DNA of 64,000 nucleotides, taken from positions 1 through 64,000 of the forward strand of contig JAGBCB010000044.1 in NCBI GenBank assembly GCA_017938145.1. Reading direction: 5' to 3'. Below the pieces are notes generated by a model, which saw nothing but the letters and a program-made list of their open reading frames with translations, did not search any database and was not told where the DNA came from. Positions within the stretch are counted from its first letter, which is position 1. Each line of letters begins with the position of its first letter. Positions 1 to 64,000 of the stretch are shown piece after piece. The position numbers and the translations under genes were made by a program. The stretch comes from Lachnospiraceae bacterium (GTDB lineage Bacteria > Bacillota > Clostridia > Lachnospirales > Lachnospiraceae).

Positions 1-220
1 ATTTGATTCCTCGAAACAAACGAATTGAGAAATATAAAGAGAAATGGTGTGCATAAAAAAACGACCGCACAATTTTGTACGGTCGTTCGCCAGCACTTCA
101 TTTTAGATATTTAACCTGTCTACTTGACAGGGGGCATATCAGAGTGCAGGCTCTTTTTGTGTGATGAATTTCAGAAAAATGTTTTAAATTGTGCGCAAAT
201 TATGCTGGCGGCATAAGACT
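1..220. other. Left-edge non-coding region with small inverted repeats
   Basis: No gene is supported in the first 297 bases. Two short inverted repeats are visible. ACGACCG (61-67) pairs with CGGTCGT (80-86) and is preceded by six A residues, so it would work as a terminator only for leftward transcription. CCTGTC (115-120) pairs with GACAGG (126-131). A weak AGAG/CTCT stem (141-154) is followed by T residues. They could be the remains of a mobile-element end or the tail of a gene to the left, but nothing in the window settles this. Confidence 0.3.
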
Positions 221-248
221 TTGCTGACAGAATGAATTATAATATTAT
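221..248 (+). promoter_or_regulatory. Candidate promoter for the lipoprotein-lgt island
   Basis: TTGCTG (221-226) and TATTAT (243-248) are separated by 16 bp, within a very AT-rich stretch that also holds TATAAT (238-243). They lie about 50 bases upstream of the first gene start. The match to a vegetative sigma-A promoter is moderate and rests on sequence only. Confidence 0.4.
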
Positions 249-297
249 AAATGAAAAAGATTTTAAGTGAAAAGTTCGGAAGATGAGGAGGACAATT

Positions 298-849
298 ATG
301 AAAAGAATGAACAAGAAGACAAAGGCTGAGCAGTTATTTTTGCTTACAATGATGTTCGTAGCGTTGTTAGGGATCTTTTGTGTCACAGGATGTGGTGGCA
401 ACTCTTGTGAAACATTTGACTGTGGAAGTGAAAAGATTGGTACAGCAACAGCATTTGGATGTTCCATTCCTGGCTGTGGTGGTTGTTTGACATCTGGTAG
501 AGGATGTAATACTGCATGTTGGCCACAATCATGTAAATGTGTTACAGTGACAGACGTAGAGGAGGCTGAACTTAACGGGGAATATCCTCCGAAGATTACT
601 GGATGTGATACAAGATATTATGGTGATGGATGTTTGGGATGTTCTCAGTCGGAAAAGAGTTGCTACTACGGTGTTACAGTTGATGAAGATGAATCATTGA
701 ATGCCATGGGGTGTTTTTATGGTTCACAGGGTGAAAAATCAAAAGAAAAAATGATTGGATATTACCATGGATGTATTGGTTGTATAAAAACCGATGGAGA
801 ATATATTAGTACGTTAGAATGGGTTGAAATTATGACAGAGGTAGACTAA
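298..849 (+). CDS. Cysteine-rich lipoprotein, function unknown
   Basis: About 183 residues. An upstream in-frame ATG at 283 overlaps the ribosome binding site GAGGAGG, so the start at 298 is preferred. A basic N-terminus (KRMNKKTK) is followed by a hydrophobic stretch and the lipobox-like VTGC, which predicts a lipid-anchored surface protein. The mature part holds 17 cysteines, many in a Gly-Cys context. Three C-x2-C pairs (PGCGGC, DGCLGC, HGCIGC) are present, and two imperfect repeats centre on YYGDGCLGC and YYHGCIGC. The cysteines suggest a disulfide-rich fold or metal/cofactor binding. I do not recognise the family. An Lgt-type enzyme gene follows after 2 bp, so the lipoprotein and its modifying enzyme are probably co-expressed. 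Confidence 0.7.
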   Translation: MKRMNKKTKAEQLFLLTMMFVALLGIFCVTGCGGNSCETFDCGSEKIGTATAFGCSIPGCGGCLTSGRGCNTACWPQSCKCVTVTDVEEAELNGEYPPKITGCDTRYYGDGCLGCSQSEKSCYYGVTVDEDESLNAMGCFYGSQGEKSKEKMIGYYHGCIGCIKTDGEYISTLEWVEIMTEVD

Positions 850-851
850 AT

Positions 852-1607
852 ATGTATCCATATATCTATATTGTTTTACCATCGTATTTGTTAATGGCTT
901 TAATTGGCGGTTTCGTTGCTTTAGGCTGGATGTTTATACGGTTAGAGAAATATCAGATAGAATTTAGCTGCTTTCTAAAGTGGGTTTTGTTCAGTGCAGT
1001 GGGTGGCTTTATAGGAAGTAAGCTTTTATTTGCTGTAACTCGAATCCCTTGGCTCGTAAATAACTTTTCTGTTAAAAATTTACTGCTACTGATACCTCAA
1101 AGTGGTCTGGTATTCTATGGAGGTTTATTCGGCGTTATTTTTACATTGATGTGGATAACAAGAAATAATCCGGATTTGCGAGAGCGGGTGTTTAGATTGG
1201 CAGCTCCGGCTATGCCGTTATTTCATACATTTGGACGTATTGGATGTTTTCTGACGGATTGTTGTTATGGGAAAGAGCTGGAAACGCCAATAAGTATTGG
1301 TGCAATTGAAATAACGCGCATTCCTGTTCAATTGATTGAAGCGTTAGTTGAACTCGTTTTATTTATAATTCTTGTAATTGTAGATAAAACAAGTAAAAAC
1401 GTTAATTTATTGAAAATATATCTTATGACGTATGCGGTAATACGTTTTTTCGATGAATTTCTGAGGGGAGATACAGTGAGAGGTATTTATTTTGGAATGT
1501 CAACAGCTCAATGGATATCGATATTGATTATTCTGGTATACGTTATCAAAGGAATTAATGCCTTTGTGAAGAAACAAAGTACTTCTGACAAAGAAACATA
1601 TGAATAA
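852..1607 (+). CDS. lgt: Prolipoprotein diacylglyceryl transferase (Lgt family)
   Basis: 251 residues with about seven hydrophobic segments. Lgt transfers diacylglycerol from phosphatidylglycerol to the lipobox cysteine of prelipoproteins at the outer face of the membrane. Visible family marks are SGLVFYGG (residues 84-91), the signature HTFGRIGCF (125-133), and the C-terminal RFFDEFLRGD (198-207). The Cys-rich variant GCFLTDCCYGKE is the type seen in Clostridia in place of the proteobacterial GNFINGE. The usual HGG is YGG here. The gene sits 2 bp after a Cys-rich lipoprotein, so it may be a dedicated paralogue and not the housekeeping copy; that is inference. The C-terminus is charged and cytoplasmic. 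Confidence 0.85.
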   Translation: MYPYIYIVLPSYLLMALIGGFVALGWMFIRLEKYQIEFSCFLKWVLFSAVGGFIGSKLLFAVTRIPWLVNNFSVKNLLLLIPQSGLVFYGGLFGVIFTLMWITRNNPDLRERVFRLAAPAMPLFHTFGRIGCFLTDCCYGKELETPISIGAIEITRIPVQLIEALVELVLFIILVIVDKTSKNVNLLKIYLMTYAVIRFFDEFLRGDTVRGIYFGMSTAQWISILIILVYVIKGINAFVKKQSTSDKETYE

Positions 1608-1631
1608 CTTTTTTTCAAGGAGGAAGTTGAT

Positions 1632-1904
1632 ATGGGATTTTTAGAAACTGCCGCAATGGTAGGAAAAGGCGCATTAAAAGTAGGTGCTGGGGTTGTTAAG
1701 CATGTCGGTGAAAGAATGGAAGAAGATAGGGAAAAATATGAGAAGTATAAAACGGAGATGAGTAATAAAAGTGATTTGGCTTTGGAAAGAGAATTAAAGG
1801 TTGCTACAGGAGTTAATTCTATGCGTGCACGAGCATTAATCAACGAATTAAAAAGTAGAGGTTATACTTCAGAGGATTTTGCAAGAATACGTGGCAAAAT
1901 ATAG
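1632..1904 (+). CDS. Small protein with glycine-rich N-terminal helix, unknown
   Basis: 90 residues behind a good AAGGAGG ribosome binding site. The N-terminal 25 residues have a regular small-residue pattern (AMVGKGALKVGAGVVK), as in amphipathic or glycine-zipper helices. The rest is charged and helical. The last 40 residues (ALERELKVATGVNSMRARAL, then NELKSRGYTSEDF) look like a small helical domain that could bind protein or nucleic acid. There is no signal peptide or clear membrane segment. The family is not recognised. It belongs to the AT-rich island and is transcribed in the same direction as lgt, 24 bp downstream. Confidence 0.6.
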   Translation: MGFLETAAMVGKGALKVGAGVVKHVGERMEEDREKYEKYKTEMSNKSDLALERELKVATGVNSMRARALINELKSRGYTSEDFARIRGKI

Positions 1905-1940
1905 TAAAATAAAATATAAATGATAGGTAGTGGTAGTTGG

Positions 1941-2105
1941 ATGGCCGATGCAAAAAAAATAGAGTACATGTGTAGTTGGTGTGGAAAGCGAGAAATAAGA
2001 TTTGCTATTATGGGAAGGCCTTCACCTGGCTCATGTTCAAGAAAAACTAAAACGCGTGACGGAAAAATGAGACCGCATACATGGGTGGTAAGCAGAAGAT
2101 TTTAA
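1941..2105 (+). CDS. Small zinc-ribbon-like protein
   Basis: 54 residues from ATG 1941; an earlier in-frame ATG at 1920 would add seven residues, and neither start has a strong ribosome binding site. The visible feature is CSWC near residue 11, followed by a basic segment with one further Cys (SPGSCSRK) and HTWVVSRRF at the end. A C-x2-C with a later Cys/His pair fits a small metal-binding knuckle. The function is unknown. It stands among other very small genes of the island and could belong to a mobile element. Confidence 0.5.
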   Translation: MADAKKIEYMCSWCGKREIRFAIMGRPSPGSCSRKTKTRDGKMRPHTWVVSRRF

Positions 2106-2123
2106 AAAACAGGAGGGAATTTT

Positions 2124-2294
2124 ATGATGGGAAAAGAAATAGTATGTCCAAAATGCAGAAAGAGTGTACACAGAACGGTTTCCTTGGGGTCAGCTGGTAT
2201 GAGTGGTTTATGCTGTTCTTCCTGCGGAATACATTTTGATATCAGAATTGAAAAAAATGGGTCGTATCGGGTTGTAGCAGTCCGTCCAAAATAA
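2124..2294 (+). CDS. 56-residue zinc-ribbon protein
   Basis: A short reading frame starting ATG-ATG at 2124 behind an excellent CAGGAGGG site (2111-2118), ending TAA at 2294. The protein begins MMGKEIVCPKCRKSV and later has CCSSCGIHFDI. Two C-x2-C knuckles about 20 residues apart form a classic zinc ribbon. The C-terminus is basic (YRVVAVRPK). There is no specific functional clue beyond its place in a run of four small genes. It may be a nucleic-acid-binding or redox accessory protein. Confidence 0.6.
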   Translation: MMGKEIVCPKCRKSVHRTVSLGSAGMSGLCCSSCGIHFDIRIEKNGSYRVVAVRPK

Positions 2295-2332
2295 GTTATC
2301 ACAATAATTGAAGTTAGATGAGGTAAAGGAAT

Positions 2333-2680
2333 ATGCTATTCAATAATATATTAAAAGCGGTTACAGGTGTCGTGGGTCCCGGAACACCTTTAAAAGATGC
2401 GACAAAGAGTGCTCCTAATGCTATGGGATGTTACAAAATATATTACCATGGTTTGAAATATGTAGGTAAGGCGGAAGATGGCATCAGAAAACGTTTTGTA
2501 CAATATTATAATGGAACAACAGCCCATTATCCTTCTGCAAGAAAAATATATGAGCATAGGAATGAAATTACAGTAACCTGGCAAGTGTGCCGTAGTCGAG
2601 AGGAAACACGTGCGCTGGAAGCAAAGTGGATTGAACAGTATGACCCAGAATGGAATGACAGAAGTGGTTGGAAAAGTTGA
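2333..2680 (+). CDS. GIY-YIG nuclease domain protein
   Basis: 115 residues. The N-terminal 30 residues are Gly/Pro-rich with no clear fold. Residues 32-110 match a GIY-YIG nuclease core: GCYKIYYHGLKYVGKA (32-47) supplies the GIY and YVG strands, Arg52 lies in the position of the catalytic arginine, and Glu96 in TRALEAKWIEQYDPEWN is placed like the metal-binding glutamate. Such domains cut DNA in UvrC, homing endonucleases and some restriction enzymes. This one has no extra DNA-binding domain, so its target cannot be inferred. Its place in an AT-rich island next to sbcDC could mean a defence or mobile-element role. Confidence 0.7.
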   Translation: MLFNNILKAVTGVVGPGTPLKDATKSAPNAMGCYKIYYHGLKYVGKAEDGIRKRFVQYYNGTTAHYPSARKIYEHRNEITVTWQVCRSREETRALEAKWIEQYDPEWNDRSGWKS

Positions 2681-2725
2681 AACGTAAAGTTATAAAAACT
2701 TAATACATTTGTAAAAATCTTTTTC

Positions 2726-2776
2726 TTGAGATAAACTTGTTTTTAGTATATGATATACTATAGACAAGTTTATCTC
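2726..2776 (+). promoter_or_regulatory. Promoter of sbcDC embedded in a large inverted repeat
   Basis: TTGAGA (2726-2731) and TATGAT (2749-2754) are 17 bp apart, a good vegetative promoter. The same DNA is almost fully palindromic: a 13-bp arm at 2728-2740 is repeated inverted at 2764-2776, and a second pair, AGTATA (2745-2750) and TATACT (2754-2759), lies inside it. An operator laid over the promoter is the likely reading. The dyad does not match the Bacillus SOS box. Confidence 0.6.
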
Positions 2777-2797
2777 TTTCTTTCTGTAAGAAAGAAA
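2777..2797 (+). repeat. 9-bp perfect inverted repeat in the sbcD leader
   Basis: TTTCTTTCT (2777-2785) and AGAAAGAAA (2789-2797) form a perfect hairpin with a 3-nt loop, directly after the larger dyad and about 30 bases before the sbcD start. The A/T-rich stem is weak as a terminator and may be a second operator half or a leader hairpin. Confidence 0.4.
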
Positions 2798-2826
2798 AAA
2801 TTACTACACCCTCAGGAGCCACCACC

Positions 2827-4002
2827 ATGAAACTACTTCATCTTGCAGACTTACATATCGGAAAACGAGTATATGAATACTCCATGTTAGAGGAGCAGAA
2901 ATCTGCCCTGTTGCAGGCGTTCCAAATGGCAAAGGAGCATCAGGTGGATGCGGTGTTAATTGCGGGGGATGTATATGATAAAAACATTCCCACCATCGAA
3001 GGAGTCAAGCTGTTTGACACCTTCCTTACAGCATTGAAGCAAAAGAACATACCAACCTTTATCATCAGCGGAAACCATGACTCCGCAGAACGTCTTTCTT
3101 TCGGACGGCACTTGTTTGAAAACTCACAAATTTACTTGTCCGGCACCTATGAGGAAGAAATCTTCAAGAAGACTTTAACCGATGAATTTGGTGATGTAGA
3201 TATTTATCTTCTTCCGTTCTTAAAGCCACAGCAGATAGAGGTGGCAGAAGGGGAAGAAAAGCCAAAGGATTATACCGAGGCAATCCGTCTGGTACTTGGC
3301 AGATTAAACATAAACAAAAACAACCGGAATGTGTTGCTGGCTCATCAGTTTGTGGGCGGAGGCAGTGAAGACCCAACCCGTACCGATTCCGAAACCCAGT
3401 CGGTGGGTGGTGTGGATATGGTAGACTACCGGGTGTTTGACGATTTTGACTATGTGGCCCTTGGTCATTTGCACGGAGCCCAGCATGTGGGCCGGGAAGA
3501 GGTACGGTACGCCGGTTCTCCGGTAAAGTATTCTTTTTCCGAGGCAAGGCAGGAAAAGTCCGCCACCTTAATTACCCTTGGCAAAAAACAGCCTGAAACT
3601 GCACCCAAAGCAAATGGCACTGACATCATCATCCAAAAACTGACCTTCACCCCGGTGCATGACATGCGGGAAATTAAGGGAACATTAGCCCAGCTTACAA
3701 GCCCTGAAATTTTGGCAGAGAGCGACTGCAACGACTACCTGCACATCACCTTGACGGATGAGGAAGAAATCTACGATGTATTCGGCAAACTTAGGGCAGT
3801 GTATCCGAATGTGATGGCGCTGGATTTTGATAATAAGAGAACCAGAGCAGGGGGAGCGGAAGCTCTTATCGGCGCAGTAATGAAAGAAAAATCAACCATG
3901 GAATTATTCCGTGAGTTTTTCGAAAAGCAGACGGGAAATAGTCTTTCCCCGATGCAGGAACAGATTATGACAGACATTATAGAAAAGACAACAGAAGGCT
4001 GA
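2827..4002 (+). CDS. sbcD: Exonuclease subunit SbcD (Mre11 family)
   Basis: 391 residues, normal length. SbcD is the metallophosphoesterase subunit of SbcCD, which opens DNA hairpins and trims protein-blocked double-strand ends. The five Mre11 motifs are present in order: DLHIGK (Asp8, His10), AGDVYDKN, SGNHDSAE, LAHQFV and ALGHLHGAQ. A C-terminal capping region follows. The start is supported by CAGGAG at 2813-2818. sbcC begins 22 bp downstream, so the subunits are co-transcribed from the promoter in the upstream inverted repeat. Confidence 0.95.
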   Translation: MKLLHLADLHIGKRVYEYSMLEEQKSALLQAFQMAKEHQVDAVLIAGDVYDKNIPTIEGVKLFDTFLTALKQKNIPTFIISGNHDSAERLSFGRHLFENSQIYLSGTYEEEIFKKTLTDEFGDVDIYLLPFLKPQQIEVAEGEEKPKDYTEAIRLVLGRLNINKNNRNVLLAHQFVGGGSEDPTRTDSETQSVGGVDMVDYRVFDDFDYVALGHLHGAQHVGREEVRYAGSPVKYSFSEARQEKSATLITLGKKQPETAPKANGTDIIIQKLTFTPVHDMREIKGTLAQLTSPEILAESDCNDYLHITLTDEEEIYDVFGKLRAVYPNVMALDFDNKRTRAGGAEALIGAVMKEKSTMELFREFFEKQTGNSLSPMQEQIMTDIIEKTTEG

Positions 4003-4024
4003 AGTTAAGCCTTGGGAGGAGTAC

Positions 4025-7000
4025 ATGAAACCGATTTATTTGGAGCTTTGTGCATTTGGTCCCTTTGCAGGACAGGTAATTTTGCCGCTGGAGCGTATTG
4101 TTTCAGAGGGTGTGTTCTTGGTGCACGGGGCTACCGGTGCGGGAAAAACCACAATATTTGACGCGGTTTCCTTTGCGTTATTTGGCAATGCCAGTGGTGA
4201 AAACCGTCCGGCGGATTCCTTCCGTTCCGACTTTGCGGAGGATAGCAGCAAAACCTATGTAATTTTAGAATTTTCCCATGGCGGAAGTGTATATAAAATT
4301 GAGAGAAGTCCGGCGTACCGTCGTCCGAAGCAGCGGGGTGAAGGTTTTACAGACAGCAAGGCGGAAGCAGTACTTACCATGCCGGATGGTTTGAAAATCG
4401 TGGGATATCAGCTGGTTACCGAAAAAGTGGAAGAAATTCTTGGGGTGGATTACAAGCAGTTTAAGCAGATTTCCATGATTGCCCAGGGCGAATTTTTAAA
4501 GCTTCTTACCGTAGAAAGCAGGGAACGTGGCGAAATTTTCCGTAAGGTATTCCACACCGGCGAACTTGGCCGCATCGGCAAGGAATTAAAAGACCGTATG
4601 TTAAAGGTGAAACGGTTCTGTGAGGAACTGGATGCCTCTATTGTTCAGTATTACAGCGGTATTGATAGTTCAGCGGAAAGTGCGTATAAAGAGCAGATAG
4701 ATGAGTTCTTAGAAAGCAAGGATATTCATAAAACAACAGGATTTCAGGATATTTTACGGGCGCTGGTGGCGGAAGATAAAAAAGAACTGGAGCGTACCAA
4801 GGAACGTCTTGATATCGTAGAGAAAAAGCTGACAGAACTTAAGGTAAAAGAAGCCAAGGCGGCAGAATGGATTGAGAAAAAGCAGGAGTTTGCGGCTTTA
4901 GAGAGCCAGCTTCCTGACATGTTGGTGCTGGAACAGAAAAATAAAATTGACAAGCAGCGGTTAGCTCTTGTGAAGCGTGCCGTAACAGCAGTGCGTCCGC
5001 AAAAGGAAGCATATTTGGCTGCAAAGGAAGAAAGTGCACAGTTACTTCGTTCCATTGCGGAAAAAGAGCAGCAGATGGCAGAACTCCGCGCATTGGAGGA
5101 CCATGTCACCTTATCTTACCAGAAGGCACAGGCGGATAAACTTAACATGGAGCATAAGCTTCGCAACATGGAGCGGCTTCGTAGTGAGGTAAAGCTTTTA
5201 AACCAAAAGGAAGAATTAGAAGAGGAATCCCGCCGGTTGGAACTTTCTGCGGCAGAGCTTATAGAGCAGGAAACTACCCGGAAAACGGTTATGGCGGAAA
5301 AAGAAGCCGCATTTAAGGAATGTCGTGCAAAGCAGGATAAATTAACGGAAATTTATCAGGCGGGCAGGGCGTTAGAGGAAGACGAGCGGGAATTAAAGAA
5401 CTCTCTTGCGGAATTGGAAAATCAGGCAAAGCGGTTTGAAAGCTTTGAAAAAATTAGAAAACATTATGATGAATTAACAGCCCGGATTTCGGAACTGATG
5501 GAAGAGAAGCAGAAGCAGAATGCAAAGCTTCAGCAGATGGAAGCTGCATATACTTATGAGCAGGCAGGTATGCTTGCCATGGATTTGGAGGCGGGCAATC
5601 CTTGTCCGGTATGCGGCTCCACCGAGCATCCGGATCCGGCAAAGCCGGCACAGGGTGCAGTTTCCAAGGAAGAACTGGCGGCCCGTAAGCAGGAATATCA
5701 GGAAATCAGTTTAAGAGTAGAGGAACTTGGAAAAGAAGCAGCTTCCGAAAAGGGAACCATGGACCTTTTGCTTCAGCAGCTGGGTATCCGTGGCGAATTA
5801 GGTGTAGTACAGCAGCTGATTGCAGAGCGTATGGAACAAAAAGCTAAGGTGCAGGCAACTCTTTCCGAAGTAGAAAAGCAGTTAGATGAGCTGGTAAAGC
5901 AGCAGGAAGAGGGAATGAAGGCCCGTGATGTGGCTGCAGACCTGGAACAACAGCTTGCAAAGGAAAAGAACGATTTGGAGGCTTTGCAGGAAAAAATCCG
6001 CCGTATTCGCAGCGAGCAGGAGGCAATTGCCCAGTCGGTAAAACGTATCCTTTTGGATTCTGCCTTTGAGAAGGTGCAGGATGCCATTGATGCGCTTGCG
6101 GCAGCAGAAGCGGAAGCAGAGGAGAAAAAGAAAACGATTGCCCTGGCAGAAGCAAATTATCAGGATTGGAATAACAGAAAACAGAGCGAATCTGCGGTGC
6201 TGGAGCAGCTGTCCGGCCAGAAGCTGTTGCGTATGCAGAGGGAGCAGAATGCCTTGGAAGATTATGAAAAAGCAATTCATTTAGCCGGATTTGACAGCGA
6301 GGCTGATTTTGAACGGAACATGCTTCCGGAAGCGGAGCTTCAAAAGTTGGAGGAGGAAACTCTGGAAAACGAAGGCAAGGTTCTCCGGTTTAAAGAACGT
6401 CATATGTTATTGGAGCAGGAATTGGCAAAGGCAGCGCCGGAAATCAGCGATGATTTCGAGGAACAGATGCAGTTACTTTCCGCAGAAAAAGAAGACCTGA
6501 CTCAGCTGGCAACCCGTCTGGTTTCCCGTATGGAAACCAATGAGAAGGTGCGTAAAAATGTAGAAACACAGCTTACCGTACGGGCAAATATGCAGAAGGA
6601 ATACAGCAATATTTCCGTACTCAGCAATGTGGCAAACGGAGAGCTTGCCGGTAGGGACAGACTTCCGTTTGAGCAATATGTTCAGGCATTCTATTTTGAG
6701 CAGGTAATATACGAGGCCAATTTGCGTCTTAAGAAAATGAGTGGCGGAAGATATGCTTTAAAGCGTCGTACCGAGGCAGAGAACAAACGCAGCGTGACCG
6801 GACTTGACCTGGAAATTATGGATTATTTCACCGGAAAGGCAAGAAGTGTCAAGTCCTTATCCGGCGGTGAATCCTTTAAAGCTGCCCTTTCGTTGGCGTT
6901 GGGATTATCCGATGTTATCCAAAGCCACGCAGGGGGCGTAGTGGTGGAGACTATGTTTGTAGACGAGGGCTTCGGCAGCCTGGACAAAGATTCTTTGGAG

Positions 7001-7147
7001 CAGGCGGTTGCAATTTTAAAAGAGCTTGCCACCGACAACCGAATTGTGGGAATCATCTCCCACGTGGAAGAATTAAAGGAGTGTATCGACAAGAAAATAC
7101 TGTTAACCAAGAGTACAAGGGGCAGCAGTATTTCCTGGGATGAATAG
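4025..7147 (+). CDS. sbcC: Exonuclease subunit SbcC (Rad50-like SMC ATPase)
   Basis: 1,040 residues, typical for Firmicute SbcC. The Walker A motif GATGAGKTT is at residues 35-43, and long coiled coils flank a zinc hook CPVCGS (Cys527, Cys530). The ABC signature SLSGGESFKAAL starts at residue 944 and Walker B FVDEGFGSLD has Asp980/Glu981. The two hooks dimerise through zinc and ATP binding closes the heads around DNA for SbcD to cut. The ribosome binding site is GGGAGGA, 4 bp before ATG. Confidence 0.95.
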   Translation: MKPIYLELCAFGPFAGQVILPLERIVSEGVFLVHGATGAGKTTIFDAVSFALFGNASGENRPADSFRSDFAEDSSKTYVILEFSHGGSVYKIERSPAYRRPKQRGEGFTDSKAEAVLTMPDGLKIVGYQLVTEKVEEILGVDYKQFKQISMIAQGEFLKLLTVESRERGEIFRKVFHTGELGRIGKELKDRMLKVKRFCEELDASIVQYYSGIDSSAESAYKEQIDEFLESKDIHKTTGFQDILRALVAEDKKELERTKERLDIVEKKLTELKVKEAKAAEWIEKKQEFAALESQLPDMLVLEQKNKIDKQRLALVKRAVTAVRPQKEAYLAAKEESAQLLRSIAEKEQQMAELRALEDHVTLSYQKAQADKLNMEHKLRNMERLRSEVKLLNQKEELEEESRRLELSAAELIEQETTRKTVMAEKEAAFKECRAKQDKLTEIYQAGRALEEDERELKNSLAELENQAKRFESFEKIRKHYDELTARISELMEEKQKQNAKLQQMEAAYTYEQAGMLAMDLEAGNPCPVCGSTEHPDPAKPAQGAVSKEELAARKQEYQEISLRVEELGKEAASEKGTMDLLLQQLGIRGELGVVQQLIAERMEQKAKVQATLSEVEKQLDELVKQQEEGMKARDVAADLEQQLAKEKNDLEALQEKIRRIRSEQEAIAQSVKRILLDSAFEKVQDAIDALAAAEAEAEEKKKTIALAEANYQDWNNRKQSESAVLEQLSGQKLLRMQREQNALEDYEKAIHLAGFDSEADFERNMLPEAELQKLEEETLENEGKVLRFKERHMLLEQELAKAAPEISDDFEEQMQLLSAEKEDLTQLATRLVSRMETNEKVRKNVETQLTVRANMQKEYSNISVLSNVANGELAGRDRLPFEQYVQAFYFEQVIYEANLRLKKMSGGRYALKRRTEAENKRSVTGLDLEIMDYFTGKARSVKSLSGGESFKAALSLALGLSDVIQSHAGGVVVETMFVDEGFGSLDKDSLEQAVAILKELATDNRIVGIISHVEELKECIDKKILLTKSTRGSSISWDE

Positions 7148-7179
7148 GTATTTTTGACAACAAAGGAGGGAACGCCAAG

Positions 7180-10100
7180 GTGATTATAAGAGACTTTAAA
7201 TTAAATGAAGTGGAATTAAACGATGGTTATTTAAGTAATGCGTTCCGACTGGAGCAGGATTATTTATTAAGTTTGGAAGCAGACAGATTACTGGCGGGAT
7301 TTTATGAAATTGCCGGAAAGCAGCCGAAGGCAAAGCGCTATCCGGGCGGTTGGGAAGACCAGGACATTGCCGGCCATACCATGGGGCATTATTTGACCGC
7401 CCTTGCGCAAACCTATGCTTCCATCGGAAATAAAAAGTTTTTGGAACGGATGGAGTATGTAGTGGATGCTCTGGCAGAGTGTCAGGCGGAATCCGGCTAC
7501 CTTTCTGCTTTCAGGGAAGAACTGTTTGACAATCTGGAGCAGGGAAAACAGGCATGGGTTCCATGGTATACCATGCATAAAATTCTGGCAGGATTAATCA
7601 GCGTATATCAACTTGCGACACTGCCAAAGGCACTGGATGTGGCAATCCGTCTCGGAACATGGGTGTCTAACCGTGTGAACCGCTGGGACGAGGCCATGAA
7701 GGCCCGGGTGCTGGCAACAGAATACGGCGGCATGAATGACTGCCTGTATGAGCTTTACAAAGAGAGCGGAAAAATTGAATTTATGATGGCAGCGGAAAAG
7801 TTCGACGAACTGCCCTTGTTTCAGGAAATATATAACGACAACGACATTCTGGACGGCAAACATGCCAATACCACCATTCCTAAATTTCTGGGTGCCTTAA
7901 ACCGTTATTTGACGGTAGGTGAGGAGGAAGAATTTTATCTGGATTGTGCCAGAAAGTTTTTTGATATGGTGGTACAAAACCATACCTATGTTACCGGCGG
8001 CAACAGTGAGTGGGAGCATTTCGGAGCCCCAAAGATTCTTGCCAACGAGCGGACCAACTGCAACTGTGAAACCTGTAATACTCACAATATGCTAAAACTT
8101 GCGAGAGGATTGTTTAAGGTAACAGGAGAAAAGAAATATCTTGATTTCTATGAAGGAACTTTCTGGAATGCCATTGTGTCCTCCCAGAATCCGAAGACCG
8201 GCATGGCAATGTACTTCCAGCCGATGGCAACCGGGTATTTCAAGGTATTCAGCCGGCCGTTTGATAACTTCTGGTGCTGTACCGGAACCGGCATGGAGAA
8301 CTTCACAAAATTAAATGACAGTATTTACTATATCAAGGATAACACGGTTTATCTGGGTATGTATATTTCATCCCGGTTAAAGGAGGATACTCTTGGTCTT
8401 GATATCAAAATGACTGCCGATTTGCCGGCAAATCCGTTGGTAAAGGTAGTTGTGCAGAAGGAATCCGAAGGAGAAACCATCCTTGCTTTCCGGAAACCGG
8501 AGTGGAGTAAAAACGGTTTTTCCGTTACCAGAAAGGGCAAAAACCTGAAAACCGAAGAACGGGGCGGTTTTGTTTACGTTTCCGTTGATAAAGGAATTAC
8601 CGAAATTGAAGCGGTATTTATGCCGGAGGTTGCCGTACACGAACTGCCGGACAATCCGAATGTAGTGGCCTTTACCTACGGACATTTAGTGCTTTCTGCA
8701 GGTCTTGGCAAGGAAGAAATGGTTTCTTCCACTACAGGAGTAAATGTAACCGTACCAACAAAGGAAATCGAAATAAAGGATACGCTTACCATTCTGGCGG
8801 GAACCGTGGAAGAATGGAAGCGAAATCCGGACAAAATTCTGGTCCGTCAGGGGAATACATTAAACTTTAAGCTGTCCGGTACGGACGAAGATAAAAATCT
8901 TGTTTTTTCCCCGCATTATGCGCGGTTTGAGGAACGATACGGTATTTATTGGGAATTAGTACAGGGAGAGGAGCAGGTGCAAATTATGCCGGAAACAAAG
9001 CAAAAGAAAAAATCGAAGAAGCCGTTGATGGTGGTAATGCTTATCATCGTGTTGTTTTTGCTTCTTGTAACAGGCTTTTTTGTGGCGCTGGAAGTTTCGG
9101 AAAGCTTCCGTAATGCGGTAATGAGCCGCTTTAACAGCCAGCAGACCAGCGGAGACAACGGTGGAAACCTTGCGGAGGTGACAGCAACCCCGACTCCGAC
9201 GGCGGAACCTTCCGGAGATAATTCCGGAGATATAGTGGTTGTTCCTCCGACAGAGGCACCGATTATTTTTCCGGGTATAAGCGCCAAGGAACTGGGAAAG
9301 GAAGCAGGCTATGCCAATGCCTCCGATTTAAGAGGCTTTACTGCTATTGTGGAGAATATCAACAGCAGACAGTATTTAACCTTTTACAACGATACGTATA
9401 AGGTTTCCTATAAGTTTGAAGAGACACCGTCAATGTATTCTGCATTTTCCGTTAACGAAGTTATTATTTCCAACGGAGAGCAGACAGAGACCTTCTATTG
9501 GGATTATGTGTTGAAGGAAGGTGAAGCGGCAAAGCTTTGTCCGTACGTGGGTGACTTCTGCAAAAACGGCAGGGAACAGCTGGCGTTCTCCTTTTTAGAG
9601 AAGGAAAGTGATGCGGCGGATACACTGCATGTGGTAGCCGGAAATACACTGCAGGAGTATTATGTCATCCGCCCGGAGGCAACCTTAAACAATCTGATTA
9701 AGGTAAACGGTTATCTGGACGCAGGCAAGAAAGTTCTGGCAGACCTTACTTCCGACAGCAGAAATTATTATGTTGCATTGGATGAATGTCTGATTGATAT
9801 TGCAGAAGAAGTATATGCGCTGAAACCGGATTCCAAGCTGACCTATGAAATTACGGAAGAGGGAATCGTTCTTCAGAGTTTTGTGGAAATCGGAAACGGT
9901 AAGTATATCGGCAGAATCAGAGGAAATATTGCGTATTCTTCCAGAGATGTATTCCGGTTAAGCTCCCCAAGCTTCTATGCCTTTGCAGAGGATGATTTCT
10001 GTGATGTGGATTCCATGGGAATTGTAACGCCGGTGGGCGAAGAAGACTTATATCTTACCAGAATCCCAATTACCGGTGACGGCGGTGAGCGTCTGCTTGT

Positions 10101-10815
10101 GCGGGCAAGAACCGAAATTCCGTTCAACAACCGGAAGGCAGAAAATTTCCGCTATAATGAAAATGGTTTTCTGGAGTACTATGAAAATAATGTTAAGGTA
10201 TCCTTAACCGGTATCGATGTTTCCAAGTGGCAGTACGATATTGACTGGAAGAAGGTGGCGGCAGCCGGCGTGGATTATGCAATTATCCGCCTTGGTTACC
10301 GTGGCACCGCAGCAGCCGGAAACTGTGCAATGGACCCATATTTTGAGCAGAACATTAAGGGTGCTTTGGACGCAGGTCTTCAGGTGGGTGTGTACTATTT
10401 TACCCAGGCAATTACCGTGGAAGAAGCTATTGAGGAAGCGAATATTGTAATTGATGCCTTGAAGGGGTATAATGTAACTTTCCCGGTGGTTTATGACACC
10501 GAGTACAGAGAAGACGGCCGTGCCAACGAACTGCCGAATGAACTGAGAACAGCCTGTGCCAAGGCATTTTGTGATACGGTTCTGGCAGCAGGATATACTC
10601 CGGCGGTTTATTCCAGTACCAACTGGAGTATCTTGGACCTCAATCTGGAAGATTTGCAGAGTTATGATTTATGGTATGCTTATTATGGTGTTCCGGAAGA
10701 TTTATACTTCCCGTATGAGTACACCATGTGGCAGTACACCGATAAGGGAAGAGTAGACGGAATTGAAACCAGCGTAGACATCAATATCAGTTTTATGGAT
10801 TATTCCACCAGATAG
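7180..10815 (+). CDS. GH127-type glycosidase fused through a membrane segment to a GH25-type lysozyme
   Basis: 1,211 residues, GTG start behind AAAGGAGGG. Residues 1-600 resemble the GH127/DUF1680 beta-L-arabinofuranosidase family: CETC (Glu297, Cys299) and the Cys pair WCCTGTG (Cys366, Cys367) are the family's zinc/catalytic positions. It has no signal peptide. Residues 603-640 run MPETKQKKKSKKP and then a hydrophobic segment. A Thr/Pro linker and an unassigned region follow, and residues 1009-1211 form a GH25 muramidase (GIDVSKWQ; catalytic-type DTE at 1106-1108). The topology would put the glycosidase in the cytoplasm and the lysozyme outside. An internal ATG at 8986 has GGGAGAGGAG 12 bp upstream, so the lysozyme half may also be made alone. 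The frame may have arisen by loss of a stop between two genes. Confidence 0.8.
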   Translation: MIIRDFKLNEVELNDGYLSNAFRLEQDYLLSLEADRLLAGFYEIAGKQPKAKRYPGGWEDQDIAGHTMGHYLTALAQTYASIGNKKFLERMEYVVDALAECQAESGYLSAFREELFDNLEQGKQAWVPWYTMHKILAGLISVYQLATLPKALDVAIRLGTWVSNRVNRWDEAMKARVLATEYGGMNDCLYELYKESGKIEFMMAAEKFDELPLFQEIYNDNDILDGKHANTTIPKFLGALNRYLTVGEEEEFYLDCARKFFDMVVQNHTYVTGGNSEWEHFGAPKILANERTNCNCETCNTHNMLKLARGLFKVTGEKKYLDFYEGTFWNAIVSSQNPKTGMAMYFQPMATGYFKVFSRPFDNFWCCTGTGMENFTKLNDSIYYIKDNTVYLGMYISSRLKEDTLGLDIKMTADLPANPLVKVVVQKESEGETILAFRKPEWSKNGFSVTRKGKNLKTEERGGFVYVSVDKGITEIEAVFMPEVAVHELPDNPNVVAFTYGHLVLSAGLGKEEMVSSTTGVNVTVPTKEIEIKDTLTILAGTVEEWKRNPDKILVRQGNTLNFKLSGTDEDKNLVFSPHYARFEERYGIYWELVQGEEQVQIMPETKQKKKSKKPLMVVMLIIVLFLLLVTGFFVALEVSESFRNAVMSRFNSQQTSGDNGGNLAEVTATPTPTAEPSGDNSGDIVVVPPTEAPIIFPGISAKELGKEAGYANASDLRGFTAIVENINSRQYLTFYNDTYKVSYKFEETPSMYSAFSVNEVIISNGEQTETFYWDYVLKEGEAAKLCPYVGDFCKNGREQLAFSFLEKESDAADTLHVVAGNTLQEYYVIRPEATLNNLIKVNGYLDAGKKVLADLTSDSRNYYVALDECLIDIAEEVYALKPDSKLTYEITEEGIVLQSFVEIGNGKYIGRIRGNIAYSSRDVFRLSSPSFYAFAEDDFCDVDSMGIVTPVGEEDLYLTRIPITGDGGERLLVRARTEIPFNNRKAENFRYNENGFLEYYENNVKVSLTGIDVSKWQYDIDWKKVAAAGVDYAIIRLGYRGTAAAGNCAMDPYFEQNIKGALDAGLQVGVYYFTQAITVEEAIEEANIVIDALKGYNVTFPVVYDTEYREDGRANELPNELRTACAKAFCDTVLAAGYTPAVYSSTNWSILDLNLEDLQSYDLWYAYYGVPEDLYFPYEYTMWQYTDKGRVDGIETSVDINISFMDYSTR

Positions 10816-10828
10816 AAACGGAACAGTT

Positions 10829-11926
10829 ATGACATACGATTATTCAGAAATTGTGCCATTTTTACTTCACTGGTATGAACGAAATGCCAGAATCCTCCGT
10901 TGGCGGGAGGAACCGAAGCCCTATTATGTGTGGGTTTCGGAAATAATGCTGCAGCAAACAAGAGTAGAGGCGGTCAAGGGATACTTTGACCGCTTCCTTG
11001 AGTCACTTCCGGATATAAAGGCACTGGCTGAGGCAGAGGAGGAAAAGCTCCTTAAGCTGTGGGAGGGCCTTGGTTATTACAACCGGGTACGGAATATGCA
11101 AAAGGCAGCAAAAATTGTGATGGAACAGTACGGGGGAGAACTGCCGGCAGATTATGAGGCTTTAAAAGCCCTGCCTGGTATCGGTTCTTATACGGCGGGG
11201 GCTATTGCCTCCATTGCCTTCGGACTTCCGGAACCGTCGGTGGACGGCAATGTTCTCCGGGTGCTGAAAAGAATTGCAGCAAGTTATGATGATATTACCA
11301 AAGAAAAGATAAAAAAAGAGCTGGAAGCTGATGTGCGGAGCATTATGCCAACGGACCGCCCGGGAGATTTTAACCAGTCCTTGATGGAACTCGGAGCAAC
11401 GGTTTGTCTTCCAAACGGAAAGCCTTTGTGTGAGCAGTGCCCGGTGATGCATCTTTGCAAGGCATTTCATCAGGGTGTGGAGCTTCAGATTCCGGTTAAA
11501 CCACCGAAAAAAGAGCGCCGCATTGAGGAACGCACGGTATTTCTTATTAAAGAGGAGTGCAAACATCCGGTGGAAATTGTGCTTCACAAACGGCCGGACA
11601 CCGGACTTTTATCCGGTATGTGGGAACTGCCGAATGTGGAGAACCATCTTGATGTAAAGCGGGTGCAAAGGATGTTTCCCGATGCCAAAGTAAAAAGGCT
11701 CCCTGATGGTAAACATATCTTTTCCCATGTGGAATGGCGGCTTTGGTGCTATGAGATAAAAACGAAAGCAACCGGCAGTCTGCCGGAGCAGATAGAGCAG
11801 GGGACTCAAGTCTTCTCCCTGCAGGAAATAAAAGAGCAGATATCCCTTCCGTCTGCTTTTGACTGTTGTAAGAAATATATGAGCGACGAAGGGGAAGTAC
11901 AAAAGAAATCGAGGAAAAAGCAATGA
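10829..11926 (+). CDS. mutY: A/G-specific adenine glycosylase MutY
   Basis: 365 residues. MutY removes adenine mispaired with 8-oxoguanine. SEIMLQQTRV carries the catalytic Glu38. The helix-hairpin-helix LPGIGSYTAGAI (115-126) is followed by catalytic Asp139 in PSVDGNVLR. Four cysteines for a [4Fe-4S] cluster are at 193, 201, 204 and 210; the first gap is seven residues, not the six of the E. coli enzyme. The C-terminal third (VLHKRPDTGLLSGMWELPN) is the NUDIX-like 8-oxoG recognition domain. The gene overlaps secDF by ATGA. Confidence 0.95.
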   Translation: MTYDYSEIVPFLLHWYERNARILRWREEPKPYYVWVSEIMLQQTRVEAVKGYFDRFLESLPDIKALAEAEEEKLLKLWEGLGYYNRVRNMQKAAKIVMEQYGGELPADYEALKALPGIGSYTAGAIASIAFGLPEPSVDGNVLRVLKRIAASYDDITKEKIKKELEADVRSIMPTDRPGDFNQSLMELGATVCLPNGKPLCEQCPVMHLCKAFHQGVELQIPVKPPKKERRIEERTVFLIKEECKHPVEIVLHKRPDTGLLSGMWELPNVENHLDVKRVQRMFPDAKVKRLPDGKHIFSHVEWRLWCYEIKTKATGSLPEQIEQGTQVFSLQEIKEQISLPSAFDCCKKYMSDEGEVQKKSRKKQ

Positions 11927-14175
11927 ATTACAAAACAAAATCCATTTTAAGCCTGCTTTTGACGGCAGTTGTTACTGCGGCACTGGTTTTTGTCAGTGTG
12001 GCTGGTATCGGTCCGGACAAAAAGTTTTCTGCGGCAAATATTAAGAGGGGACTTGACCTGGAGGGTGGATTAAGCATTACTTACCAGACGGTAAAGGAAG
12101 ACCCTACCATGGAAGAAATGTCTGATACACGGTATAAATTACAGCTTCGTGTAGATAATTATTCCACAGAGGCAGCTGTTTACCAGGAAGGAACCAACCG
12201 TATTAATGTAGATATTCCGGGTGTTTCCGATGCGGAAAAAATCTTAAAAGAGCTCGGTCAGGCCGGAGCCATCTACTTTATTTACGGCACAGGAAATGTG
12301 GAGTACGATTATGAAAAAGCCGGTTTTGTTCTGACAAAATCCATGGAGGAAATCCAGACGGCCGGTGATGTGGTTTTGACCGGTGCGGATATTGCAAAGG
12401 CAACAGCCAGACAGATAGAAGCGCAAAGCGGTGTAGGTTATGAGTATGTAGTTGAACTCAATTTAAATGAGGAAGGCCGTGTGAAATTTGCGGATGCTAC
12501 CCGTGCAAGTATCGGTAAGATAATTGCCATTGTGTATGACGGAGAGGTTATCAGTGCGCCAAAGGTTAATGATGCAATTACAGAAGGCTCTGCAATTATT
12601 TCCGGTATGGCTGATTTTGATGAGGCAAACAAACTGGCATCTACCATCCGTATCGGTGCCCTGCCGTTAGAGCTTACCGAAATCCGCTCTACTGTAGTTG
12701 GTGCCCAGCTGGGTGAAGAAGCCATCAGCACCAGTTTGCAGGCAGCGGGCATCGGGTTTTTATGCGTTATTTTGTTTATGATAGTTTGTTACCGTATTCC
12801 GGGTCTTGCAGCAAGTATTGCACTGACTATTTACATCGGTTTAAATGTTATTGTTCTGAATTTATTTGATGTAACCCTTACCCTGCAGGGTATGGCAGGT
12901 ATTATTCTGTCCGTTGGTATGGCGGTGGATGCCAACGTTATCATTTTTCAGAGAATACGAGAAGAACTGGCTACCGGAAAAACAGTACGTTCTTCCATGA
13001 GACTTGGATTTGGTAAGGCGTTGTCTGCTATTGTAGATGGAAATGTGACTACATTAATTGCAGCGTTTGTGTTATATTTCCTTGGCTCCGGCGGTGTTAA
13101 GGGCTTTGCTATTACACTTGCCATCGGTATTTTGCTTTCTATGTTTACGGCACTTACCGTAACCAGATTTATTTTAAATGCGTTGTACGGAATCGGTTTT
13201 GATCATGAGAAGTTCTACGGTATCCAGAAGGAAAGAAAGATACTTCCGTTTGTAAAGAATTTCAAGAAGTTCGTAGCCGTGTCTGCTGTCATTATTGTGG
13301 CGGGCTTTGTGGCTATGGGCGTTTCTGTTGCAAAGGGTAATGGTGCATTAAATTATGGCTTGGATTTCAAGGGTGGTACTTCCCTCAGTGTAACATTCCC
13401 TGAAGAATTAACAGAAAAGTTAAATCAGCGTCTGGAAGATACAGTATCCGAGACTCTTTCTCTTACGGGTGAAATTGTGAAAGTAACCGGTGAAAACACC
13501 TATATTATCAAAACAGTGGAGCTTTCCCAGGAGCAGCGTGCAGTACTTACCGATGCTCTGGTAGAGGAATATGGCGTGGATGACTCTCTGATTCAGACAG
13601 AGAACATCAGCGGTAAGGTCAGCGGCGAAATGCGTGCTGCTGCGGTAAAAGCTGTAATTATTGCTACTATTTGTATGCTCATTTACATTTGGATCCGTTT
13701 TAAAAACTTTAACTTTGCAGCCAGTGCAGTTTCTGCATTGCTGCATGATGTATTGGTAGTGCTTACTGTATATGCGGTGGGCAGAATTGGAGTAGGCAAT
13801 ACGTTCATTGCATGTATGCTTACCATTGTCGGTTATTCTATCAATGCGACAATCGTTATTTTCGACCGTATCCGTGAAAATCTGGCTCAGAATGCAGAAA
13901 ATGAAGAGACTGCAGAATTATCGGAGATAGTGAACAAGAGCGTAACCGAAACATTGTCCAGAAGCATTAACTCCTCCCTGACAACCTTTATCATGATATT
14001 TATGCTGGCTTTACTTGGCGTAGACACCATCCGTGAATTTGCATTCCCATTAATGGCCGGTATTATTGCGGGTGCCTGGTCTTCTGTTTGTATTACCGGT
14101 GGTTTTTGGCATGTGCTGGAACGTAAGTTTAAAAGAAATAAGCCTGTAGAAGAAGGTGAGTGGTATGAACCTTAA
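11923..14175 (+). CDS. secDF: Protein translocase SecD/SecF fusion
   Basis: 750 residues joining SecD and SecF, as in many Firmicutes. SecDF uses the proton gradient to pull secreted proteins out of the SecYEG channel. The SecD half starts with one membrane segment and RGLDLEGGLSI, then a periplasmic-type loop and five membrane segments (GMAGIILSVGMAVDANVIIF). The SecF half begins near residue 440 with its own segment, LDFKGGTSLSV, and another five-segment bundle. The P1 head is short compared with proteobacterial SecD. Translation is probably coupled to mutY by the 4-bp overlap. Confidence 0.95.
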   Translation: MNYKTKSILSLLLTAVVTAALVFVSVAGIGPDKKFSAANIKRGLDLEGGLSITYQTVKEDPTMEEMSDTRYKLQLRVDNYSTEAAVYQEGTNRINVDIPGVSDAEKILKELGQAGAIYFIYGTGNVEYDYEKAGFVLTKSMEEIQTAGDVVLTGADIAKATARQIEAQSGVGYEYVVELNLNEEGRVKFADATRASIGKIIAIVYDGEVISAPKVNDAITEGSAIISGMADFDEANKLASTIRIGALPLELTEIRSTVVGAQLGEEAISTSLQAAGIGFLCVILFMIVCYRIPGLAASIALTIYIGLNVIVLNLFDVTLTLQGMAGIILSVGMAVDANVIIFQRIREELATGKTVRSSMRLGFGKALSAIVDGNVTTLIAAFVLYFLGSGGVKGFAITLAIGILLSMFTALTVTRFILNALYGIGFDHEKFYGIQKERKILPFVKNFKKFVAVSAVIIVAGFVAMGVSVAKGNGALNYGLDFKGGTSLSVTFPEELTEKLNQRLEDTVSETLSLTGEIVKVTGENTYIIKTVELSQEQRAVLTDALVEEYGVDDSLIQTENISGKVSGEMRAAAVKAVIIATICMLIYIWIRFKNFNFAASAVSALLHDVLVVLTVYAVGRIGVGNTFIACMLTIVGYSINATIVIFDRIRENLAQNAENEETAELSEIVNKSVTETLSRSINSSLTTFIMIFMLALLGVDTIREFAFPLMAGIIAGAWSSVCITGGFWHVLERKFKRNKPVEEGEWYEP

Positions 14176-14893
14176 AAATAAAAAAACTACACTGAGTGAC
14201 GATGCGGCATTGTACAGTCACCGTGAGGATGTCAGTGAAAAAGAAAAATGGGAAAACATGACGTCCAAAGAGCGTCTGCGGTATTTTGCGGATTATTATC
14301 TTGGCAAAATTGTTGTTACTATCATTGTGTTGGTGGTAGTCGGCTCCATTGCGTATACCATGCTTCGTCCAAGACCGGAGATTATGCTTTCGGTAGCAGT
14401 TGTGGAAGACGGTATCAATCAGCCTCTCTATGATGAATTAAAAATCAAACTGGAAGAAGCTATGGGGCTGAATACAGAAAAACAGGAAACGGTTTTTGAT
14501 ACCGGATATTATTTCTCCAATGGGGATTATCAGTCCTGGCAGAAATTTTCCATGCTGAATCTGGTGGGAGATTTGGACGTGACTCTGATGCCAAAGTCAG
14601 TATTTGAGGAATATGCTCCGGGTAACTATTTTTCAACGGTTTCCCCATATTTATCCGACGATTTATCTGAGGCCTTGGAACCGTATTTGCTGGAAATTAC
14701 TTTGGAAAATGATGACGGAACTGAAATTCCGGATTCGAAGGCAGTATACGGCATTGACCTTTCTTCTGTTTGGATTTATCAGAAGGTGCAAAGGGAGGAA
14801 CCGATGGTTTTGGTCATTAATGCGGCGCCAAAGCATGCGGAGAATATTGATGAGTTTTTATCGTTGTTATTCTTCCCGGATGATGCGAAATAG
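14165..14893 (+). CDS. Single-pass membrane protein of unknown function
   Basis: 242 residues from ATG 14165, chosen because AAGGTGAG lies 4 bp upstream; an in-frame GTG at 14156 overlaps that site. The start lies inside the last codons of secDF, suggesting coupled translation. A charged cytoplasmic N-terminus (KEKWENMTSKERLRYFADYY) is followed by one membrane segment (VVTIIVLVVVGSIAYTML, about residues 51-68). A mostly acidic extracellular domain of about 170 residues has no Cys and no catalytic motif I recognise. Position after secDF suggests an envelope or secretion-related role, but that is inference only. Confidence 0.65.
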   Translation: MNLKNKKTTLSDDAALYSHREDVSEKEKWENMTSKERLRYFADYYLGKIVVTIIVLVVVGSIAYTMLRPRPEIMLSVAVVEDGINQPLYDELKIKLEEAMGLNTEKQETVFDTGYYFSNGDYQSWQKFSMLNLVGDLDVTLMPKSVFEEYAPGNYFSTVSPYLSDDLSEALEPYLLEITLENDDGTEIPDSKAVYGIDLSSVWIYQKVQREEPMVLVINAAPKHAENIDEFLSLLFFPDDAK

Positions 14894-14922
14894 AATTGCA
14901 AACCGAATCATTTTATATTATA

Positions 14923-14954
14923 ATAGATATGTCTGCGGACATATCTATTTTTTT
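14923..14954 (+). terminator. Intrinsic terminator after the secDF operon
   Basis: A perfect 11-bp stem, ATAGATATGTC (14923-14933) and GACATATCTAT (14938-14948), has a TGCG loop and seven T residues at 14948-14954. It lies 30 bp after the preceding stop codon. Confidence 0.85.
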
Positions 14955-14985
14955 GGAACGAGATGTCCGGAATGGAGGAAAAGTT

Positions 14986-15930
14986 ATGGCTACAACAAAG
15001 AAAAATACAAATAAATCGGGAAAATCCAATTCATCCGCTAAAAATTCAAGAAAGAAAAAGAATTCTTCGGATGATACCATGAAATTTTTACTGGTACTGG
15101 TTATTGCCGGCATTGCAATTGCACTTATCTTTATTTCGCAAAAGGATAAGCCTGCAGACGGCACAATTACTCCAACACCGACAGTGGCAGCAGGTCTGAC
15201 GGAAGCACCGGAAAACACTCCTGCAGCAGATCCGACATTTGCTCCAACGGCAGAGCCTACGAAACCGCAGCAGGAACCGGAAAACACACCGGTACCTACA
15301 GCAACTGCTGCGCCTGATCCAACGGCTGAGCCAACAGCTACACCTGCACCTACCAATACACCAACACCAACGCCGACTCCGGCTTTGAGTGCTGCAGAGG
15401 CAGAAAAGGTGGTTAAGGATAAGGTGGACACATCAATATACAATGTACAGCTTGTAAACGAAAATCTTGTGGTGGGTAACAGCGGTTATTATCAATTTGG
15501 TGCAATTGAAAATCAGGAATTTGTATCTCCGTTTTTGGTTGTAAGCAAATCGGACGGCAGCCTGCATTTTTATGATTCTACGGAAGGAACCGTATATGAC
15601 TTTACTAAGTTTCCTGTAAACGAACCGGTGACTCAGGCACCTACGCCTACACCGGAACCGGCAGGAACCCTTACCGCTAAAGAAGCATATGATGTGCTTT
15701 GCACATATTCGAAGGAGTCCCTCAATATAGCCAAAGACGTCAAAGAATATGATGCAGAATATGGTGACGAGTTAACATTAATTGACGGTGTGGATTGTTA
15801 CCGCATTAATTTATCTGAGTTTAGTAACGGAAAGGTAAGAAACAGGGGTGAATTTTACGTTTCCGTGGATGGTACAAAATGTTACTATATTGATAGTGAT
15901 ACAAACGAATTTATACAGGCAGAAAAGTAA
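14986..15930 (+). CDS. Membrane-anchored protein with Thr/Pro-rich extracellular linker
   Basis: 314 residues from ATG 14986 behind GGAGGAAAA; an upstream in-frame ATG at 14896 would run through the terminator hairpin and is rejected. A Lys/Ser/Asn-rich basic N-terminus precedes one membrane segment (FLLVLVIAGIAIALIFI). About 80 residues of Thr-Pro-Ala-Glu linker with TPTPTPTP repeats follow, then two small domains separated by a second TPTPEP linker. The last domain (AYDVLCTYSKESL, and YRINLSEF before FYVSVDGTKCYYID) resembles short beta-sheet modules found in Lachnospiraceae surface proteins. The function is unknown. The linker suggests a domain held out in the cell wall. Confidence 0.65.
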   Translation: MATTKKNTNKSGKSNSSAKNSRKKKNSSDDTMKFLLVLVIAGIAIALIFISQKDKPADGTITPTPTVAAGLTEAPENTPAADPTFAPTAEPTKPQQEPENTPVPTATAAPDPTAEPTATPAPTNTPTPTPTPALSAAEAEKVVKDKVDTSIYNVQLVNENLVVGNSGYYQFGAIENQEFVSPFLVVSKSDGSLHFYDSTEGTVYDFTKFPVNEPVTQAPTPTPEPAGTLTAKEAYDVLCTYSKESLNIAKDVKEYDAEYGDELTLIDGVDCYRINLSEFSNGKVRNRGEFYVSVDGTKCYYIDSDTNEFIQAEK

Positions 15931-15963
15931 GACAGAAGCTACAAATGCAAGGGGTTAGCAAAC

Positions 15964-18900
15964 GTGAAAGAGAAAATCGAACGACTTTCCAAAGGAATAT
16001 TTGAATATGAGATGCCGGAATTGCTGGTTTCGGAGTCCAGGCTTGACATTGTTGTGGAAGCAGGAATCCGGAAAGAAGGAAGTATTCGTATTTCCAACAG
16101 TGCCGGGCAACGGATGAAGGGCGTACTCTATGTTACCGGGAAAATCCTTAGTTTAAGCAGAACTGATTTTATCGGTGCAGAATGCGAAGTGGAGTATGAT
16201 GTAGATGCATCTACCCTGCAGGCAGGGGAAGAACATATCGGCACAATAAACATTGTCAGCGATTGCGGAGAATGTCAGATTCCGTTTATCATTCAGGTAA
16301 CGGAACCTTCCTTCCCAAGCTCTATCGGTAATATCAGGGACTTATTCCAGTTTGCCAACCTGGCGCGGTTGAATTGGAAAGAAGCTTTGGAACTGTTTGC
16401 TTCCGAAGATTTTTCTAAAGTAGTATTGCGGAAGGAACCAAAGTACCGCCCGGCTTACCGTAAGCTTTTAAGCAGCAGTGATATTTCCCAGGCAATGGAA
16501 GAATTTCTTGTGCTGGTGCATAAGAAAAAGCCTTGTAAATTTGGGGTAGCGGTGCAAAAGGCAGAGTATGAGTCAGAAACCAAAAACTTTATGGAAACCC
16601 TGATTGTGAAGAAAGAGCAGTGGGGTTATGTCAATATAAAAATAAAAACGAATTCGCCGTATATTTCTTTATCAAAAGAAGAGATTACTACCGAGGATTT
16701 CGTAAACGGACAGGCAGAAGTCGGTTTTGTTGTTTTGGCAGAACAAATGAAACGTGGAAATTATTTTGCGGAAATCGTTCTGCACGGTAGCAGAAAAAAA
16801 ATCCGTATTCCTGTTGTTGTAAAAAATCATGTTGAGGGTGAAAACGCAAATTTATACGGTAAAAACCTTCATCGTTTGGAATATCGTCTGACAGAGCTCT
16901 ATTTAAAATTCAGAAACAATGAAATTGCCAGCGGAAATTATATCTCAGAGTCTGTCCGCCTGCTGGAATCTATCTTGGTATTGTTAGACAAGCAGGATAT
17001 GGAAAGCACTGACCCGGCTGTCAAAAATCAGATAGAAGAAACAAAGTACAAGTACGAATTGTATCGTGCGTATCTTTCCATTGTAGACGGAAAAAACCGG
17101 GGCGCGGATGATTCCTATGAAATGTTTTTGGGCAGAAAATCCTATTTCGAAAGAAACAACAAGGTGCTTTATTGCGCGGTATTGTATTTGGAGGCAATGA
17201 AGTCCAGAGATAAACAACTGGTGGACGAGTATGCGGCTACCATCCGCAGGATTTACGAGCAGGATAATAAAGAAGATTTATTGCTGTGGTTTTTGTTGTA
17301 TATGGACAAGCATCTGGAAAACAGCAAGCTGCTACGGTATGAAACAATAAAAAAGCACTTTGGAACGAAACGTGTCAGCAGGATTCTTGCATTTGAAGCA
17401 GCAATGATTTGGAATACAGAGCCGATGGCTGTATCCGACCTGGATAGTTTTGAATGTCAGGTTATGCAGTATCTGATTAAGTATAAGCTGATAAGTAAAG
17501 AGGCGGCTCTGCAGTTTGCCTATCTTTCCGAAAAGAATAATGAGCCGGATGAACTGCAAATTATTCTTCTGAAAAAATTATATGAACAGTTCCGTCATAG
17601 AGACATACTGTTTGCTTTATGCAAAAAACTGATTCGCGGTGACCGTCGCCAAAGGGCAGAACATCCGTATTATAAGCAGGCAGTCAAAGAGCAGCTCCGC
17701 CTTGACCGTTTGCATGAATATTACATAATGACGTTAGATAAAACAGCAAATCAGCTGATTGACCAGCAGGCGTTGCTGTATTTCAGTATGACCAGTTTTC
17801 CGTCGGAAGAGGATGCTGCTTTTGTGTACTCTTATGTAGTAAGAAATAAAGACAGTAATCCGGCGATTCACCGGGCATATTTAAAAAAGATGGAGCAGTT
17901 TGCGGTAAATCAGATGAAAGCGGGAGCGATTTCCGGCTCCCATGCCGTTCTGTATGCCGATGTACTCCGTACTTCCATTATCGACAGGGAAATGGCGCAG
18001 ATGCTGCCGGAACTTATTTTTACATACCAGGTGGAATGTAAGGATGAGACGATGCAGCATGTTTGTGTTGTCCATAAAGAAGAAAAAGAAGTGCAGATGG
18101 TTCCTTTTGAACTGAAGAACGGTGTACGGCAGGCTTTTGTACAGATTTATACAGAAAATGCAGAATTGTTCCTGGTTGATAATCTCGGAAGATATTTTCT
18201 GATGAATCAGGAAGATAAAATGTTCCGTTTGCTTCATGTGGAAAACTTCTTGGAAAACTGTTATGAGATTGGCAGTGATAACCGCAAGCTTTTGCTGCAT
18301 ATGTGGGAAAAGAATAAAAATTACAACAGACATGACGACATGCTGATGGAACTCCAAAAACAGATTTCCCAAATGGAAGGTCTGCAGGAAGAAGTTCAAA
18401 ACAATTGTGTGGTATCCCTGGTGGAATATTATTACGACCATTACAATGTGGAACTTTTGGAAGCGTATTTAAATGCAGTAAACTTGAAGCTTCTTTCTAC
18501 CAAAGACAGGGAAAAAATGCTGGAAATGATGATTCTCAGGGATATGTATGACAAGGTCATCGAAAGCGTGGAAATATTCGGCTGTTCCACGGGAATGCAT
18601 GCAAAGCGTCTTTCCAAGCTTTGTGTCCGCGGTATTTTCTCGCCTCAGGAAGAACGAGACAGAGAAACCTTGTTAACCATGGGCTTCTTTGCATTTAAGG
18701 CAGGAAAGGTGGAAGACCGGTTATTGCAATATTTGGTAGACCGCTATAACGGAACCACCGGTGATATGTGCGAGCTTTGGAAAGCTGCCAAAGAAAGAGA
18801 ATTGGAAACTACCAGTCTGGAAGAACGTCTGCTTGCCCAAATGCTGTTTGCGGAAAGCTACGTGGAGGATTCTTTTGCAGTGTTTGTAAGCTATTGCGGT

Positions 18901-19578
18901 AGCGGAATGAACCGAAAACTTATCCGGGCATATTTTTCTTACTGCGCATATAAGTACTTTGTCAAAGACCGTTTGACTAGTGATGACTTGTTTGAAATGC
19001 TGAAAAAAGAATCTTTCCTGGAAAACAATCAGATTTGTGTACTGGCATTATTAAAGTTCTATTCCGGAAAAGCAACGTTAATGGAGGCTGAAAAATCCTT
19101 CGTTAACTATCATATCCAAAAGTTGGTACAGAAAAAAATTATTTTTGGTTTTTACAAGGATTTTGAAGATAAAGTTTCTTTGCCGGCATATATGTTGGAT
19201 AAGTATTATGTAGAATACCGTACCAATCCGAACAGCAAACTTAAAATTCATTATTCCTGCGGCTATGATACCGACGAGATGGTAGAGGAAGAAATGGAAG
19301 ATGCGGGCTATGGAATTTTTGAGAAGGAACTGATTTTGTTCTATGGAGAAAATCTGCAGTATTTTATTACAGAGGAAACCGAAAACGGTGTAGAAATAGT
19401 AGAGAGCAGATTAATCAGCCATACAGAAACGGAAATGGCTTCCGGAACAACAAAGTACGGTAAAATTAATGAAATCCTGATGACAAAAGAACTTCAGGAT
19501 GAGAAGACCCTGTACAGTCTGTTGGAGCAGTATTACAAGGAAGAATATGCAATTAAACGGCATTTTACGCCGGTATAA
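15964..19578 (+). CDS. Very large protein with beta-rich N-terminus and alpha-solenoid body (DUF5717-like)
   Basis: 1,204 residues, GTG start behind AAGGGG. There is no signal peptide or membrane segment. Residues 20-130 and about 205-310 read as two Ig-like beta domains (RKEGSIRISNSAGQRMKG; GNYFAEIVLHGSRKKIRIPV), separated by a helical stretch with NLARLNWKEALELF. From 320 to about 700 it is a helical-repeat array, a short beta segment follows (LFLVDNLGRYFLMNQEDKM), then more helical repeats to about 1,100. From memory it resembles the Clostridial family catalogued as DUF5717, which I cannot verify. It is the first of four genes separated by 13-16 bp, ahead of an Hsp70-like ATPase, so a large scaffold in one complex is plausible. 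Confidence 0.6.
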   Translation: MKEKIERLSKGIFEYEMPELLVSESRLDIVVEAGIRKEGSIRISNSAGQRMKGVLYVTGKILSLSRTDFIGAECEVEYDVDASTLQAGEEHIGTINIVSDCGECQIPFIIQVTEPSFPSSIGNIRDLFQFANLARLNWKEALELFASEDFSKVVLRKEPKYRPAYRKLLSSSDISQAMEEFLVLVHKKKPCKFGVAVQKAEYESETKNFMETLIVKKEQWGYVNIKIKTNSPYISLSKEEITTEDFVNGQAEVGFVVLAEQMKRGNYFAEIVLHGSRKKIRIPVVVKNHVEGENANLYGKNLHRLEYRLTELYLKFRNNEIASGNYISESVRLLESILVLLDKQDMESTDPAVKNQIEETKYKYELYRAYLSIVDGKNRGADDSYEMFLGRKSYFERNNKVLYCAVLYLEAMKSRDKQLVDEYAATIRRIYEQDNKEDLLLWFLLYMDKHLENSKLLRYETIKKHFGTKRVSRILAFEAAMIWNTEPMAVSDLDSFECQVMQYLIKYKLISKEAALQFAYLSEKNNEPDELQIILLKKLYEQFRHRDILFALCKKLIRGDRRQRAEHPYYKQAVKEQLRLDRLHEYYIMTLDKTANQLIDQQALLYFSMTSFPSEEDAAFVYSYVVRNKDSNPAIHRAYLKKMEQFAVNQMKAGAISGSHAVLYADVLRTSIIDREMAQMLPELIFTYQVECKDETMQHVCVVHKEEKEVQMVPFELKNGVRQAFVQIYTENAELFLVDNLGRYFLMNQEDKMFRLLHVENFLENCYEIGSDNRKLLLHMWEKNKNYNRHDDMLMELQKQISQMEGLQEEVQNNCVVSLVEYYYDHYNVELLEAYLNAVNLKLLSTKDREKMLEMMILRDMYDKVIESVEIFGCSTGMHAKRLSKLCVRGIFSPQEERDRETLLTMGFFAFKAGKVEDRLLQYLVDRYNGTTGDMCELWKAAKERELETTSLEERLLAQMLFAESYVEDSFAVFVSYCGSGMNRKLIRAYFSYCAYKYFVKDRLTSDDLFEMLKKESFLENNQICVLALLKFYSGKATLMEAEKSFVNYHIQKLVQKKIIFGFYKDFEDKVSLPAYMLDKYYVEYRTNPNSKLKIHYSCGYDTDEMVEEEMEDAGYGIFEKELILFYGENLQYFITEETENGVEIVESRLISHTETEMASGTTKYGKINEILMTKELQDEKTLYSLLEQYYKEEYAIKRHFTPV

Positions 19579-19592
19579 ACAGAGGTAGAATT

Positions 19593-20825
19593 ATGGCATC
19601 CTTGATGTTGGGAATTGATTTCAGTAAAACAGATATGCAAATCGGAATATGGAATGAGGAACGGACCTGTGCGGATGTGTACCGGTTTCCGGATTATATG
19701 GGAGGCGAAATCATCCCGACCATGGTAATTGCCAATGCGGAAGGTAAGCTTCTGGTGGCAAAGGAAGCCTTGGACTATGGCATGAAAATGCAAAAGCATG
19801 GTATTACCTCTCTGTACGGTAACCTGACCAATGAAAAAGTAGAACTCGGCGGTGTGGAATCCAGTGTAAACGAAGTGTTTGCTTATTATCTCCAGGAAAT
19901 CCTTTCTACTATCCGTAAGCGTTACGGCAGTGCCTCCATTGCCAGAATCGGTATTACCGGCGAACGGATGACGGAAGAAAAAAAGGCACATCTGGAAGAA
20001 ATTATGGAGTCTATCGGTTATTCTTCCGAGAAGCTGTTTTTTGCTTCCCATGCAGATGCCGTTCTCTGGTACGAAATTTGTGAAGGAACAAAGGGTGGCT
20101 CCATGACCTTGGATTTTGACAGCAAGGGAATGATAGCCTATCTGGTAAATTCAGGAAATGAAGAACTGGAAATACCGTATTATGTGGAAACCATAGATTA
20201 CAGCTCGTTAATGCCGGGCGGCTTGTCGGGAATTATCGATGAGGAAGAACGGAAAAACTGCTTTACAAATATTACGGAGTTAGCAATAGCAAGAAAAGCA
20301 ATTTCCAGACTTTATGTTACCGGTACCATTGTAGAAACTCCGGGAATCAACCAGATTCTTGGAAGATTTTTCAATACCGGCCGAAGAATTTTTACCGGCC
20401 GCAGTCTTTATTGTCTTGGTGCATGTTATCTGGCAGTAAAAGAAAAGTTGTCCAAAAAAGCAATCGGAGATAATCAGATTTTTCATAATGTTTCGCTGGA
20501 GGCATATGAAGATGCCATTGTGCACCAGGTGCCGTTATTGAAAGCCGGAACTTTACTTACAAATGCGGGAGCGGAAATTCAGGTTATTTTGGATGATACA
20601 AAAGAAATGAAATTTCAAATCGAAGATGTGCGTACAGCCGAAGCCATTCACTGTACTCTGCATCCGGAGGAGTTTATTTACCGCGAAAACAAAACCCTCC
20701 GATTAGAAATACAGGCAAGATTTTTAGACTACGAAACCCTTGTTTTAAAGGTTCGTGACGTAGGCTTTGGCGATATTTGTCCGGCAACCTACCGGGTGTG
20801 GGAACAAATCGTAAATTTAGGCTAG
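19593..20825 (+). CDS. Hsp70/actin-fold ATPase-like protein, divergent (DUF5716-like)
   Basis: 410 residues. The order of motifs follows the Hsp70 ATPase domain: phosphate-1 loop LGIDFSKTDMQIGIW (residues 6-20), phosphate-2-like TLDFDSKGMIAYLV, adenosine motif LYVTGTIVETPGINQIL, then SLYCLGACYLAVK in the place of the Hsp70 ALGAA segment. The last 110 residues (VPLLKAGTLLTNAGAEIQVI) resemble an Hsp70 beta-sandwich substrate domain without a helical lid. It is shorter and more divergent than DnaK and has no DnaJ or GrpE partner nearby. The genes before and after are 14 and 13 bp away. Probably an ATP-driven regulator or chaperone for its operon partners. Confidence 0.65.
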   Translation: MASLMLGIDFSKTDMQIGIWNEERTCADVYRFPDYMGGEIIPTMVIANAEGKLLVAKEALDYGMKMQKHGITSLYGNLTNEKVELGGVESSVNEVFAYYLQEILSTIRKRYGSASIARIGITGERMTEEKKAHLEEIMESIGYSSEKLFFASHADAVLWYEICEGTKGGSMTLDFDSKGMIAYLVNSGNEELEIPYYVETIDYSSLMPGGLSGIIDEEERKNCFTNITELAIARKAISRLYVTGTIVETPGINQILGRFFNTGRRIFTGRSLYCLGACYLAVKEKLSKKAIGDNQIFHNVSLEAYEDAIVHQVPLLKAGTLLTNAGAEIQVILDDTKEMKFQIEDVRTAEAIHCTLHPEEFIYRENKTLRLEIQARFLDYETLVLKVRDVGFGDICPATYRVWEQIVNLG

Positions 20826-20838
20826 AGAGGAATACCCC

Positions 20839-21675
20839 ATGGGAAAACTGATTGTAACAACAGGTAATTACGCAAAAACGGGATATCTGTTAAAAAACAC
20901 AAAACAGAATATTTATTCCATAGAGGAGCTCTGTTACTGCATTATGCGTAATCCGGAGCTTTGCGATGATTACCTGTATGATGAAGGTCTTGCGCGTTAC
21001 ATTAGAGAGACCCTTGGGTTAAAAGAACGAGGAGCCTTGTTGGCGGATTTAATCCAGCGAGATGCCCCTTTAAAAGATTTAATCACGGTAGTATTTTGCA
21101 GCTGTGACTATTTTACTAAGGAAGAGATTGAAGAGTTTTTACAGGAACAGTCTAAGGTAGAACGCAGCGAGGAATGGGTACGTACCAAGAGCAAGGCAGA
21201 CAGCTACTTAGTTCATGAAAATTACCGTGATGCAGTAATGAATTACCGGCTGTTGTTAAAAGAAAAAGACAGTTTTGGAATCACTTCCGAAACGCTGGGA
21301 GATATTTATCATAATCTTGCCATTGCCCTTTTGCATACGGATGGCTTTGCGGAGGCGGCGGATTATTTCAGAGAGGCTTACGAGCGAAATAACCGGGAAG
21401 AATCTTTAAAACAATACCTTTTAGCTCTTCGTTTTTCCGGAGATAAGGTAATGTATGAATCTGCGTTGGATATTTATCAGGTATCGGAAGGTATATCCAA
21501 ATGGCTGGATGTTGCTTTCTTCCAAACAGAATTGGAGACTCAGGAAATTTCGGATTTTAATGAGTTAAATAATATCCGCCAGTTGCTTAAGGAGGGTAAA
21601 ATCAATGAATTTTACGCCGGAGTAAAGCGCATGACGGAACAAATGAAAGAACAGTACAGAAAATACAACGAATAA
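20839..21675 (+). CDS. TPR-like helical protein of the Hsp70-like cluster
   Basis: 278 residues, no signal or membrane segment. The N-terminus starts with a beta strand (KLIVTTGNYAKTGYLL) and helices. From about residue 115 there are TPR-like helical pairs: SYLVHENYRDAVMNYRLLLK and NLAIALLHTDGFAEAADYF, the latter with the small-residue spacing of a TPR. TPR proteins often dock chaperones of the Hsp70 class, which fits the gene just upstream. Family not recognised beyond this. Confidence 0.6.
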   Translation: MGKLIVTTGNYAKTGYLLKNTKQNIYSIEELCYCIMRNPELCDDYLYDEGLARYIRETLGLKERGALLADLIQRDAPLKDLITVVFCSCDYFTKEEIEEFLQEQSKVERSEEWVRTKSKADSYLVHENYRDAVMNYRLLLKEKDSFGITSETLGDIYHNLAIALLHTDGFAEAADYFREAYERNNREESLKQYLLALRFSGDKVMYESALDIYQVSEGISKWLDVAFFQTELETQEISDFNELNNIRQLLKEGKINEFYAGVKRMTEQMKEQYRKYNE

Positions 21676-21691
21676 CTAAACGGGGAGAATT

Positions 21692-22861
21692 ATGGGATTT
21701 TTTCGGAATTTATTTCAAAGAAAAAAGAATAGAGAAACAGAAGCCCAAAACCGTCCGGAAGATAAGCTGGTTTTGAGAGACGGAATATACAGCACCCCGG
21801 AAGAACGGGCCGGCTTTGTTAAGAATTGCTGTGATATGATTAACGAGGCAAAGCGCCAGCAATTCGAGGCAAAAAAGGAGTACGAGGTGGTTACGGCTTA
21901 CCTTGCCGATATCCAAAAAATTGATCTGCTCCCTACCCAGGCGAAAAAGTCTATCGATGATATGGCAAGAAAGCTCTTGGCGCTCAATCAGGAACGGCAG
22001 AAGATGCAGAAAATTACACCAAAAATTACCATGGCACAGCGTCTTGCCCTGGAACCTTATGAGGATACCATTTTGGAAGAAATCCGTAAAATGGAGGAGC
22101 AGGAAAATTATCTTCAGGTTATCAATTCCGATATCCGCCATCTGGAAAGCGAAAAGGCTTCCCTGGACTTTGAACTTCAGGAAGTAATGGAGAGGGACGA
22201 ATTAGGAAAAAAGATGCTGAAGGCAGCCGGTATTTTTATCATTGTTTTTCTGGCGTTTCTGTTTATTTTGCAGGAAACGGCAAAAAAGAATGTACAGCTT
22301 CCGTTTGTGTTCACTATTGCATTCGGTATTATTGTGATTGCCTATTTTTATTTCTCCAACAGAAAAAACCAGTACGATTTAAAACTGGCAGAGTTGAAGA
22401 TGAACCGTGCAATCCAGCTGCTCAATAAGGTAAAGATAAAGTATGTAAACTGTACCAATCTTCTGGATTATCTGTACGAGAAATTCCACGTAAACAATGC
22501 TCAGGAGCTGCATTATCACTGGCAGGAGTACATGCGCATTGTGGAGGAGGAACGACGCTTTAAAAAAACGGCGGAATCTATAGATTTTTACACAGAAGAA
22601 ATTATCCGTGAGTTAAAGAAAAACGGTGTGTCGGATGCGGCGGTCTGGGGCTATCAGATTGAAGCTTTGGTAGATCCGAAAGAAATGGTAGAGGTAAGGC
22701 ACCGTCTGAATGTGCGTCGTCAAAAATTACGTCAAAGGATTGATTATAACAATAATCAGGAAGAGATGGCCAGAAAGTCCCTTCGGGCATTTAGGGAACG
22801 TCACGTAGCTTATGATTCCGAAACATTGCTCGTATTGGCTAAAAATGAGGTGGAATTATAG
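21692..22861 (+). CDS. Coiled-coil membrane protein of the Hsp70-like cluster
   Basis: 389 residues. The N-terminal 170 residues are helical and charged (EAKRQQFEAKKEYEVVTAYL), with coiled-coil character. Two adjacent membrane segments span about residues 175-225 (AGIFIIVFLAFLFILQ; FTIAFGIIVIAYFYF). A further helical cytoplasmic domain follows to the end. Both large helical parts would face the cytoplasm, so the protein could anchor the preceding three soluble proteins to the membrane. It is the last gene of the cluster; transcription into the next unit is reset by the valS promoter and T-box. Confidence 0.6.
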   Translation: MGFFRNLFQRKKNRETEAQNRPEDKLVLRDGIYSTPEERAGFVKNCCDMINEAKRQQFEAKKEYEVVTAYLADIQKIDLLPTQAKKSIDDMARKLLALNQERQKMQKITPKITMAQRLALEPYEDTILEEIRKMEEQENYLQVINSDIRHLESEKASLDFELQEVMERDELGKKMLKAAGIFIIVFLAFLFILQETAKKNVQLPFVFTIAFGIIVIAYFYFSNRKNQYDLKLAELKMNRAIQLLNKVKIKYVNCTNLLDYLYEKFHVNNAQELHYHWQEYMRIVEEERRFKKTAESIDFYTEEIIRELKKNGVSDAAVWGYQIEALVDPKEMVEVRHRLNVRRQKLRQRIDYNNNQEEMARKSLRAFRERHVAYDSETLLVLAKNEVEL

Positions 22862-22888
22862 TTTTCTGCGGAAAATTCATTTTATCTC

Positions 22889-22917
22889 TTGACAATTTGG
22901 TAAAATTTCTTTACTAT
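22889..22917 (+). promoter_or_regulatory. Promoter of the valS T-box transcript
   Basis: TTGACA (22889-22894) and TACTAT (22912-22917) with a 17-bp spacer, a near-consensus vegetative promoter. It lies about 20 bp before the T-box leader. Confidence 0.8.
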
Positions 22918-22929
22918 ACAAAGAAGATA

Positions 22930-23187
22930 TAGTTAAATGTAATGATGAAGAGGAGTAGGCAACACAGAGCTATCCCAGAGAGCGGACCATATGCTGAGAG
23001 GTCTGTATAGTGAATTTGCTGAAGGTAGCTTCGGAACAGTATTTCTGAAAAGCAATGAGTAGGAAATACCGGCTCACACCGTTATCCGTGACGTCTGTGT
23101 CAGCAGACAATGAGGCAGTAGAAATACTGTGAAAAAAGGTGGTACCACGAATGACCCGTCGTCCTTTTAGGATGTCGGGTCTTTTTA
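22930..23187 (+). ncRNA. T-box riboswitch controlling valS
   Basis: The leader has the T-box landmarks in order. Stem I elements AGAGAG and GCTGAGAGGTC are near 22975-23003, and a likely specifier GTA (Val) lies at 23025-23027 in GAAGGTAGCTTC. The invariant T-box GGTGGTACCACG is at 23138-23149, with TGGT to pair with the tRNA 3' end. A terminator stem GACCCG/CGGGTC with a T run ends at 23186. Uncharged tRNA-Val should stabilise the antiterminator and allow read-through into valS. The exact specifier is read from alignment by eye. Confidence 0.93.
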
Positions 23188-23215
23188 GATTAATAAACGA
23201 AAGGAAGAGAAGTTC

Positions 23216-25903
23216 ATGAGAAAAGAATTAGCAAAGAATTACGATCCAAAAGACATTGAAGACAGATTGTACAGCAAGTGGCTTGACAAGAAGTATTTTC
23301 ATGCGGAAGTTGATGAAACCAAGAAACCGTTTACCATTGTGATTCCACCGCCAAACATTACCGGCCAGCTTCACATGGGTCATGCACTGGACAACACCAT
23401 GCAGGACATTTTAATCCGTTTTAAGAGAATGCAGGGCTATAACGCTCTTTGGCAGCCTGGTACAGACCATGCCAGCATTGCAACAGAGGTTAAGATTATT
23501 GAAAAGATGAAGGAAGAGGGCATCTCCAAGGAAGACCTTGGACGTGAAGGTTTCCTTGAGCGCGCCTGGGACTGGAAGAGAGAATACGGCGGCAGAATTA
23601 TCAGCCAGTTAAAGAAACTCGGTTCTTCCTGTGACTGGGACAGAGAGCGCTTCACCATGGATGAAGGCTGTAATAAGGCCGTAGAAGAAGTATTCTGCAA
23701 GATGCATCAGAAGGGACTTATCTATAAGGGTTCCAGAATCATTAACTGGTGTCCGGTTTGTCATACTTCCATTTCCGATGCGGAAGTAGTTTACGAAGAG
23801 CAGGCAGGCCATTTCTGGCACATTAAGTATCCGGTAGTTGGTACCGACGACTTCTTACAGTTTGCTACCACCAGACCGGAAACCATGCTTGGTGATACTG
23901 CTGTTGCAGTTCATCCGGAGGATGAAAGATATGCTCACTTAGTTGGCAAGATGGTAAAGGTTCCGTTTGTTGACCGTGAGATTCCGATTATTGCAGATAC
24001 TTACGTTGAAAAGGATTTTGGTACCGGTGTAGTTAAGATTACACCTGCCCATGACCCTAATGACTATGAGGTTGGTAAGCGTCATAATCTGCCGGAAATC
24101 AATATCATGAACGATGATGCCACCATCAATGCCAACGGCGGCAAATTTGAAGGCATGGACCGTTACGAAGCAAGAAAGCAGATTGTTGCCGAACTTGACG
24201 AAATGGGCCTTCTTGTAAAGGTAGAAGATTACACCCACAACGTAGGTACCCACGACCGTTGTAAGACTACTGTTGAGCCAATGATTAAGCCACAGTGGTT
24301 CGTAAAGATGGACGAACTGATCAAGCCTGCGGTTGAGGCTGTTAAGAATAACGAAATCACCTTAATTCCGGAGCGTATGGAAAAGACTTACTACAACTGG
24401 ACCGATAACATCCGTGACTGGTGTATTTCCAGACAGTTATGGTGGGGCCACAGAATTCCTGCTTACTACTGTCAGAAGTGTGGCGAAGTTATCGTTGCTA
24501 AGACTTCCGAAGCTCCAAGTGTATGTCCAAAGTGCGGCTGCAACCATTTAGAGCAGGATCCGGATACCTTAGATACCTGGTTCTCCTCCGCTTTATGGCC
24601 ATTTAGTACTCTTGGCTGGCCGGAAAAGACCAAGGATTTAGAGTACTTCTATCCAACGGATGTATTAGTTACCGGTTATGATATTATCTTCTTCTGGGTA
24701 ATCCGTATGATTTTCTCCGGTTACGAGCACCTGCAGGAGAAGCCGTTCAAGACCGTATTATTCCACGGTCTGGTTCGTGACTCCCAGGGCCGTAAGATGA
24801 GTAAGTCTTTAGGAAACGGTATCGATCCACTGGAAGTAATTGATAAGTACGGTGCGGATGCTCTCAGATTCACACTGATTACCGGTAATGCACCTGGTAA
24901 CGACATGCGTTTCTATTGGGAAAGAGTAGAAGCAAGCAGAAACTTTGCAAACAAGGTTTGGAATGCTTCCCGTTTCATCATGATGTACATGGACCAGATG
25001 GCAGAAGCAGGTCTTAGGTTTGATGCAAAGAACATTGATAAGGCAAACTTAGAAGATGCTGACTGCTGGATTTTATCCAGATTCAATACGGTAGTAAAAG
25101 AAGTAACCGACAATATGGAAAGCTTCGAGCTTGGCGTAGCAGCCCAGAAGATTTATGACTTCATTTACGATGATTTATGCGACTGGTACATCGAAATGGT
25201 TAAGCCTCGTTTCTACGGAGACAATGCTGCTTCCAAGGAAACTGCAATGTGGACACTGCGTCACGTTCTTACCGGAGCGTTAAAGCTGTTACATCCATAT
25301 ATGCCATTCATCACAGAAGAAATTTTCTGCACCTTAAAGGAAGCAGAAGGAACTCTTGCTGAAAATGAATCCATTATGATTTCCGAGTGGCCGACCTACA
25401 ACGCAGAATTTGATTTTGCAGACAAGGCAGCAGCGGTAGAAATGATCAAGGAAGCCGTTAAGGGTATCCGTAACGTTCGTACCCAGATGAATGTACCACC
25501 AAGCAGAAAGGCAACCGTTTATGTTGTTTCTGCAGATGCGGCAGTTCGTGACACCTTTGAAGGCAGCAAGGTATTCTTTGCGACTCTCGGCGGTGCCAGC
25601 GAAGTTCTTATTCAGGAAGATAAGGCAGGAATCGCAGAAGATGCGGTATCCGCAGTACTTCCACAGGCAGTTATTTATATTCCGTTCTCCGATTTAGTTG
25701 ATATCGAGAAGGAAATTGAGCGTCTGAATAAAGAAAAGGCACGTCTCACCGGTGAAATCAAGCGTGGTGAAGGAATGTTGTCTAATGCAAACTTCGTAGC
25801 AAAGGCTCCTGAGGCAAAGATTGCTGAAGAAAGAGCGAAGTTAGAAAACTACAAGAGCATGATGGCTCAGGTAGAAGAACGACTGGCTGCTCTCAGTAAG
25901 TAG
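23216..25903 (+). CDS. valS: Valyl-tRNA synthetase
   Basis: 895 residues, full length. This class I synthetase charges tRNA-Val. It shows [15 protein letters not shown] (the HIGH motif), the large CP1 editing insertion with [13 protein letters not shown], a CxxC pair set (CQKCGEV; CPKCGC) typical of bacterial ValRS, and [11 protein letters not shown] (KMSKS). The C-terminal 70 residues are a coiled-coil arm ([20 protein letters not shown]). The start is supported by AAAGGAAGAG. Expression is governed by the T-box immediately upstream. Confidence 0.98.
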
Positions 25904-25932
25904 ATAAAAATCAACCGACTTAAATAATTTGT

Positions 25933-25960
25933 GGAATCCGCCATTTTTTGGCGGATTTCC
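25933..25960 (+). terminator. Probable terminator after valS
   Basis: AATCCGCC (25935-25942) and GGCGGATT (25950-25957) form an 8-bp stem with a 7-nt loop, 32 bases after the valS stop. The following T run is short, so strength is uncertain. Confidence 0.65.
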
Positions 25961-26002
25961 GCAGTTTCTGCGATAAAATTTTAATATCCTTTATAGTTTT
26001 TC

Positions 26003-26031
26003 TTGCATTTTGGAGCATCAAAAGGTAAGAT
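26003..26031 (+). promoter_or_regulatory. Promoter before the small-protein/zinc-ribbon TPR pair
   Basis: TTGCAT (26003-26008) and TAAGAT (26026-26031) have a 17-bp spacer and lie 40 bp upstream of the 44-residue gene. Confidence 0.6.
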
Positions 26032-26071
26032 GGTATGGTAACCAGTGTTTGCGAAGGAAAGGATGAAGCAA

Positions 26072-26206
26072 ATGATTAATTACGAAGAAGAACTTGCGAA
26101 GTTTCAGCCAAGTCTGGAAATTGATGAAGCAGAAGAAGCAATTTTGCATAATGATTTGACCGACATCTCTGACATTATCGAGTTAATTGTCAAGTCCGGC
26201 AAATAG
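26072..26206 (+). CDS. 44-residue acidic small protein
   Basis: Starts at ATG 26072 (an in-frame ATG at 26063 overlaps the ribosome binding site AAAGGA) and ends TAG at 26206. The sequence is acidic, has no Cys, and looks like two short helices: INYEEELAKFQPSLEIDEAE and then LTDISDIIELIVKSGK. The promoter and the translation signal are both good, and the next gene follows 17 bp later with its own AGGGAGG site, so I consider it real. Function unknown; perhaps a partner of the TPR protein downstream. Confidence 0.55.
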   Translation: MINYEEELAKFQPSLEIDEAEEAILHNDLTDISDIIELIVKSGK

Positions 26207-26223
26207 AAGCAGGGAGGATTAGT

Positions 26224-27663
26224 ATGAATTGTCCGAAATGCGGTCAGGAGATCAGCAGACGTCGGAAACGTTGTGAAATTTGCGGACAGGACATCAGTGT
26301 GTATGAGCGCTTGGTGTATATCTCCAATTCTTATTACAATAAGGGTCTGGAGAAGGCCAGAGTCAGAGACTTGAGCGGTGCCATCGACATGTTGAAGAAG
26401 AGTCTGGAAATTAACAAAGAAAATACCGATGCCAGAAATCTGCTGGGTCTTGTTTATTTTGAAATGGGTGAAGTGGTGGCTGCTTTAAGTGAATGGGTTA
26501 TCAGCCAGAACTTTCAACCTCAGGATAATGATGCGGATTATTTCTTAAAGAAGGTGCAGTCTGATACTGTAGCCTTTGACGGAATGAATCAGACCATTAA
26601 GAAATTTAATATAGCCCTGGTAAACGCAAAGCGTCAGGATGACGACCTCGCAATTTTGCAGTTAAAGCGTGTCATCAGCCAAAATCCGAAATTTGTACGG
26701 GCATTGCTTTTACTTGCGCTGATTTATATGAAAAACTGCGAATACGAAAAGGCAAGACGTTGTCTTGTCAGAGTGCAGAAAATAGATGTAGCAAATGTCA
26801 CAGCACTCCGGTACCTGGAGGAAATCCGGCTAAATACCCAGCCGGGCGGCCAGACCACCCAGGAAGGCAATAAGGAATTTGAGGAGTCCTCTTTTTCTTC
26901 CCAGATTGTGCCGGTTACTTCCTACCGGGAGGAAAAACCGAATTTCATGGCGTTTATTACCTTTTTCCTTGGTATTTTAATCGGTGTGGCAGTGATTTAT
27001 TTTATGGCAGTACCGAATATCCGGCAGAGTATCAAAGAAGATTATAATAAAAAGGAACGCAATTACAGTGCGGTTATCAGTGCTAAAGATGTGGAAATTT
27101 CTACGTTGAAAAGCAACATCCGGATTTTGGAAACCAAAATCGAAGATTTGGAGAGAATTATCCGCCGTGAAGAAGGTTATACCTTAATTGATTATGAGCC
27201 GTATATTGATTTAATGTATGCTTATCAGGAGTATTTAAAGCAGGAGGCACCAACGGTAGAGCAAACAGAGAATCTGCTTTATGATGCTAAAAATCTTGAT
27301 ATGACAGACATGACGGATTTGTCTGCAGTAGCTTTATATGAGGATATGATAGCGGTATTGGAAAATAAAGCCGGTACCTTATATTTTGAAGAAGCAGTGC
27401 TGCTGTACGGAAACAACAATATGGAAGGAGCACTTCCGTTGTTGGAACAGGCTTATTATTATACACCGGACAATGCAGAAGTGGTGTATCATCTGGCAAG
27501 AACCTGTCATGAGCTGGGTGATTTATTCCGGGCTAAGGATTTTTATGAAATGATTTTGGAGAAGCATCAGTATTCTACCAGATATCAAGAGGCAGAAACC
27601 TATCTGGGGTATGTGACGGAGGCATTAAAAAATGTCACACCTACTCCGGTGGTAACAGAATAA
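26224..27663 (+). CDS. Zinc-ribbon, TPR and coiled-coil membrane protein
   Basis: 479 residues. The N-terminus is a zinc ribbon (CPKCGQE at 3-9; CEICGQD around 19). TPR-like repeats follow (NKGLEKARVRDLSGAIDMLK; ARNLLGLVYFEMGEVVAALS), and one membrane segment near residues 240-260 (FMAFITFFLGILIGVAVIYF). A coiled coil (KDVEISTLKSNIRILETKIE) and a final set of TPR repeats end in TPTPVVTE. The two TPR blocks lie on opposite sides of the membrane. It sits directly before the sporulation operon but is separated from it by a strong terminator. Confidence 0.65.
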   Translation: MNCPKCGQEISRRRKRCEICGQDISVYERLVYISNSYYNKGLEKARVRDLSGAIDMLKKSLEINKENTDARNLLGLVYFEMGEVVAALSEWVISQNFQPQDNDADYFLKKVQSDTVAFDGMNQTIKKFNIALVNAKRQDDDLAILQLKRVISQNPKFVRALLLLALIYMKNCEYEKARRCLVRVQKIDVANVTALRYLEEIRLNTQPGGQTTQEGNKEFEESSFSSQIVPVTSYREEKPNFMAFITFFLGILIGVAVIYFMAVPNIRQSIKEDYNKKERNYSAVISAKDVEISTLKSNIRILETKIEDLERIIRREEGYTLIDYEPYIDLMYAYQEYLKQEAPTVEQTENLLYDAKNLDMTDMTDLSAVALYEDMIAVLENKAGTLYFEEAVLLYGNNNMEGALPLLEQAYYYTPDNAEVVYHLARTCHELGDLFRAKDFYEMILEKHQYSTRYQEAETYLGYVTEALKNVTPTPVVTE

Positions 27664-27681
27664 GTTTACAAAAGATAAAGA

Positions 27682-27730
27682 GACGAGAGTCTGAAGATTT
27701 TTCTTTAGGCTCCCGTCTTTTATTTTTTTG
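27682..27730 (+). terminator. Intrinsic terminator before the spoIIA operon
   Basis: A 15-bp stem with G-U wobbles pairs 27682-27696 with 27703-27717, and an interrupted T run (TCTTTTATTTTTTT) follows. It isolates the TPR gene from spoIIAA. Confidence 0.85.
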
Positions 27731-27764
27731 ACGGAATAGAAGAATTGGACAAGGAGGAAAAATT

Positions 27765-28091
27765 GTGAAAACAGAACGGTTTGAAGTGTATGGAGGAACC
27801 ATGGTGATACACCTGGGTGAGGATTTAGATCATCATAATGCGGTGTATATCCGGGAAATGGCGGATGGATATGTGGATAAATATCCAATTGACCGGATTA
27901 TTTTTGACTTTTCAGGAGTGGAATTTATGGACAGCTCCGGAATCGGTGTGGTCATGGGACGTTATAAGCAAATGTCATATGTGGGAGGTGCGGTCTATGT
28001 ATACGGAATCGGAAAAAATGTGGACCGGATTTTTCAGATGTCGGGACTTTATAAATTGGTAAAGCAGTGGAATCAGGCGGAGGTAGAATAG
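27765..28091 (+). CDS. spoIIAA: Anti-sigma F factor antagonist SpoIIAA
   Basis: 108 residues, GTG start behind AAGGAGG. A STAS-domain protein: FDFSGVEFMDSSGIGVVMGR contains Ser58, the residue that SpoIIAB phosphorylates in Bacillus. Unphosphorylated SpoIIAA displaces sigma-F from SpoIIAB in the forespore. First gene of spoIIAA-spoIIAB-sigF, the universal order. A clear sigma-H promoter is not visible upstream. Confidence 0.95.
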   Translation: MKTERFEVYGGTMVIHLGEDLDHHNAVYIREMADGYVDKYPIDRIIFDFSGVEFMDSSGIGVVMGRYKQMSYVGGAVYVYGIGKNVDRIFQMSGLYKLVKQWNQAEVE

Positions 28092-28092
28092 C

Positions 28093-28554
28093 ATGAGAAG
28101 AAGCAGTACAAATATTTGTGAAATCAGTTTTCCGGCGTTATCGGAGAACGAATCTTTTGCCAGAATGGCGGTGTCGGCATTTGTTATGCCGGGGAATCCG
28201 ACCCTGGAGGAACTTTCGGATATAAAAACGGCAATTTCCGAGGCAGTCACCAATGCTATTTTGCATGGATATAATCAGGATGGAATAGGGAAGGTACATA
28301 TGCGCTTCGAGCGGGAAGAGGATTCCTTTACTTTTATGGTTTGGGATGAAGGTGTAGGAATTGAAAATGTGGAACAGGCAATGGAACCTCTGTACACCTC
28401 GAGACCGGAGCTTGAGCGGTCCGGGATGGGTTTTTCTTTTATGGAAGCGTTTATGGATTCCCTTGCGGTGGAATCGGAGCCCGGAAAGGGAACCAAGGTT
28501 ACAATGACAAAATCCCTGGGGACGAATGCAGATGCGTCAGTATGTGACGAGTAG
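28093..28554 (+). CDS. spoIIAB: Anti-sigma F factor SpoIIAB
   Basis: 153 residues. A serine kinase of the GHKL fold that holds sigma-F inactive and phosphorylates SpoIIAA. The N box is SEAVTNAILHGY (Glu50, Asn54), the G1 box WDEGVGI, and the G2 box RSGMGFSFM. The start lies 1 base after the spoIIAA stop. The C-terminus is a few residues longer than in Bacillus. Confidence 0.95.
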   Translation: MRRSSTNICEISFPALSENESFARMAVSAFVMPGNPTLEELSDIKTAISEAVTNAILHGYNQDGIGKVHMRFEREEDSFTFMVWDEGVGIENVEQAMEPLYTSRPELERSGMGFSFMEAFMDSLAVESEPGKGTKVTMTKSLGTNADASVCDE

Positions 28555-28563
28555 GGGGTGTCT

Positions 28564-29283
28564 ATGGATACCCAGTTGCTTATCCGGATGGCACAGGAAG
28601 GGGATAAAGTAGCAAGGGAACAAGTGATAAATGATAATGTGGGACTGGTGTGGAGCATTGTAAGACGCTTTATGGGACGGGGCCAGGAGGCTGAGGATTT
28701 GTTTCAGATTGGCGTTATCGGTTTGATGAAGGCAGTGGACAAGTTTGATTTGTCCTTTGATGTGATGTTTTCCACTTATGCGGTTCCTATGATCAGCGGG
28801 GAAATAAAGCGGTATTTACGGGACAACAACAGTTTGATAAAGATGAGCCGTTCCATAAAAGAAAACGGTTGGAAAATTAAAGCAGCAAGAGAGCGGCTGG
28901 TATTTGAACTGGGACGTGATGCTACCATTGAAGAATTAGCAGCTGCAACGGAATTATCGCCGGAAGATGTGGTTACAGCGCTGGAGGCAGGAAGCGAGAT
29001 AGAATCCATTTATCAAACCGTGTATCAGGGAGACGGTCACGAAATATATCTGGTAGACCGGATTAGAGAAGAAAAAAATGAGGCAGAAAGTTTGATTGAC
29101 CGTATGACGGTGGAGCAGCTTCTTGACAGTCTTAACGAAGAAGAACGGTTATTGATTACTTCCCGGTATTTTGAAGATAAAACCCAGGTGGAAACTGCAA
29201 AACTGCTTGGTATCAGCCAGGTTCAGGTATCCCGCCTTGAAAAGAAAATTTTATTAAAGATGAGAAAAAATGTGCAAAACTGA
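28564..29283 (+). CDS. sigF: RNA polymerase sporulation sigma factor F
   Basis: 239 residues from ATG 28564; GTG at 28558 lies inside the AGGGGG ribosome binding site. Sigma-F directs early forespore transcription. Region 2 is visible (GQEAEDLFQIGVIGLMKAVD, then FDVMFSTYAVPMISGEIKRY), as are region 3 and a region 4 helix-turn-helix (TQVETAKLLGISQVQVSRLE). The length matches the family. The spoVA genes that follow are known sigma-F/G targets in other species. Confidence 0.96.
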   Translation: MDTQLLIRMAQEGDKVAREQVINDNVGLVWSIVRRFMGRGQEAEDLFQIGVIGLMKAVDKFDLSFDVMFSTYAVPMISGEIKRYLRDNNSLIKMSRSIKENGWKIKAARERLVFELGRDATIEELAAATELSPEDVVTALEAGSEIESIYQTVYQGDGHEIYLVDRIREEKNEAESLIDRMTVEQLLDSLNEEERLLITSRYFEDKTQVETAKLLGISQVQVSRLEKKILLKMRKNVQN

Positions 29284-29343
29284 ATAAGCAGGAAGATTTT
29301 GCGGATACTATCAAAAATGCCAAAAGAAAGGTGTGGTGAGAAA

Positions 29344-29487
29344 GTGTCCGTAAATAGAAAAACCATTCTGTTGTTTGCAATTATTTTTATTATTTTAGTA
29401 GCAGCCGGACTGATTATTTATTCCATGGTGAATGCAAGGGATTATAACGGAATTTTTGTCAACGGAGTAAGGCAGGTGCTTTTATAG
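29344..29487 (+). CDS. 47-residue membrane protein between sigF and spoVAA
   Basis: GTG start at 29344, with AAAGG/GGTGAG upstream; an ATG at 29299 would add 15 residues but lacks a good site. The protein is SVNRKTILLFAIIFIILVAA, then a short outward tail (YNGIFVNGVRQVLL). It has one membrane segment. Its stop is immediately followed by the spoVAA ATG, so it is probably translated as part of the spoVA unit. It may be a forespore membrane micro-protein; the family is not recognised. Confidence 0.5.
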   Translation: MSVNRKTILLFAIIFIILVAAGLIIYSMVNARDYNGIFVNGVRQVLL

Positions 29488-30105
29488 ATGAGTACGGTTT
29501 ATATTAAACCGGAATTAAGCTGTCTTGTATCCCATAAAAAAATTACGGTGGCAGATGTTTGCCAGGTCTATGCCGCAGAGGAAAAAGTGGCAAAGCAGGT
29601 ACGTCAGGTGCCGTTGTTTCAAATAAGCAAGTCACAGGAAAAGAATAAGATTTCGGTGTCCTCCATGTATGTGATACGTCATATTATGGATGATGTACCG
29701 GGGGTAACGGTGATTAACTTGGGAGAACCGGATTTTCTTGTGGAGTATCTTCCGCCGGGACCGAAAAAGAAGTGGATGGATTATGTAAAAGCAGTGCTTG
29801 TGGGAATCATTGTATTTTTCGGTTCTGCGTTTACCATAATGACATTTAATGAGGATGCCAGTCTTCCGGTAATTTTTGCAAGGATATATGAAAGCGTCAG
29901 CGGAAATCCGGAGGGCAACGGCTGGCTGGAAGTGTCTTATTCTTTAGGACTTCCTTTGGGCATTATACTGTTCTTTAATCATTTTGCTTCCGCAAAATTA
30001 AGTAATGACCCGACTCCGTTGCAGATTCAAATGCGCCAGTATGAGCAGCAGGAGGATACCACAATTATTGAGAACGCATCCCGGAAAGGGGAGAGGTTGG
30101 AATGA
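29488..30105 (+). CDS. spoVAA: Stage V sporulation protein AA
   Basis: 205 residues. An N-terminal soluble domain of about 95 residues starts with YIKPELSCLVSHKKITVADV and ends with GEPDFLVEYLPPG, matching SpoVAA. Two membrane segments follow (VKAVLVGIIVFFGSAFTIMTF and SYSLGLPLGIILFFNHFA). SpoVA proteins form the channel that moves dipicolinic acid into the spore. SpoVAA is absent from many Clostridium genomes, so its presence marks this lineage. The gene overlaps spoVAB by 4 bp. Confidence 0.85.
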   Translation: MSTVYIKPELSCLVSHKKITVADVCQVYAAEEKVAKQVRQVPLFQISKSQEKNKISVSSMYVIRHIMDDVPGVTVINLGEPDFLVEYLPPGPKKKWMDYVKAVLVGIIVFFGSAFTIMTFNEDASLPVIFARIYESVSGNPEGNGWLEVSYSLGLPLGIILFFNHFASAKLSNDPTPLQIQMRQYEQQEDTTIIENASRKGERLE

Positions 30106-30515
30106 TGTGGTGGCAGAATGCGGTATATGTTATCGTCGGCCTTTGCGGCGGTCTTTTGGTGGCAGGCGGTTTGTTTGCATTTCTTGCGTTGGTTGGAGTA
30201 GTAACCCGGCTGGCGGCGGGAACTACGACGGCAAAGTATATTACCTTTTATGAAGATATGTCTTTGCTTGGCTGTGTAGGCGGAAATCTTTTGTTCCTAT
30301 ATAAGTTTGGGTTACCGCTTGGTAATGTTTTTTTAGGAATGTACGGTATTGGTTCCGGGGTGTTTACGGGATGCCTGGCAGCAGCATTGGCGGAAGTGGT
30401 AAATATGTTTCCGGTATTAAGCGAACGTGTTAACTTAAAAAAGGGAATGACAGGAATCATGTTGATGTTTGCCATAGGTAAGTTGATCGGTTCTTTGTTT
30501 GGTTTGTTGAGGTAG
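30102..30515 (+). CDS. spoVAB: Stage V sporulation protein AB
   Basis: 137 residues, four hydrophobic segments, ATG overlapping the spoVAA stop (ATGA). Contains GLCGGLLVAGGLFAFLALVG and GNVFLGMYGIGSGVFTGCLA, which match SpoVAB. It acts with SpoVAA in the spore inner membrane; its precise role in dipicolinate transport is not settled even in Bacillus. Confidence 0.85.
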   Translation: MMWWQNAVYVIVGLCGGLLVAGGLFAFLALVGVVTRLAAGTTTAKYITFYEDMSLLGCVGGNLLFLYKFGLPLGNVFLGMYGIGSGVFTGCLAAALAEVVNMFPVLSERVNLKKGMTGIMLMFAIGKLIGSLFGLLR

Positions 30516-30524
30516 GAGGAGCGT

Positions 30525-31025
30525 ATGGGTAAAAAGCCAATCAGTGCTAAAACAATTATGCAGGAGAAAAATGAACAGGAAAAGGCGAAACAGTATAATA
30601 AATATGTGGAAAATAAAACTCCGAAGCCGGATTTGCTGAAGGATATGTGGGGAGCCTTCTGGGTAGGCGGTGTTATTTGTACTCTTGGACAGGTATTCAC
30701 GAATTTTTATTCCGGCAGGGGAATGTCGGAAGAAGATACGGCTGCATTTACCACAATTTCTTTAATTCTTTTGTCGGTGTTGCTGACATCCTTTAACCTG
30801 TATCAGAAAGTCACAAAAGTTGGAGGTGCGGGAAGCCTGGTGCCGATTACCGGCTTTGCCAATTCCGTGGCGGCACCTGCCATTGAGTTTGGGGTGGAAG
30901 GTGAGGTTTACGGCAAAGGCTGTAAGATTTTTACCATTGCCGGACCGGTAATTTTATTTGGAATATTTTCCAGCTGGGTGTTAGGATTAATATACTGGAT
31001 AGGGACCTTATTGGGAGTGGTGTAG
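30525..31025 (+). CDS. spoVAC: Stage V sporulation protein AC
   Basis: 166 residues, RBS AGGAGG. The core SpoVAC features are present: WGAFWVGGVICTLGQVF, GMSEEDTAAFTTISLILLSV and the conserved GAGSLVPITGFANSVAAPAI. In Bacillus SpoVAC is a mechanosensitive channel for dipicolinate. In most spore formers spoVAC is followed by spoVAD and spoVAE. Here a terminator that includes the spoVAC stop codon ends the unit and the next gene is unrelated. Confidence 0.92.
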   Translation: MGKKPISAKTIMQEKNEQEKAKQYNKYVENKTPKPDLLKDMWGAFWVGGVICTLGQVFTNFYSGRGMSEEDTAAFTTISLILLSVLLTSFNLYQKVTKVGGAGSLVPITGFANSVAAPAIEFGVEGEVYGKGCKIFTIAGPVILFGIFSSWVLGLIYWIGTLLGVV

Positions 31026-31044
31026 CGCCACTCCTTTATTTATT
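31014..31044 (+). terminator. Terminator overlapping the spoVAC stop codon
   Basis: GGAGTGG (31014-31020) and CCACTCC (31028-31034) form the stem; the loop contains the TAG stop. TTTATTTATT follows. Confidence 0.75.
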
Positions 31045-31083
31045 AATACCCCCTAAATTTCGGTAAAGATTTGGTTAAGACAT

Positions 31084-31112
31084 TTGCTTTTCATCGATAT
31101 GTATAGTATACT
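31084..31112 (+). promoter_or_regulatory. Promoter of the DUF1538/PII pair
   Basis: TTGCTT (31084-31089) and TATACT (31107-31112) with a 17-bp spacer, 44 bp before the preferred start codon. Confidence 0.65.
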
Positions 31113-31155
31113 TAAATGGAGTATAATCAAATTACAGTAGAAAAGGAAGATGCTT

Positions 31156-32679
31156 GTGAGATTTAACAAATTATTGATGGAAAAGGTGTATGAATCCATT
31201 GCTGCCGTGCTGCCGATTACGGCGATTGTGCTTTTTTTAAGTATTAGTATAGCACCATTGACTCCGGGAACCTGGACTTTATTTTTCTTCGGAGCTTTGA
31301 TGCTTATTTTTGGTATGGGATTGTTTACCCTGGGCGTGGATATGTCCATGATTCCAATGGGTGAAGGTATTGGCGTTATGATGAGTAAAGCCAAAAAATA
31401 TGTCATTCCGCTAATTATTTGTTTTGTACTTGGTGTAGTAATCACTATTGCAGAGCCGGACTTAACGGTACTTGCCAATCAGGTTCCTTCTATTCCGAAC
31501 ATGGTTCTTATTTTGACAGTGGCAGTGGGAGTAGGATTGTTTCTGATGCTGGCACAGTTCCGTATCCGCAAACAAATTCCATTGTCTTACTTGTTGGTAT
31601 TCTTTTATGTAATTGTTTTTATTTTGGCATTTATTATTCCGAAAAATTTTGTTCCCGTGTCTTTTGACTCCGGTGGTGTCACTACAGGACCTATTACGGT
31701 TCCGTTTATCATGGCGCTCGGTATTGGTATGGCTTCCATAAGAAGTGATAAAAACTCCAGCACCGACAGCTTTGGTCTGACCGCTCTTTGCAGTGTGGGC
31801 CCGATTCTTGCGGTAATGATTCTCGGTATTTGTTATAAACCACAGGATGCGGCATATACCCCGGTTTCTTTAGTGGAACTTGATACCACCAAGGAAGTGG
31901 CTAGGGAGTTCCTTCGTGCATTTCCTCACTATGCGGAGGAAGTGGCTATAGCCATTATTCCGATTGTTGTTATGTTTTTAATCTTCCAGGCAATCTCCCG
32001 GAGATTCCACAAGCATCAGATTATCCGAATTGCTTTAGGTCTTATTTATACGTATATCGGTCTGGTAATGTTCCTGACCGGTGTTAACGTTGGATTTATG
32101 CCGGCCGGTCAGTTTATCGGTCAGTCTTTGGCAGGTGGTTCTGCACCGTTTTTATTGATTCCGATTGGTGCCCTTATCGGTTATTTTATCGTAAAAGCCG
32201 AGCCTGCAGTACGTGTACTTACCAAACAGGTTGAAGAAATTACCAATGGTTCTATTTCGCAAAAGTCATTGGGAACCGCACTTTCTATTGGTATTGCAGT
32301 GTCCGTTGGTCTGGCAATGCTCCGTATTTTAACCGGTCTTAACATTATGTACTTCTTAGTGCCTGGTTATGCTATTTCTTTGATTATGACATTTTTCGTA
32401 CCACAAATTTTCACCGGTATCGCTTTCGACTCCGGTGGTGTTGCCAGTGGTCCGATGACAACCACTTTCCTGCTTCCGCTTGCCATGGGTGCCTGTGAAG
32501 CAGCCGGTGGAAATATCTTAACAGATGCGTTTGGTATTGTGGCAATGGTAGCCATGACACCGCTGTTAACCATTCAGTTAATGGGTCTTTACAGCAAGCT
32601 GAAGAAGAAGCTGGCAAAGCACCAGCAGATTTCTTTGGAATATCTGGACGATTGTATTGTATTCTTTGATGAAAACTAG
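31156..32679 (+). CDS. DUF1538-family polytopic membrane protein, internally duplicated
   Basis: 507 residues from GTG 31156; ATG 31150 directly abuts AGGAAG and is less likely. About 12-14 hydrophobic segments fall in two similar halves. Each half carries the signature FDSGGV(T/A)(T/S)GP(I/M)T: FDSGGVTTGPITVPF in the first and FDSGGVASGPMTTTF in the second. The inverted-repeat-like duplication is usual for transporters. From memory this matches DUF1538 membrane proteins, whose substrate is unknown. The next gene, 14 bp downstream, encodes a tandem PII-like protein, so gating by a nucleotide-binding PII signal, as AmtB by GlnK, is a reasonable inference. Confidence 0.8.
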   Translation: MRFNKLLMEKVYESIAAVLPITAIVLFLSISIAPLTPGTWTLFFFGALMLIFGMGLFTLGVDMSMIPMGEGIGVMMSKAKKYVIPLIICFVLGVVITIAEPDLTVLANQVPSIPNMVLILTVAVGVGLFLMLAQFRIRKQIPLSYLLVFFYVIVFILAFIIPKNFVPVSFDSGGVTTGPITVPFIMALGIGMASIRSDKNSSTDSFGLTALCSVGPILAVMILGICYKPQDAAYTPVSLVELDTTKEVAREFLRAFPHYAEEVAIAIIPIVVMFLIFQAISRRFHKHQIIRIALGLIYTYIGLVMFLTGVNVGFMPAGQFIGQSLAGGSAPFLLIPIGALIGYFIVKAEPAVRVLTKQVEEITNGSISQKSLGTALSIGIAVSVGLAMLRILTGLNIMYFLVPGYAISLIMTFFVPQIFTGIAFDSGGVASGPMTTTFLLPLAMGACEAAGGNILTDAFGIVAMVAMTPLLTIQLMGLYSKLKKKLAKHQQISLEYLDDCIVFFDEN

Positions 32680-32693
32680 AAAGGAGGAGGCTT

Positions 32694-33365
32694 ATGGGTA
32701 AAACCGGTGCAATGAAACTGATTATCAGTTTCGTAGAACGTGGTCAGGGTAATGACCTGGCAAAATTTTACGCCGAGCATAACGTAAATTTTAATTACCG
32801 TTGTGTTGGTGTAGGTACTGCCTCTTCCGATTTACTGGATGTACTTGGTATCGGTTCGGCGGAAAAAGACGTTATTTTCAGTCTTGCTTCCAAAGTAAAT
32901 GCAGAGCGGCTGATGGATCGTTTGTCTGATAATCTTCAGAGTATCAGAGAAAAGGGTATCGTATTTACGATGCCGCTTACCGGCCTGAACAACGTGGTGG
33001 CGGCAGTGTTGGAGCGCCAGGGTGACGTAGAAAATAAAGGAGGAAACGACATGGATGCCAATGTAGCAAACAGTTTGATTTTAGTTATGGTAAATCAGGG
33101 TAACACCGATGAAGTTATGAATACAGCGAGAGCTGCCGGAGCAAGAGGCGGTACAATTATCCGTTCCAGATTTATGGGAGTAGAGGAGTTAGACGGCTTG
33201 TATGAAAGCATGCAGGAAGGCGAAAAAGAAATTATCGCTATGGTAGTACCGACTGCACAGAGAAACACAATTATGGAAACCATCAACAAAAAGCATGGTT
33301 TAAAGACCGAAGCCGGAGCAGTTATCCTTTCTTTAGGTATTGACCAGATTGCAAAACTGGGCTAA
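32694..33365 (+). CDS. Tandem PII-like signalling protein
   Basis: 223 residues behind AAAGGAGGAGG. Two PII-type domains sit in one chain. The first (residues 7-100) starts KLIISFVERGQGNDLAKFY; the second (from about 122) has LILVMVNQGNTDEVMNTARA and the GARGGTIIRSRFMG loop typical of PII folds. Classic PII proteins are single-domain trimers that bind ATP/ADP and 2-oxoglutarate and control transporters and enzymes. A fused pair should still build a trimeric ring with altered symmetry, or use one degenerate half. Its tight linkage to the DUF1538 transporter predicts direct control of that protein. Confidence 0.8.
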   Translation: MGKTGAMKLIISFVERGQGNDLAKFYAEHNVNFNYRCVGVGTASSDLLDVLGIGSAEKDVIFSLASKVNAERLMDRLSDNLQSIREKGIVFTMPLTGLNNVVAAVLERQGDVENKGGNDMDANVANSLILVMVNQGNTDEVMNTARAAGARGGTIIRSRFMGVEELDGLYESMQEGEKEIIAMVVPTAQRNTIMETINKKHGLKTEAGAVILSLGIDQIAKLG

Positions 33366-33395
33366 AATAAAGAAAAAGCTGGAGAAGGTGTTACA

Positions 33396-34094
33396 ATGAA
33401 TTATCACATAGCGGTCTGTGATGACAGCACCGCAGACAGACAATATATTAGGAACTTGCTTACGGAATGGGCGGCTTTGGTCGGCCATTCTGTTGTTATA
33501 TATGAATTTTCTTCTGCAGAGCAGTTTATGTTTGAGTACGAGGACAAGCAGGATTACGACATTCTCCTGCTGGATATCGAAATGGGAGAAATGGACGGAG
33601 TCACCCTGGCAAAGAAAATACGTCAGGTGAATGAAATGGTACAGATTGTGTTTATCACCGGCTATTCTGACTACATCGCTGAGGGCTATGAGGTGGCGGC
33701 CCTGCATTATCTGATGAAGCCGGTAAAGCAGGAAAAACTGTTTGAGGTGCTTCATAGGGCAGCGGAGAAGGTGCAGAAAAATGAGCAGTGTCTTACGCTG
33801 GAAAATGGTGGTGAGCTGATGCGTATTCCGTTGTATCAGATTCGGTATGTGGATGTACAGCACAATTATGTGACGGTGCATGCCAAGGAAGAAGTAACGG
33901 TGAAAAAAACTCTGGGTGATATAGAAGACTCTTTGGATGAGCGCTTTTTCCGGGTGGGAAGGTCTGCTATTGTAAATCTTTCCTGCATCAGCCGGGTCAC
34001 TAAAACGGACATCGTACTGCAGGACGGTACACTGGTGCCATTGCCGAGGGGAGCCTACGAAAAGGTAAACCGGGCCATCATTAACATGAAGTAA
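33396..34094 (+). CDS. LytTR-family response regulator (module 1)
   Basis: 232 residues. The receiver domain (1-120) has the acidic pair Asp9/Asp10 and phosphoacceptor Asp60 in DILLLDIEMGEMDG, with HYLMKPV at the switch Lys. The LytTR DNA-binding domain fills 135-232 (IRYVDVQHNYVTVHAKEEV; FFRVGRSAIVNLSCISRV). LytTR regulators bind pairs of short direct repeats about 21 bp apart and often control peptide or antimicrobial-related exporters. It is followed by a GHKL kinase and two ABC exporters, and is closely paralogous to the regulator at 50740. Confidence 0.92.
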   Translation: MNYHIAVCDDSTADRQYIRNLLTEWAALVGHSVVIYEFSSAEQFMFEYEDKQDYDILLLDIEMGEMDGVTLAKKIRQVNEMVQIVFITGYSDYIAEGYEVAALHYLMKPVKQEKLFEVLHRAAEKVQKNEQCLTLENGGELMRIPLYQIRYVDVQHNYVTVHAKEEVTVKKTLGDIEDSLDERFFRVGRSAIVNLSCISRVTKTDIVLQDGTLVPLPRGAYEKVNRAIINMK

Positions 34095-34129
34095 GCGGTT
34101 TTGATATATAAAAGGAACGAAGGAAAACT

Positions 34130-34810
34130 ATGGGATTTTTTTCAAAGAAAATCGATAAAAAAATAGCGGCCTACCAACGGGAACTCATTGAAACCCACTA
34201 CGCAGAGGTGGACAATATGTACCGCCAAATCCGTGGCTGGCGGCATGACTACCGTAATCACATCCAGACCATGAAGGCCTATGCATGCAATGGTGATTTG
34301 GAGGCAATTAAGCGTTATCTGGAGGAATTGGACACCGACCTTTCTACCGTGGATACGGTTATTAAAACCGGAAATCCGATGACGGATGCCATTTTAAATT
34401 CCAAGATTTCCTTGGCAAAATCCAAGGGAATCAATGTGGTGGCGGATGCCCACATTCCGGTGAAGCTTTCCTTTTCGGAAATTGATTTGTGCTGTATCAT
34501 CGGTAATTTGTTTGACAACGCTATAGAGGCAAGCATTAAGCTTCCCGAGGAAGAACGGCTCATTCGTGTGTACATGGACATGAAAAACACCCAGCTTTAT
34601 ATTTCCTTTACCAATTTTACGGCAGGAAAGAAGCTCTCCAAGCTTTCGGGGCGTTTTACCAGCAGTAAGGGAGGAGACCATGGATACGGTCTGGTGAGGA
34701 TGGATGCCATCGTGGAACGTCTGGGTGGATATTTAAGCCGAAACTCCGAGGACGGAGCCTTTACCACGGAAATCTTACTGCCTCAGGAGTTGAGGGAAAA
34801 GGAACAATAA
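34130..34810 (+). CDS. Membrane-free GHKL histidine kinase (module 1)
   Basis: 226 residues with no membrane or sensor domain. An N-terminal helix (KKIAAYQRELIETHYAEVDN) leads to the phosphoacceptor motif GWRHDYRNH (His39). The GHKL ATPase follows with N box GNLFDNAIEAS and glycine boxes GGDHGYGLVRMDAI. Kinases of the AgrC type normally carry six or seven membrane segments before this point. Their absence means the signal must be cytoplasmic or come from a partner, perhaps the ABC exporters next door. It pairs with the LytTR regulator 35 bp upstream. Confidence 0.88.
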   Translation: MGFFSKKIDKKIAAYQRELIETHYAEVDNMYRQIRGWRHDYRNHIQTMKAYACNGDLEAIKRYLEELDTDLSTVDTVIKTGNPMTDAILNSKISLAKSKGINVVADAHIPVKLSFSEIDLCCIIGNLFDNAIEASIKLPEEERLIRVYMDMKNTQLYISFTNFTAGKKLSKLSGRFTSSKGGDHGYGLVRMDAIVERLGGYLSRNSEDGAFTTEILLPQELREKEQ

Positions 34811-34825
34811 GCGAATACTTTAAAT

Positions 34826-34861
34826 TTGACAATTCATCCCCCAAAATGTGCAATTCGTCCC
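34826..34861 (+). promoter_or_regulatory. Direct repeat, possible LytTR operator of ABC module 1
   Basis: CAATTCATCC (34830-34839) is repeated as CAATTCGTCC (34851-34860), exactly 21 bp apart, two helical turns. This is the spacing used by LytTR dimers. A weak -10, TATGCT, lies at 34897-34902. Alternatively the TTGACA at 34826-34831 is a -35, but its -10 would be poor. Confidence 0.4.
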
Positions 34862-34947
34862 CGGATTGTGCTGAGGGGGAATTTTTATGTTACCTTTATG
34901 CTGTAACAGGGGGACAGACCCCAGGGAAGAAAATTAGGAGGATTCGC

Positions 34948-36804
34948 ATGAAGAAGGAGAAAAAAGAAAAGCCGAAGTATTCCATGGTGCAGAATCTGGT
35001 GTTTATCATGAAACGGGCATGGAAGCTGGAAAAGGAAATCATTTATATTCCGGCACTGAAAGAAATGTTTGATTTGAGTCTAAGAATGCTGGAGTTGTTT
35101 ATTGTTCCGGTAATTTTACAGACCGTAGAGAGAAGGGCGGAACTTGGTGAGTTGCTGCTAACCATTGGAGTATTTACGCTGGCGTTGGTGGTGCTTACCG
35201 GCTTGTCCAATTTCTTTAATGTTCTGCATGACCGAGCAGAGGGACATTTCAGGTGTGATATGAATTACTGCATCAATGAGGCGGCCTGTACTACCTCATA
35301 TCCCAATACACTGGATAAAAATTACCGGGAAAAGCTTCAGCAGGCGGAGAGAGCAGCTGGTTGGACGGTGGCATCTACCCAGATGTATGATGATGCGGTG
35401 ACTCTGCTTGGTTCGGCAGCGGGCTTTGTGCTTTATCTGCTTTTAATGACCAGGGTATCACCTTGGCTGGTTATCATTGTTTTGATTTGTTCCGTAGGTG
35501 GCTATTATCTGGTGCCAAACACCAGAAGAGTTAACGTATGGAGCTATGGTGTAGAAAAGGATACCGCAGAATACACTAATGCCATGTTTTATGTGAGTAA
35601 TACCATTATGGAAAATGATACGGGAAAGGATATCCGGCTGTTTGGGCTGGGTAGATGGCTTCTGGATATTTACGATTCTGCCATGAAGTTGTATTGGAAT
35701 TTTATAGTGAAGCGGGAGAAAAAGTATCTTGTGGCGGATTTTGGTAGTATTTTTCTTACTGTACTGCGCAATGGTCTCGCTTATGCCTATCTGATTTATA
35801 TTACGTTGCGGGATGGCCTGCCGGCATCGGAATTTCTTTTGATGTTTACGGCAATCAGCGGCTTGGGAAGCTGGATTAACACCATTCTGTATACGGCTGG
35901 GGATATGCACAAGAAGAGTCTTGGTATGTGTCATATCCGGGAATTTTTTGACTGGCCGGAGCCTTTTCGCATGGAAGGTGGAAAGAGAATAGAAGTGCAG
36001 GAAAACAGTGCGTATGAGCTTCGTTTAGAGAATGTGACCTATACTTATCCAGGAGCGGAGAAGCCTATCTTTGACAGGCTTAATCTGACCATTCGTCCGG
36101 GAGAAAAGCTTGCTATTGTGGGCTTAAACGGCGCAGGTAAAACAACACTGGTAAAGCTGCTGTGCGGCTTTTTGGACCCAACAGAAGGCCGGGTGTTATT
36201 AAACGGACAGGATATACGGGAGTTTAACCGTAGGGAGTACTATCGGTTATTTACCGCGGTATTTCAGGAGTTTTCCGATTTAAGTGCTACAATTGCGGCA
36301 AACGTGGCCCAGACGGAAGAGCATATGGACCGTATGAAGGTAGAGCAATGCTTATCGCAGGCGGGTCTGTGGAAAACGGTGCAGGAACTTCCTAATGGCA
36401 TGGATACTTATTTTGGAAAGCAGATACATGATGATGGTATCGAACTGTCCGGAGGCCAGACCCAGCGCCTGATGCTTGCCAGAGCGTTATATAAAGACGC
36501 ACCGATTCTCCTGTTAGATGAACCGACGGCAGCCCTGGACCCGCTGGCAGAGCATGAGATGTATATGAAATATAATGACATAAGCAATGGGCGGACCTCG
36601 CTGTTCATTTCCCATCGTCTGGCATCAACCCGCTTCTGTGACCGGATTATTTTTCTGGAAAACGGTCAGATTACGGAGGAAGGCAGTCATGAGGAGCTGT
36701 TAAAAAAAGAGGGCGGTTATGCAAAGCTATTTGAGATTCAGAGCCGGTATTATAAAGAAGGCAATTTGGAAGAGGAGGGGAGTGATGAGGCATGGCAAGA
36801 GTAG
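34948..36804 (+). CDS. ABC exporter, fused permease-ATPase (module 1, first subunit)
   Basis: 618 residues from ATG 34948 behind TAGGAGG; an earlier ATG at 34846 has no ribosome binding site. Residues 1-340 hold about six membrane segments. The ATPase domain has Walker A GLNGAGKTT, signature LSGGQTQRLMLARAL and Walker B PILLLDEPTAALDP. This is a type IV (B-family) half-transporter of the multidrug/peptide group. The next gene overlaps by 13 bp and encodes a second half-transporter, so the active form is probably a heterodimer. The substrate is unknown. The C-terminus YYKEGNLEEEG matches the equivalent subunit of module 2. Confidence 0.9.
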   Translation: MKKEKKEKPKYSMVQNLVFIMKRAWKLEKEIIYIPALKEMFDLSLRMLELFIVPVILQTVERRAELGELLLTIGVFTLALVVLTGLSNFFNVLHDRAEGHFRCDMNYCINEAACTTSYPNTLDKNYREKLQQAERAAGWTVASTQMYDDAVTLLGSAAGFVLYLLLMTRVSPWLVIIVLICSVGGYYLVPNTRRVNVWSYGVEKDTAEYTNAMFYVSNTIMENDTGKDIRLFGLGRWLLDIYDSAMKLYWNFIVKREKKYLVADFGSIFLTVLRNGLAYAYLIYITLRDGLPASEFLLMFTAISGLGSWINTILYTAGDMHKKSLGMCHIREFFDWPEPFRMEGGKRIEVQENSAYELRLENVTYTYPGAEKPIFDRLNLTIRPGEKLAIVGLNGAGKTTLVKLLCGFLDPTEGRVLLNGQDIREFNRREYYRLFTAVFQEFSDLSATIAANVAQTEEHMDRMKVEQCLSQAGLWKTVQELPNGMDTYFGKQIHDDGIELSGGQTQRLMLARALYKDAPILLLDEPTAALDPLAEHEMYMKYNDISNGRTSLFISHRLASTRFCDRIIFLENGQITEEGSHEELLKKEGGYAKLFEIQSRYYKEGNLEEEGSDEAWQE

Positions 36805-38654
36805 ATGAGAAAATCGGTATGAAGCAGGCCTTCAAGCTTCATTGGTGGGCAGTAAAGGTCTGGTGGAAGGTAGAGCCGAAGCTGTTCCTTTCCGTGATTT
36901 GTTCCTCCTTCGTGGAAACTATCATTCCGTATGTGACGGTATGGTTTTCGGCACGGATTATCAATGAACTGGCAGGGGAAAGGCAGCCGGAAACATTGCT
37001 GCACCTGGTTCTTCTGACGGTAGCGGTAACGGCAGGATTGTCTGTTTTTAGTGCCTGTTTAAAGCGTTGGAAAAATGCAGAGCATGAAATGGATATGCCG
37101 TTAGAGGACCGGTTGATGAATGAAAAAATGCTCCGGATGGAATATGCGGCTGTGGAGGCTGCTTCCACAAAGGACGTGCTGAATGAAATGCGGTATCATC
37201 AAATGGGAAATGTGTTTGGTTTTTCTAAGGTACATCATTGGTATCTGGAGCATTTGATTAATGCAGTGGCGTCGGTAATTGGTGCGGCTGCCCTTATGGG
37301 TGGATTCTTTACAACAAGAGTGCCGGAGACTGCGGCAAATCTTAGGTGGCTTGATTCTCCAATCACAAGCATTGCGTTTGTGACGCTGCTTCTTGGCGGT
37401 ATTTTGCTTGCTCAGGTTATGCAGGCCAAGGGAAATGAGTATCATAACAAGAAAATATATCCTCTGGTTAACATGACAAATCGCTGTATGAACAGCTTTG
37501 GTCAGATGGGATTTCGGCCACACCGTCATACGGATATCCGGATGTATGAGCAGCAGCACATAATTCAGGAAATGAGGAAAAAATATGACAGCACCGATAA
37601 ACGGACAAAAAACCAGGAAATACTGGCGGCTATCTTTGCCTCAGGCTATATGCTTGACAAGGTAAGCATTGGGCTTGTCTATGTACTGGTATGCTTAAAG
37701 GCCTGGACCGGAGCATTTGGCATTGGCTCCATTACCCAGTATGTAGGTGCTGTTACGGCGATGTGTGGTGGTGTCAGGGGAATTTTTCTTCTGGCGACCG
37801 ACCTGTGCATGAATGCCTGCTTTCTGGATACTATCAAAAAATATCTGGAGATTCCGGACTACATGTATCAGGGCAGTCTGACTACAGAAAAGAGGTCTGA
37901 CCGGAATTACGAGGTGGAATTTAAAAATGTGTCTTTTAAATATCCGGGAACAGAGAAATGGGTGCTTCGGAATGTGTCCTTGAAATTCCGCATCGGCAGC
38001 CGACTGGCTATTGTGGGTGAAAACGGTTCAGGCAAGTCCACCTTTATTAAACTTTTGTGCCGTTTGTATGACCCACAGGAGGGCGAAATTTTATTAAACG
38101 GCATTGATATACGCAAGTATAAGTATGAGGACTACATGGAACTGTTTTCCGTGGTATTTCAGGATTTTAAGCTTTTGGCAGGTGCTCTTGGCTCCAATGT
38201 GGCAGGAAGTAAGAAATATGACAGGGAAAAAGCGGAGAAGGCACTTTCAGATGCAGGTTTTGCAGAACGTCTGGGTTCCATGGAGAAAGGTCTGGAAACC
38301 TCCATTTATCGGCAGTTTGATGAGAATGGTATAGAGCCTTCCGGGGGAGAGGCCCAGAAGATTGCTATTGCAAGAGCGCTCTATAAAAATGCACCATTTC
38401 TGATTCTGGATGAACCTACGGCGGCCCTGGATCCGATTGCTGAGGCAGAGATCTATGCTCAGCTGAATCAGATTGCGGGAGATAAGACCTCCATCTATAT
38501 CAGTCATCGTTTATCCTCCTGCCGGTTCTGTGAAGAAATTCTGGTGTTTGATAAGGGAAACATTGTGGAACAGGGCAGTCATGAGAAGCTGTTAGAGAAT
38601 GAGGGTAGCAAGTACCATGCCTTATGGAATGCGCAAGCGCAGTACTATATTTGA
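36792..38654 (+). CDS. ABC exporter, fused permease-ATPase (module 1, second subunit)
   Basis: 620 residues, start overlapping the first subunit. Six membrane segments precede an ATPase domain with Walker A GENGSGKST, Walker B PFLILDEPTAALDP and the switch His in SIYISHRLSSC. The signature motif is unusual, EPSGGEAQK in place of LSGGQ, so the two nucleotide sites of the heterodimer may be unequal. The C-terminus NAQAQYYI resembles TAQAQYYTT of the module 2 partner. A long perfect hairpin follows the stop. Confidence 0.9.
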   Translation: MARVDEKIGMKQAFKLHWWAVKVWWKVEPKLFLSVICSSFVETIIPYVTVWFSARIINELAGERQPETLLHLVLLTVAVTAGLSVFSACLKRWKNAEHEMDMPLEDRLMNEKMLRMEYAAVEAASTKDVLNEMRYHQMGNVFGFSKVHHWYLEHLINAVASVIGAAALMGGFFTTRVPETAANLRWLDSPITSIAFVTLLLGGILLAQVMQAKGNEYHNKKIYPLVNMTNRCMNSFGQMGFRPHRHTDIRMYEQQHIIQEMRKKYDSTDKRTKNQEILAAIFASGYMLDKVSIGLVYVLVCLKAWTGAFGIGSITQYVGAVTAMCGGVRGIFLLATDLCMNACFLDTIKKYLEIPDYMYQGSLTTEKRSDRNYEVEFKNVSFKYPGTEKWVLRNVSLKFRIGSRLAIVGENGSGKSTFIKLLCRLYDPQEGEILLNGIDIRKYKYEDYMELFSVVFQDFKLLAGALGSNVAGSKKYDREKAEKALSDAGFAERLGSMEKGLETSIYRQFDENGIEPSGGEAQKIAIARALYKNAPFLILDEPTAALDPIAEAEIYAQLNQIAGDKTSIYISHRLSSCRFCEEILVFDKGNIVEQGSHEKLLENEGSKYHALWNAQAQYYI

Positions 38655-38663
38655 ATATATTGT

Positions 38664-38715
38664 CCTTAACGTAAAAGGGAAGTTGTACTATTACAACTTC
38701 CCTTTTACGTTAAGG
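38664..38715. terminator. 24-bp perfect inverted repeat between convergent genes
   Basis: Bases 38664-38687 are perfectly complementary to 38692-38715 with a 4-nt loop. The element lies between a rightward exporter gene and a leftward DUF1846 gene and probably stops transcription from both sides. There is no long T run outside the stem, though the stem itself contains AAAAGGG/CCCTTTT. Confidence 0.7.
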
Positions 38716-38718
38716 AGT

Positions 38719-40179
38719 TTACTTACTCTTAGGTTCGTTTGTTACGTCACATTTTAGCTTCTTAAAAATCTTCTTATCCTGGGAAGATAAAATGACGCTG
38801 GAGTGAACCTGGCTTCCGGAAAGCTTGGATAACTGCTGTAATACCTGGAATGCCTCTTTGTTTACTGCCGCATTGGAAGAAAGGGCAATGAGCATTTCGT
38901 CGGTATGAAGGCGAGGGTTCTTGCTGCCAAGATACTGGGTTTTTAAGGTCTGGATAGGAGATAAGGACTCCGGAGACAGAACCTTCTGCTCATGTGGGAT
39001 GCCCGCCAGATGCTTTAAGGAATTCATTAAAGCAGCAGCACTGGCACCAAGTAAGTCACCGGTTTTACCGGTAATGATGGTACCGTCCGGTAATTCGATT
39101 GCAACGGCAGGTGCACCGGTTCTTGCGGCACGCTCTAAGGCAGGTGCCACCGGCTTACGGTCTGCCGGGGATAAATTTTCATGGCTCATAATCAGGTTGA
39201 TTTTGTTTAATTCCTCCTGATTTCTGGTGCCTTCTGCTACACCGGACAAAGCCTGATAGTAGCGGCGGATAATTTCCTGATGGGAAGCCGTACGGCAGGC
39301 GTTATCATCAATAATACAGTTTCCTACCTGGTTTACTCCCATGTCGGTTGGAGAAGCATATGGGCTTGTACCGTAAATCTTCATGAACATGGCATTGAGT
39401 ACCGGGAAGATTTCTACGTCACGGTTGTAGTTAACGGTGGTTTCGCCATAGGCTTTTAAATGATATGGGTCAATCATATTAACGTCGTTTAAATCGGCAG
39501 TCGCTGCTTCGTAAGCTAAATTAACCGGATGGTCTAACGGAAGATTCCATACCGGGAAGGTTTCATATTTTGCATATCCGGCGCGGACACCACGCTTGTG
39601 CTCATGGTAGAGCTGGGAAAGGCAGGTACACATTTTTCCGCTGCCCGGGCCGGGTGCGGTAACTACTACCAAAGGACGGGTGGTTTCGATATAATCATTT
39701 TTACCAAATCCTTCGTCACTTACAATAAAAGGAACATTGGTAGGGTAGCCCGGAATCATATAATGGTGATATACAGGAATGCCCATTTTTGCCAGACGGG
39801 TTTGGAATTTGGTGGCACTGGTCTGGTTTGCAAACATGGAAAGAACAACGCTGCCAACGTATAAGCCCCTGGACCGGAATTCATTAATTAAACGGACAAC
39901 GTCTTCATCATAGGTAATACCAAGATCGGCACGGATTTTATTGCGCTCAATATCGTCGGCACTAACAACCATAACAATTTCTGCCTGGTCGGCTACGGTC
40001 ATTAACATTTGCAGCTTACTGTCTGCGGCAAAGCCCGGAAGTACTCTGGATGCGTGGTAGTCATCAAACAGCTTTCCGCCAAATTCCAGATAAAGTTTGT
40101 TGTCAAACTTTCCGATACGCTCCATGATGTGTTCTGATTGCTTTTTAAGATATTTTTCGTTATCAAATCCGATTTGCAT
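38719..40179 (-). CDS. DUF1846 family protein
   Basis: 486 residues, leftward, with the start chosen at 40179 because GAGGGG lies 3-9 bp upstream; an ATG 30 bp further out has no such site. It begins MQIGFDNEKYLKKQSEHIME, the usual DUF1846 opening. A P-loop-like GPGSGK (residues 177-182) lies in VVTAPGPGSGKMC. The C-terminal third is a helical region with PAVAIELPDGTIITGKTG. It is a soluble cytosolic protein of conserved but undetermined function. Its promoter carries overlapping palindromes. Confidence 0.9.
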   Translation of the reverse strand: MQIGFDNEKYLKKQSEHIMERIGKFDNKLYLEFGGKLFDDYHASRVLPGFAADSKLQMLMTVADQAEIVMVVSADDIERNKIRADLGITYDEDVVRLINEFRSRGLYVGSVVLSMFANQTSATKFQTRLAKMGIPVYHHYMIPGYPTNVPFIVSDEGFGKNDYIETTRPLVVVTAPGPGSGKMCTCLSQLYHEHKRGVRAGYAKYETFPVWNLPLDHPVNLAYEAATADLNDVNMIDPYHLKAYGETTVNYNRDVEIFPVLNAMFMKIYGTSPYASPTDMGVNQVGNCIIDDNACRTASHQEIIRRYYQALSGVAEGTRNQEELNKINLIMSHENLSPADRKPVAPALERAARTGAPAVAIELPDGTIITGKTGDLLGASAAALMNSLKHLAGIPHEQKVLSPESLSPIQTLKTQYLGSKNPRLHTDEMLIALSSNAAVNKEAFQVLQQLSKLSGSQVHSSVILSSQDKKIFKKLKCDVTNEPKSK

Positions 40180-40243
40180 AAGCCCCTCATTCCCCGCATA
40201 TTGCGGCACGTTGTGGTTAAACTACATTTTAAAAACAAATTTT

Positions 40244-40272
40244 AGTATATCACATAATGTGAAATTTCACAA
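40244..40272 (-). promoter_or_regulatory. Promoter and palindromic operator of the DUF1846 gene
   Basis: Read leftward, TTGTGA (40272-40267) and TATACT (40249-40244) have a 17-bp spacer. The spacer is filled by overlapping palindromes: GTGAAATTTCAC (40259-40270) and TCACATAATGTGA (40250-40262). A repressor binding here would block polymerase. The core resembles a Rex site but is 2 bp too short. Confidence 0.6.
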
Positions 40273-40326
40273 TAAAGTTTCTGCAATTTCATAAAGTTTT
40301 TTCTGTGGAAAAGTTGTCGAATAAGG

Positions 40327-40355
40327 TTGAAAAAACAGGAAGATAATGCTACAAT
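40327..40355 (+). promoter_or_regulatory. Promoter of the GlsB-like gene
   Basis: TTGAAA (40327-40332) and TACAAT (40350-40355) with a 17-bp spacer, 32 bp before the start codon. Confidence 0.7.
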
Positions 40356-40387
40356 AAAAATAATCTAATTTGAAAGGAGAAATAAAG

Positions 40388-40615
40388 ATGGGTACACTTC
40401 TCGGAATTGTTATTGACATCTTAATTGGTGCTCTTGTTGGTTGGATTGCCGGCATTCTTATGAAGAGCAAGGGCGGTTTTGTAAGAAACGCTATCATGGG
40501 TATCATCGGTGGCTTTGTTGCAGGACTTCTGCTTCCTGGCTGGCTTGGTTATGTTGGTGCAGTTCTTGGTGCATGCCTCGTTATCTTTGTATACGAAAAG
40601 TTCATCAAGAAGTAA
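40388..40615 (+). CDS. GlsB/YeaQ/YmgE family small membrane protein
   Basis: 75 residues from ATG 40388 behind AAAGGAG. Three hydrophobic segments have the typical Gly-rich pattern: LIGALVGWIAGILMKSKGG, GIIGGFVAGLLLPGWLG and VGAVLGACLVIFVYEKF. The family is called transglycosylase-associated but is mainly linked to envelope or general stress; its biochemical role is unknown. It is a single-gene unit, with its own promoter upstream and a strong terminator after it. Confidence 0.88.
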   Translation: MGTLLGIVIDILIGALVGWIAGILMKSKGGFVRNAIMGIIGGFVAGLLLPGWLGYVGAVLGACLVIFVYEKFIKK

Positions 40616-40642
40616 GAATAACTTACATACAAACAAAAGAAA

Positions 40643-40676
40643 GGAGACCATACGATTTTTGTCTGGTCTCCCTTTT
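40643..40676 (+). terminator. Intrinsic terminator after the GlsB-like gene
   Basis: GGAGACCA (40643-40650) and TGGTCTCC (40664-40671) form the stem and CTTTTT follows. It ends 20 bp before the MFS start codon. Confidence 0.85.
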
Positions 40677-40696
40677 TACTATATGGAGGATTTTTC

Positions 40697-41975
40697 ATGA
40701 AATTAAATTATAAACGTACCTTTTTTATCGGATTTGCCTTTCTGGCCATCAGTGCGTTCTGGCAGATGTACGATAGATAATATCGTGCCGCTTATTTTGC
40801 AGAATACCTTTCATTTAAGTGAATCGGTTATCGGTGTCATTATGGCTGTTGATAATGTGTTGGCAGTGTTTTTGCTTCCAATCATCGGTACTTTTTCCGA
40901 TAAAGTAGATACGCCTCTCGGCAAAAGAACACCGTTTATTATCGGTGGTACGGCGGCAGCGGTTATGATGATGCTGATGTTACCGGCTGCAGATAAAATG
41001 GGTAATTTTATTTTGTTTGTAGTGGCGCTCGGGGCTACGCTTCTTGCTATGGCAATGTACCGTTCTCCGGCAGTAGCGTTAATGCCGGACCTGACACCAA
41101 AGCCTTTGCGCAGTAAGGCAAATGCGGTTATCAATCTGATGGGTGCAATCGGTGGCGTATACACATTGATTTTAATCAGTACTTTGGTTGGCGAAGGCAA
41201 AACACCAAGCTATTTGCCGGTATTTATCGGTGTAGCGTTTATCATGGTACTTTCTGTGGTAATGCTTCTTCTTACTACCAACGAAAAGAAGATTGCAAAG
41301 CAGGTGGCTCTGGAATATCCGGAGCAGGAGGAAGAAGTGAAAACCACTGTGGATGGCAAGCTTGATCCAGCAGTAAAGAAGAGCTTAGTCCTGATTTTGT
41401 TATCGGTATTATTCTGGTTTGCTGCATATAATGCAGTAACAACAGCATTTTCCCGTTATGCGGTAACTGTTTGGGGCATGGAAAACGGCGGATATGCAAA
41501 CTGTCTTATGACTGCAACAGTGGCGGCCATTATCAGTTACATTCCGATTGGTATCATTGCTTCCAAAATCGGTAGAAAGAAAACAATTCTTATCGGTATT
41601 GCGCTGATGGGTTCCTGTTTCCTGATGGCGGCTTTTATGCCGGAGTATCATCCAATCATTAATGTGGGCTTCTGTATGATTGGTTTTGGCTGGGCAGCGA
41701 TTGGTGTAAATTCCCTGCCAATGGTAGTAGAAATGAGTAAAAGCGGGGATATTGGTAAATACACAGGTTTATATTACACCTTCTCCATGTCGGCACAGAT
41801 TGCAACGCCGATTTTATCCGGTATGCTTCTTGATTTTGTATCCTACCGGACCTTGTTCCCTTATGCGGTAGTATTTTCTGCATTGGCATTTATCACTATG
41901 TCTATGGTAAAGCATGGGGATAACCGCCAGGAGAAAAAGAAAACCGTACTGGAAAATTTTGATGTTGAAGACTAA
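40697..41975 (+). pseudogene. MFS/sugar-cation symporter-type transporter, frameshifted by a 4-bp GATA duplication
   Basis: A good start, ATG 40697 with GGAGG at 40685-40689, opens LNYKRTFFIGFAFLAISAFW and QMYD, but the frame stops at TAA 40778 after 27 residues. The rest (IVPLILQNTFHLSESVIGVI onward, about 395 residues) continues in another frame to 41975. Bases 40772-40779 read GATAGATA; with one GATA the frame runs through as QMYDNIVPLIL, giving a 424-residue, 12-segment transporter with the MFS loop DKVDTPLGKRTP. The family looks like the SLC45/GPH group for sugars. The gene is broken in this copy unless the duplication is a sequencing error or reversible. Confidence 0.85.
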
Positions 41976-41998
41976 TCCTTGATTTGGAGTAATAATTT

Positions 41999-42808
41999 AT
42001 GACAGTAGCGATTTGTACGTTTGTAATACTTGCAGCTTTATACATGTTTCTGATTATGCCACGGATTACGCCGCGACCGATGCATGAATTTAAGGGGTGG
42101 TATTATGCCCACCGCGGTTTCCATGATAATAAATCCGATGCACCGGAAAATTCCGCAAAGGCAATGCGTTTGGCGGTAGAGCAAGGATACGGCATTGAAC
42201 TGGATGTGCAGCTTACCAAAGATGAAAAGGTAGTAGTATTTCATGATGCTACCTTAAAGCGTGTCTGCGGTGTGGATGCAAAGGTAAATTCCATGACGTA
42301 TGAGGAGCTTAAGCAGTTGAGGCTTTTTAATTCCGATGAGGAAATACCGTTGTTTTCGGATGTGTTGAAAATTATCGATGGCAAGGTTCCCCTTATCATG
42401 GAAGTTAAGATGGTGGATTCTAAGACAAGAGTCTGCAAACTTGCCAATAAGGAGCTGGAGAGTTATAAAGGAATATATTGCATGGAATCCTTTCATCCGT
42501 TTGCGGTTAACTGGTACAGAAAGAATCGTCCCGATGTGGTGCGGGGCCAGCTTTCCGCCAACTTTAAAAAAGAAGGGCAGAAGGAAGGCTTTCAGGAGTG
42601 GCTGGTGCACATGTTATTAACCAATGTGCTTGCCCGCCCGGATTTTGTGGCATATTCCCACAAGTCGGCAGAAAATATCAGCAGAAGATTAACCCGTGCC
42701 TATGGTGCAACTGCAGTGGCTTGGACCATACGTTCCCAGAAAGAACTGGATAAAAACCGTAAGAAATTTGACCTATTTATTTTTGAAGGCTTTGTGCCGA
42801 AAGAATAG
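41999..42808 (+). CDS. Membrane-anchored glycerophosphodiester phosphodiesterase
   Basis: 269 residues. One N-terminal membrane segment (VAICTFVILAALYMFLIM) precedes a GDPD TIM barrel: YYAHRGFHD with catalytic His, GIELDVQLTKD with metal ligands Glu/Asp, and VVFHDATLKR. GDPD enzymes cleave glycerophosphodiesters to glycerol-3-phosphate and an alcohol, from lipid or teichoic acid turnover. The orientation of the anchor cannot be fixed from the sequence. It lies 23 bp after the broken transporter gene, likely in one transcript. Confidence 0.88.
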   Translation: MTVAICTFVILAALYMFLIMPRITPRPMHEFKGWYYAHRGFHDNKSDAPENSAKAMRLAVEQGYGIELDVQLTKDEKVVVFHDATLKRVCGVDAKVNSMTYEELKQLRLFNSDEEIPLFSDVLKIIDGKVPLIMEVKMVDSKTRVCKLANKELESYKGIYCMESFHPFAVNWYRKNRPDVVRGQLSANFKKEGQKEGFQEWLVHMLLTNVLARPDFVAYSHKSAENISRRLTRAYGATAVAWTIRSQKELDKNRKKFDLFIFEGFVPKE

Positions 42809-42836
42809 GTATAAAAGGCAGAAAGAAGGACTTTAC

Positions 42837-43964
42837 GTGGAAGAAAGTATTTTGCATGGTGGCGAAAAGGAACTGCTGGAGCTGAAAAAAACGCTTCAGG
42901 AGAAAAACCGGTATAATGCGGTTTTGGATTCCATGGATGCTGCAGTGGACGAACAAAAACTGAAAATTGAACAACGTAAGGCTGATATTGAAAAAGAGAT
43001 GAATCTGGAAGTAAAGCGGCGCAGAGATGCGGAAGCAGCTCCTTTTTATACGGAAATTGCATCCTGCGAAGTGGAACTGCAAAAAGCCAGGGATGAAAGA
43101 AACAGAAAGCGCGAAGAATTAATCGGGCAAATGATAGCCGAAGAAAAAGAAATGTACGAAAAACGGAAGGAAAACCTGGAAAAGCAAAGAAAGCTGATTG
43201 GTCAGACAGAGGGCGTTCCGGGAATATGTACCACAAGATTGTTTCTTGCCTTCTTTTGCCCTAGAAACGGGAAAGATGCGCTGATTCTGGTAAGCGGACT
43301 GGTAATTTTATTTCTGGTTCTTCCGATGGTGGTGTATTTTGGTGCCTACGGCGGTAACGACCGGCAGGCCCTTACCGGTATCTATCTTGTGTTTATTGTG
43401 GTGTTTTACACGCTGTACCTTTTGATTAACAATCTGGTAAAAGACAAGTACCTGGTAGGCATTAATAAATTGCTGAAAGTTACAGAAGAGATGGAAAAAC
43501 TGGAAGCAAACCGTAAGAAACGAGAAAAGGAACTGGAAAATCTGCCGGATTCTGCCCTTGATCTTGGTGAGTTTGATGAAGAAGTAAACCGTTTGCAGGC
43601 AGTTATTGAAGAATTAAATAAGCAGAAGGATTTAGCACTGCTGAATTTTGATTCTGATGAACGCCGTCATATTGCCATTGGTCAGGAAGTTCAGGAAAAA
43701 TTCAAACCGGAGCTTGATCAAATGAATGCTGTTTTGGAAGAAACCATAAGCTCTTATGAGAAAATGCAGCAGGAGTATGATAAATTCTTGAATGACCGTA
43801 GAATAGAAGAACGGTATGGCATTCTTCTTCAGGCGGAGCCGGATATTTTCAGCCAGACGGTAATCGACGAGCTGATTTTCTACCTTACCCATAGCGATGC
43901 GGAAAATATCAGTAAGGCTATTATAAAAAGAAAAAAGAAATTGGGACAGCCAATGAACAATTAA
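42837..43964 (+). CDS. Coiled-coil membrane protein, unknown
   Basis: 375 residues from GTG 42837, chosen for AAGGA 6 bp upstream; a longer frame reaching back to 42696 overlaps the GDPD gene and is not credible. The N-terminal 125 residues are highly charged coiled coil (ELLELKKTLQEKNRYNAVLD). Two membrane segments follow (ALILVSGLVILFLVLPMVVY; LTGIYLVFIVVFYTLYLLI), then another coiled coil (EEMEKLEANRKKREKELENL) and a C-terminal helical domain. Layout resembles the protein at 21692 but the sequences do not look alike. Function unknown. Confidence 0.6.
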   Translation: MEESILHGGEKELLELKKTLQEKNRYNAVLDSMDAAVDEQKLKIEQRKADIEKEMNLEVKRRRDAEAAPFYTEIASCEVELQKARDERNRKREELIGQMIAEEKEMYEKRKENLEKQRKLIGQTEGVPGICTTRLFLAFFCPRNGKDALILVSGLVILFLVLPMVVYFGAYGGNDRQALTGIYLVFIVVFYTLYLLINNLVKDKYLVGINKLLKVTEEMEKLEANRKKREKELENLPDSALDLGEFDEEVNRLQAVIEELNKQKDLALLNFDSDERRHIAIGQEVQEKFKPELDQMNAVLEETISSYEKMQQEYDKFLNDRRIEERYGILLQAEPDIFSQTVIDELIFYLTHSDAENISKAIIKRKKKLGQPMNN

Positions 43965-43967
43965 AAT

Positions 43968-44007
43968 AAGGCAGATGCTTTTGTGAAAGCATCTGCCTTG
44001 GTTTTTT
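43968..44007. terminator. Bidirectional terminator
   Basis: A perfect 14-bp stem pairs 43968-43981 with 43986-43999 around a TGTG loop, followed by T6 at 44002-44007. It separates the rightward coiled-coil gene from the leftward GDSL gene. Confidence 0.88.
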
Positions 44008-44683
44008 AGTAGGACCGGTTGCCGATAACGTAAGCCAGCATGCTGGCAATTAAGAATGCACCGTCCGGATTTGGATGAAGTCCGTCCTCCAGATAAATGG
44101 AGTTTAACTTTTCTTCGCCCAATTTAAGAAATTCCTCGTGAAGGTCAACGAGCGGTAAGCCGTTAACCTCCGCTAAGTGTTTAATATGAGGAATGATTTG
44201 CAATAAATACTTTTCCTGATGCTTTCTCCAAATGCAGTTACGCACCGGAATCGGAACAACGAGGTAAATCAGTGCATTTGGGTTTGCGGATTTTACTCCG
44301 TCGATTATGTACTGATAAAAGGTTTCAAACATTGGTTCAAAGGAAATCATATTGAAGTACGGGTCCTGCCAGTCTTCCGTATCGTGCATACCGTCCTGGG
44401 CATCGTTGGTGCCCAACATGATAATGTAGATATCTCCTGCAAGGGAGAGGGCTTCGTCGTATTCCGGCTGTAAAACGTATGGCAAGCCAAAGGTGCGTCC
44501 GGTATCGTCCTCCATCATGGTGACACAGCTGCAGGTAACACCCTCATTAAATACGGCGTAATTTTCTCCGAGAAATTCCTGCAAAAGGGAAGGGTAATAG
44601 ACGGACGGGTCATCGCCTAAGCCAAAACCCTCCGTAATGCTGTCACCTATGCAGACTACTCGTAATTTGGTTTCCTGATCCAT
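44006..44683 (-). CDS. SGNH/GDSL-family hydrolase
   Basis: 225 residues, leftward, 16 bp after argG and probably co-transcribed with it. Block I is VVCIGDSITEGFGLG (nucleophile Ser). The oxyanion Asn sits in IIMLGTNDAQDG and the catalytic Asp/His pair in YLEDGLHPNPDGAF. It has no signal peptide, so it should act inside the cell as an esterase or deacetylase on an unknown substrate. Linkage to argG is noted but does not prove a role in arginine metabolism. Confidence 0.85.
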   Translation of the reverse strand: MDQETKLRVVCIGDSITEGFGLGDDPSVYYPSLLQEFLGENYAVFNEGVTCSCVTMMEDDTGRTFGLPYVLQPEYDEALSLAGDIYIIMLGTNDAQDGMHDTEDWQDPYFNMISFEPMFETFYQYIIDGVKSANPNALIYLVVPIPVRNCIWRKHQEKYLLQIIPHIKHLAEVNGLPLVDLHEEFLKLGEEKLNSIYLEDGLHPNPDGAFLIASMLAYVIGNRSY

Positions 44684-44699
44684 TGTTTACCTCGTTGGT

Positions 44700-45917
44700 T
44701 TATTTTTCGTTTTCAGCCATCATCATTGCACGAACCTTTAAGGAAAGACCGAACAGGTTGATGAAGCCTTCTGCGTCGTGGTGGTCGTATAAATCACCGG
44801 TAGTGAAGGATGCAATGCTTTCGTTGTATAAGGAGTACTTGGATGTGGTGCCCTGGTTGATGATGTTGCCCTTGTATAACTTAAGCTTAACTTCACCGGT
44901 TACATACTGCTGTGTGGACTCTACAAATGCCTGGAGAGCTTCACGAAGTGGTGTGAACCACTTGCCTTCATAAACGATATCTGCGTACTTGTCGCCGATG
45001 CCCTTCTTGTAAGCAAGAGTGTCACGGTCTAAGATGAGTTCTTCTAACTGCTCATGTGCTGCCATAAGGATGGTTCCGCCAGGAGTTTCATAAACACCGC
45101 GGGACTTCATGCCAACAACACGGTTTTCAACGATATCAACGATACCTACGCCGTGCTTACCGCCCAGAGCGTTTAATTCCTTTAAAATATCGGAAGCCTT
45201 CATAGCCTTACCGTTTAATGCAACAGGAGCACCCTTTTCGAAGGTAAGGGAAATGATTTCGCCTTCATCCGGTGCCTTTTCAGGGGAAACTCCAAGAACC
45301 AGTAAGTGGTCGTAGTTTGGTGCGTTTGCAGGATCCTCTAACTCAAGACCTTCATGACTGATGTGCCATAAGTTACGGTCACGGCTGTAGCTGTGGCTTG
45401 CGTCGAACGGAAGGTCAATGCCATGCTGCTTGCAGTATTCGATTTCATCTTCACGGGACTGCATCTTCCAGGTGTCGTTACAACGCCATGGAGCGATAAT
45501 CTTTAAATCAGGAGCGAGAGCCTTGATACCAAGCTCGAAACGTACCTGGTCGTTACCCTTACCGGTAGCACCGTGGCAGATAGCAACAGCGCCTTCTTTG
45601 CGGGCAATTTCAACTAACTTCTTTGCGATGAGCGGACGTGCCATGGAAGTACCGAGTAAGTACTTGTTTTCATAAACGGCGCCGGCCTTTACGCAAGGAA
45701 CTGCATATTCGTCAACAAATTCATCTACAACATCGAGGATGTAAAGCTTTTCTGCACCGGAGTACTTAGCACGTTCTTCAAGACCGTCGAGCTCGTTGCC
45801 CTGACCGACGTCGATACAGCAGCAAACTACATCGTAATCGTAGTTTTCTTTTAACCATGGAATAATTGCGGTAGTATCAAGACCACCGGAGTATGCAAGA
45901 ATAACTTTTTCTTTCAT
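44700..45917 (-). CDS. argG: Argininosuccinate synthase
   Basis: 405 residues, leftward. ArgG joins citrulline and aspartate with ATP to give argininosuccinate, the penultimate step of arginine synthesis. The PP-loop [15 protein letters not shown] is at residues 9-23, with [14 protein letters not shown] and the conserved [15 protein letters not shown]. Length and motifs match bacterial type. No argH is in the window. Its promoter overlaps two ARG-box-like sites shared with the argJ operon. Confidence 0.97.
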
Positions 45918-45967
45918 AATTGTTATGCCTCCCTAATTTCCCGTATGGGTTTTTGATTAAAAATTTA

Positions 45968-46008
45968 TAATTATACATTCAATATACACCACGATGAAAA
46001 ATTATGCA
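45968..46008 (-). promoter_or_regulatory. argG promoter with two ARG-box-like operators
   Basis: Read on the plus strand, TAATTATACATTCA (45968-45981) and TGAAAAATTATGCA (45995-46008) each match 8 of 10 fixed positions of the ArgR/AhrC half-site pattern TGAAT-N4-ATTCA. A leftward TATAAT (45975-45970) lies in the first box and a weak -35 region in the second. Repression by ArgR with arginine is the natural reading. Confidence 0.6.
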
Positions 46009-46063
46009 AGATGGAAGTGAAAAATAATGTAAAAATTTTTTATCTGCGATTTTGGGGTTTTGC

Positions 46064-46092
46064 TTGCATGATATTACTATTTGAGATAAAAT
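46064..46092 (+). promoter_or_regulatory. Candidate maf promoter
   Basis: TTGCAT (46064-46069) and TAAAAT (46087-46092), 17-bp spacer, about 45 bp before the maf start. Confidence 0.5.
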
Positions 46093-46138
46093 AAAATTTA
46101 AGGGTTTATTTTTAATAGGTAAAGTGAGGATAAAATAT

Positions 46139-46723
46139 ATGGAATATCAGATAATACTTGCCTCCGGTTCCCCAAGACGTAAAGAACTTTTAGAACTTAT
46201 TGGGGTGGAATTTAAAATAATTACAAGTAATAAGGAAGAAGTTATTACAAGTACTAATCCCGAGGAAGTGGTAAAGGAGCTTTCCATGATGAAGGCAGAG
46301 GATGTGGCGGAAGGGGTGACCGGGCCGGCCATTATACTTGGCGCGGATACAGTGGTTGCTCATGGCGGACGGATTCTTGGCAAGCCAAAGGATAAAGACG
46401 ATGCATTCCGGATGATTCGTTCTTTTGCCGACGAAGACCATTATGTATATACCGGCGTGTGTATTATTAAGAAGGAAGCAGACGGCAGCGTAAAGAAGAT
46501 TTCCTTTGCGGAAGGGACCAAGGTTACCGTATACCCGATGAGTGATGAGGAAATTGAACGGTACGTAGCCAGCGGCGAGCCTATGGATAAAGCAGGTGCA
46601 TATGCCATCCAAGGCTTGTTTGCTCCTTATATTAAGGGCATTGAGGGCGATTATTATAATATTGTAGGCTTCCCGATTGCAGGAATTTACCAACGGTTAA
46701 AAAACGAAGGAATTTACTTATAA
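46139..46723 (+). CDS. maf: Maf-family nucleotide pyrophosphatase
   Basis: 194 residues from ATG 46139, with GTGAGGA 8 bp upstream; the in-frame GTG at 46124 lies inside that site. Maf proteins hydrolyse non-canonical or modified nucleoside triphosphates (dTTP/UTP type) and influence septum formation. The motif ILASGSPRRKELL is at the N-terminus, ILGADTVVAHGGRILGKPKD in the middle, and DKAGAYAIQGL near the C-terminus. It stands alone between the argG promoter region and the arginine operon promoter. Confidence 0.93.
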   Translation: MEYQIILASGSPRRKELLELIGVEFKIITSNKEEVITSTNPEEVVKELSMMKAEDVAEGVTGPAIILGADTVVAHGGRILGKPKDKDDAFRMIRSFADEDHYVYTGVCIIKKEADGSVKKISFAEGTKVTVYPMSDEEIERYVASGEPMDKAGAYAIQGLFAPYIKGIEGDYYNIVGFPIAGIYQRLKNEGIYL

Positions 46724-46763
46724 TTACTATTAGAAAATATTCTAAAAAAATTCAAAATGGGTA

Positions 46764-46794
46764 TTGCATAAAATTGCATAAGAATGTATAATTA
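46764..46794 (+). promoter_or_regulatory. Promoter and ARG-box operators of the GNAT-argJBD operon
   Basis: TTGCAT (46764-46769) and TATAAT (46787-46792) have a 17-bp spacer. The -35 lies in a palindrome TGCATAAAATTGCA (46765-46778) and the -10 in AGAATGTATAATTA (46781-46794). The 13-mer GAATGTATAATTA (46782-46794) is identical to the one in the argG promoter read leftward. Confidence 0.65.
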
Positions 46795-46849
46795 TGAAAA
46801 ATAAAATGGAAGAGAGTTTTTTGCCAGAGAGAAAGCAAGGAGGATTCGC

Positions 46850-47299
46850 ATGATTACCTACAGAGTGATGACAATGGAAGATTATGACGGGGTCTATGCC
46901 CTGTGGATGACCATTCAGGGCTTCGGTATTCGGAGCATTGATGACTCCAGAGAGGGAGTAGAAAAGTTTTTAAAGCGTAATCCAACCACCAGTGTAGTGG
47001 CACTGGACGGTGAAAAAATCATCGGCAGTATCTTATGCGGACACGATGGCCGGAGAGCCTGCTTCTATCATGTATGTGTAGCAGAAAGCTACCGGCAGCA
47101 GGGTATCGGTAAAAAGATGGCAGCTTTTGCCCAGGAAGCATTAAAGAAGGAAGGCATCAACAAGGTTGGCCTGCAGGCATTTGTTACCAATGAAAAGGGT
47201 AATAAGTTCTGGCGCAGTCTTAAGTGGACCGAGCGTACCGATTTGAATTATTACGATTTGTCCTTAAATGATGATAATATTACTACTTTTAATAAGTAG
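46850..47299 (+). CDS. GNAT-family N-acetyltransferase at the head of the arginine operon
   Basis: 149 residues, RBS AAGGAGG. The GNAT fold is clear: strand/V motif YHVCVAESYRQQGIGKKMAA, with the acetyl-CoA pyrophosphate loop QQGIGK, then GLQAFVTNEKGNKFWRSLKW. It is the first gene after an ARG-box promoter and precedes argJ by 24 bp. That context suggests it acetylates glutamate as a short N-acetylglutamate synthase, priming the cycle run by ArgJ. It could equally be an unrelated acetyltransferase caught in the operon. Confidence 0.8.
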   Translation: MITYRVMTMEDYDGVYALWMTIQGFGIRSIDDSREGVEKFLKRNPTTSVVALDGEKIIGSILCGHDGRRACFYHVCVAESYRQQGIGKKMAAFAQEALKKEGINKVGLQAFVTNEKGNKFWRSLKWTERTDLNYYDLSLNDDNITTFNK

Positions 47300-47323
47300 A
47301 AGTACATAAGGAGGAGTTTTTCC

Positions 47324-48553
47324 ATGTTTAAGCAGATTGAAGGCGGTGTAACCGCAGCAAAAGGATTTAAAGCAGCATCCACAGCGGCAGGTATTAAGTA
47401 TAAAGACAGAACCGACATGGCTATGGTGTATTCCGAGGTGCCATGTACCGTAGCAGGAACATTTACAACAAATGTTGTAAAAGCAGCTCCTGTTTTATGG
47501 GACAAAATGATTGCGGATGAAAAGAAAACCGCCCAGGTGGTAGTAATCAATGCAGGTATTGCAAATGCCTGTACCGGTGAAATCGGTTACAGCTATTGCG
47601 AACAAACCGCAAAGGCGGCAGAGGAAGCATTAATTATTCCTTATGATAACGTATTCGTGGCGTCCACCGGCGTTATCGGTAAACAGCTGCCAATCGAAAA
47701 GATTATGGCAGGTACCAAAGTGCTGGCAGGTAAGCTTGACGGTTCCATCGAAGCAGGTACCGATGCGGCAAAGGCGATTATGACTACCGACACCAAGAAG
47801 AAGGAAATTGCGGTTTCCATGGTACTTGGCGGCAAGGAAGTTACCCTTGGCGGTATGTGCAAGGGCTCCGGTATGATTCACCCGAATATGTGCACCATGC
47901 TTGGTTTTGTTACCACAGACGCAAATATCTCTAAGGAATTACTGGATAAGGCATTAAAGGAAGACGTGCAGGATACCTACAACATGGTTTCCGTAGACGG
48001 CGACACTTCCACCAACGATACTGTACTTCTTATGGCAAACGGTCTAGCAGGTAATGAAAAGATTACTTCTGCTGACAGTGAGGATTACAAGACCTTTGCC
48101 GCCGCACTTCATTTTGTAAATGAGTATCTCTCCATGAGAATTGCAGAGGACGGCGAAGGTGCTACCAAGTTATTTACCGCAAAGGTTATCAACGCAAAGA
48201 CTAAGGCGGCTGCTAAGGTTCTTGCAAAGTCTGTAATTACCTCCAGTCTTACCAAGGCAGCGGTTTACGGCAATGATGCCAACTGGGGCAGAATTCTTTG
48301 TGCACTGGGTTATTCCGGTGAGCAGTTTGACCCATACAAGGTAGACATTACCATCACTGACGGAACAGATACTTTAATGCTGGTAGAAAATGGCATGGCA
48401 ACCGATTATTCCGAAGAATTTGCAACAAAGATTCTTTCCGGAAAGGAAGTTACCGCAGTTGCCAACATGAAGGACGGCGAAGCAACAGCAACCGCATGGG
48501 GCTGTGACTTGACTTACGATTATGTAAAGATTAATGCGGATTACCGTTCTTAA
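47324..48553 (+). CDS. argJ: Bifunctional ornithine acetyltransferase/N-acetylglutamate synthase
   Basis: 409 residues, RBS AAGGAGGAG. ArgJ moves the acetyl group from N-acetylornithine to glutamate, and in bifunctional forms also uses acetyl-CoA. The self-cleavage and nucleophile region is GMIHPNMCTMLGFVTTDA, with Thr191 as the expected N-terminal nucleophile of the beta chain. The oxyanion region STGVIGKQLP and the C-terminal ANWGRILCALGYSG are also typical. Whether it is mono- or bifunctional cannot be told by eye. Confidence 0.96.
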   Translation: MFKQIEGGVTAAKGFKAASTAAGIKYKDRTDMAMVYSEVPCTVAGTFTTNVVKAAPVLWDKMIADEKKTAQVVVINAGIANACTGEIGYSYCEQTAKAAEEALIIPYDNVFVASTGVIGKQLPIEKIMAGTKVLAGKLDGSIEAGTDAAKAIMTTDTKKKEIAVSMVLGGKEVTLGGMCKGSGMIHPNMCTMLGFVTTDANISKELLDKALKEDVQDTYNMVSVDGDTSTNDTVLLMANGLAGNEKITSADSEDYKTFAAALHFVNEYLSMRIAEDGEGATKLFTAKVINAKTKAAAKVLAKSVITSSLTKAAVYGNDANWGRILCALGYSGEQFDPYKVDITITDGTDTLMLVENGMATDYSEEFATKILSGKEVTAVANMKDGEATATAWGCDLTYDYVKINADYRS

Positions 48554-48614
48554 TTTTTGAACGATAAAGCGCATTTTAAATAGGGAGTTTGAAAAGAATA
48601 GGAGAGTATGAGTG

Positions 48615-49490
48615 ATGGAAAATAATGTACCGGATATGTTAAAAACCCAAGTGTTGATTGAGGCACTGCCTTATATTCAGAAGTTCAATAATAAGAAGGT
48701 TGTGGTAAAGTACGGCGGAAGTGCCATGTTAGACCCAAATCTTCAGTTAAATGTTATCCGCGATGTGGCATTACTTAAGTTAGTAGGCATGAAGCCGATT
48801 ATTGTACACGGCGGCGGAAAGGAAATCAGCAAGTGGGTTGGTCTGCTTGGCAAGGAGCCTGTATTTGTGGAAGGTCTTCGTGTAACCGACGCAGAAACCA
48901 TGGAAGTAGCAGAAATGGTTCTCAACAAGGTGAACAAGAACCTGGTGCAGATGATGGAGCAGATTGGTGTAAAGGCTGTGGGTATCTGCGGTAAGGACGG
49001 TTCCACCCTGCATGTTACCAAAAAGCTGGCTAACGGTCAGGACATCGGCTTTGTAGGTAATATCGATCAGGTAAACACATCCCTTTTGGATACGTTAATT
49101 GAACAGGGATTTGTTCCGGTTATTGCGCCAATCGGTATTGATGATGAATATCAGTCCTACAATATCAATGCGGATGACGCGGCTTGTGCCATTGCAACTG
49201 CAGTAGGTGCAGAAAAGCTTGCTTTCTTAACGGACATTGAAGGTGTATGCATGGACCCTAAGGATAAGAGCACACTGATTTCCGAGCTGACTCTTTCTAA
49301 GGCAGATGAACTGATTCAGGACGGTTTTATCGGCGGCGGTATGCTTCCAAAGATTAAGAACTGCATTGACGCTGTTAAGGAAGGCGTTGGCGGCGTACAT
49401 ATTTTAGACGGCAGAATGGAGCACAGTCTGTTACTCGAATTCTTTACCGATAAGGGTATTGGAACAGCTATCTACGACGAAAATAAGTAG
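48615..49490 (+). CDS. argB: Acetylglutamate kinase
   Basis: 291 residues from ATG 48615, 8 bp after AGGAGAG; a GTG one codon earlier is also possible. ArgB phosphorylates N-acetylglutamate. Visible motifs are [36 protein letters not shown] and [11 protein letters not shown]. Its N-terminal extension ([20 protein letters not shown]) is the helix seen in arginine-inhibited forms, so feedback control by arginine is likely. Confidence 0.96.
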
Positions 49491-49503
49491 GGAGGAAAAC
49501 TAT

Positions 49504-50685
49504 ATGAACTCTACAGAATGCAGAAACCGGGCAGAAAACGTGTTAATGCACACCTATGGACGTTATCCGGTAGTGCTTGACCATGGTGACGGTGTTTATC
49601 TTTATGACACCGACGGCAAGCAGTATCTGGACTTTTCCGCAGGCATCGGTGTATTTGCCCTTGGTTATAACAATACAGCATATAATGATGCGTTAAAGGC
49701 GCAGATTGATAAATTATTACATACTTCCAACTATTATTACAACGAGCCTGCCCTGCTGGCGGCAGAGGGACTTTCAAAGGCTTCCGGTATGGACCGCGTA
49801 TTCTTTACCAACAGCGGTACCGAGGCAGTGGAAGGTGCCATTAAGCTTGCAAGAAAGTATTACTACAAAAAGACCGGCGTGGCAGACAGCCAGATTATTG
49901 CCATGGACCATTCCTTCCACGGCAGAAGTATGGGGGCCCTTTCCGTAACCGGTACAAAGAAGTACCGTGAGCCGTTTGAACCTTTAATTGGCGGTGCGGT
50001 ATTTGCGGAGTTTAACAATTTAGAAGACGTAAAATCTAAGATTAACGATAAAACAGCAGCCATTATTATGGAAACCCTGCAGGGTGAGGGTGGTATCCAT
50101 CCGGCAACCAAGGAATTTATAGAGGGTGTTGCGGCAATCTGTAAGGAAAAGGATATCGTTCTTATTTTAGATGAAATCCAGTGCGGTATGGGCCGTTCCG
50201 GTAACATGTTCTGCTACCAGAAGTACGGCGTACAGCCTGACATTGTAACCTGTGCAAAAGCACTTGGCTGCGGTGTTCCGGTAGGCGCTTTTGCAGCCAC
50301 AGAAAAAGTGGCAGCAGCTTTTGAACCGGGTGACCATGGAACCACTTACGGCGGCAATCCTTTTGTATGCGCAGCAGTAGCAAAGGTATTTGATTTATTC
50401 GAAGAGCAGAAAGTGCTTGACAATGTAAAAGAAAACGGCGAGTATCTCTACGAAAAGTTAGAGGAGTTCGCTAAAGAAAATGCTTGTGTAAAAGAGCACA
50501 GAGGCTTTGGCTTTATGCAGGGTCTGGAATTTACTATGCCGGTAAAGGACATTGCTGCAAAGGCATTGGAAAACGGTCTTATCCTGATTTCTGCGGGAGC
50601 GAATACCATCCGTTTCTTACCTCCATTGGTAATGCAGAAGGCTCAGATTGATGAGATGATTGAAATTTTAAAAAAGTGTATCTAG
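49504..50685 (+). CDS. argD: Acetylornithine aminotransferase
   Basis: 393 residues from ATG 49504 behind GGGAGGAAAA; the longer frame into argB is rejected. A PLP enzyme converting N-acetylglutamate semialdehyde and glutamate to N-acetylornithine. The motifs are FFTNSGTEAVEGAIKLARKY, LILDEIQCGMGRSG, and the PLP lysine in CAKALGCGVPVGAFAA. Last gene of the operon; a terminator follows at once. argC is not seen in the window. Confidence 0.95.
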   Translation: MNSTECRNRAENVLMHTYGRYPVVLDHGDGVYLYDTDGKQYLDFSAGIGVFALGYNNTAYNDALKAQIDKLLHTSNYYYNEPALLAAEGLSKASGMDRVFFTNSGTEAVEGAIKLARKYYYKKTGVADSQIIAMDHSFHGRSMGALSVTGTKKYREPFEPLIGGAVFAEFNNLEDVKSKINDKTAAIIMETLQGEGGIHPATKEFIEGVAAICKEKDIVLILDEIQCGMGRSGNMFCYQKYGVQPDIVTCAKALGCGVPVGAFAATEKVAAAFEPGDHGTTYGGNPFVCAAVAKVFDLFEEQKVLDNVKENGEYLYEKLEEFAKENACVKEHRGFGFMQGLEFTMPVKDIAAKALENGLILISAGANTIRFLPPLVMQKAQIDEMIEILKKCI

Positions 50686-50692
50686 TTGATTG

Positions 50693-50725
50693 AGGGGGCA
50701 GGAGAAATCTTTCCCCCTTGTTTTT
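50693..50725 (+). terminator. Intrinsic terminator after argD
   Basis: GGGGG (50694-50698) pairs with CCCCC (50713-50717) and the loop carries further A/T pairing; TTGTTTTT follows to 50725. Confidence 0.8.
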
Positions 50726-50739
50726 AACCGGGAGTCTAT

Positions 50740-51441
50740 ATGAAACTGAAAATAGCAATTTGTGATGATGAAGAAAAGCAAAGAAAATATGTGCTGGAGT
50801 TGCTGGAAGCATGGGCAAAACTGGGACGTCATTTATTAGTGATAAAGGAGTTTCCGAACGCAGAGTCCTTTTTATTCCAGTATGAAACCGAAAAGGATTT
50901 TGATATTCTTTTGCTGGATGTGGAAATGGAAAAGCTTTCCGGAATTGATTTGGCAAAAGAAGTACGCAAAGAAAACAAGGCGGTGCAGATTGTGTTTATC
51001 ACAGGGTACTATGAGTATTTTAGTGACGGATTTGATGTATCGGCACTGCATTATCTGATAAAGCCGGTGGATGAAAGAAAACTGTATCCGGTACTTGACC
51101 GTGCAGTAAGTAATTTAAGTTATCGTGAGCGTTCCGTACTGTTGTCTACGGCAGATGCAGACATCCGGGTGCCGTTAGCGGATATTTTGTATGTGGAATC
51201 TGAAAATGTATATGTGGTGGTACATACGGTAAGCGGAATCCATCGCAGCAGAATTCCGTTATCAAAATTTATACAGCAGCTGGATGATACCTTTTTTCAG
51301 GTACACCGTTCCTTTGTAGTAGGACTTAAATATGTGAAAAAGGTATCCCGCACGGAAGTGACGATGTTGAACGGAGACGTGGTTCCGATACGCCGCGGTT
51401 CCTATGATGAGGTACATGCGGCATTGATACGCCACTTGTAA
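50740..51441 (+). CDS. LytTR-family response regulator (module 2)
   Basis: 233 residues. The receiver domain has Asp9/Asp10 and Asp60 (DILLLDVEMEKLSG), then HYLIKPVDE. The LytTR domain is at about 135-233 (LYVESENVYVVVHTVSGIHR; QVHRSFVVGLKYVKKVSR). It matches the module 1 regulator almost motif for motif, including the spacing of Asp60 and VQIVFITGY, so the two are paralogues. The gene begins 14 bp after the argD terminator. Confidence 0.92.
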   Translation: MKLKIAICDDEEKQRKYVLELLEAWAKLGRHLLVIKEFPNAESFLFQYETEKDFDILLLDVEMEKLSGIDLAKEVRKENKAVQIVFITGYYEYFSDGFDVSALHYLIKPVDERKLYPVLDRAVSNLSYRERSVLLSTADADIRVPLADILYVESENVYVVVHTVSGIHRSRIPLSKFIQQLDDTFFQVHRSFVVGLKYVKKVSRTEVTMLNGDVVPIRRGSYDEVHAALIRHL

Positions 51442-51456
51442 TTACTGAGGTGATAT

Positions 51457-52101
51457 ATGATATTTGATAAACTGGTAGCCAAACGGGTGGCACAATTTGA
51501 AAATGAAATATTACAAAAGCATTATGAAGAAGTAGAAAACATGTACCAAAAAATGAGAGGATGGCGGCACGATTACCGTCATCACATCCAGGCAATGAAG
51601 GTACATGCAGCAAATAAAGAATATGATGCAATTGAGAAATATCTGGAAATGCTGGACGATGACCTGACCAATGTAGAAACGGTAATCAAGACCGGAAACC
51701 GTATGGCAGATGCCATCTTAAACAGCAAATTATCCCTTGCTGCTGCAAACCATATTAAGGTAAAAGCAGAGGCAAAGATACCGGTATCCCTTACGGTGTC
51801 CGAACTGGATTTGTGTATTATTATAGGCAACCTGATGGACAATGCCATTGATGCCTGCATGGAGCTTCCGCCGGAAAAACGGTTGATTCGTATCTATATG
51901 GAGATGAAAGGAAACTTTCTTTACTTTGCACTGACTAATACGTCCGGTGGTAAGAAAAAGAAAAGCTTCCGCAGTACCAAAGGGGAAGGTCACGGATTTG
52001 GCATTGCCCGTATGGATGCGGTGGTAGCGAAATACGGCGGATACATTACCAGAGCCTCGGAGGACGAGGCGTTTTCCACGGAAGTGTTACTTCCACAATA
52101 A
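51457..52101 (+). CDS. Membrane-free GHKL histidine kinase (module 2)
   Basis: 214 residues, 15 bp after its regulator. Like its paralogue it lacks a sensor domain: a short helix (KRVAQFENEILQKHYEEVEN) precedes GWRHDYRHH with His38. The ATPase boxes are GNLMDNAIDACMELP and GHGFGIARMDAVVAKYGG. The shared DYRHHIQAMK / DYRNHIQTMK sequence around the phosphoacceptor shows common origin with the kinase at 34130. Signal input is unknown and must be cytoplasmic or through a partner. Confidence 0.88.
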   Translation: MIFDKLVAKRVAQFENEILQKHYEEVENMYQKMRGWRHDYRHHIQAMKVHAANKEYDAIEKYLEMLDDDLTNVETVIKTGNRMADAILNSKLSLAAANHIKVKAEAKIPVSLTVSELDLCIIIGNLMDNAIDACMELPPEKRLIRIYMEMKGNFLYFALTNTSGGKKKKSFRSTKGEGHGFGIARMDAVVAKYGGYITRASEDEAFSTEVLLPQ

Positions 52102-52121
52102 GCGTTTGAACACAAAAAGTG

Positions 52122-52187
52122 CATTTCGCATCAAATTTTCAACATTTGATATCAAAATGCACTTTTCTTTTTTTTCTTTGCTATAAT
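52122..52187 (+). promoter_or_regulatory. Direct repeat and -10 upstream of ABC module 2
   Basis: CATTTCGCATCAAA (52122-52135) is repeated as CATTTGATATCAAA (52143-52156), 21 bp apart. A consensus -10, TATAAT (52182-52187), follows, but the -35 position (GCACTT) is poor. This is the layout expected of a LytTR-activated promoter. Confidence 0.5.
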
Positions 52188-52231
52188 GACACCATGAACA
52201 ATACAGATACAAAAGGGAGGAGAAACAGGGT

Positions 52232-54049
52232 ATGAAAAAGGAGAAAAAGAAAAAGTATTCCAAGGTTGGCAGTCTCATATGGGCAATGAAAAAACTGGCG
52301 CGGCTGGATGCAAGCTTTGTGTTTTTTATTTTTGCGGTTGTTCCGGTTGCCGTAGCTATACCGCTTTTTGCTTCGCTGTTTTCCAAAACAGTGATTGATG
52401 AAATCGGAGCAGGAAAATCTTTTGAAGAACTGGCGGTTACGGTTATGGTGTTTGTCGTGGGACTTTTTCTGCTGACCGTGCTGCAGCAGTTTATCGAGAC
52501 CAAATGCAAGGGCAGAAGATATTATCCGACTACGGTGTATCAGGATGAGATGGACCGGTTTGAGTCATATGAGATGGATTTTGAAGGGTCTGAAAAGCAG
52601 ACATTTAAAGAAATCAGCGGGTATGCCTGGAGCGATGCCAGGCAGGGAAACTGTTCCATGGAATATTTGTGGGAGGATGTATCCGGAGCACTCAAAAATC
52701 TGCTTGGTATTGTGACATTTGCGTCATTTCTTGTGGCATTGAATCCGGTTATTTTTCTTGTAACGGCAGTGACTTCCGCACTGACTTATCTGACCACAAG
52801 CTGGCAGCCAAAGTACTTTGAAAAACATAAAAAAGAATGGGAAAAGGAAGAACGGAAGAAAAATTACCTTCAAGGGCTTTCCGATGATTTTTCCAATGCT
52901 AAGGACATTAAGCTTTATGGCATGGAGGGATGGATTAACAAGATGATGCGTGATTATCAGGCGTATCTTCTGATGTGGAATAAGCGATGCAGTCTCCGGG
53001 GATTTTGGGCATCTGCATTGGCAGGTGTTATGACCTTTGTGCAGAATGGCGTTGTTTATTTCGTGTTAATCGGCATGCTGTTAGACGGAAAAATCAGTGT
53101 CGGTGATTTTGTATTTTTCTTTGGTCTGGCAGGCAGCATTGCAGGATATTTGCAGGGTGTCATTACTGACATTGCAAAGTTAGGCGTGCGTGCGGACAAA
53201 ATTGCGTATTACCGGGATTTCTTCGGCTACGAGAACCACTTTAACCATGGCGAGGGCTGTACACTTCCAAAGGAAGCGGTAAAAATTGAATTAAAGGATG
53301 TGTGGTACAAGTACGAAGGTGCAGAGGACTACACCTTAAAGGGCGTAAATCTTACCATCGGTGCGGGCGAAAGTCTGGCACTGGTTGGTATCAATGGCGC
53401 CGGTAAAACCACACTGGTAAAACTGATTTGTGGTATGTACGTGCCGACCAAGGGAGAAATTCTTGTAAACGGAAGGCCGATTGCAGATTACAACATTGAA
53501 GAATATTATTTGATGATTTCTGCAGTATTCCAGGAAATCAGGGCAGTGGCTTTTACCATATTTGAGTTTGTGGCAAGTTCGGATATGGAACGTAAAAATG
53601 CAAAGGAAGACGCAGTGGCGGCAATGAAAGCTGCCGGTATCTGGGGGAAAATCGAGTCACTTCCAAATGGCATGGACACCCACTTACAAAAGGGAGTTTA
53701 TGAAGACGGTGTAGACTTGTCCGGCGGCGAGCTGCAGAAGCTGGTACTGGCACGGGCCATCTATAAGGACGGTTCTATTCTGATACTGGATGAACCGACA
53801 GCGGCCCTGGATCCGATTGCAGAGAATAATCTGTATCTTAAATACCGTGAATTGACGAAAGGAAAAACTTCTGTCTATATTTCCCACCGTTTTGCATCCA
53901 CACGGTTTTGCGACCGCATTGTACTGCTGGGTGATGGCGTGGTGCAGGAGAGCGGAAGCCATGACGAACTGATGGAGCAAAATGGTCAGTATGCATACAT
54001 GTTTGGTGTGCAGAGCAAATATTACAAGGAGGGCGAGGTAAATGCGTAA
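52232..54049 (+). CDS. ABC exporter, fused permease-ATPase (module 2, first subunit)
   Basis: 605 residues, RBS GGGAGGAG. Six membrane segments in residues 20-330; ATPase with Walker A GINGAGKTT, signature DLSGGELQKLVLARA and Walker B ILILDEPTAALDP. It opens KKEKKKKYSKVGSLIWAMKK, parallel to KKEKKEKPKYSMVQNLVFIM in module 1, and ends YYKEGEVNA. The second subunit starts within its last codons. Probably half of a heterodimeric exporter with unknown cargo. Confidence 0.9.
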   Translation: MKKEKKKKYSKVGSLIWAMKKLARLDASFVFFIFAVVPVAVAIPLFASLFSKTVIDEIGAGKSFEELAVTVMVFVVGLFLLTVLQQFIETKCKGRRYYPTTVYQDEMDRFESYEMDFEGSEKQTFKEISGYAWSDARQGNCSMEYLWEDVSGALKNLLGIVTFASFLVALNPVIFLVTAVTSALTYLTTSWQPKYFEKHKKEWEKEERKKNYLQGLSDDFSNAKDIKLYGMEGWINKMMRDYQAYLLMWNKRCSLRGFWASALAGVMTFVQNGVVYFVLIGMLLDGKISVGDFVFFFGLAGSIAGYLQGVITDIAKLGVRADKIAYYRDFFGYENHFNHGEGCTLPKEAVKIELKDVWYKYEGAEDYTLKGVNLTIGAGESLALVGINGAGKTTLVKLICGMYVPTKGEILVNGRPIADYNIEEYYLMISAVFQEIRAVAFTIFEFVASSDMERKNAKEDAVAAMKAAGIWGKIESLPNGMDTHLQKGVYEDGVDLSGGELQKLVLARAIYKDGSILILDEPTAALDPIAENNLYLKYRELTKGKTSVYISHRFASTRFCDRIVLLGDGVVQESGSHDELMEQNGQYAYMFGVQSKYYKEGEVNA

Positions 54050-55847
54050 ATTCAGTACGACAAGAAAAGCACTGCGTGTTTACGCAGCATATAATCCGAA
54101 CTATTTTCCGCTGCTTTTATTGCAGACGATATTCAAGAATTTGTCTCCATATTTCAATCTTTGGATGTCGGCAGAAATTGTAACACTATTGTATGAAGCA
54201 AGTGACCGGGCGGAAATTTATAAGATGGTGCTTGTGACAATTTTGGGCAACCTGCTTATCCACATCATTGGTGCGGCACTGACCAAAAGTGTAAATACCC
54301 AGCTGGAAATTTTAAATAATAACGAAGCGGCTGCCTTTAACCACAAAACGCTGTCCTTGGATTATGACAAGCTGGAAAATCCGGAAATCCGTCAGCACAG
54401 ACGTAACATTAAGGAAAATGCGTATATCAATTACTATGGTGTTGTAAGTATGCGCTTAGCTGTAGAATGGCTTTTTGATTGTACCATCAATCTGGTGTTC
54501 GCCTTAGTGCTTTTTGCGGAAATGGTGACACTGATTGGTGCTGCCGGCTTTCAATGGCCGGGTGTGGTTTTATTGGTGTTGTTGGTTGCCATGGTGGCAT
54601 TCAATATCTATTTTCAGTCCGTACATTCAGGGAAAACGTCCGTTGCCTGGAATGAAGTCGGAAAACTGATGTTAGAGGAAAACCGCTTAGGCAGAGGGTA
54701 CAGCAGAAGCGGTATGGATAACCGCATTTACCGTCAGCAGCTACTTATGGATAAGCTGAACAAAAAGATGGAAAAACGTCATCGGGAGGTATTTTCCAAG
54801 GTTCATGCGCTTAGCTTTCAGTATTCGGTGCCGGTGGTATTCTTTCAGCGTATGTCAGAGCTGGTATCGTATCTGATTATCTGCTTTTACTGTGTGCTTG
54901 GGGCATTCCCGATTGGCGGTGTCATTAAGTATGTGGGGTATCTTTCGAAGGTTACCTCCAGTGTGGGAAATTTGTTCTACTGTTTCGGTGAAATGGTTGC
55001 AAATGAAAAATTCCTTAAGGTGTATTTGGACTATTTTGATATTAAGAATGATATGTATCAGGGAAGCCTCGCTGTAGAAAAGCGGAGCGATAAGCAGTAT
55101 GATGTGGAATTTAAGAACGTAAGCTTTCAGTATCCGGGAACCGAGCAGTTTGCCCTGAAAAATATCAACCTGAATCTGAAGGTGGGTGAACGCCTTGCGG
55201 TGGTCGGAATGAACGGTAGCGGAAAAACAACCTTTATCAAGCTGTTATGCCGTTTGTATGACCCGACGGAGGGTGAGATTAAGATGAATGATTTTAACAT
55301 CCGCAAGTACGATTACCGCCAGTATCTGGATATCTTTTCGGTTGTATTTCAGGATTATCATTTGCTTGCCATGCCCCTTGGCAATAATGTGGCATCCGCA
55401 GAAAACTGGGATACAGAAAAAGCAGAACGCTTGCTGGAAGAAGTAGGATTTGGAGCACGGTATGCCGAAATGCCAAAGAAACTGGAAACGCCGCTTTATA
55501 AAAACTTTGATGAAGACGGTGTCAATATTTCCGGTGGTGAAGCACAGAAGATTGCTCTGGCAAGAGCCCTTTACAAAGATGCTCCGTTTATCGTTCTGGA
55601 TGAGCCTACAGCGGCACTGGACCCGATTGCGGAAGCAGAAATTTATGCAAAATTTGATGAAATTGTAGGGGATAAAACGGCGATTTATATCAGCCATCGT
55701 CTGTCTTCCTGCCGCTTCTGTGATAAGATTGCGGTATTTGACAAGGGTGAAATTGTACAGGTTGGAACCCACGAAGAACTGTTACAGAATGAAAAGGGTA
55801 AGTACTATGAACTTTGGACTGCCCAGGCACAGTATTATACCACATAG
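54042..55847 (+). CDS. ABC exporter, fused permease-ATPase (module 2, second subunit)
   Basis: 601 residues, overlapping its partner by 8 bp. Six membrane segments then an ATPase with GMNGSGKTT, ISGGEAQKIALARAL and PFIVLDEPTAALDP. The linker MYQGSLAVEKRSDKQYDVEF is nearly the same as MYQGSLTTEKRSDRNYEVEF in module 1, strong evidence that the two cassettes share an ancestor. Last gene of the module; a promoter for the next transcript begins about 40 bp after its stop. Confidence 0.9.
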   Translation: MRKFSTTRKALRVYAAYNPNYFPLLLLQTIFKNLSPYFNLWMSAEIVTLLYEASDRAEIYKMVLVTILGNLLIHIIGAALTKSVNTQLEILNNNEAAAFNHKTLSLDYDKLENPEIRQHRRNIKENAYINYYGVVSMRLAVEWLFDCTINLVFALVLFAEMVTLIGAAGFQWPGVVLLVLLVAMVAFNIYFQSVHSGKTSVAWNEVGKLMLEENRLGRGYSRSGMDNRIYRQQLLMDKLNKKMEKRHREVFSKVHALSFQYSVPVVFFQRMSELVSYLIICFYCVLGAFPIGGVIKYVGYLSKVTSSVGNLFYCFGEMVANEKFLKVYLDYFDIKNDMYQGSLAVEKRSDKQYDVEFKNVSFQYPGTEQFALKNINLNLKVGERLAVVGMNGSGKTTFIKLLCRLYDPTEGEIKMNDFNIRKYDYRQYLDIFSVVFQDYHLLAMPLGNNVASAENWDTEKAERLLEEVGFGARYAEMPKKLETPLYKNFDEDGVNISGGEAQKIALARALYKDAPFIVLDEPTAALDPIAEAEIYAKFDEIVGDKTAIYISHRLSSCRFCDKIAVFDKGEIVQVGTHEELLQNEKGKYYELWTAQAQYYTT

Positions 55848-55887
55848 TTATGTGTTGTATGAACTATATAATTTGCTAGAAAAACTA

Positions 55888-55916
55888 TTGATATTTTATT
55901 CTAAATCGCTTATACT
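55888..55916 (+). promoter_or_regulatory. Promoter of the candidate structured RNA
   Basis: TTGATA (55888-55893) and TATACT (55911-55916) with a 17-bp spacer. Transcription would start near 55923, with no open reading frame following before a terminator 190 bases on. Confidence 0.75.
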
Positions 55917-55973
55917 ATTATTAGAAGAGCGTGCTCTTTCCGGTGGACTAACACCTTAATCTGAATTTTTAAT

Positions 55974-56061
55974 GGACGTAAGCGCCAGTGGTTGACAGGC
56001 AACCCAAAAACCTGTTTCGTAACGGACGTAAGCGCCGAAGGTTGAGCAGACAACCCAAAAA
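55974..56061 (+). repeat. Two tandem copies of a 37-38-nt RNA module
   Basis: Copy 1 (55974-56010) and copy 2 (56024-56061) share GGACGTAAGCGCC, the stem GGTTG...CAACC and CAAAAA, with a 50-nt period. The differences fall in the 3-nt linker and the hairpin loop (ACAGG against AGCAGA), that is, in expected single-stranded positions. Confidence 0.8.
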
Positions 56062-56070
56062 TTAGTCATT

Positions 56071-56112
56071 AAAAGGGAGTGAGCGTTACTGCGGTAGCGT
56101 CTCTCCCTTTTT
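56071..56112 (+). terminator. Intrinsic terminator of the candidate RNA
   Basis: GGGAG (56075-56079) pairs with CTCCC and CGTTAC pairs with GTAGCG around a TGCG loop; T5 follows at 56108-56112. Confidence 0.85.
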
Positions 56113-56179
56113 AAATTCATGTGTTCTGATAATTCAGTAAAAAATCCCCAAGCAAATTATATGAAATGAGGTACAAAGG

Positions 56180-56827
56180 ATGGAGTATACCCTGAAACAA
56201 GCGGTAAGTGTAGCAATTAAGTGTGGAAGAGAATATAAGAGAAAACTGGCAAATACGAAATTATTAGTTATATATCGTAATAGGGAAAATAGCGAGATTG
56301 AGTCAATTGAAATAGTATTCCGACCATCAAATTTTCAGCATTTGACGGGATTGCAGTTACTGGATAAACAAGGGAAACAAAAACAGAATTGTGCAGTAGA
56401 GTTTTATCATAAATGTACCGGAAATAATTTGAATATTGCAGAAGTACGGTTTAAAGATGACGGAACAACTCCCCTGAAATTGGATGCCCTTCCAAGTCTT
56501 ATGGATTTGACGAATATAACAAAAATTATTGGTGATTACGATGAATCAAAGAAGTGGATGGAAGCGGATGTAATTGTCGGTGGAATAAACTTTTGTCTTG
56601 CGGTATCAGAAGATAAAGATGGAAGTTATTTTCCTCGTTCGGGTTTGCTTGAAGATATTAGAAATATTACGAGAAAATCATCACAAGTCCTGGCAATTTT
56701 TCAGAAGAAATTAAGTGATAAGGAAGTTTATAAGAAGATATGTTATGTGGCGAAAGGTTTGAATCTTTCAAATTTGAATTTACCTTCGGATATTTCAGAA
56801 CAAGTAAATGTACCAGAGAAAAAATAA
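56180..56827 (+). CDS. PBECR4-like putative nuclease-domain protein
   Basis: 215 residues, soluble, no signal peptide. The pattern FRPSNFQHLTGLQLL, then an alpha-helix with FYHKCTGNNL, then DALPSLMDLTNITKIIGDY and a strand pair ending GINFCLAVSEDKDGSYFPRS, resembles the PBECR4 family of phage-related RNase/toxin-fold proteins; this assignment is from memory. The conserved-looking His and Lys near FQHLTG and FYHK could be catalytic. The base composition is AT-rich relative to flanking genes, and a stable GC-rich hairpin follows. It may be a remnant of a mobile element. Confidence 0.5.
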   Translation: MEYTLKQAVSVAIKCGREYKRKLANTKLLVIYRNRENSEIESIEIVFRPSNFQHLTGLQLLDKQGKQKQNCAVEFYHKCTGNNLNIAEVRFKDDGTTPLKLDALPSLMDLTNITKIIGDYDESKKWMEADVIVGGINFCLAVSEDKDGSYFPRSGLLEDIRNITRKSSQVLAIFQKKLSDKEVYKKICYVAKGLNLSNLNLPSDISEQVNVPEKK

Positions 56828-56836
56828 AGAAAACAT

Positions 56837-56870
56837 CACCCGCCGGAGGGGACGAACCGCCCGGCGGGTG
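56837..56870. terminator. GC-rich hairpin after the PBECR4-like gene
   Basis: CACCCGCCG (56837-56845) and CGGCGGGTG (56862-56870) form a perfect 9-bp stem; TTGTTG follows. It is a probable terminator, and much more GC-rich than its surroundings. Confidence 0.65.
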
Positions 56871-56934
56871 TTGTTGTGTAACAGGAGAGTTTCCTGTCGC
56901 ACCCTTTATGAGAAAAACAAAAAAGGAAGCAAAT

Positions 56935-57531
56935 TTATTCAAAATATTCCGGCATGACAGAACCGATGAAATCCTTTACCTGTGCGGTTTTATGTATTCT
57001 TAATTTGGTTGTCGCAATTACCTTGTCTACAAAACAGCCTTTGCCGATGATAACATCCTTGCCGGTAATTTTCTGCACGGAATAATCCTCAATCACTAAA
57101 GTGTTAGCTTCAATTTCACGGATGCGGGCGTTCTTTTCGTCCTGAAGGTCTCTGCCGGAGAAGAAAGAGCGGACTCTGGCAAACGGTCGTGGAGATTCTT
57201 TTTTACTGTTGTGAAGCAGGGTGGCGTGGTCTGCTTTTAACATGGATGTATTTACGACACCGTCGGAATATAATTCGCCGGACACCATGATGGCACCTGC
57301 TTTTAAAACGCCTTCACAGTTGCAGGTTCCGGTTTCCAGAAGCCCGTCTACCTTTGTTACACCTTCTAAGGTGAGTGTTTCTGCCGAAAGGGTTGTAAAT
57401 TTCATAACTCCTTCGCCACTGACCTGATTTGCTTTGATTGGTCCTTTTGCTGTAAAGATGCCCTCTACATGTATTCTGTCATAGGTACCTCCATTGACAC
57501 TTCCGATTCCTTCACAACGATACTCTCCCAT
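56935..57531 (-). CDS. Bactofilin-like polymer-forming protein
   Basis: 198 residues, leftward, from ATG 57531 with AAAGGG upstream. The N-terminal 115 residues are a run of short Gly-rich beta strands (GEYRCEGIGSVNGGTYDRIH, VEGIFTAKGPIKA, GTCNCEGVLKAGAIMVSG), the ladder pattern of bactofilin beta-helices. A charged linker (KKESPRPFARVRSFF) follows, then a second short beta block (NTLVIEDYSVQKITGKDVII). Bactofilins assemble without nucleotide into filaments that organise envelope processes. The interruption between two beta blocks is unusual for the small bactofilins. Confidence 0.7.
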   Translation of the reverse strand: MGEYRCEGIGSVNGGTYDRIHVEGIFTAKGPIKANQVSGEGVMKFTTLSAETLTLEGVTKVDGLLETGTCNCEGVLKAGAIMVSGELYSDGVVNTSMLKADHATLLHNSKKESPRPFARVRSFFSGRDLQDEKNARIREIEANTLVIEDYSVQKITGKDVIIGKGCFVDKVIATTKLRIHKTAQVKDFIGSVMPEYFE

Positions 57532-57620
57532 GATTTTATCCCTTTCTGAATGTATAATTTTGTTCCATGTCTCAAGTATAGCATAAAGAAAAATAAGAAT
57601 CATAAAAGGCAAATTAGAAA

Positions 57621-57649
57621 TTGATTAGAAATGGGAAAACTGGTATACT
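57621..57649 (+). promoter_or_regulatory. dtd promoter
   Basis: TTGATT (57621-57626) and TATACT (57644-57649), 17-bp spacer, 21 bp before the dtd start. Confidence 0.7.
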
Positions 57650-57670
57650 GGAACAAAAGGAGGCAGAAAA

Positions 57671-58108
57671 ATGAAATTCGTAGTACAAAGAGTAAATTAT
57701 GCCAGCGTAACCGTGGATGGCAATGTAATAGGAGCAATAAAAAAAGGTTTTTTGGTGTTTATTGGGGTTTCAAATGAGGATACCAAAGAAATTGCGGATA
57801 AATATATTAAAAAACTGTTGGGACTGCGTATTTTCCAGGATGAAAACGGCAAGACCAATCTTTCCTTAAAGGATGTAAACGGCGAACTTTTACTGGTTTC
57901 CCAATTCACTTTGTATGCGGATTGCAGCCACGGCAATCGTCCATCCTTTATTAACGCAGGTAAGCCGGAGCTGGCAAATGAACTTTATGAGTATATTATT
58001 GCGGAGTGCAAAAAGCAGGTGGAAGTGGTGGAAACCGGAGAATTCGGAGCAGATATGAAGGTGGCGTTGGAGAACGACGGGCCGTTTACTATTGTGCTGG
58101 AGTTGTAA
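57671..58108 (+). CDS. dtd: D-aminoacyl-tRNA deacylase
   Basis: 145 residues, full length, RBS AGGAGG. Dtd hydrolyses D-amino acids (and glycine on tRNA-Ala) from mischarged tRNAs. The signature [20 protein letters not shown] is present, and the cross-subunit GP motif sits in [12 protein letters not shown] at the C-terminus. It is a homodimer in the cytosol. Transcribed alone from a good promoter and closed by a hairpin shared with the opposing regulator gene. Confidence 0.97.
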
Positions 58109-58137
58109 TGGATATATCAATAGTATAAGATTAATTG

Positions 58138-58179
58138 AAATAAGCGATATCAGGATTTTTCTGGTATCGCTTATTTTTA
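58138..58179. terminator. Bidirectional terminator between dtd and the XRE gene
   Basis: AATAAGCGATA and TATCGCTTATT pair around a loop with extra CAG/CTG pairing; A residues precede and T residues follow, fitting both directions. Confidence 0.8.
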
Positions 58180-58184
58180 TGAAT

Positions 58185-58499
58185 TTATTTTGTTTCTTGA
58201 GAAGTTGTCAGTTGCTTATTTAACGTTATTAAATCATCAACCAATTGTTGAAGGTGCATAGTTTGTTCCAAGGTCAAGTAAGTGGTTTCGATATATACTT
58301 TTCCTTCATTCATTTCCAGGAGATAATCGGTGTTGCAATGAAAGTAATTTGCAATATGTTTCAGCATGTCGACGGAGGGAAGAATATTATTATTTTCCCA
58401 ATTGCTGACCGTCTGTTTTGTAACACCTAACCGTTCGGCTAATTGGACCTGACTTAAATTTTTAGCCATACGCAGGTCTCTGATTTGTTCGCCTAACAT
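58185..58499 (-). CDS. XRE-family transcriptional regulator
   Basis: 104 residues, leftward, RBS AGGAGG. The HTH is GEQIRDLRMAKNLSQVQLAE followed by RLGVTKQTVSNWENNN (residues 3-38), a Cro/C1-type domain. The C-terminal 45 residues are helical (TLEQTMHLQQLVDDLITLN) and probably dimerise. It is divergent from the Tad operon across a 150-bp region rich in short AT palindromes, so control of itself and of the pilus genes is plausible. Confidence 0.9.
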   Translation of the reverse strand: MLGEQIRDLRMAKNLSQVQLAERLGVTKQTVSNWENNNILPSVDMLKHIANYFHCNTDYLLEMNEGKVYIETTYLTLEQTMHLQQLVDDLITLNKQLTTSQETK

Positions 58500-58651
58500 A
58501 GCAAATCCTCCTGAAAATTAAGATATTATAATAATCATTATAAGTGTATAACCGAAAAGTCCATTTACAAAATACTAAAGTATTGTTATAATTGACAGTA
58601 TAGTATGATATACACTAATGGAAAAAATACATGAAGATGGAGGTTGGGATT
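58500..58651. promoter_or_regulatory. Divergent control region between the XRE regulator and tad genes
   Basis: TTGACA (58592-58597) and TATGAT (58604-58609) are visible rightward but not at ideal spacing; TTGTTA (58583-58588) is 15 bp from the same -10. Short dyads such as GTATA-N6-TATAC lie here. On the other strand TATAAT-like sequences precede the XRE gene. Individual promoters cannot be fixed. Confidence 0.4.
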
Positions 58652-59689
58652 GTGAAACTATTATTATTTAGTGCTGATGTGTATTTTTTGAAGGTATTCT
58701 CTGAATATCTTTCTAGAGAAAAACTGGAGTATGATTTATTTTCTTATTCAGAAGAAGAGGTAGCAGAACAGGCTGTAAAGACACAAAATTTTGATTTGAT
58801 ATTATGTGAGCAGGGGTATTTGAAACGGTTTGAAGAAGAGAAAATTTATGTAACCTTAGGTATGCATACTATTTATCCAGGCGATGGACAGAAGGGCTGC
58901 TTAAATATTTATCAGCGGGCATCTCAGGTGAAGGAAGAGTTAGAGTATATGGTTCAAGTACTGGCGGGAAAGACTCTGGTAGATGGACAGAATGCAACAA
59001 CGCTGGTGTCGTTCTTTTCGACGGAAGGTGGTTCCGGTAAAACAACGTTGGCGTATCTTACGGCGGCAGAATGTGCAAAGACAAAGAGAACATTATATAT
59101 GAATTTGGAACCGCTTGCAGTAACAGACTGCCTATATACGGCCGATGAGGAAAAGCGGATGGAGGATATTCTTCTTTCATTTGATGAAAAGAGAGAAGAA
59201 ACAACAGCTGTGCTTTTGAATGCAATTGATAAAACAGCAGAGGGTGTTTATGTCCTTCCGACGTTAGGTAATATTGGTGATTATCTGGAGCTTTCTTCTA
59301 CGGTAGTATTGCAGATGTTACATGCTGTAAGTTTCATGAGTGGTGTTGAAAATATTATTTTAGATTTGCCAGGCACCTTTTCTGATTTTACAGAAACAAT
59401 TTTGTCTGAAAGCAAGAAAATTGTCTGGGTATACAATGATGGTAGAAATGGAAAGAGAAAAATGGAGAAAGTACAGAATGACCCATATTTAAAATCCAGA
59501 GGAATTCTATCAAAAAGCATCTTCGTTTTAAACCGTTGTGAAAATCAGAGTGCAGGAGAGGAATATCAGGCGGCATTCCCAGTATCCAGATCTTTGAATA
59601 CCGCAGGACGGATTTCGAAAATCCTGGAGATAAATGAAGCCTTTGAAAAGGGCTGTCGGAATATTGCTGGAAAAACCGGATTATTGTAA
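58652..59689 (+). CDS. tadZ: TadZ/CpaE-like pilus assembly ATPase
   Basis: 345 residues from GTG 58652 with GGAGG 8 bp upstream; the ATG at 58631 lies before that site. Residues 1-115 are a degenerate receiver-like domain (LLLFSADVYFLKVFSEYL) without the phosphoacceptor Asp. A MinD-type ATPase follows with FSTEGGSGKTTLAYLTA, where the usual first Lys of the deviant Walker motif is Glu, and NIILDLPGTFSDFTE as Walker B. TadZ proteins place the Tad secretion machine at the pole. First gene of the Tad operon. Confidence 0.8.
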   Translation: MKLLLFSADVYFLKVFSEYLSREKLEYDLFSYSEEEVAEQAVKTQNFDLILCEQGYLKRFEEEKIYVTLGMHTIYPGDGQKGCLNIYQRASQVKEELEYMVQVLAGKTLVDGQNATTLVSFFSTEGGSGKTTLAYLTAAECAKTKRTLYMNLEPLAVTDCLYTADEEKRMEDILLSFDEKREETTAVLLNAIDKTAEGVYVLPTLGNIGDYLELSSTVVLQMLHAVSFMSGVENIILDLPGTFSDFTETILSESKKIVWVYNDGRNGKRKMEKVQNDPYLKSRGILSKSIFVLNRCENQSAGEEYQAAFPVSRSLNTAGRISKILEINEAFEKGCRNIAGKTGLL

Positions 59690-59714
59690 CAGCACACATA
59701 AGGAGAAAAGGGAT

Positions 59715-60959
59715 ATGGAGTTTACGGAAGCAGATAAGCAAAGATTGGTGGAAAGCGTTGCCAGAAGGCTGGAAAGCCAGACGGAAATAAAGGATGAAGA
59801 AATACAATCCTGTGCCACAGAGGTACTGGAACAAATGCTAAATAGCGAGTTCATGACCGTGAAGGAAAAAAGAGAGCTAGTCAGCTATGTGTTTAATAAC
59901 ATTCGGAAATTGGGTGTACTACAGCCGATTTTAGATGACCCGAGTGTAACGGAAGTTATGATTAATGGTCCGGACTGTATTTTTGTGGAGCAGAGTGGCC
60001 GCTTGTACAGAAGGCCGGAGCGTTTTGACAGTAATAAGCAGTTAGAGGATATCATTCAGAAAATTGTTGCCAATGTAAACAGAACTGTTGACAGCCTTCA
60101 TCCAATTTGTGATGCCAGATTGCTGGATGGCTCCCGTGTAAATATCGTGCTTCCTCCGATTGCGCTGAATGGAGCAACGGTAACCATTCGCCGATTCCCG
60201 GAAAAGGTCATCAGTTTTGAAGATTTAATTGCCTGGGGAGCCATTACAACGGAAGCGGCGGAATTTTTAAAAAGCTGTGTGCAGGCAAAATGCAATATTT
60301 TTGTAAGTGGTGGTACCGGTTCCGGTAAGACAACGTTTTTGAATGCGCTGTCAAACTTTATCCCGGAGGATGAGCGAATTATCACCATCGAAGACTCTGC
60401 GGAATTGCAGATTCAGAGAGTACAAAATCTGGTTCGTCTGGAAACCAGACAGGCCAATACGGAGGGAAAAGGTGAGGTGACAATGAGAGAATTGATTAAA
60501 TCCTCTCTCCGTATGAGACCGGAGCGTATTGTGGTAGGTGAAGTTCGTGGTGCGGAAGCTTTGGACATGCTGCAGGCCATGAACACCGGTCATGATGGTT
60601 CGTTATCTACGGGCCATGCCAATTCTCCAGTGGACATGTTATCCCGTCTGGAAACCATGGTACTGACCGGAGCAAATTTTCCAATCGAGGCGATTCGACA
60701 GCAAATCGGTTCCGCTATTGACTTAATTGTACATTTGGGCCGTCTCAGTGACAAGAGCCGTAAGGTCCTGGATATTGTGGAAATGGTAGGTTATCAGGAT
60801 GGGAAATATGAAATAAATCCTTTGTTCCACTTTGAGCGTGAGCAGGAAGAACTGGTAAACGGTAATGTGGTAGGTTCCTTTAAGCCAACCGGAAACTCCA
60901 TGGTTCATACAGAAAAATTTGTCATGAATGGTATTAAACTGAAGCTTCCAACAAAGTAA
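59715..60959 (+). CDS. tadA: Tad pilus secretion ATPase TadA/CpaF
   Basis: 414 residues from ATG 59715 behind AGGAG; a longer frame into tadZ is rejected. A type II/IV secretion ATPase: an N-terminal helical domain, then Walker [10 protein letters not shown] (199-207), the Asp box [12 protein letters not shown], Walker [18 protein letters not shown] and the His box [15 protein letters not shown]. The hexamer powers extrusion of the Flp pilin. Confidence 0.95.
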
Positions 60960-60988
60960 ATTACAAAAGAAAGTGCGGGAAAAATGAT

Positions 60989-61777
60989 ATGGGTAAAAAA
61001 GCAGGAGTACAGGAAACAACAGAAGTGCGCAACGGGACCGATTATAATGAGTATAAGATGAACCCGGTAGAATGGGTGCTTTATGCTGTGGCGGCCGGCG
61101 CAATTTTGTTTTGTGTAGGATATATATTCTATCAAAACGTTATTCTTTCTTCGTTGCTTGCGTTGGGTGGTCTGTTCTATCCGAAAATGAGGAGAAAACA
61201 GATAATAAAATCCAGAAAAAATAAGCTGAATTTACAGTTTAAGGACATGCTATACAGCCTGTCCTCGGCGGTGGGAGCGGGAAATTCAGTAGAAAAAGCA
61301 CTGTCAGTCACTCTGGAAGACATGCGGCAGCAGTATAATGATCCGAATGCCTTTATAATTAAGGAACTGGAATTGATGGTAAGCAGAGTGTCCTTAAATA
61401 ATACTATTGAAGATGTGTTAAATGATTTTGCAGAGAGGAGTCATCTGGAGAATATTCAGACTTTTGCAAATATTTTTGAAATCTCTAAACGTACCGGTGG
61501 TAATTTAATTCAAATTATTCGAAATACCACCCAGATTATCGCCGATAAAATCGAGACACAGACAGAAATTGAAACCATGATAGCTGGGCAGCAGATGGAG
61601 CAGAAGGTACTGATTGTTATGCCGATGGCTCTGGTTTTCTTTATGACAAAGGCCGGAGGCGGTTTTATGGATCCGATTTTTAATACGGGTTTAGGCCGTA
61701 TCATTGCAACAATATCTCTGGCGGTAATTTTGTTGGGCGCTATATGGTCGAAGAAAATTGCGGACATTAAGATATAA
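60989..61777 (+). CDS. tadB: Tad inner-membrane platform protein TadB
   Basis: 262 residues. Two membrane segments near the N-terminus (WVLYAVAAGAILFCVGYIF; ILSSLLALGGLFYP), a cytoplasmic type II secretion F-domain (FKDMLYSLSSAVGAGNSVEK; FANIFEISKRTGGNLIQIIR), and two segments at the C-terminus. With TadC it forms the membrane platform that TadA acts on. It lies 29 bp after tadA. Confidence 0.85.
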   Translation: MGKKAGVQETTEVRNGTDYNEYKMNPVEWVLYAVAAGAILFCVGYIFYQNVILSSLLALGGLFYPKMRRKQIIKSRKNKLNLQFKDMLYSLSSAVGAGNSVEKALSVTLEDMRQQYNDPNAFIIKELELMVSRVSLNNTIEDVLNDFAERSHLENIQTFANIFEISKRTGGNLIQIIRNTTQIIADKIETQTEIETMIAGQQMEQKVLIVMPMALVFFMTKAGGGFMDPIFNTGLGRIIATISLAVILLGAIWSKKIADIKI

Positions 61778-61789
61778 AGGAGAAGGGTT

Positions 61790-62734
61790 ATGCTGAGTAG
61801 ATTGATATTATTGACATCTAATGTATTTCCGGAGGAAACACCACCGATAGATACGAGTCCGGACATATCCACCGCGGGTGCCATTTATTTAATTATTGTT
61901 CTTGTATTAGTTGTACTGCTTTACAGTAAGGGCAAAAAAAAATACACACCATTGTGTGAGGTATTAGACAAAAAAGAATATCCTTTCAAATCCCTGACAG
62001 TGATTGGCTTTGCTTTAATGGAGATGATTCGGTACAAGTATAAATCTAATCTGGACAGAAAGCTTCGCAAAAACCTAATGGAGTTAAAAGAAAAAGAGTA
62101 TGTGGAATTTTACTTAAGAGTAACCTGGGCTACAGCGGCAACCTATTTGGTAATCGGCTGCTTTTTCTCTGCATTGCTGGCCCTTGCCTCTATGGAGATA
62201 AGCGTTGTTTTTATAGCGTTGGTCTTTGGTGTGATACTAGGGTATACCGCATTATATGAAATTGATAAAAAGATTGCAGACCGCCATTTGGAGATAGTAA
62301 TGGCTCTTCCGGATTTTGCAAATAAACTTTTAATTTTATCCGGTGCCGGATTGTCTTTGAAGGCTGCCATGGTGAAGGTATCCAAGGAAATGGAAAGAGA
62401 TACCGCTTTTTATCGGGAATTAAAGCACAGTGTCTATCTGATGGAACATGGAAGTACTGTGGAAGCGGCTATGGATGCTTTGTGTACCAAATGCAATATG
62501 CCGGAGGTAAGAAGATTATCTTCCGTTTTGTTACAAAATATGCACAGTGGTGGTTCGGATGTATTAATGGCTTTGAACGAAATCAGCCGGGAATTATGGA
62601 ATAATCGTCGTGCAAAGGCCAAGAAAGTGGCAGAGGAAGCAGGAACCAAATTACTGTTTCCAATGATGCTGATGCTGCTTGCGGTTATTTTAATCGTAGC
62701 GGCACCGGCAGTAATGACCCTGAGACTTACATAG
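61790..62734 (+). CDS. tadC: Tad inner-membrane platform protein TadC
   Basis: 314 residues, 12 bp after tadB. One N-terminal segment (ISTAGAIYLIIVLVLVVLLY), a pair in the middle, a T2SS F-domain (ALPDFANKLLILSGAGLSLK; LSSVLLQNMHSGGSDVLMAL) and a C-terminal segment (LLFPMMLMLLAVILIVAAPA). The paired TadB/TadC arrangement is standard for Tad systems. Confidence 0.85.
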   Translation: MLSRLILLTSNVFPEETPPIDTSPDISTAGAIYLIIVLVLVVLLYSKGKKKYTPLCEVLDKKEYPFKSLTVIGFALMEMIRYKYKSNLDRKLRKNLMELKEKEYVEFYLRVTWATAATYLVIGCFFSALLALASMEISVVFIALVFGVILGYTALYEIDKKIADRHLEIVMALPDFANKLLILSGAGLSLKAAMVKVSKEMERDTAFYRELKHSVYLMEHGSTVEAAMDALCTKCNMPEVRRLSSVLLQNMHSGGSDVLMALNEISRELWNNRRAKAKKVAEEAGTKLLFPMMLMLLAVILIVAAPAVMTLRLT

Positions 62735-62787
62735 TTTGTTAGTGCGGATGCATTAATAATAAAAATCTTACAAGGAGGATTAGGAGT

Positions 62788-62970
62788 ATGAATATGCTTA
62801 AGGAATTCTGGAAAGAAGAGGATGGTTTTGCGGTTGTTGAACTCTTATTGATTTTAGCAGTGCTGATTATTATTGCGCTTCTGTTCAAGGATGCAATCGT
62901 AAAGTGGGTAACTGAAACATTAGAGAATATTTTCCCATCCGTAAAGGATAACAGCAATACAACCATCTAG
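62788..62970 (+). CDS. flp: Flp-type class IVb prepilin
   Basis: 60 residues, RBS AAGGAGG. The short leader NMLKEFWKEEDG is followed by the processing site G|FAVVELLLILAVLIIIALLF, with Glu at +5 as in type IV pilins and a hydrophobic stalk of about 20 residues. The C-terminus is short and polar (FPSVKDNSNTTI). This is the likely main pilus subunit. No prepilin peptidase (TadV) gene is in the window. A hairpin after the gene may keep its mRNA level above that of the following genes. Confidence 0.88.
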   Translation: MNMLKEFWKEEDGFAVVELLLILAVLIIIALLFKDAIVKWVTETLENIFPSVKDNSNTTI

Positions 62971-62991
62971 TTAAAGTGTAACAGATATAAG

Positions 62992-63024
62992 ATTCTGTGG
63001 AGAGTTTTCTCCACAGAATTTTAT
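62992..63024 (+). terminator. Partial terminator or processing hairpin after flp
   Basis: ATTCTGTGGAG (62992-63002) and CTCCACAGAAT (63009-63019) are an 11-bp perfect stem followed by TTTAT. The next gene belongs to the same system, so read-through is expected. Confidence 0.7.
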
Positions 63025-63060
63025 ATCAATTTCCTGTACTGAATTCTTCAGGAGGCAGTT

Positions 63061-63750
63061 ATGAAAAAGAAAAATCGTGGCGTAATCACAGTGGAAGCGG
63101 CGTTGGTAATGCCGGTGATTCTGGGAGTACTGTTTTTATTATATAGTTTGGCAATCATTCAATACAACAATGTGGTGGCACGTTCGGAAGCAATGCGTGT
63201 GGCAAATCGTGTGGCCATGAACTGGAATACCATAGGTGGTACGGGTTGGAATATTTTTCACGAGGATCAGGATACAACGGTTTATCAGAGCGAGGTGTCT
63301 GATGCCCTAAATTTTTTGCTTGGTAAGACGCGGAGAACCGGCGAACAGGCAATCGACAGTTCCAGTTATAAAGAGCATGATCCTTACCGCTTTTTTATAG
63401 AATTATTTACCACAGGCTCTACAAAGAAGAGCAATATTCAGAATTATGTAAATACACAAATGGGAAATTTGGCGACGGTAGAGAGCGGAATGAATACGGT
63501 AACAGAGTCTTCCGTAACCAGCGATGCCGGATATCACATCTTCAACCGTTATGTGTCAGTTACCATAAAAAATACCTACAAGAGTCCTATGATGCAGATG
63601 TTGGCAAATATGGGGCTTCCGATGGAGGATACCTATTCCGTAACTGCCAAGGCAAAGCTGACGGAACCGGCGGATTTTGTGCGGAATGTTTCGTTTTTAG
63701 AAGAGCTTCTTCGGAATTTGAAAGAAAACAAGAATAAATCCGAGAACTAA
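63061..63750 (+). CDS. TadE-like pseudopilin
   Basis: 229 residues, RBS AGGAGG. N-terminus KKKNRGVITVEAALVMPVIL with the TadE-type G-V-I-T-V-E-A motif (Glu after the processing position) and a hydrophobic stalk. The extracellular domain of about 190 residues has no Cys and is rich in Ser/Thr/Asn. TadE/F minor pilins act in pilus assembly and are processed by the prepilin peptidase. Confidence 0.8.
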   Translation: MKKKNRGVITVEAALVMPVILGVLFLLYSLAIIQYNNVVARSEAMRVANRVAMNWNTIGGTGWNIFHEDQDTTVYQSEVSDALNFLLGKTRRTGEQAIDSSSYKEHDPYRFFIELFTTGSTKKSNIQNYVNTQMGNLATVESGMNTVTESSVTSDAGYHIFNRYVSVTIKNTYKSPMMQMLANMGLPMEDTYSVTAKAKLTEPADFVRNVSFLEELLRNLKENKNKSEN

Positions 63751-63775
63751 CAGAAGAAAAAAAGGGGGAAGACAC

Positions 63776-64000
63776 ATGGGGTATTTATCAAGTAGAAGAG
63801 GTGTTATCAGTGTCTTTTTATTAATAATTTTTATGATAACTTATGTCTTTATGGGCATGCTGGTGGATGCCGGCCGGTACCGCATGGCACAGACCTATAT
63901 GGAATCTGCGCTGGACAGCGCCAGCAGTTCGGTTTTGTCCAGTTATAATAAGTTGGTGTTTGATTTGTATGGGTTGTTTAGTACAGATATAACCATTGCA
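63776..64000 (+). CDS. Tad-associated membrane protein (partial, runs off the window)
   Basis: ATG 63776 behind AAAGGGGG; 75 codons are visible without a stop. The N-terminus YLSSRRGVISVFLLIIFMIT and GMLVDAGRYRMAQTYMESAL resemble TadG-like or DUF5702-type pseudopilin proteins that follow tadE in Clostridia: a basic start, a single membrane helix and then an extracellular region. The remainder lies outside the window. Confidence 0.7.
   Translation, partial: MGYLSSRRGVISVFLLIIFMITYVFMGMLVDAGRYRMAQTYMESALDSASSSVLSSYNKLVFDLYGLFSTDITIA

Follow-up and report, generated by a model that had tools for sequence, protein, structure and literature searches.

Type III toxin-antitoxin loci, as set out in the available part of PMC5086642, run from a promoter through a repeat RNA and a Rho-independent terminator to an endoribonuclease gene, an order that ToxIN and TenpIN follow. 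In CptIN of Eubacterium rectale, the toxin gene is preceded by about two repeats of 45-50 nt, which give a pseudoknotted RNA; a single 45-nt unit of CptI forms an H-type pseudoknot, each complex holds two RNA units, and CptN resembles ToxN and Kid (PMC4627078, in the part available). AbiF and its RNA, RCd22 (abiF motif, RF03085), have a similar layout with an unrelated toxin and are experimentally supported. RCd22 consists of stem-loop modules of 33 and 35 nt, no cut between which is reported in the available part of PMC12373285, and AbiF belongs to the Abi_2 proteins and is linked to Cas13. Among the BECR-fold RNases, PBECR domains are described as a clade associated with phages, most of whose families carry a histidine and a C-terminal threonine or serine in the active site; the proteins occur solo or with several domains in phages and mobile elements, and the term 'RNA antitoxin' is absent from the text of that paper (PMC5512222).

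Below, we describe a locus with the same predicted order as ToxIN and TenpIN in a 64,000-nt window of a Lachnospiraceae bacterium (GCA_017938145.1, contig JAGBCB010000044.1, positions 1 to 64,000), all of its features lying on the forward strand. Three type III features are present: tandem repeats before a toxin gene, a predicted terminator between the two, and a pseudoknotted RNA. A toxin homologous to ToxN, CptN or TenpN is absent as judged by sequence. Relative to ToxIN and TenpIN, the toxin shows no similarity in Pfam or among solved chains, and the RNA network differs. The RNA shares with CptIN its two pseudoknotted repeats upstream of a toxin, and we propose two RNA units per complex here as well; unlike CptN, the window toxin matches PBECR4 only, and unlike in CptI, the loop-tail pairing also crosses between modules, with a pairing between hairpin H0 and tail T2 capping the network. 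Two RNA modules, a terminator and a toxin outside the ToxN family are likewise shared with AbiF and RCd22, although PBECR4 is not an Abi_2 protein. The PBECR domains of phage polyvalent proteins belong to the same family as the window protein and have the same predicted active site. Because its toxin is not ToxN-like by sequence, we do not assign the pair to ToxIN, CptIN or TenpIN.

Transcription is predicted to start from a sigma-70-like promoter (TTGATA-17-TATACT, 55888-55916; 10 of 12 matches in a consensus scan), which a sequence-only reading of this DNA had already recognized and which is the sole promoter-like match on either strand of 55840-56200, where 0.8 would be expected by chance. 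The candidate antitoxin RNA, which we call type A, is about 190 nt long, with predicted ends at 55923 and 56112 set by the promoter position, a covariance model and the terminator. The strong intrinsic terminator of that reading also holds up as a prediction from hairpin energy and an inverted repeat: the hairpin at 56071-56112, between the RNA and the toxin gene, has a folding energy of -23 kcal/mol (z -6.1), and none of 200 shuffles is as stable. A consensus terminator scanner did not report this hairpin, and the entire region 55900-56120 folds with a z of -2.9. The region had been described as free of coding potential, which is correct apart from a GTG frame (55720-55959) that reaches into it, overlaps the end of the ABC gene in another frame and is the only open reading frame of at least 60 aa in the RNA region. 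The same reading had called the RNA stand-alone, with nothing downstream that looked regulated. Both statements fall, since a PBECR4 gene (56180-56827) starts 67 nt behind the terminator and the RNA is coupled to such a gene here and in many relatives. A likely ribosome-binding site (GAGG, 56168-56171), read from the sequence, precedes the ATG by 8 nt, and a consensus scan finds no promoter match between the terminator and the gene.

Terminators were detected upstream of 57 of 61 intact PBECR4 genes with enough upstream DNA and of 18 of 22 broken or short ones, a weak comparison made with a loose detector that covers 84 of 97 PBECR4 places and is also positive for 27 of the 46 window genes used as control, the window's own PBECR4 gene among them. 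Three of the four intact genes that the detector missed (L038, L046, L049) have a hairpin by eye.

The RNA is built from three modules. Hairpin H0 (GGTG-GACTAA-CACC, 55942-55955), with loop L0 at 55946-55951, is followed by an A-run and tail T0 (TCTG, 55960-55963), and then by two repeats, each ordered as a V element, a loop hairpin, an A-run and a tail. Repeat 1 (55970-56010) contains V1, with GGACGTAAGCGCC at 55974-55986, and hairpin H1 (55990-56004), with loop L1 (ACAGG, 55995-55999), and is followed by T1 (CCTGT, 56011-56015). Repeat 2 (56020-56060), delimited by repeat analysis and covariation, contains V2 (56024-56036) and hairpin H2 (56040-56055), with L2 (CAGA, 56047-56050) inside its loop, and is followed by T2 (TTAGTC, 56062-56067); H0 and the tails were placed by covariation. 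The repeats are 41 nt long, 73% identical and spaced at a period of 50 nt, as had been noticed. The bacterium's own assembly, which is 78% complete, contains GGACGTAAGCGCC exactly twice, at 55974-55986 and at 56024-56036; with up to two mismatches allowed, two occurrences in the window are unsurprising on their own (0.63 expected; 15 of 100 shuffles reach two).

Three pseudoknots join these parts: L0 with T2 (GACTAA::TTAGTC), L1 with T1 (ACAGG::CCTGT) and L2 with T0 (CAGA::TCTG). The second had been anticipated and covaries in relatives, and the two modules of the earlier description are real, although they form only part of a network in which three hairpins are joined by three pseudoknots. 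The closing stem proposed at the same time, TTTTAATG with CATTAAAA, does not survive comparison, as relatives keep T2 mostly without the flanking complement (by eye). The nested minimum-energy fold of the window sequence alone contains H0, H2, the terminator and the ACAGG/CCTGT pairing, and pairs both GGACGTAAGCGCC copies with one another. H1 and the V hairpins are absent from this single-sequence fold, and the structure model consequently draws on comparison rather than on energy.

Comparison with relatives supports the network. Of 22 extracted type A RNAs, 18 (all except L046, L049, L051 and L055) make up alignment A3, in which 95.8% of 612 cells are paired and double changes occur in 21 of 34 pairs (78 cells), values for pairing and double changes that none of 500 shuffles reaches; sliding the partners lowers pairing to 26-52%. 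Further pair types are less striking in number, since 28 of 500 shuffles reach their count. V1 is the weakest helix, with 85.2% of its cells paired; in the window RNA, this helix is out of register with A3. Relatives, too, have two repeat units. The homologues and covarying pairs that the sequence-only reading had asked for are thus at hand in this 18-sequence alignment. A matrix of every loop against every tail, covering 14 distinct RNAs (19 of the 22 parsed, excluding L046, L049 and L055, with T0 of L015 misparsed), singles out L0::T2, L1::T1 and L2::T0, each unmatched in 2,000 shuffles, and the six other combinations show no excess over the same shuffles. The three pairings replicate, and the six alternatives again fail, in 13 distinct RNAs outside A3 (16 RNAs, 15 of them parsed, without L119 and with L128 misparsed yet counted), some of which are close relatives of A3 rows. 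Compensation is evident in L0::T2 (GGTTGA/TCAACC, GGCTAA/TTAGCC, TGCTGA/TCAGCA) and in L1::T1 (CAGG/CCTG, GGAG/CTCC, CGGA/TCCG). At the level of sequence comparison, the window RNA is confirmed to be non-coding, structured and conserved, and it ends in a predicted terminator of its own. It had been viewed as a trans-acting or structural RNA that stands alone: its structure is borne out by covariation and action in trans is likely, but it does not stand alone. Two loci (L047, L123) have a type A RNA with a single repeat adjoining a shortened or interrupted toxin gene.

A known class such as raiA had also been considered. At gathering scores, Rfam yields no match in the window besides a T-box leader elsewhere (RF00230, 22933-23169, 129.6 bits), and the four matches to the RNA region up to an E of 10 are weak and implausible, with raiA not among them. 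Membership of the type A RNA in an Rfam family was rejected, as no match was found for the window, for six type A loci (E ≤0.5) or for L126-L128.

The downstream gene encodes a 215-aa PBECR4-domain protein that we predict to be an RNase toxin. Its match to PF18813 (E 4.3e-29) scores 102.7 bits against a curated cut-off of 27, and PF18813 is matched by all 16 aligned type A partner proteins, being the sole Pfam family common to them; no ToxN-type Pfam family is found among the 16. The histidine of an NF.HLTG motif and a P-x-S/T motif are kept in 16 of 16 partners. His54 and Ser154 of the window protein fit the predicted PBECR active site (PMC5512222) and are, as we read it, the residues meant there. 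Sequence and profile searches recover no solved relative, with no solved chain up to an E of 10, so the RNase fold is taken from the Pfam label. NCBIfam has no family for the PBECR4 protein (two proteins checked), and PADLOC does not recognize it (five proteins checked). A ToxN-type toxin, sought in Pfam, solved chains and PADLOC, was not found and is rejected by sequence.

To place the pair in its family, we rely on a sample of 397 same-family (Lachnospiraceae) genomes, some of them incomplete. PF18813 occurs at 97 places in 72 of these genomes, with fragments of broken genes counted apart. R1, a covariance model built from A3, finds 47 places in 38 genomes and scores the window RNA at 91.5 bits over 55942-56067, the window RNA itself being among its 18 training sequences. 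A PBECR4 place follows 53-205 nt downstream on the same strand for 24 of the 47 R1 places, and for none of the 89 R1 and drum places does a PBECR4 place lie upstream or on the opposite strand within 500 nt. What the analysis shows is this linkage, the order of RNA, terminator and gene, and the paired structure of the RNA. In a protein-first search, in which four close toxins were run against named genome contigs, all eight relatives have an R1 RNA upstream; three (L130-L132) were already in A3, and five are not in the alignment. Distances between RNAs correlate with those between toxins (Mantel r 0.51, 13 loci, reached by none of 10,000 permutations), a correlation that plain co-inheritance can equally produce. 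A DNA search with the window RNA finds 8 of the 397 genomes, the bacterium's own included, two of which (G066, G335) are matches of only 28 and 22 nt.

The remaining 23 R1 places have no PBECR4 place nearby. Among 12 of them inspected by tblastn with the 16 type A toxins, three (L112, L114, L123) retain toxin remnants directly behind the RNA; a fourth match, at L122, comes from an adjacent copy in the opposite orientation, and no remnants lie upstream. With clear remnants in only three of the 12, some of the RNAs may be relics or serve a different function. At one locus (L101, G123:C2:72020-72151), an acetyltransferase-like gene takes the place of PBECR4 behind a type A RNA that looks intact. 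In two genomes (L046/L049 and L122/L124), a second type A RNA lies about 1.2-1.6 kb away on the opposite strand and precedes a predicted lipoprotein gene. The bacterium's own genome has two further PBECR4 places (C72:42871-43490 and C25:48048-49569), one of them cut to a frame of 159 aa and preceded by a type A RNA (121.8 bits), the other behind another RNA class.

Type A RNAs also travel on plasmids and on a phage. The Erysipelothrix phage phi1605 (MF172979.1) has one of 70.5 bits before an interrupted PBECR4 gene, with the pairings GCTTGA::TCAAGC for L0, TTGG::CCAA for L1 and CAAG::CTTG for L2, matched by eye and also parsed in the loop-tail test outside A3. On the Enterococcus faecium plasmid NZ_OR234015.1, an RNA of 62.7 bits (CAGG::CCTG, CGAG::CTCG and CAAG::CTTG by eye) precedes a gene annotated as 'PBECR4 domain-containing protein'. 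The 784-nt unit of RNA plus gene matches 79 plasmid records, 77 of them over at least 80% of its length and 56 typed as conjugative, and tblastn with the L016 toxin finds 80 plasmids, 74 from Enterococcus. A Pediococcus pentosaceus plasmid carries an RNA of 54.5 bits (CAAG::CTTG, CTGA::TCAG and CTGG::CCAG by eye), a plasmid type represented by four records in the plasmid collection. R1 misses a variant with a single repeat that is recognizable by eye on a Lachnospira eligens megaplasmid. The window PBECR4 protein as query finds one phage, phi1605, and no plasmid; no phage was found with the window RNA as a DNA query or with a drum-type toxin as query, and viral contig scans with two toxin alignments returned no relative. 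Across the phylum, 3 of 279 sampled genomes have PF18813, one being the bacterium's own and another a same-family genome, and among 14 control genomes it is present in Lactococcus lactis. These genome surveys indicate that PBECR4 is common in Lachnospiraceae, with mobile outliers elsewhere.

Other PBECR4 genes are preceded by other RNAs. Drum RNA (RF02958), reportedly first described by Weinberg et al. in 2017, has to our knowledge no known function. It is matched at 7 of 13 scanned PBECR4 loci with 78-103 bits against a cut-off of 43; the drum-type loci L012, L019, L021, L025, L031, L033 and L039 (at about 1309-1440) have it directly before PBECR4. Across the 397 genomes, it occurs at 42 places in 35 genomes, 40 of them above the cut-off, and 30 of the 42 sit 14-142 nt before PBECR4 on the same strand, one of the other 12 lying at a contig end. 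Drum thus resembles the window RNA in its layout, whereas the window RNA itself has no match to the drum covariance model (cut-off 43 bits). Together, drum or type A RNAs precede 54 of the 97 PBECR4 places, and drum may be a second kind of PBECR4 antitoxin.

Seven further loci (L062, L069, L071, L072, L074, L075, L078) have two to three tandem units of 32-33 nt upstream of PBECR4, in a layout much like that of ToxI. The units resemble H-type pseudoknots, with a GGTC/GACC stem and, in four of the seven, a GGAACAG loop matched by CTGTTCC; at the others, the loop-tail pairing is shorter or bulged by eye, with none evident in L071. At least four more structured-looking RNA classes precede PBECR4 genes, recognized by eye only: at L042, L043, L045, L060, L061 and L063; at L054; at L080 and L087; and at L085, L092 and L094.

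We consider it quite probable that RNA and PBECR4 gene together make up a single toxin-antitoxin operon, functioning in the manner of a type III system. From the type III layout and the precedent of AbiF with RCd22, we propose that the PBECR4 RNase is silenced through binding of the RNA. In the scheme that we infer, which extends to transcription, toxicity, RNase activity, binding, processing and trigger, a single promoter would serve the locus; most transcription would halt at the terminator, leaving the RNA in excess, and occasional read-through would supply the toxin mRNA. The RNA would fold as three hairpins with A-tails, with loop-tail pairing both inside a module and between modules, and the resulting closed network would bind the RNase and block its activity. 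Each repeat unit would be ordered as tail, V hairpin, loop hairpin and A-run, and by analogy with ToxI and CptI the RNA may be cut after the A-runs. If so, the loop of unit 1 would be paired by T1 of unit 2, and that of unit 2 by T0 of unit 1. The two pieces would then grip one another head to tail as a two-membered ring, similar to the 2:2 CptIN complex. The RNA would be depleted, and the RNase set free, when the element is lost or a phage takes over.

Other explanations account for parts of these observations. The RNA could be a cis-acting attenuator or riboswitch whose two folds control read-through of the terminator into PBECR4 and which binds no protein. Its position directly upstream, its terminator and the transcript that it would share with PBECR4 are as such a device would have them, and an imperfect inverted repeat (55962-55975 with 56106-56119), also present in the energy fold, reaches the terminator tail. 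However, the covarying core as modelled ends at 56067, 5' of the terminator stem, and the RNA persists beside a remnant toxin gene in 3 of 12 inspected loci. Drum in the same place before other PBECR4 genes would moreover be unusual for one sensor and usual for antitoxins, and we judge control in cis to be unlikely.

That the RNA regulates other genes in trans or is a structural RNA, with PBECR4 a mere co-rider on mobile elements, would suit the RNA places that lack an adjoining PBECR4 place, nearly half of those found (23 of 47). A co-rider would hardly account for the orientation, since all 24 PBECR4 places within 500 nt of an R1 RNA are downstream of it on the same strand, nor for the upstream RNA of every protein-first relative or the same arrangement on unrelated plasmids and a phage; this makes the explanation highly unlikely. 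We regard as extremely unlikely a role of the RNA as cofactor or guide for PBECR4 in cutting phage RNA, with the pair a defence nuclease rather than an addiction module: loops and tails pair with each other, and no spacer-like variable stretch was noticed, though no dedicated search was made for one. A guide or cofactor role is compatible with one as a toxin-antitoxin pair.

Together with its relatives in gut bacteria, on plasmids and in a phage, the pair points to an undescribed kind of toxin-antitoxin system in which an RNA restrains the toxin. No paper naming 'PBECR4' was found in a literature search that excluded subscription papers and preprints, where an earlier description may exist. 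Within the same scope, no title or opening of an abstract links PBECR or drum with an RNA antitoxin, and drum or RF02958 appears only in works on RNA structure and its prediction or on Rfam, as far as the retrieved parts of these records show. An E. faecium transcriptome paper mentions plasmid sRNAs and, in the available portion of its text, not the RNA-PBECR4 locus (PMC7724050). On balance, we favour the broader view that PBECR4 is the toxin of a large, unrecognized RNA-antitoxin superfamily, in which one RNase family would be matched with several unrelated RNAs: the three-hairpin network, drum, the tandem 32-nt pseudoknots and several more, with at least type A also present on conjugative plasmids and a phage. 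If this is true, a toxin family without sequence similarity to ToxN would join the toxin-antitoxin systems neutralized by RNA, drum RNA would gain a testable function, and the role of PBECR4 proteins on Enterococcus and Pediococcus plasmids would be explained. Many unrelated RNAs that inhibit one RNase family would also amount to a natural library of protein-binding RNAs, in which the origin and exchange of RNA antitoxins would become directly testable.
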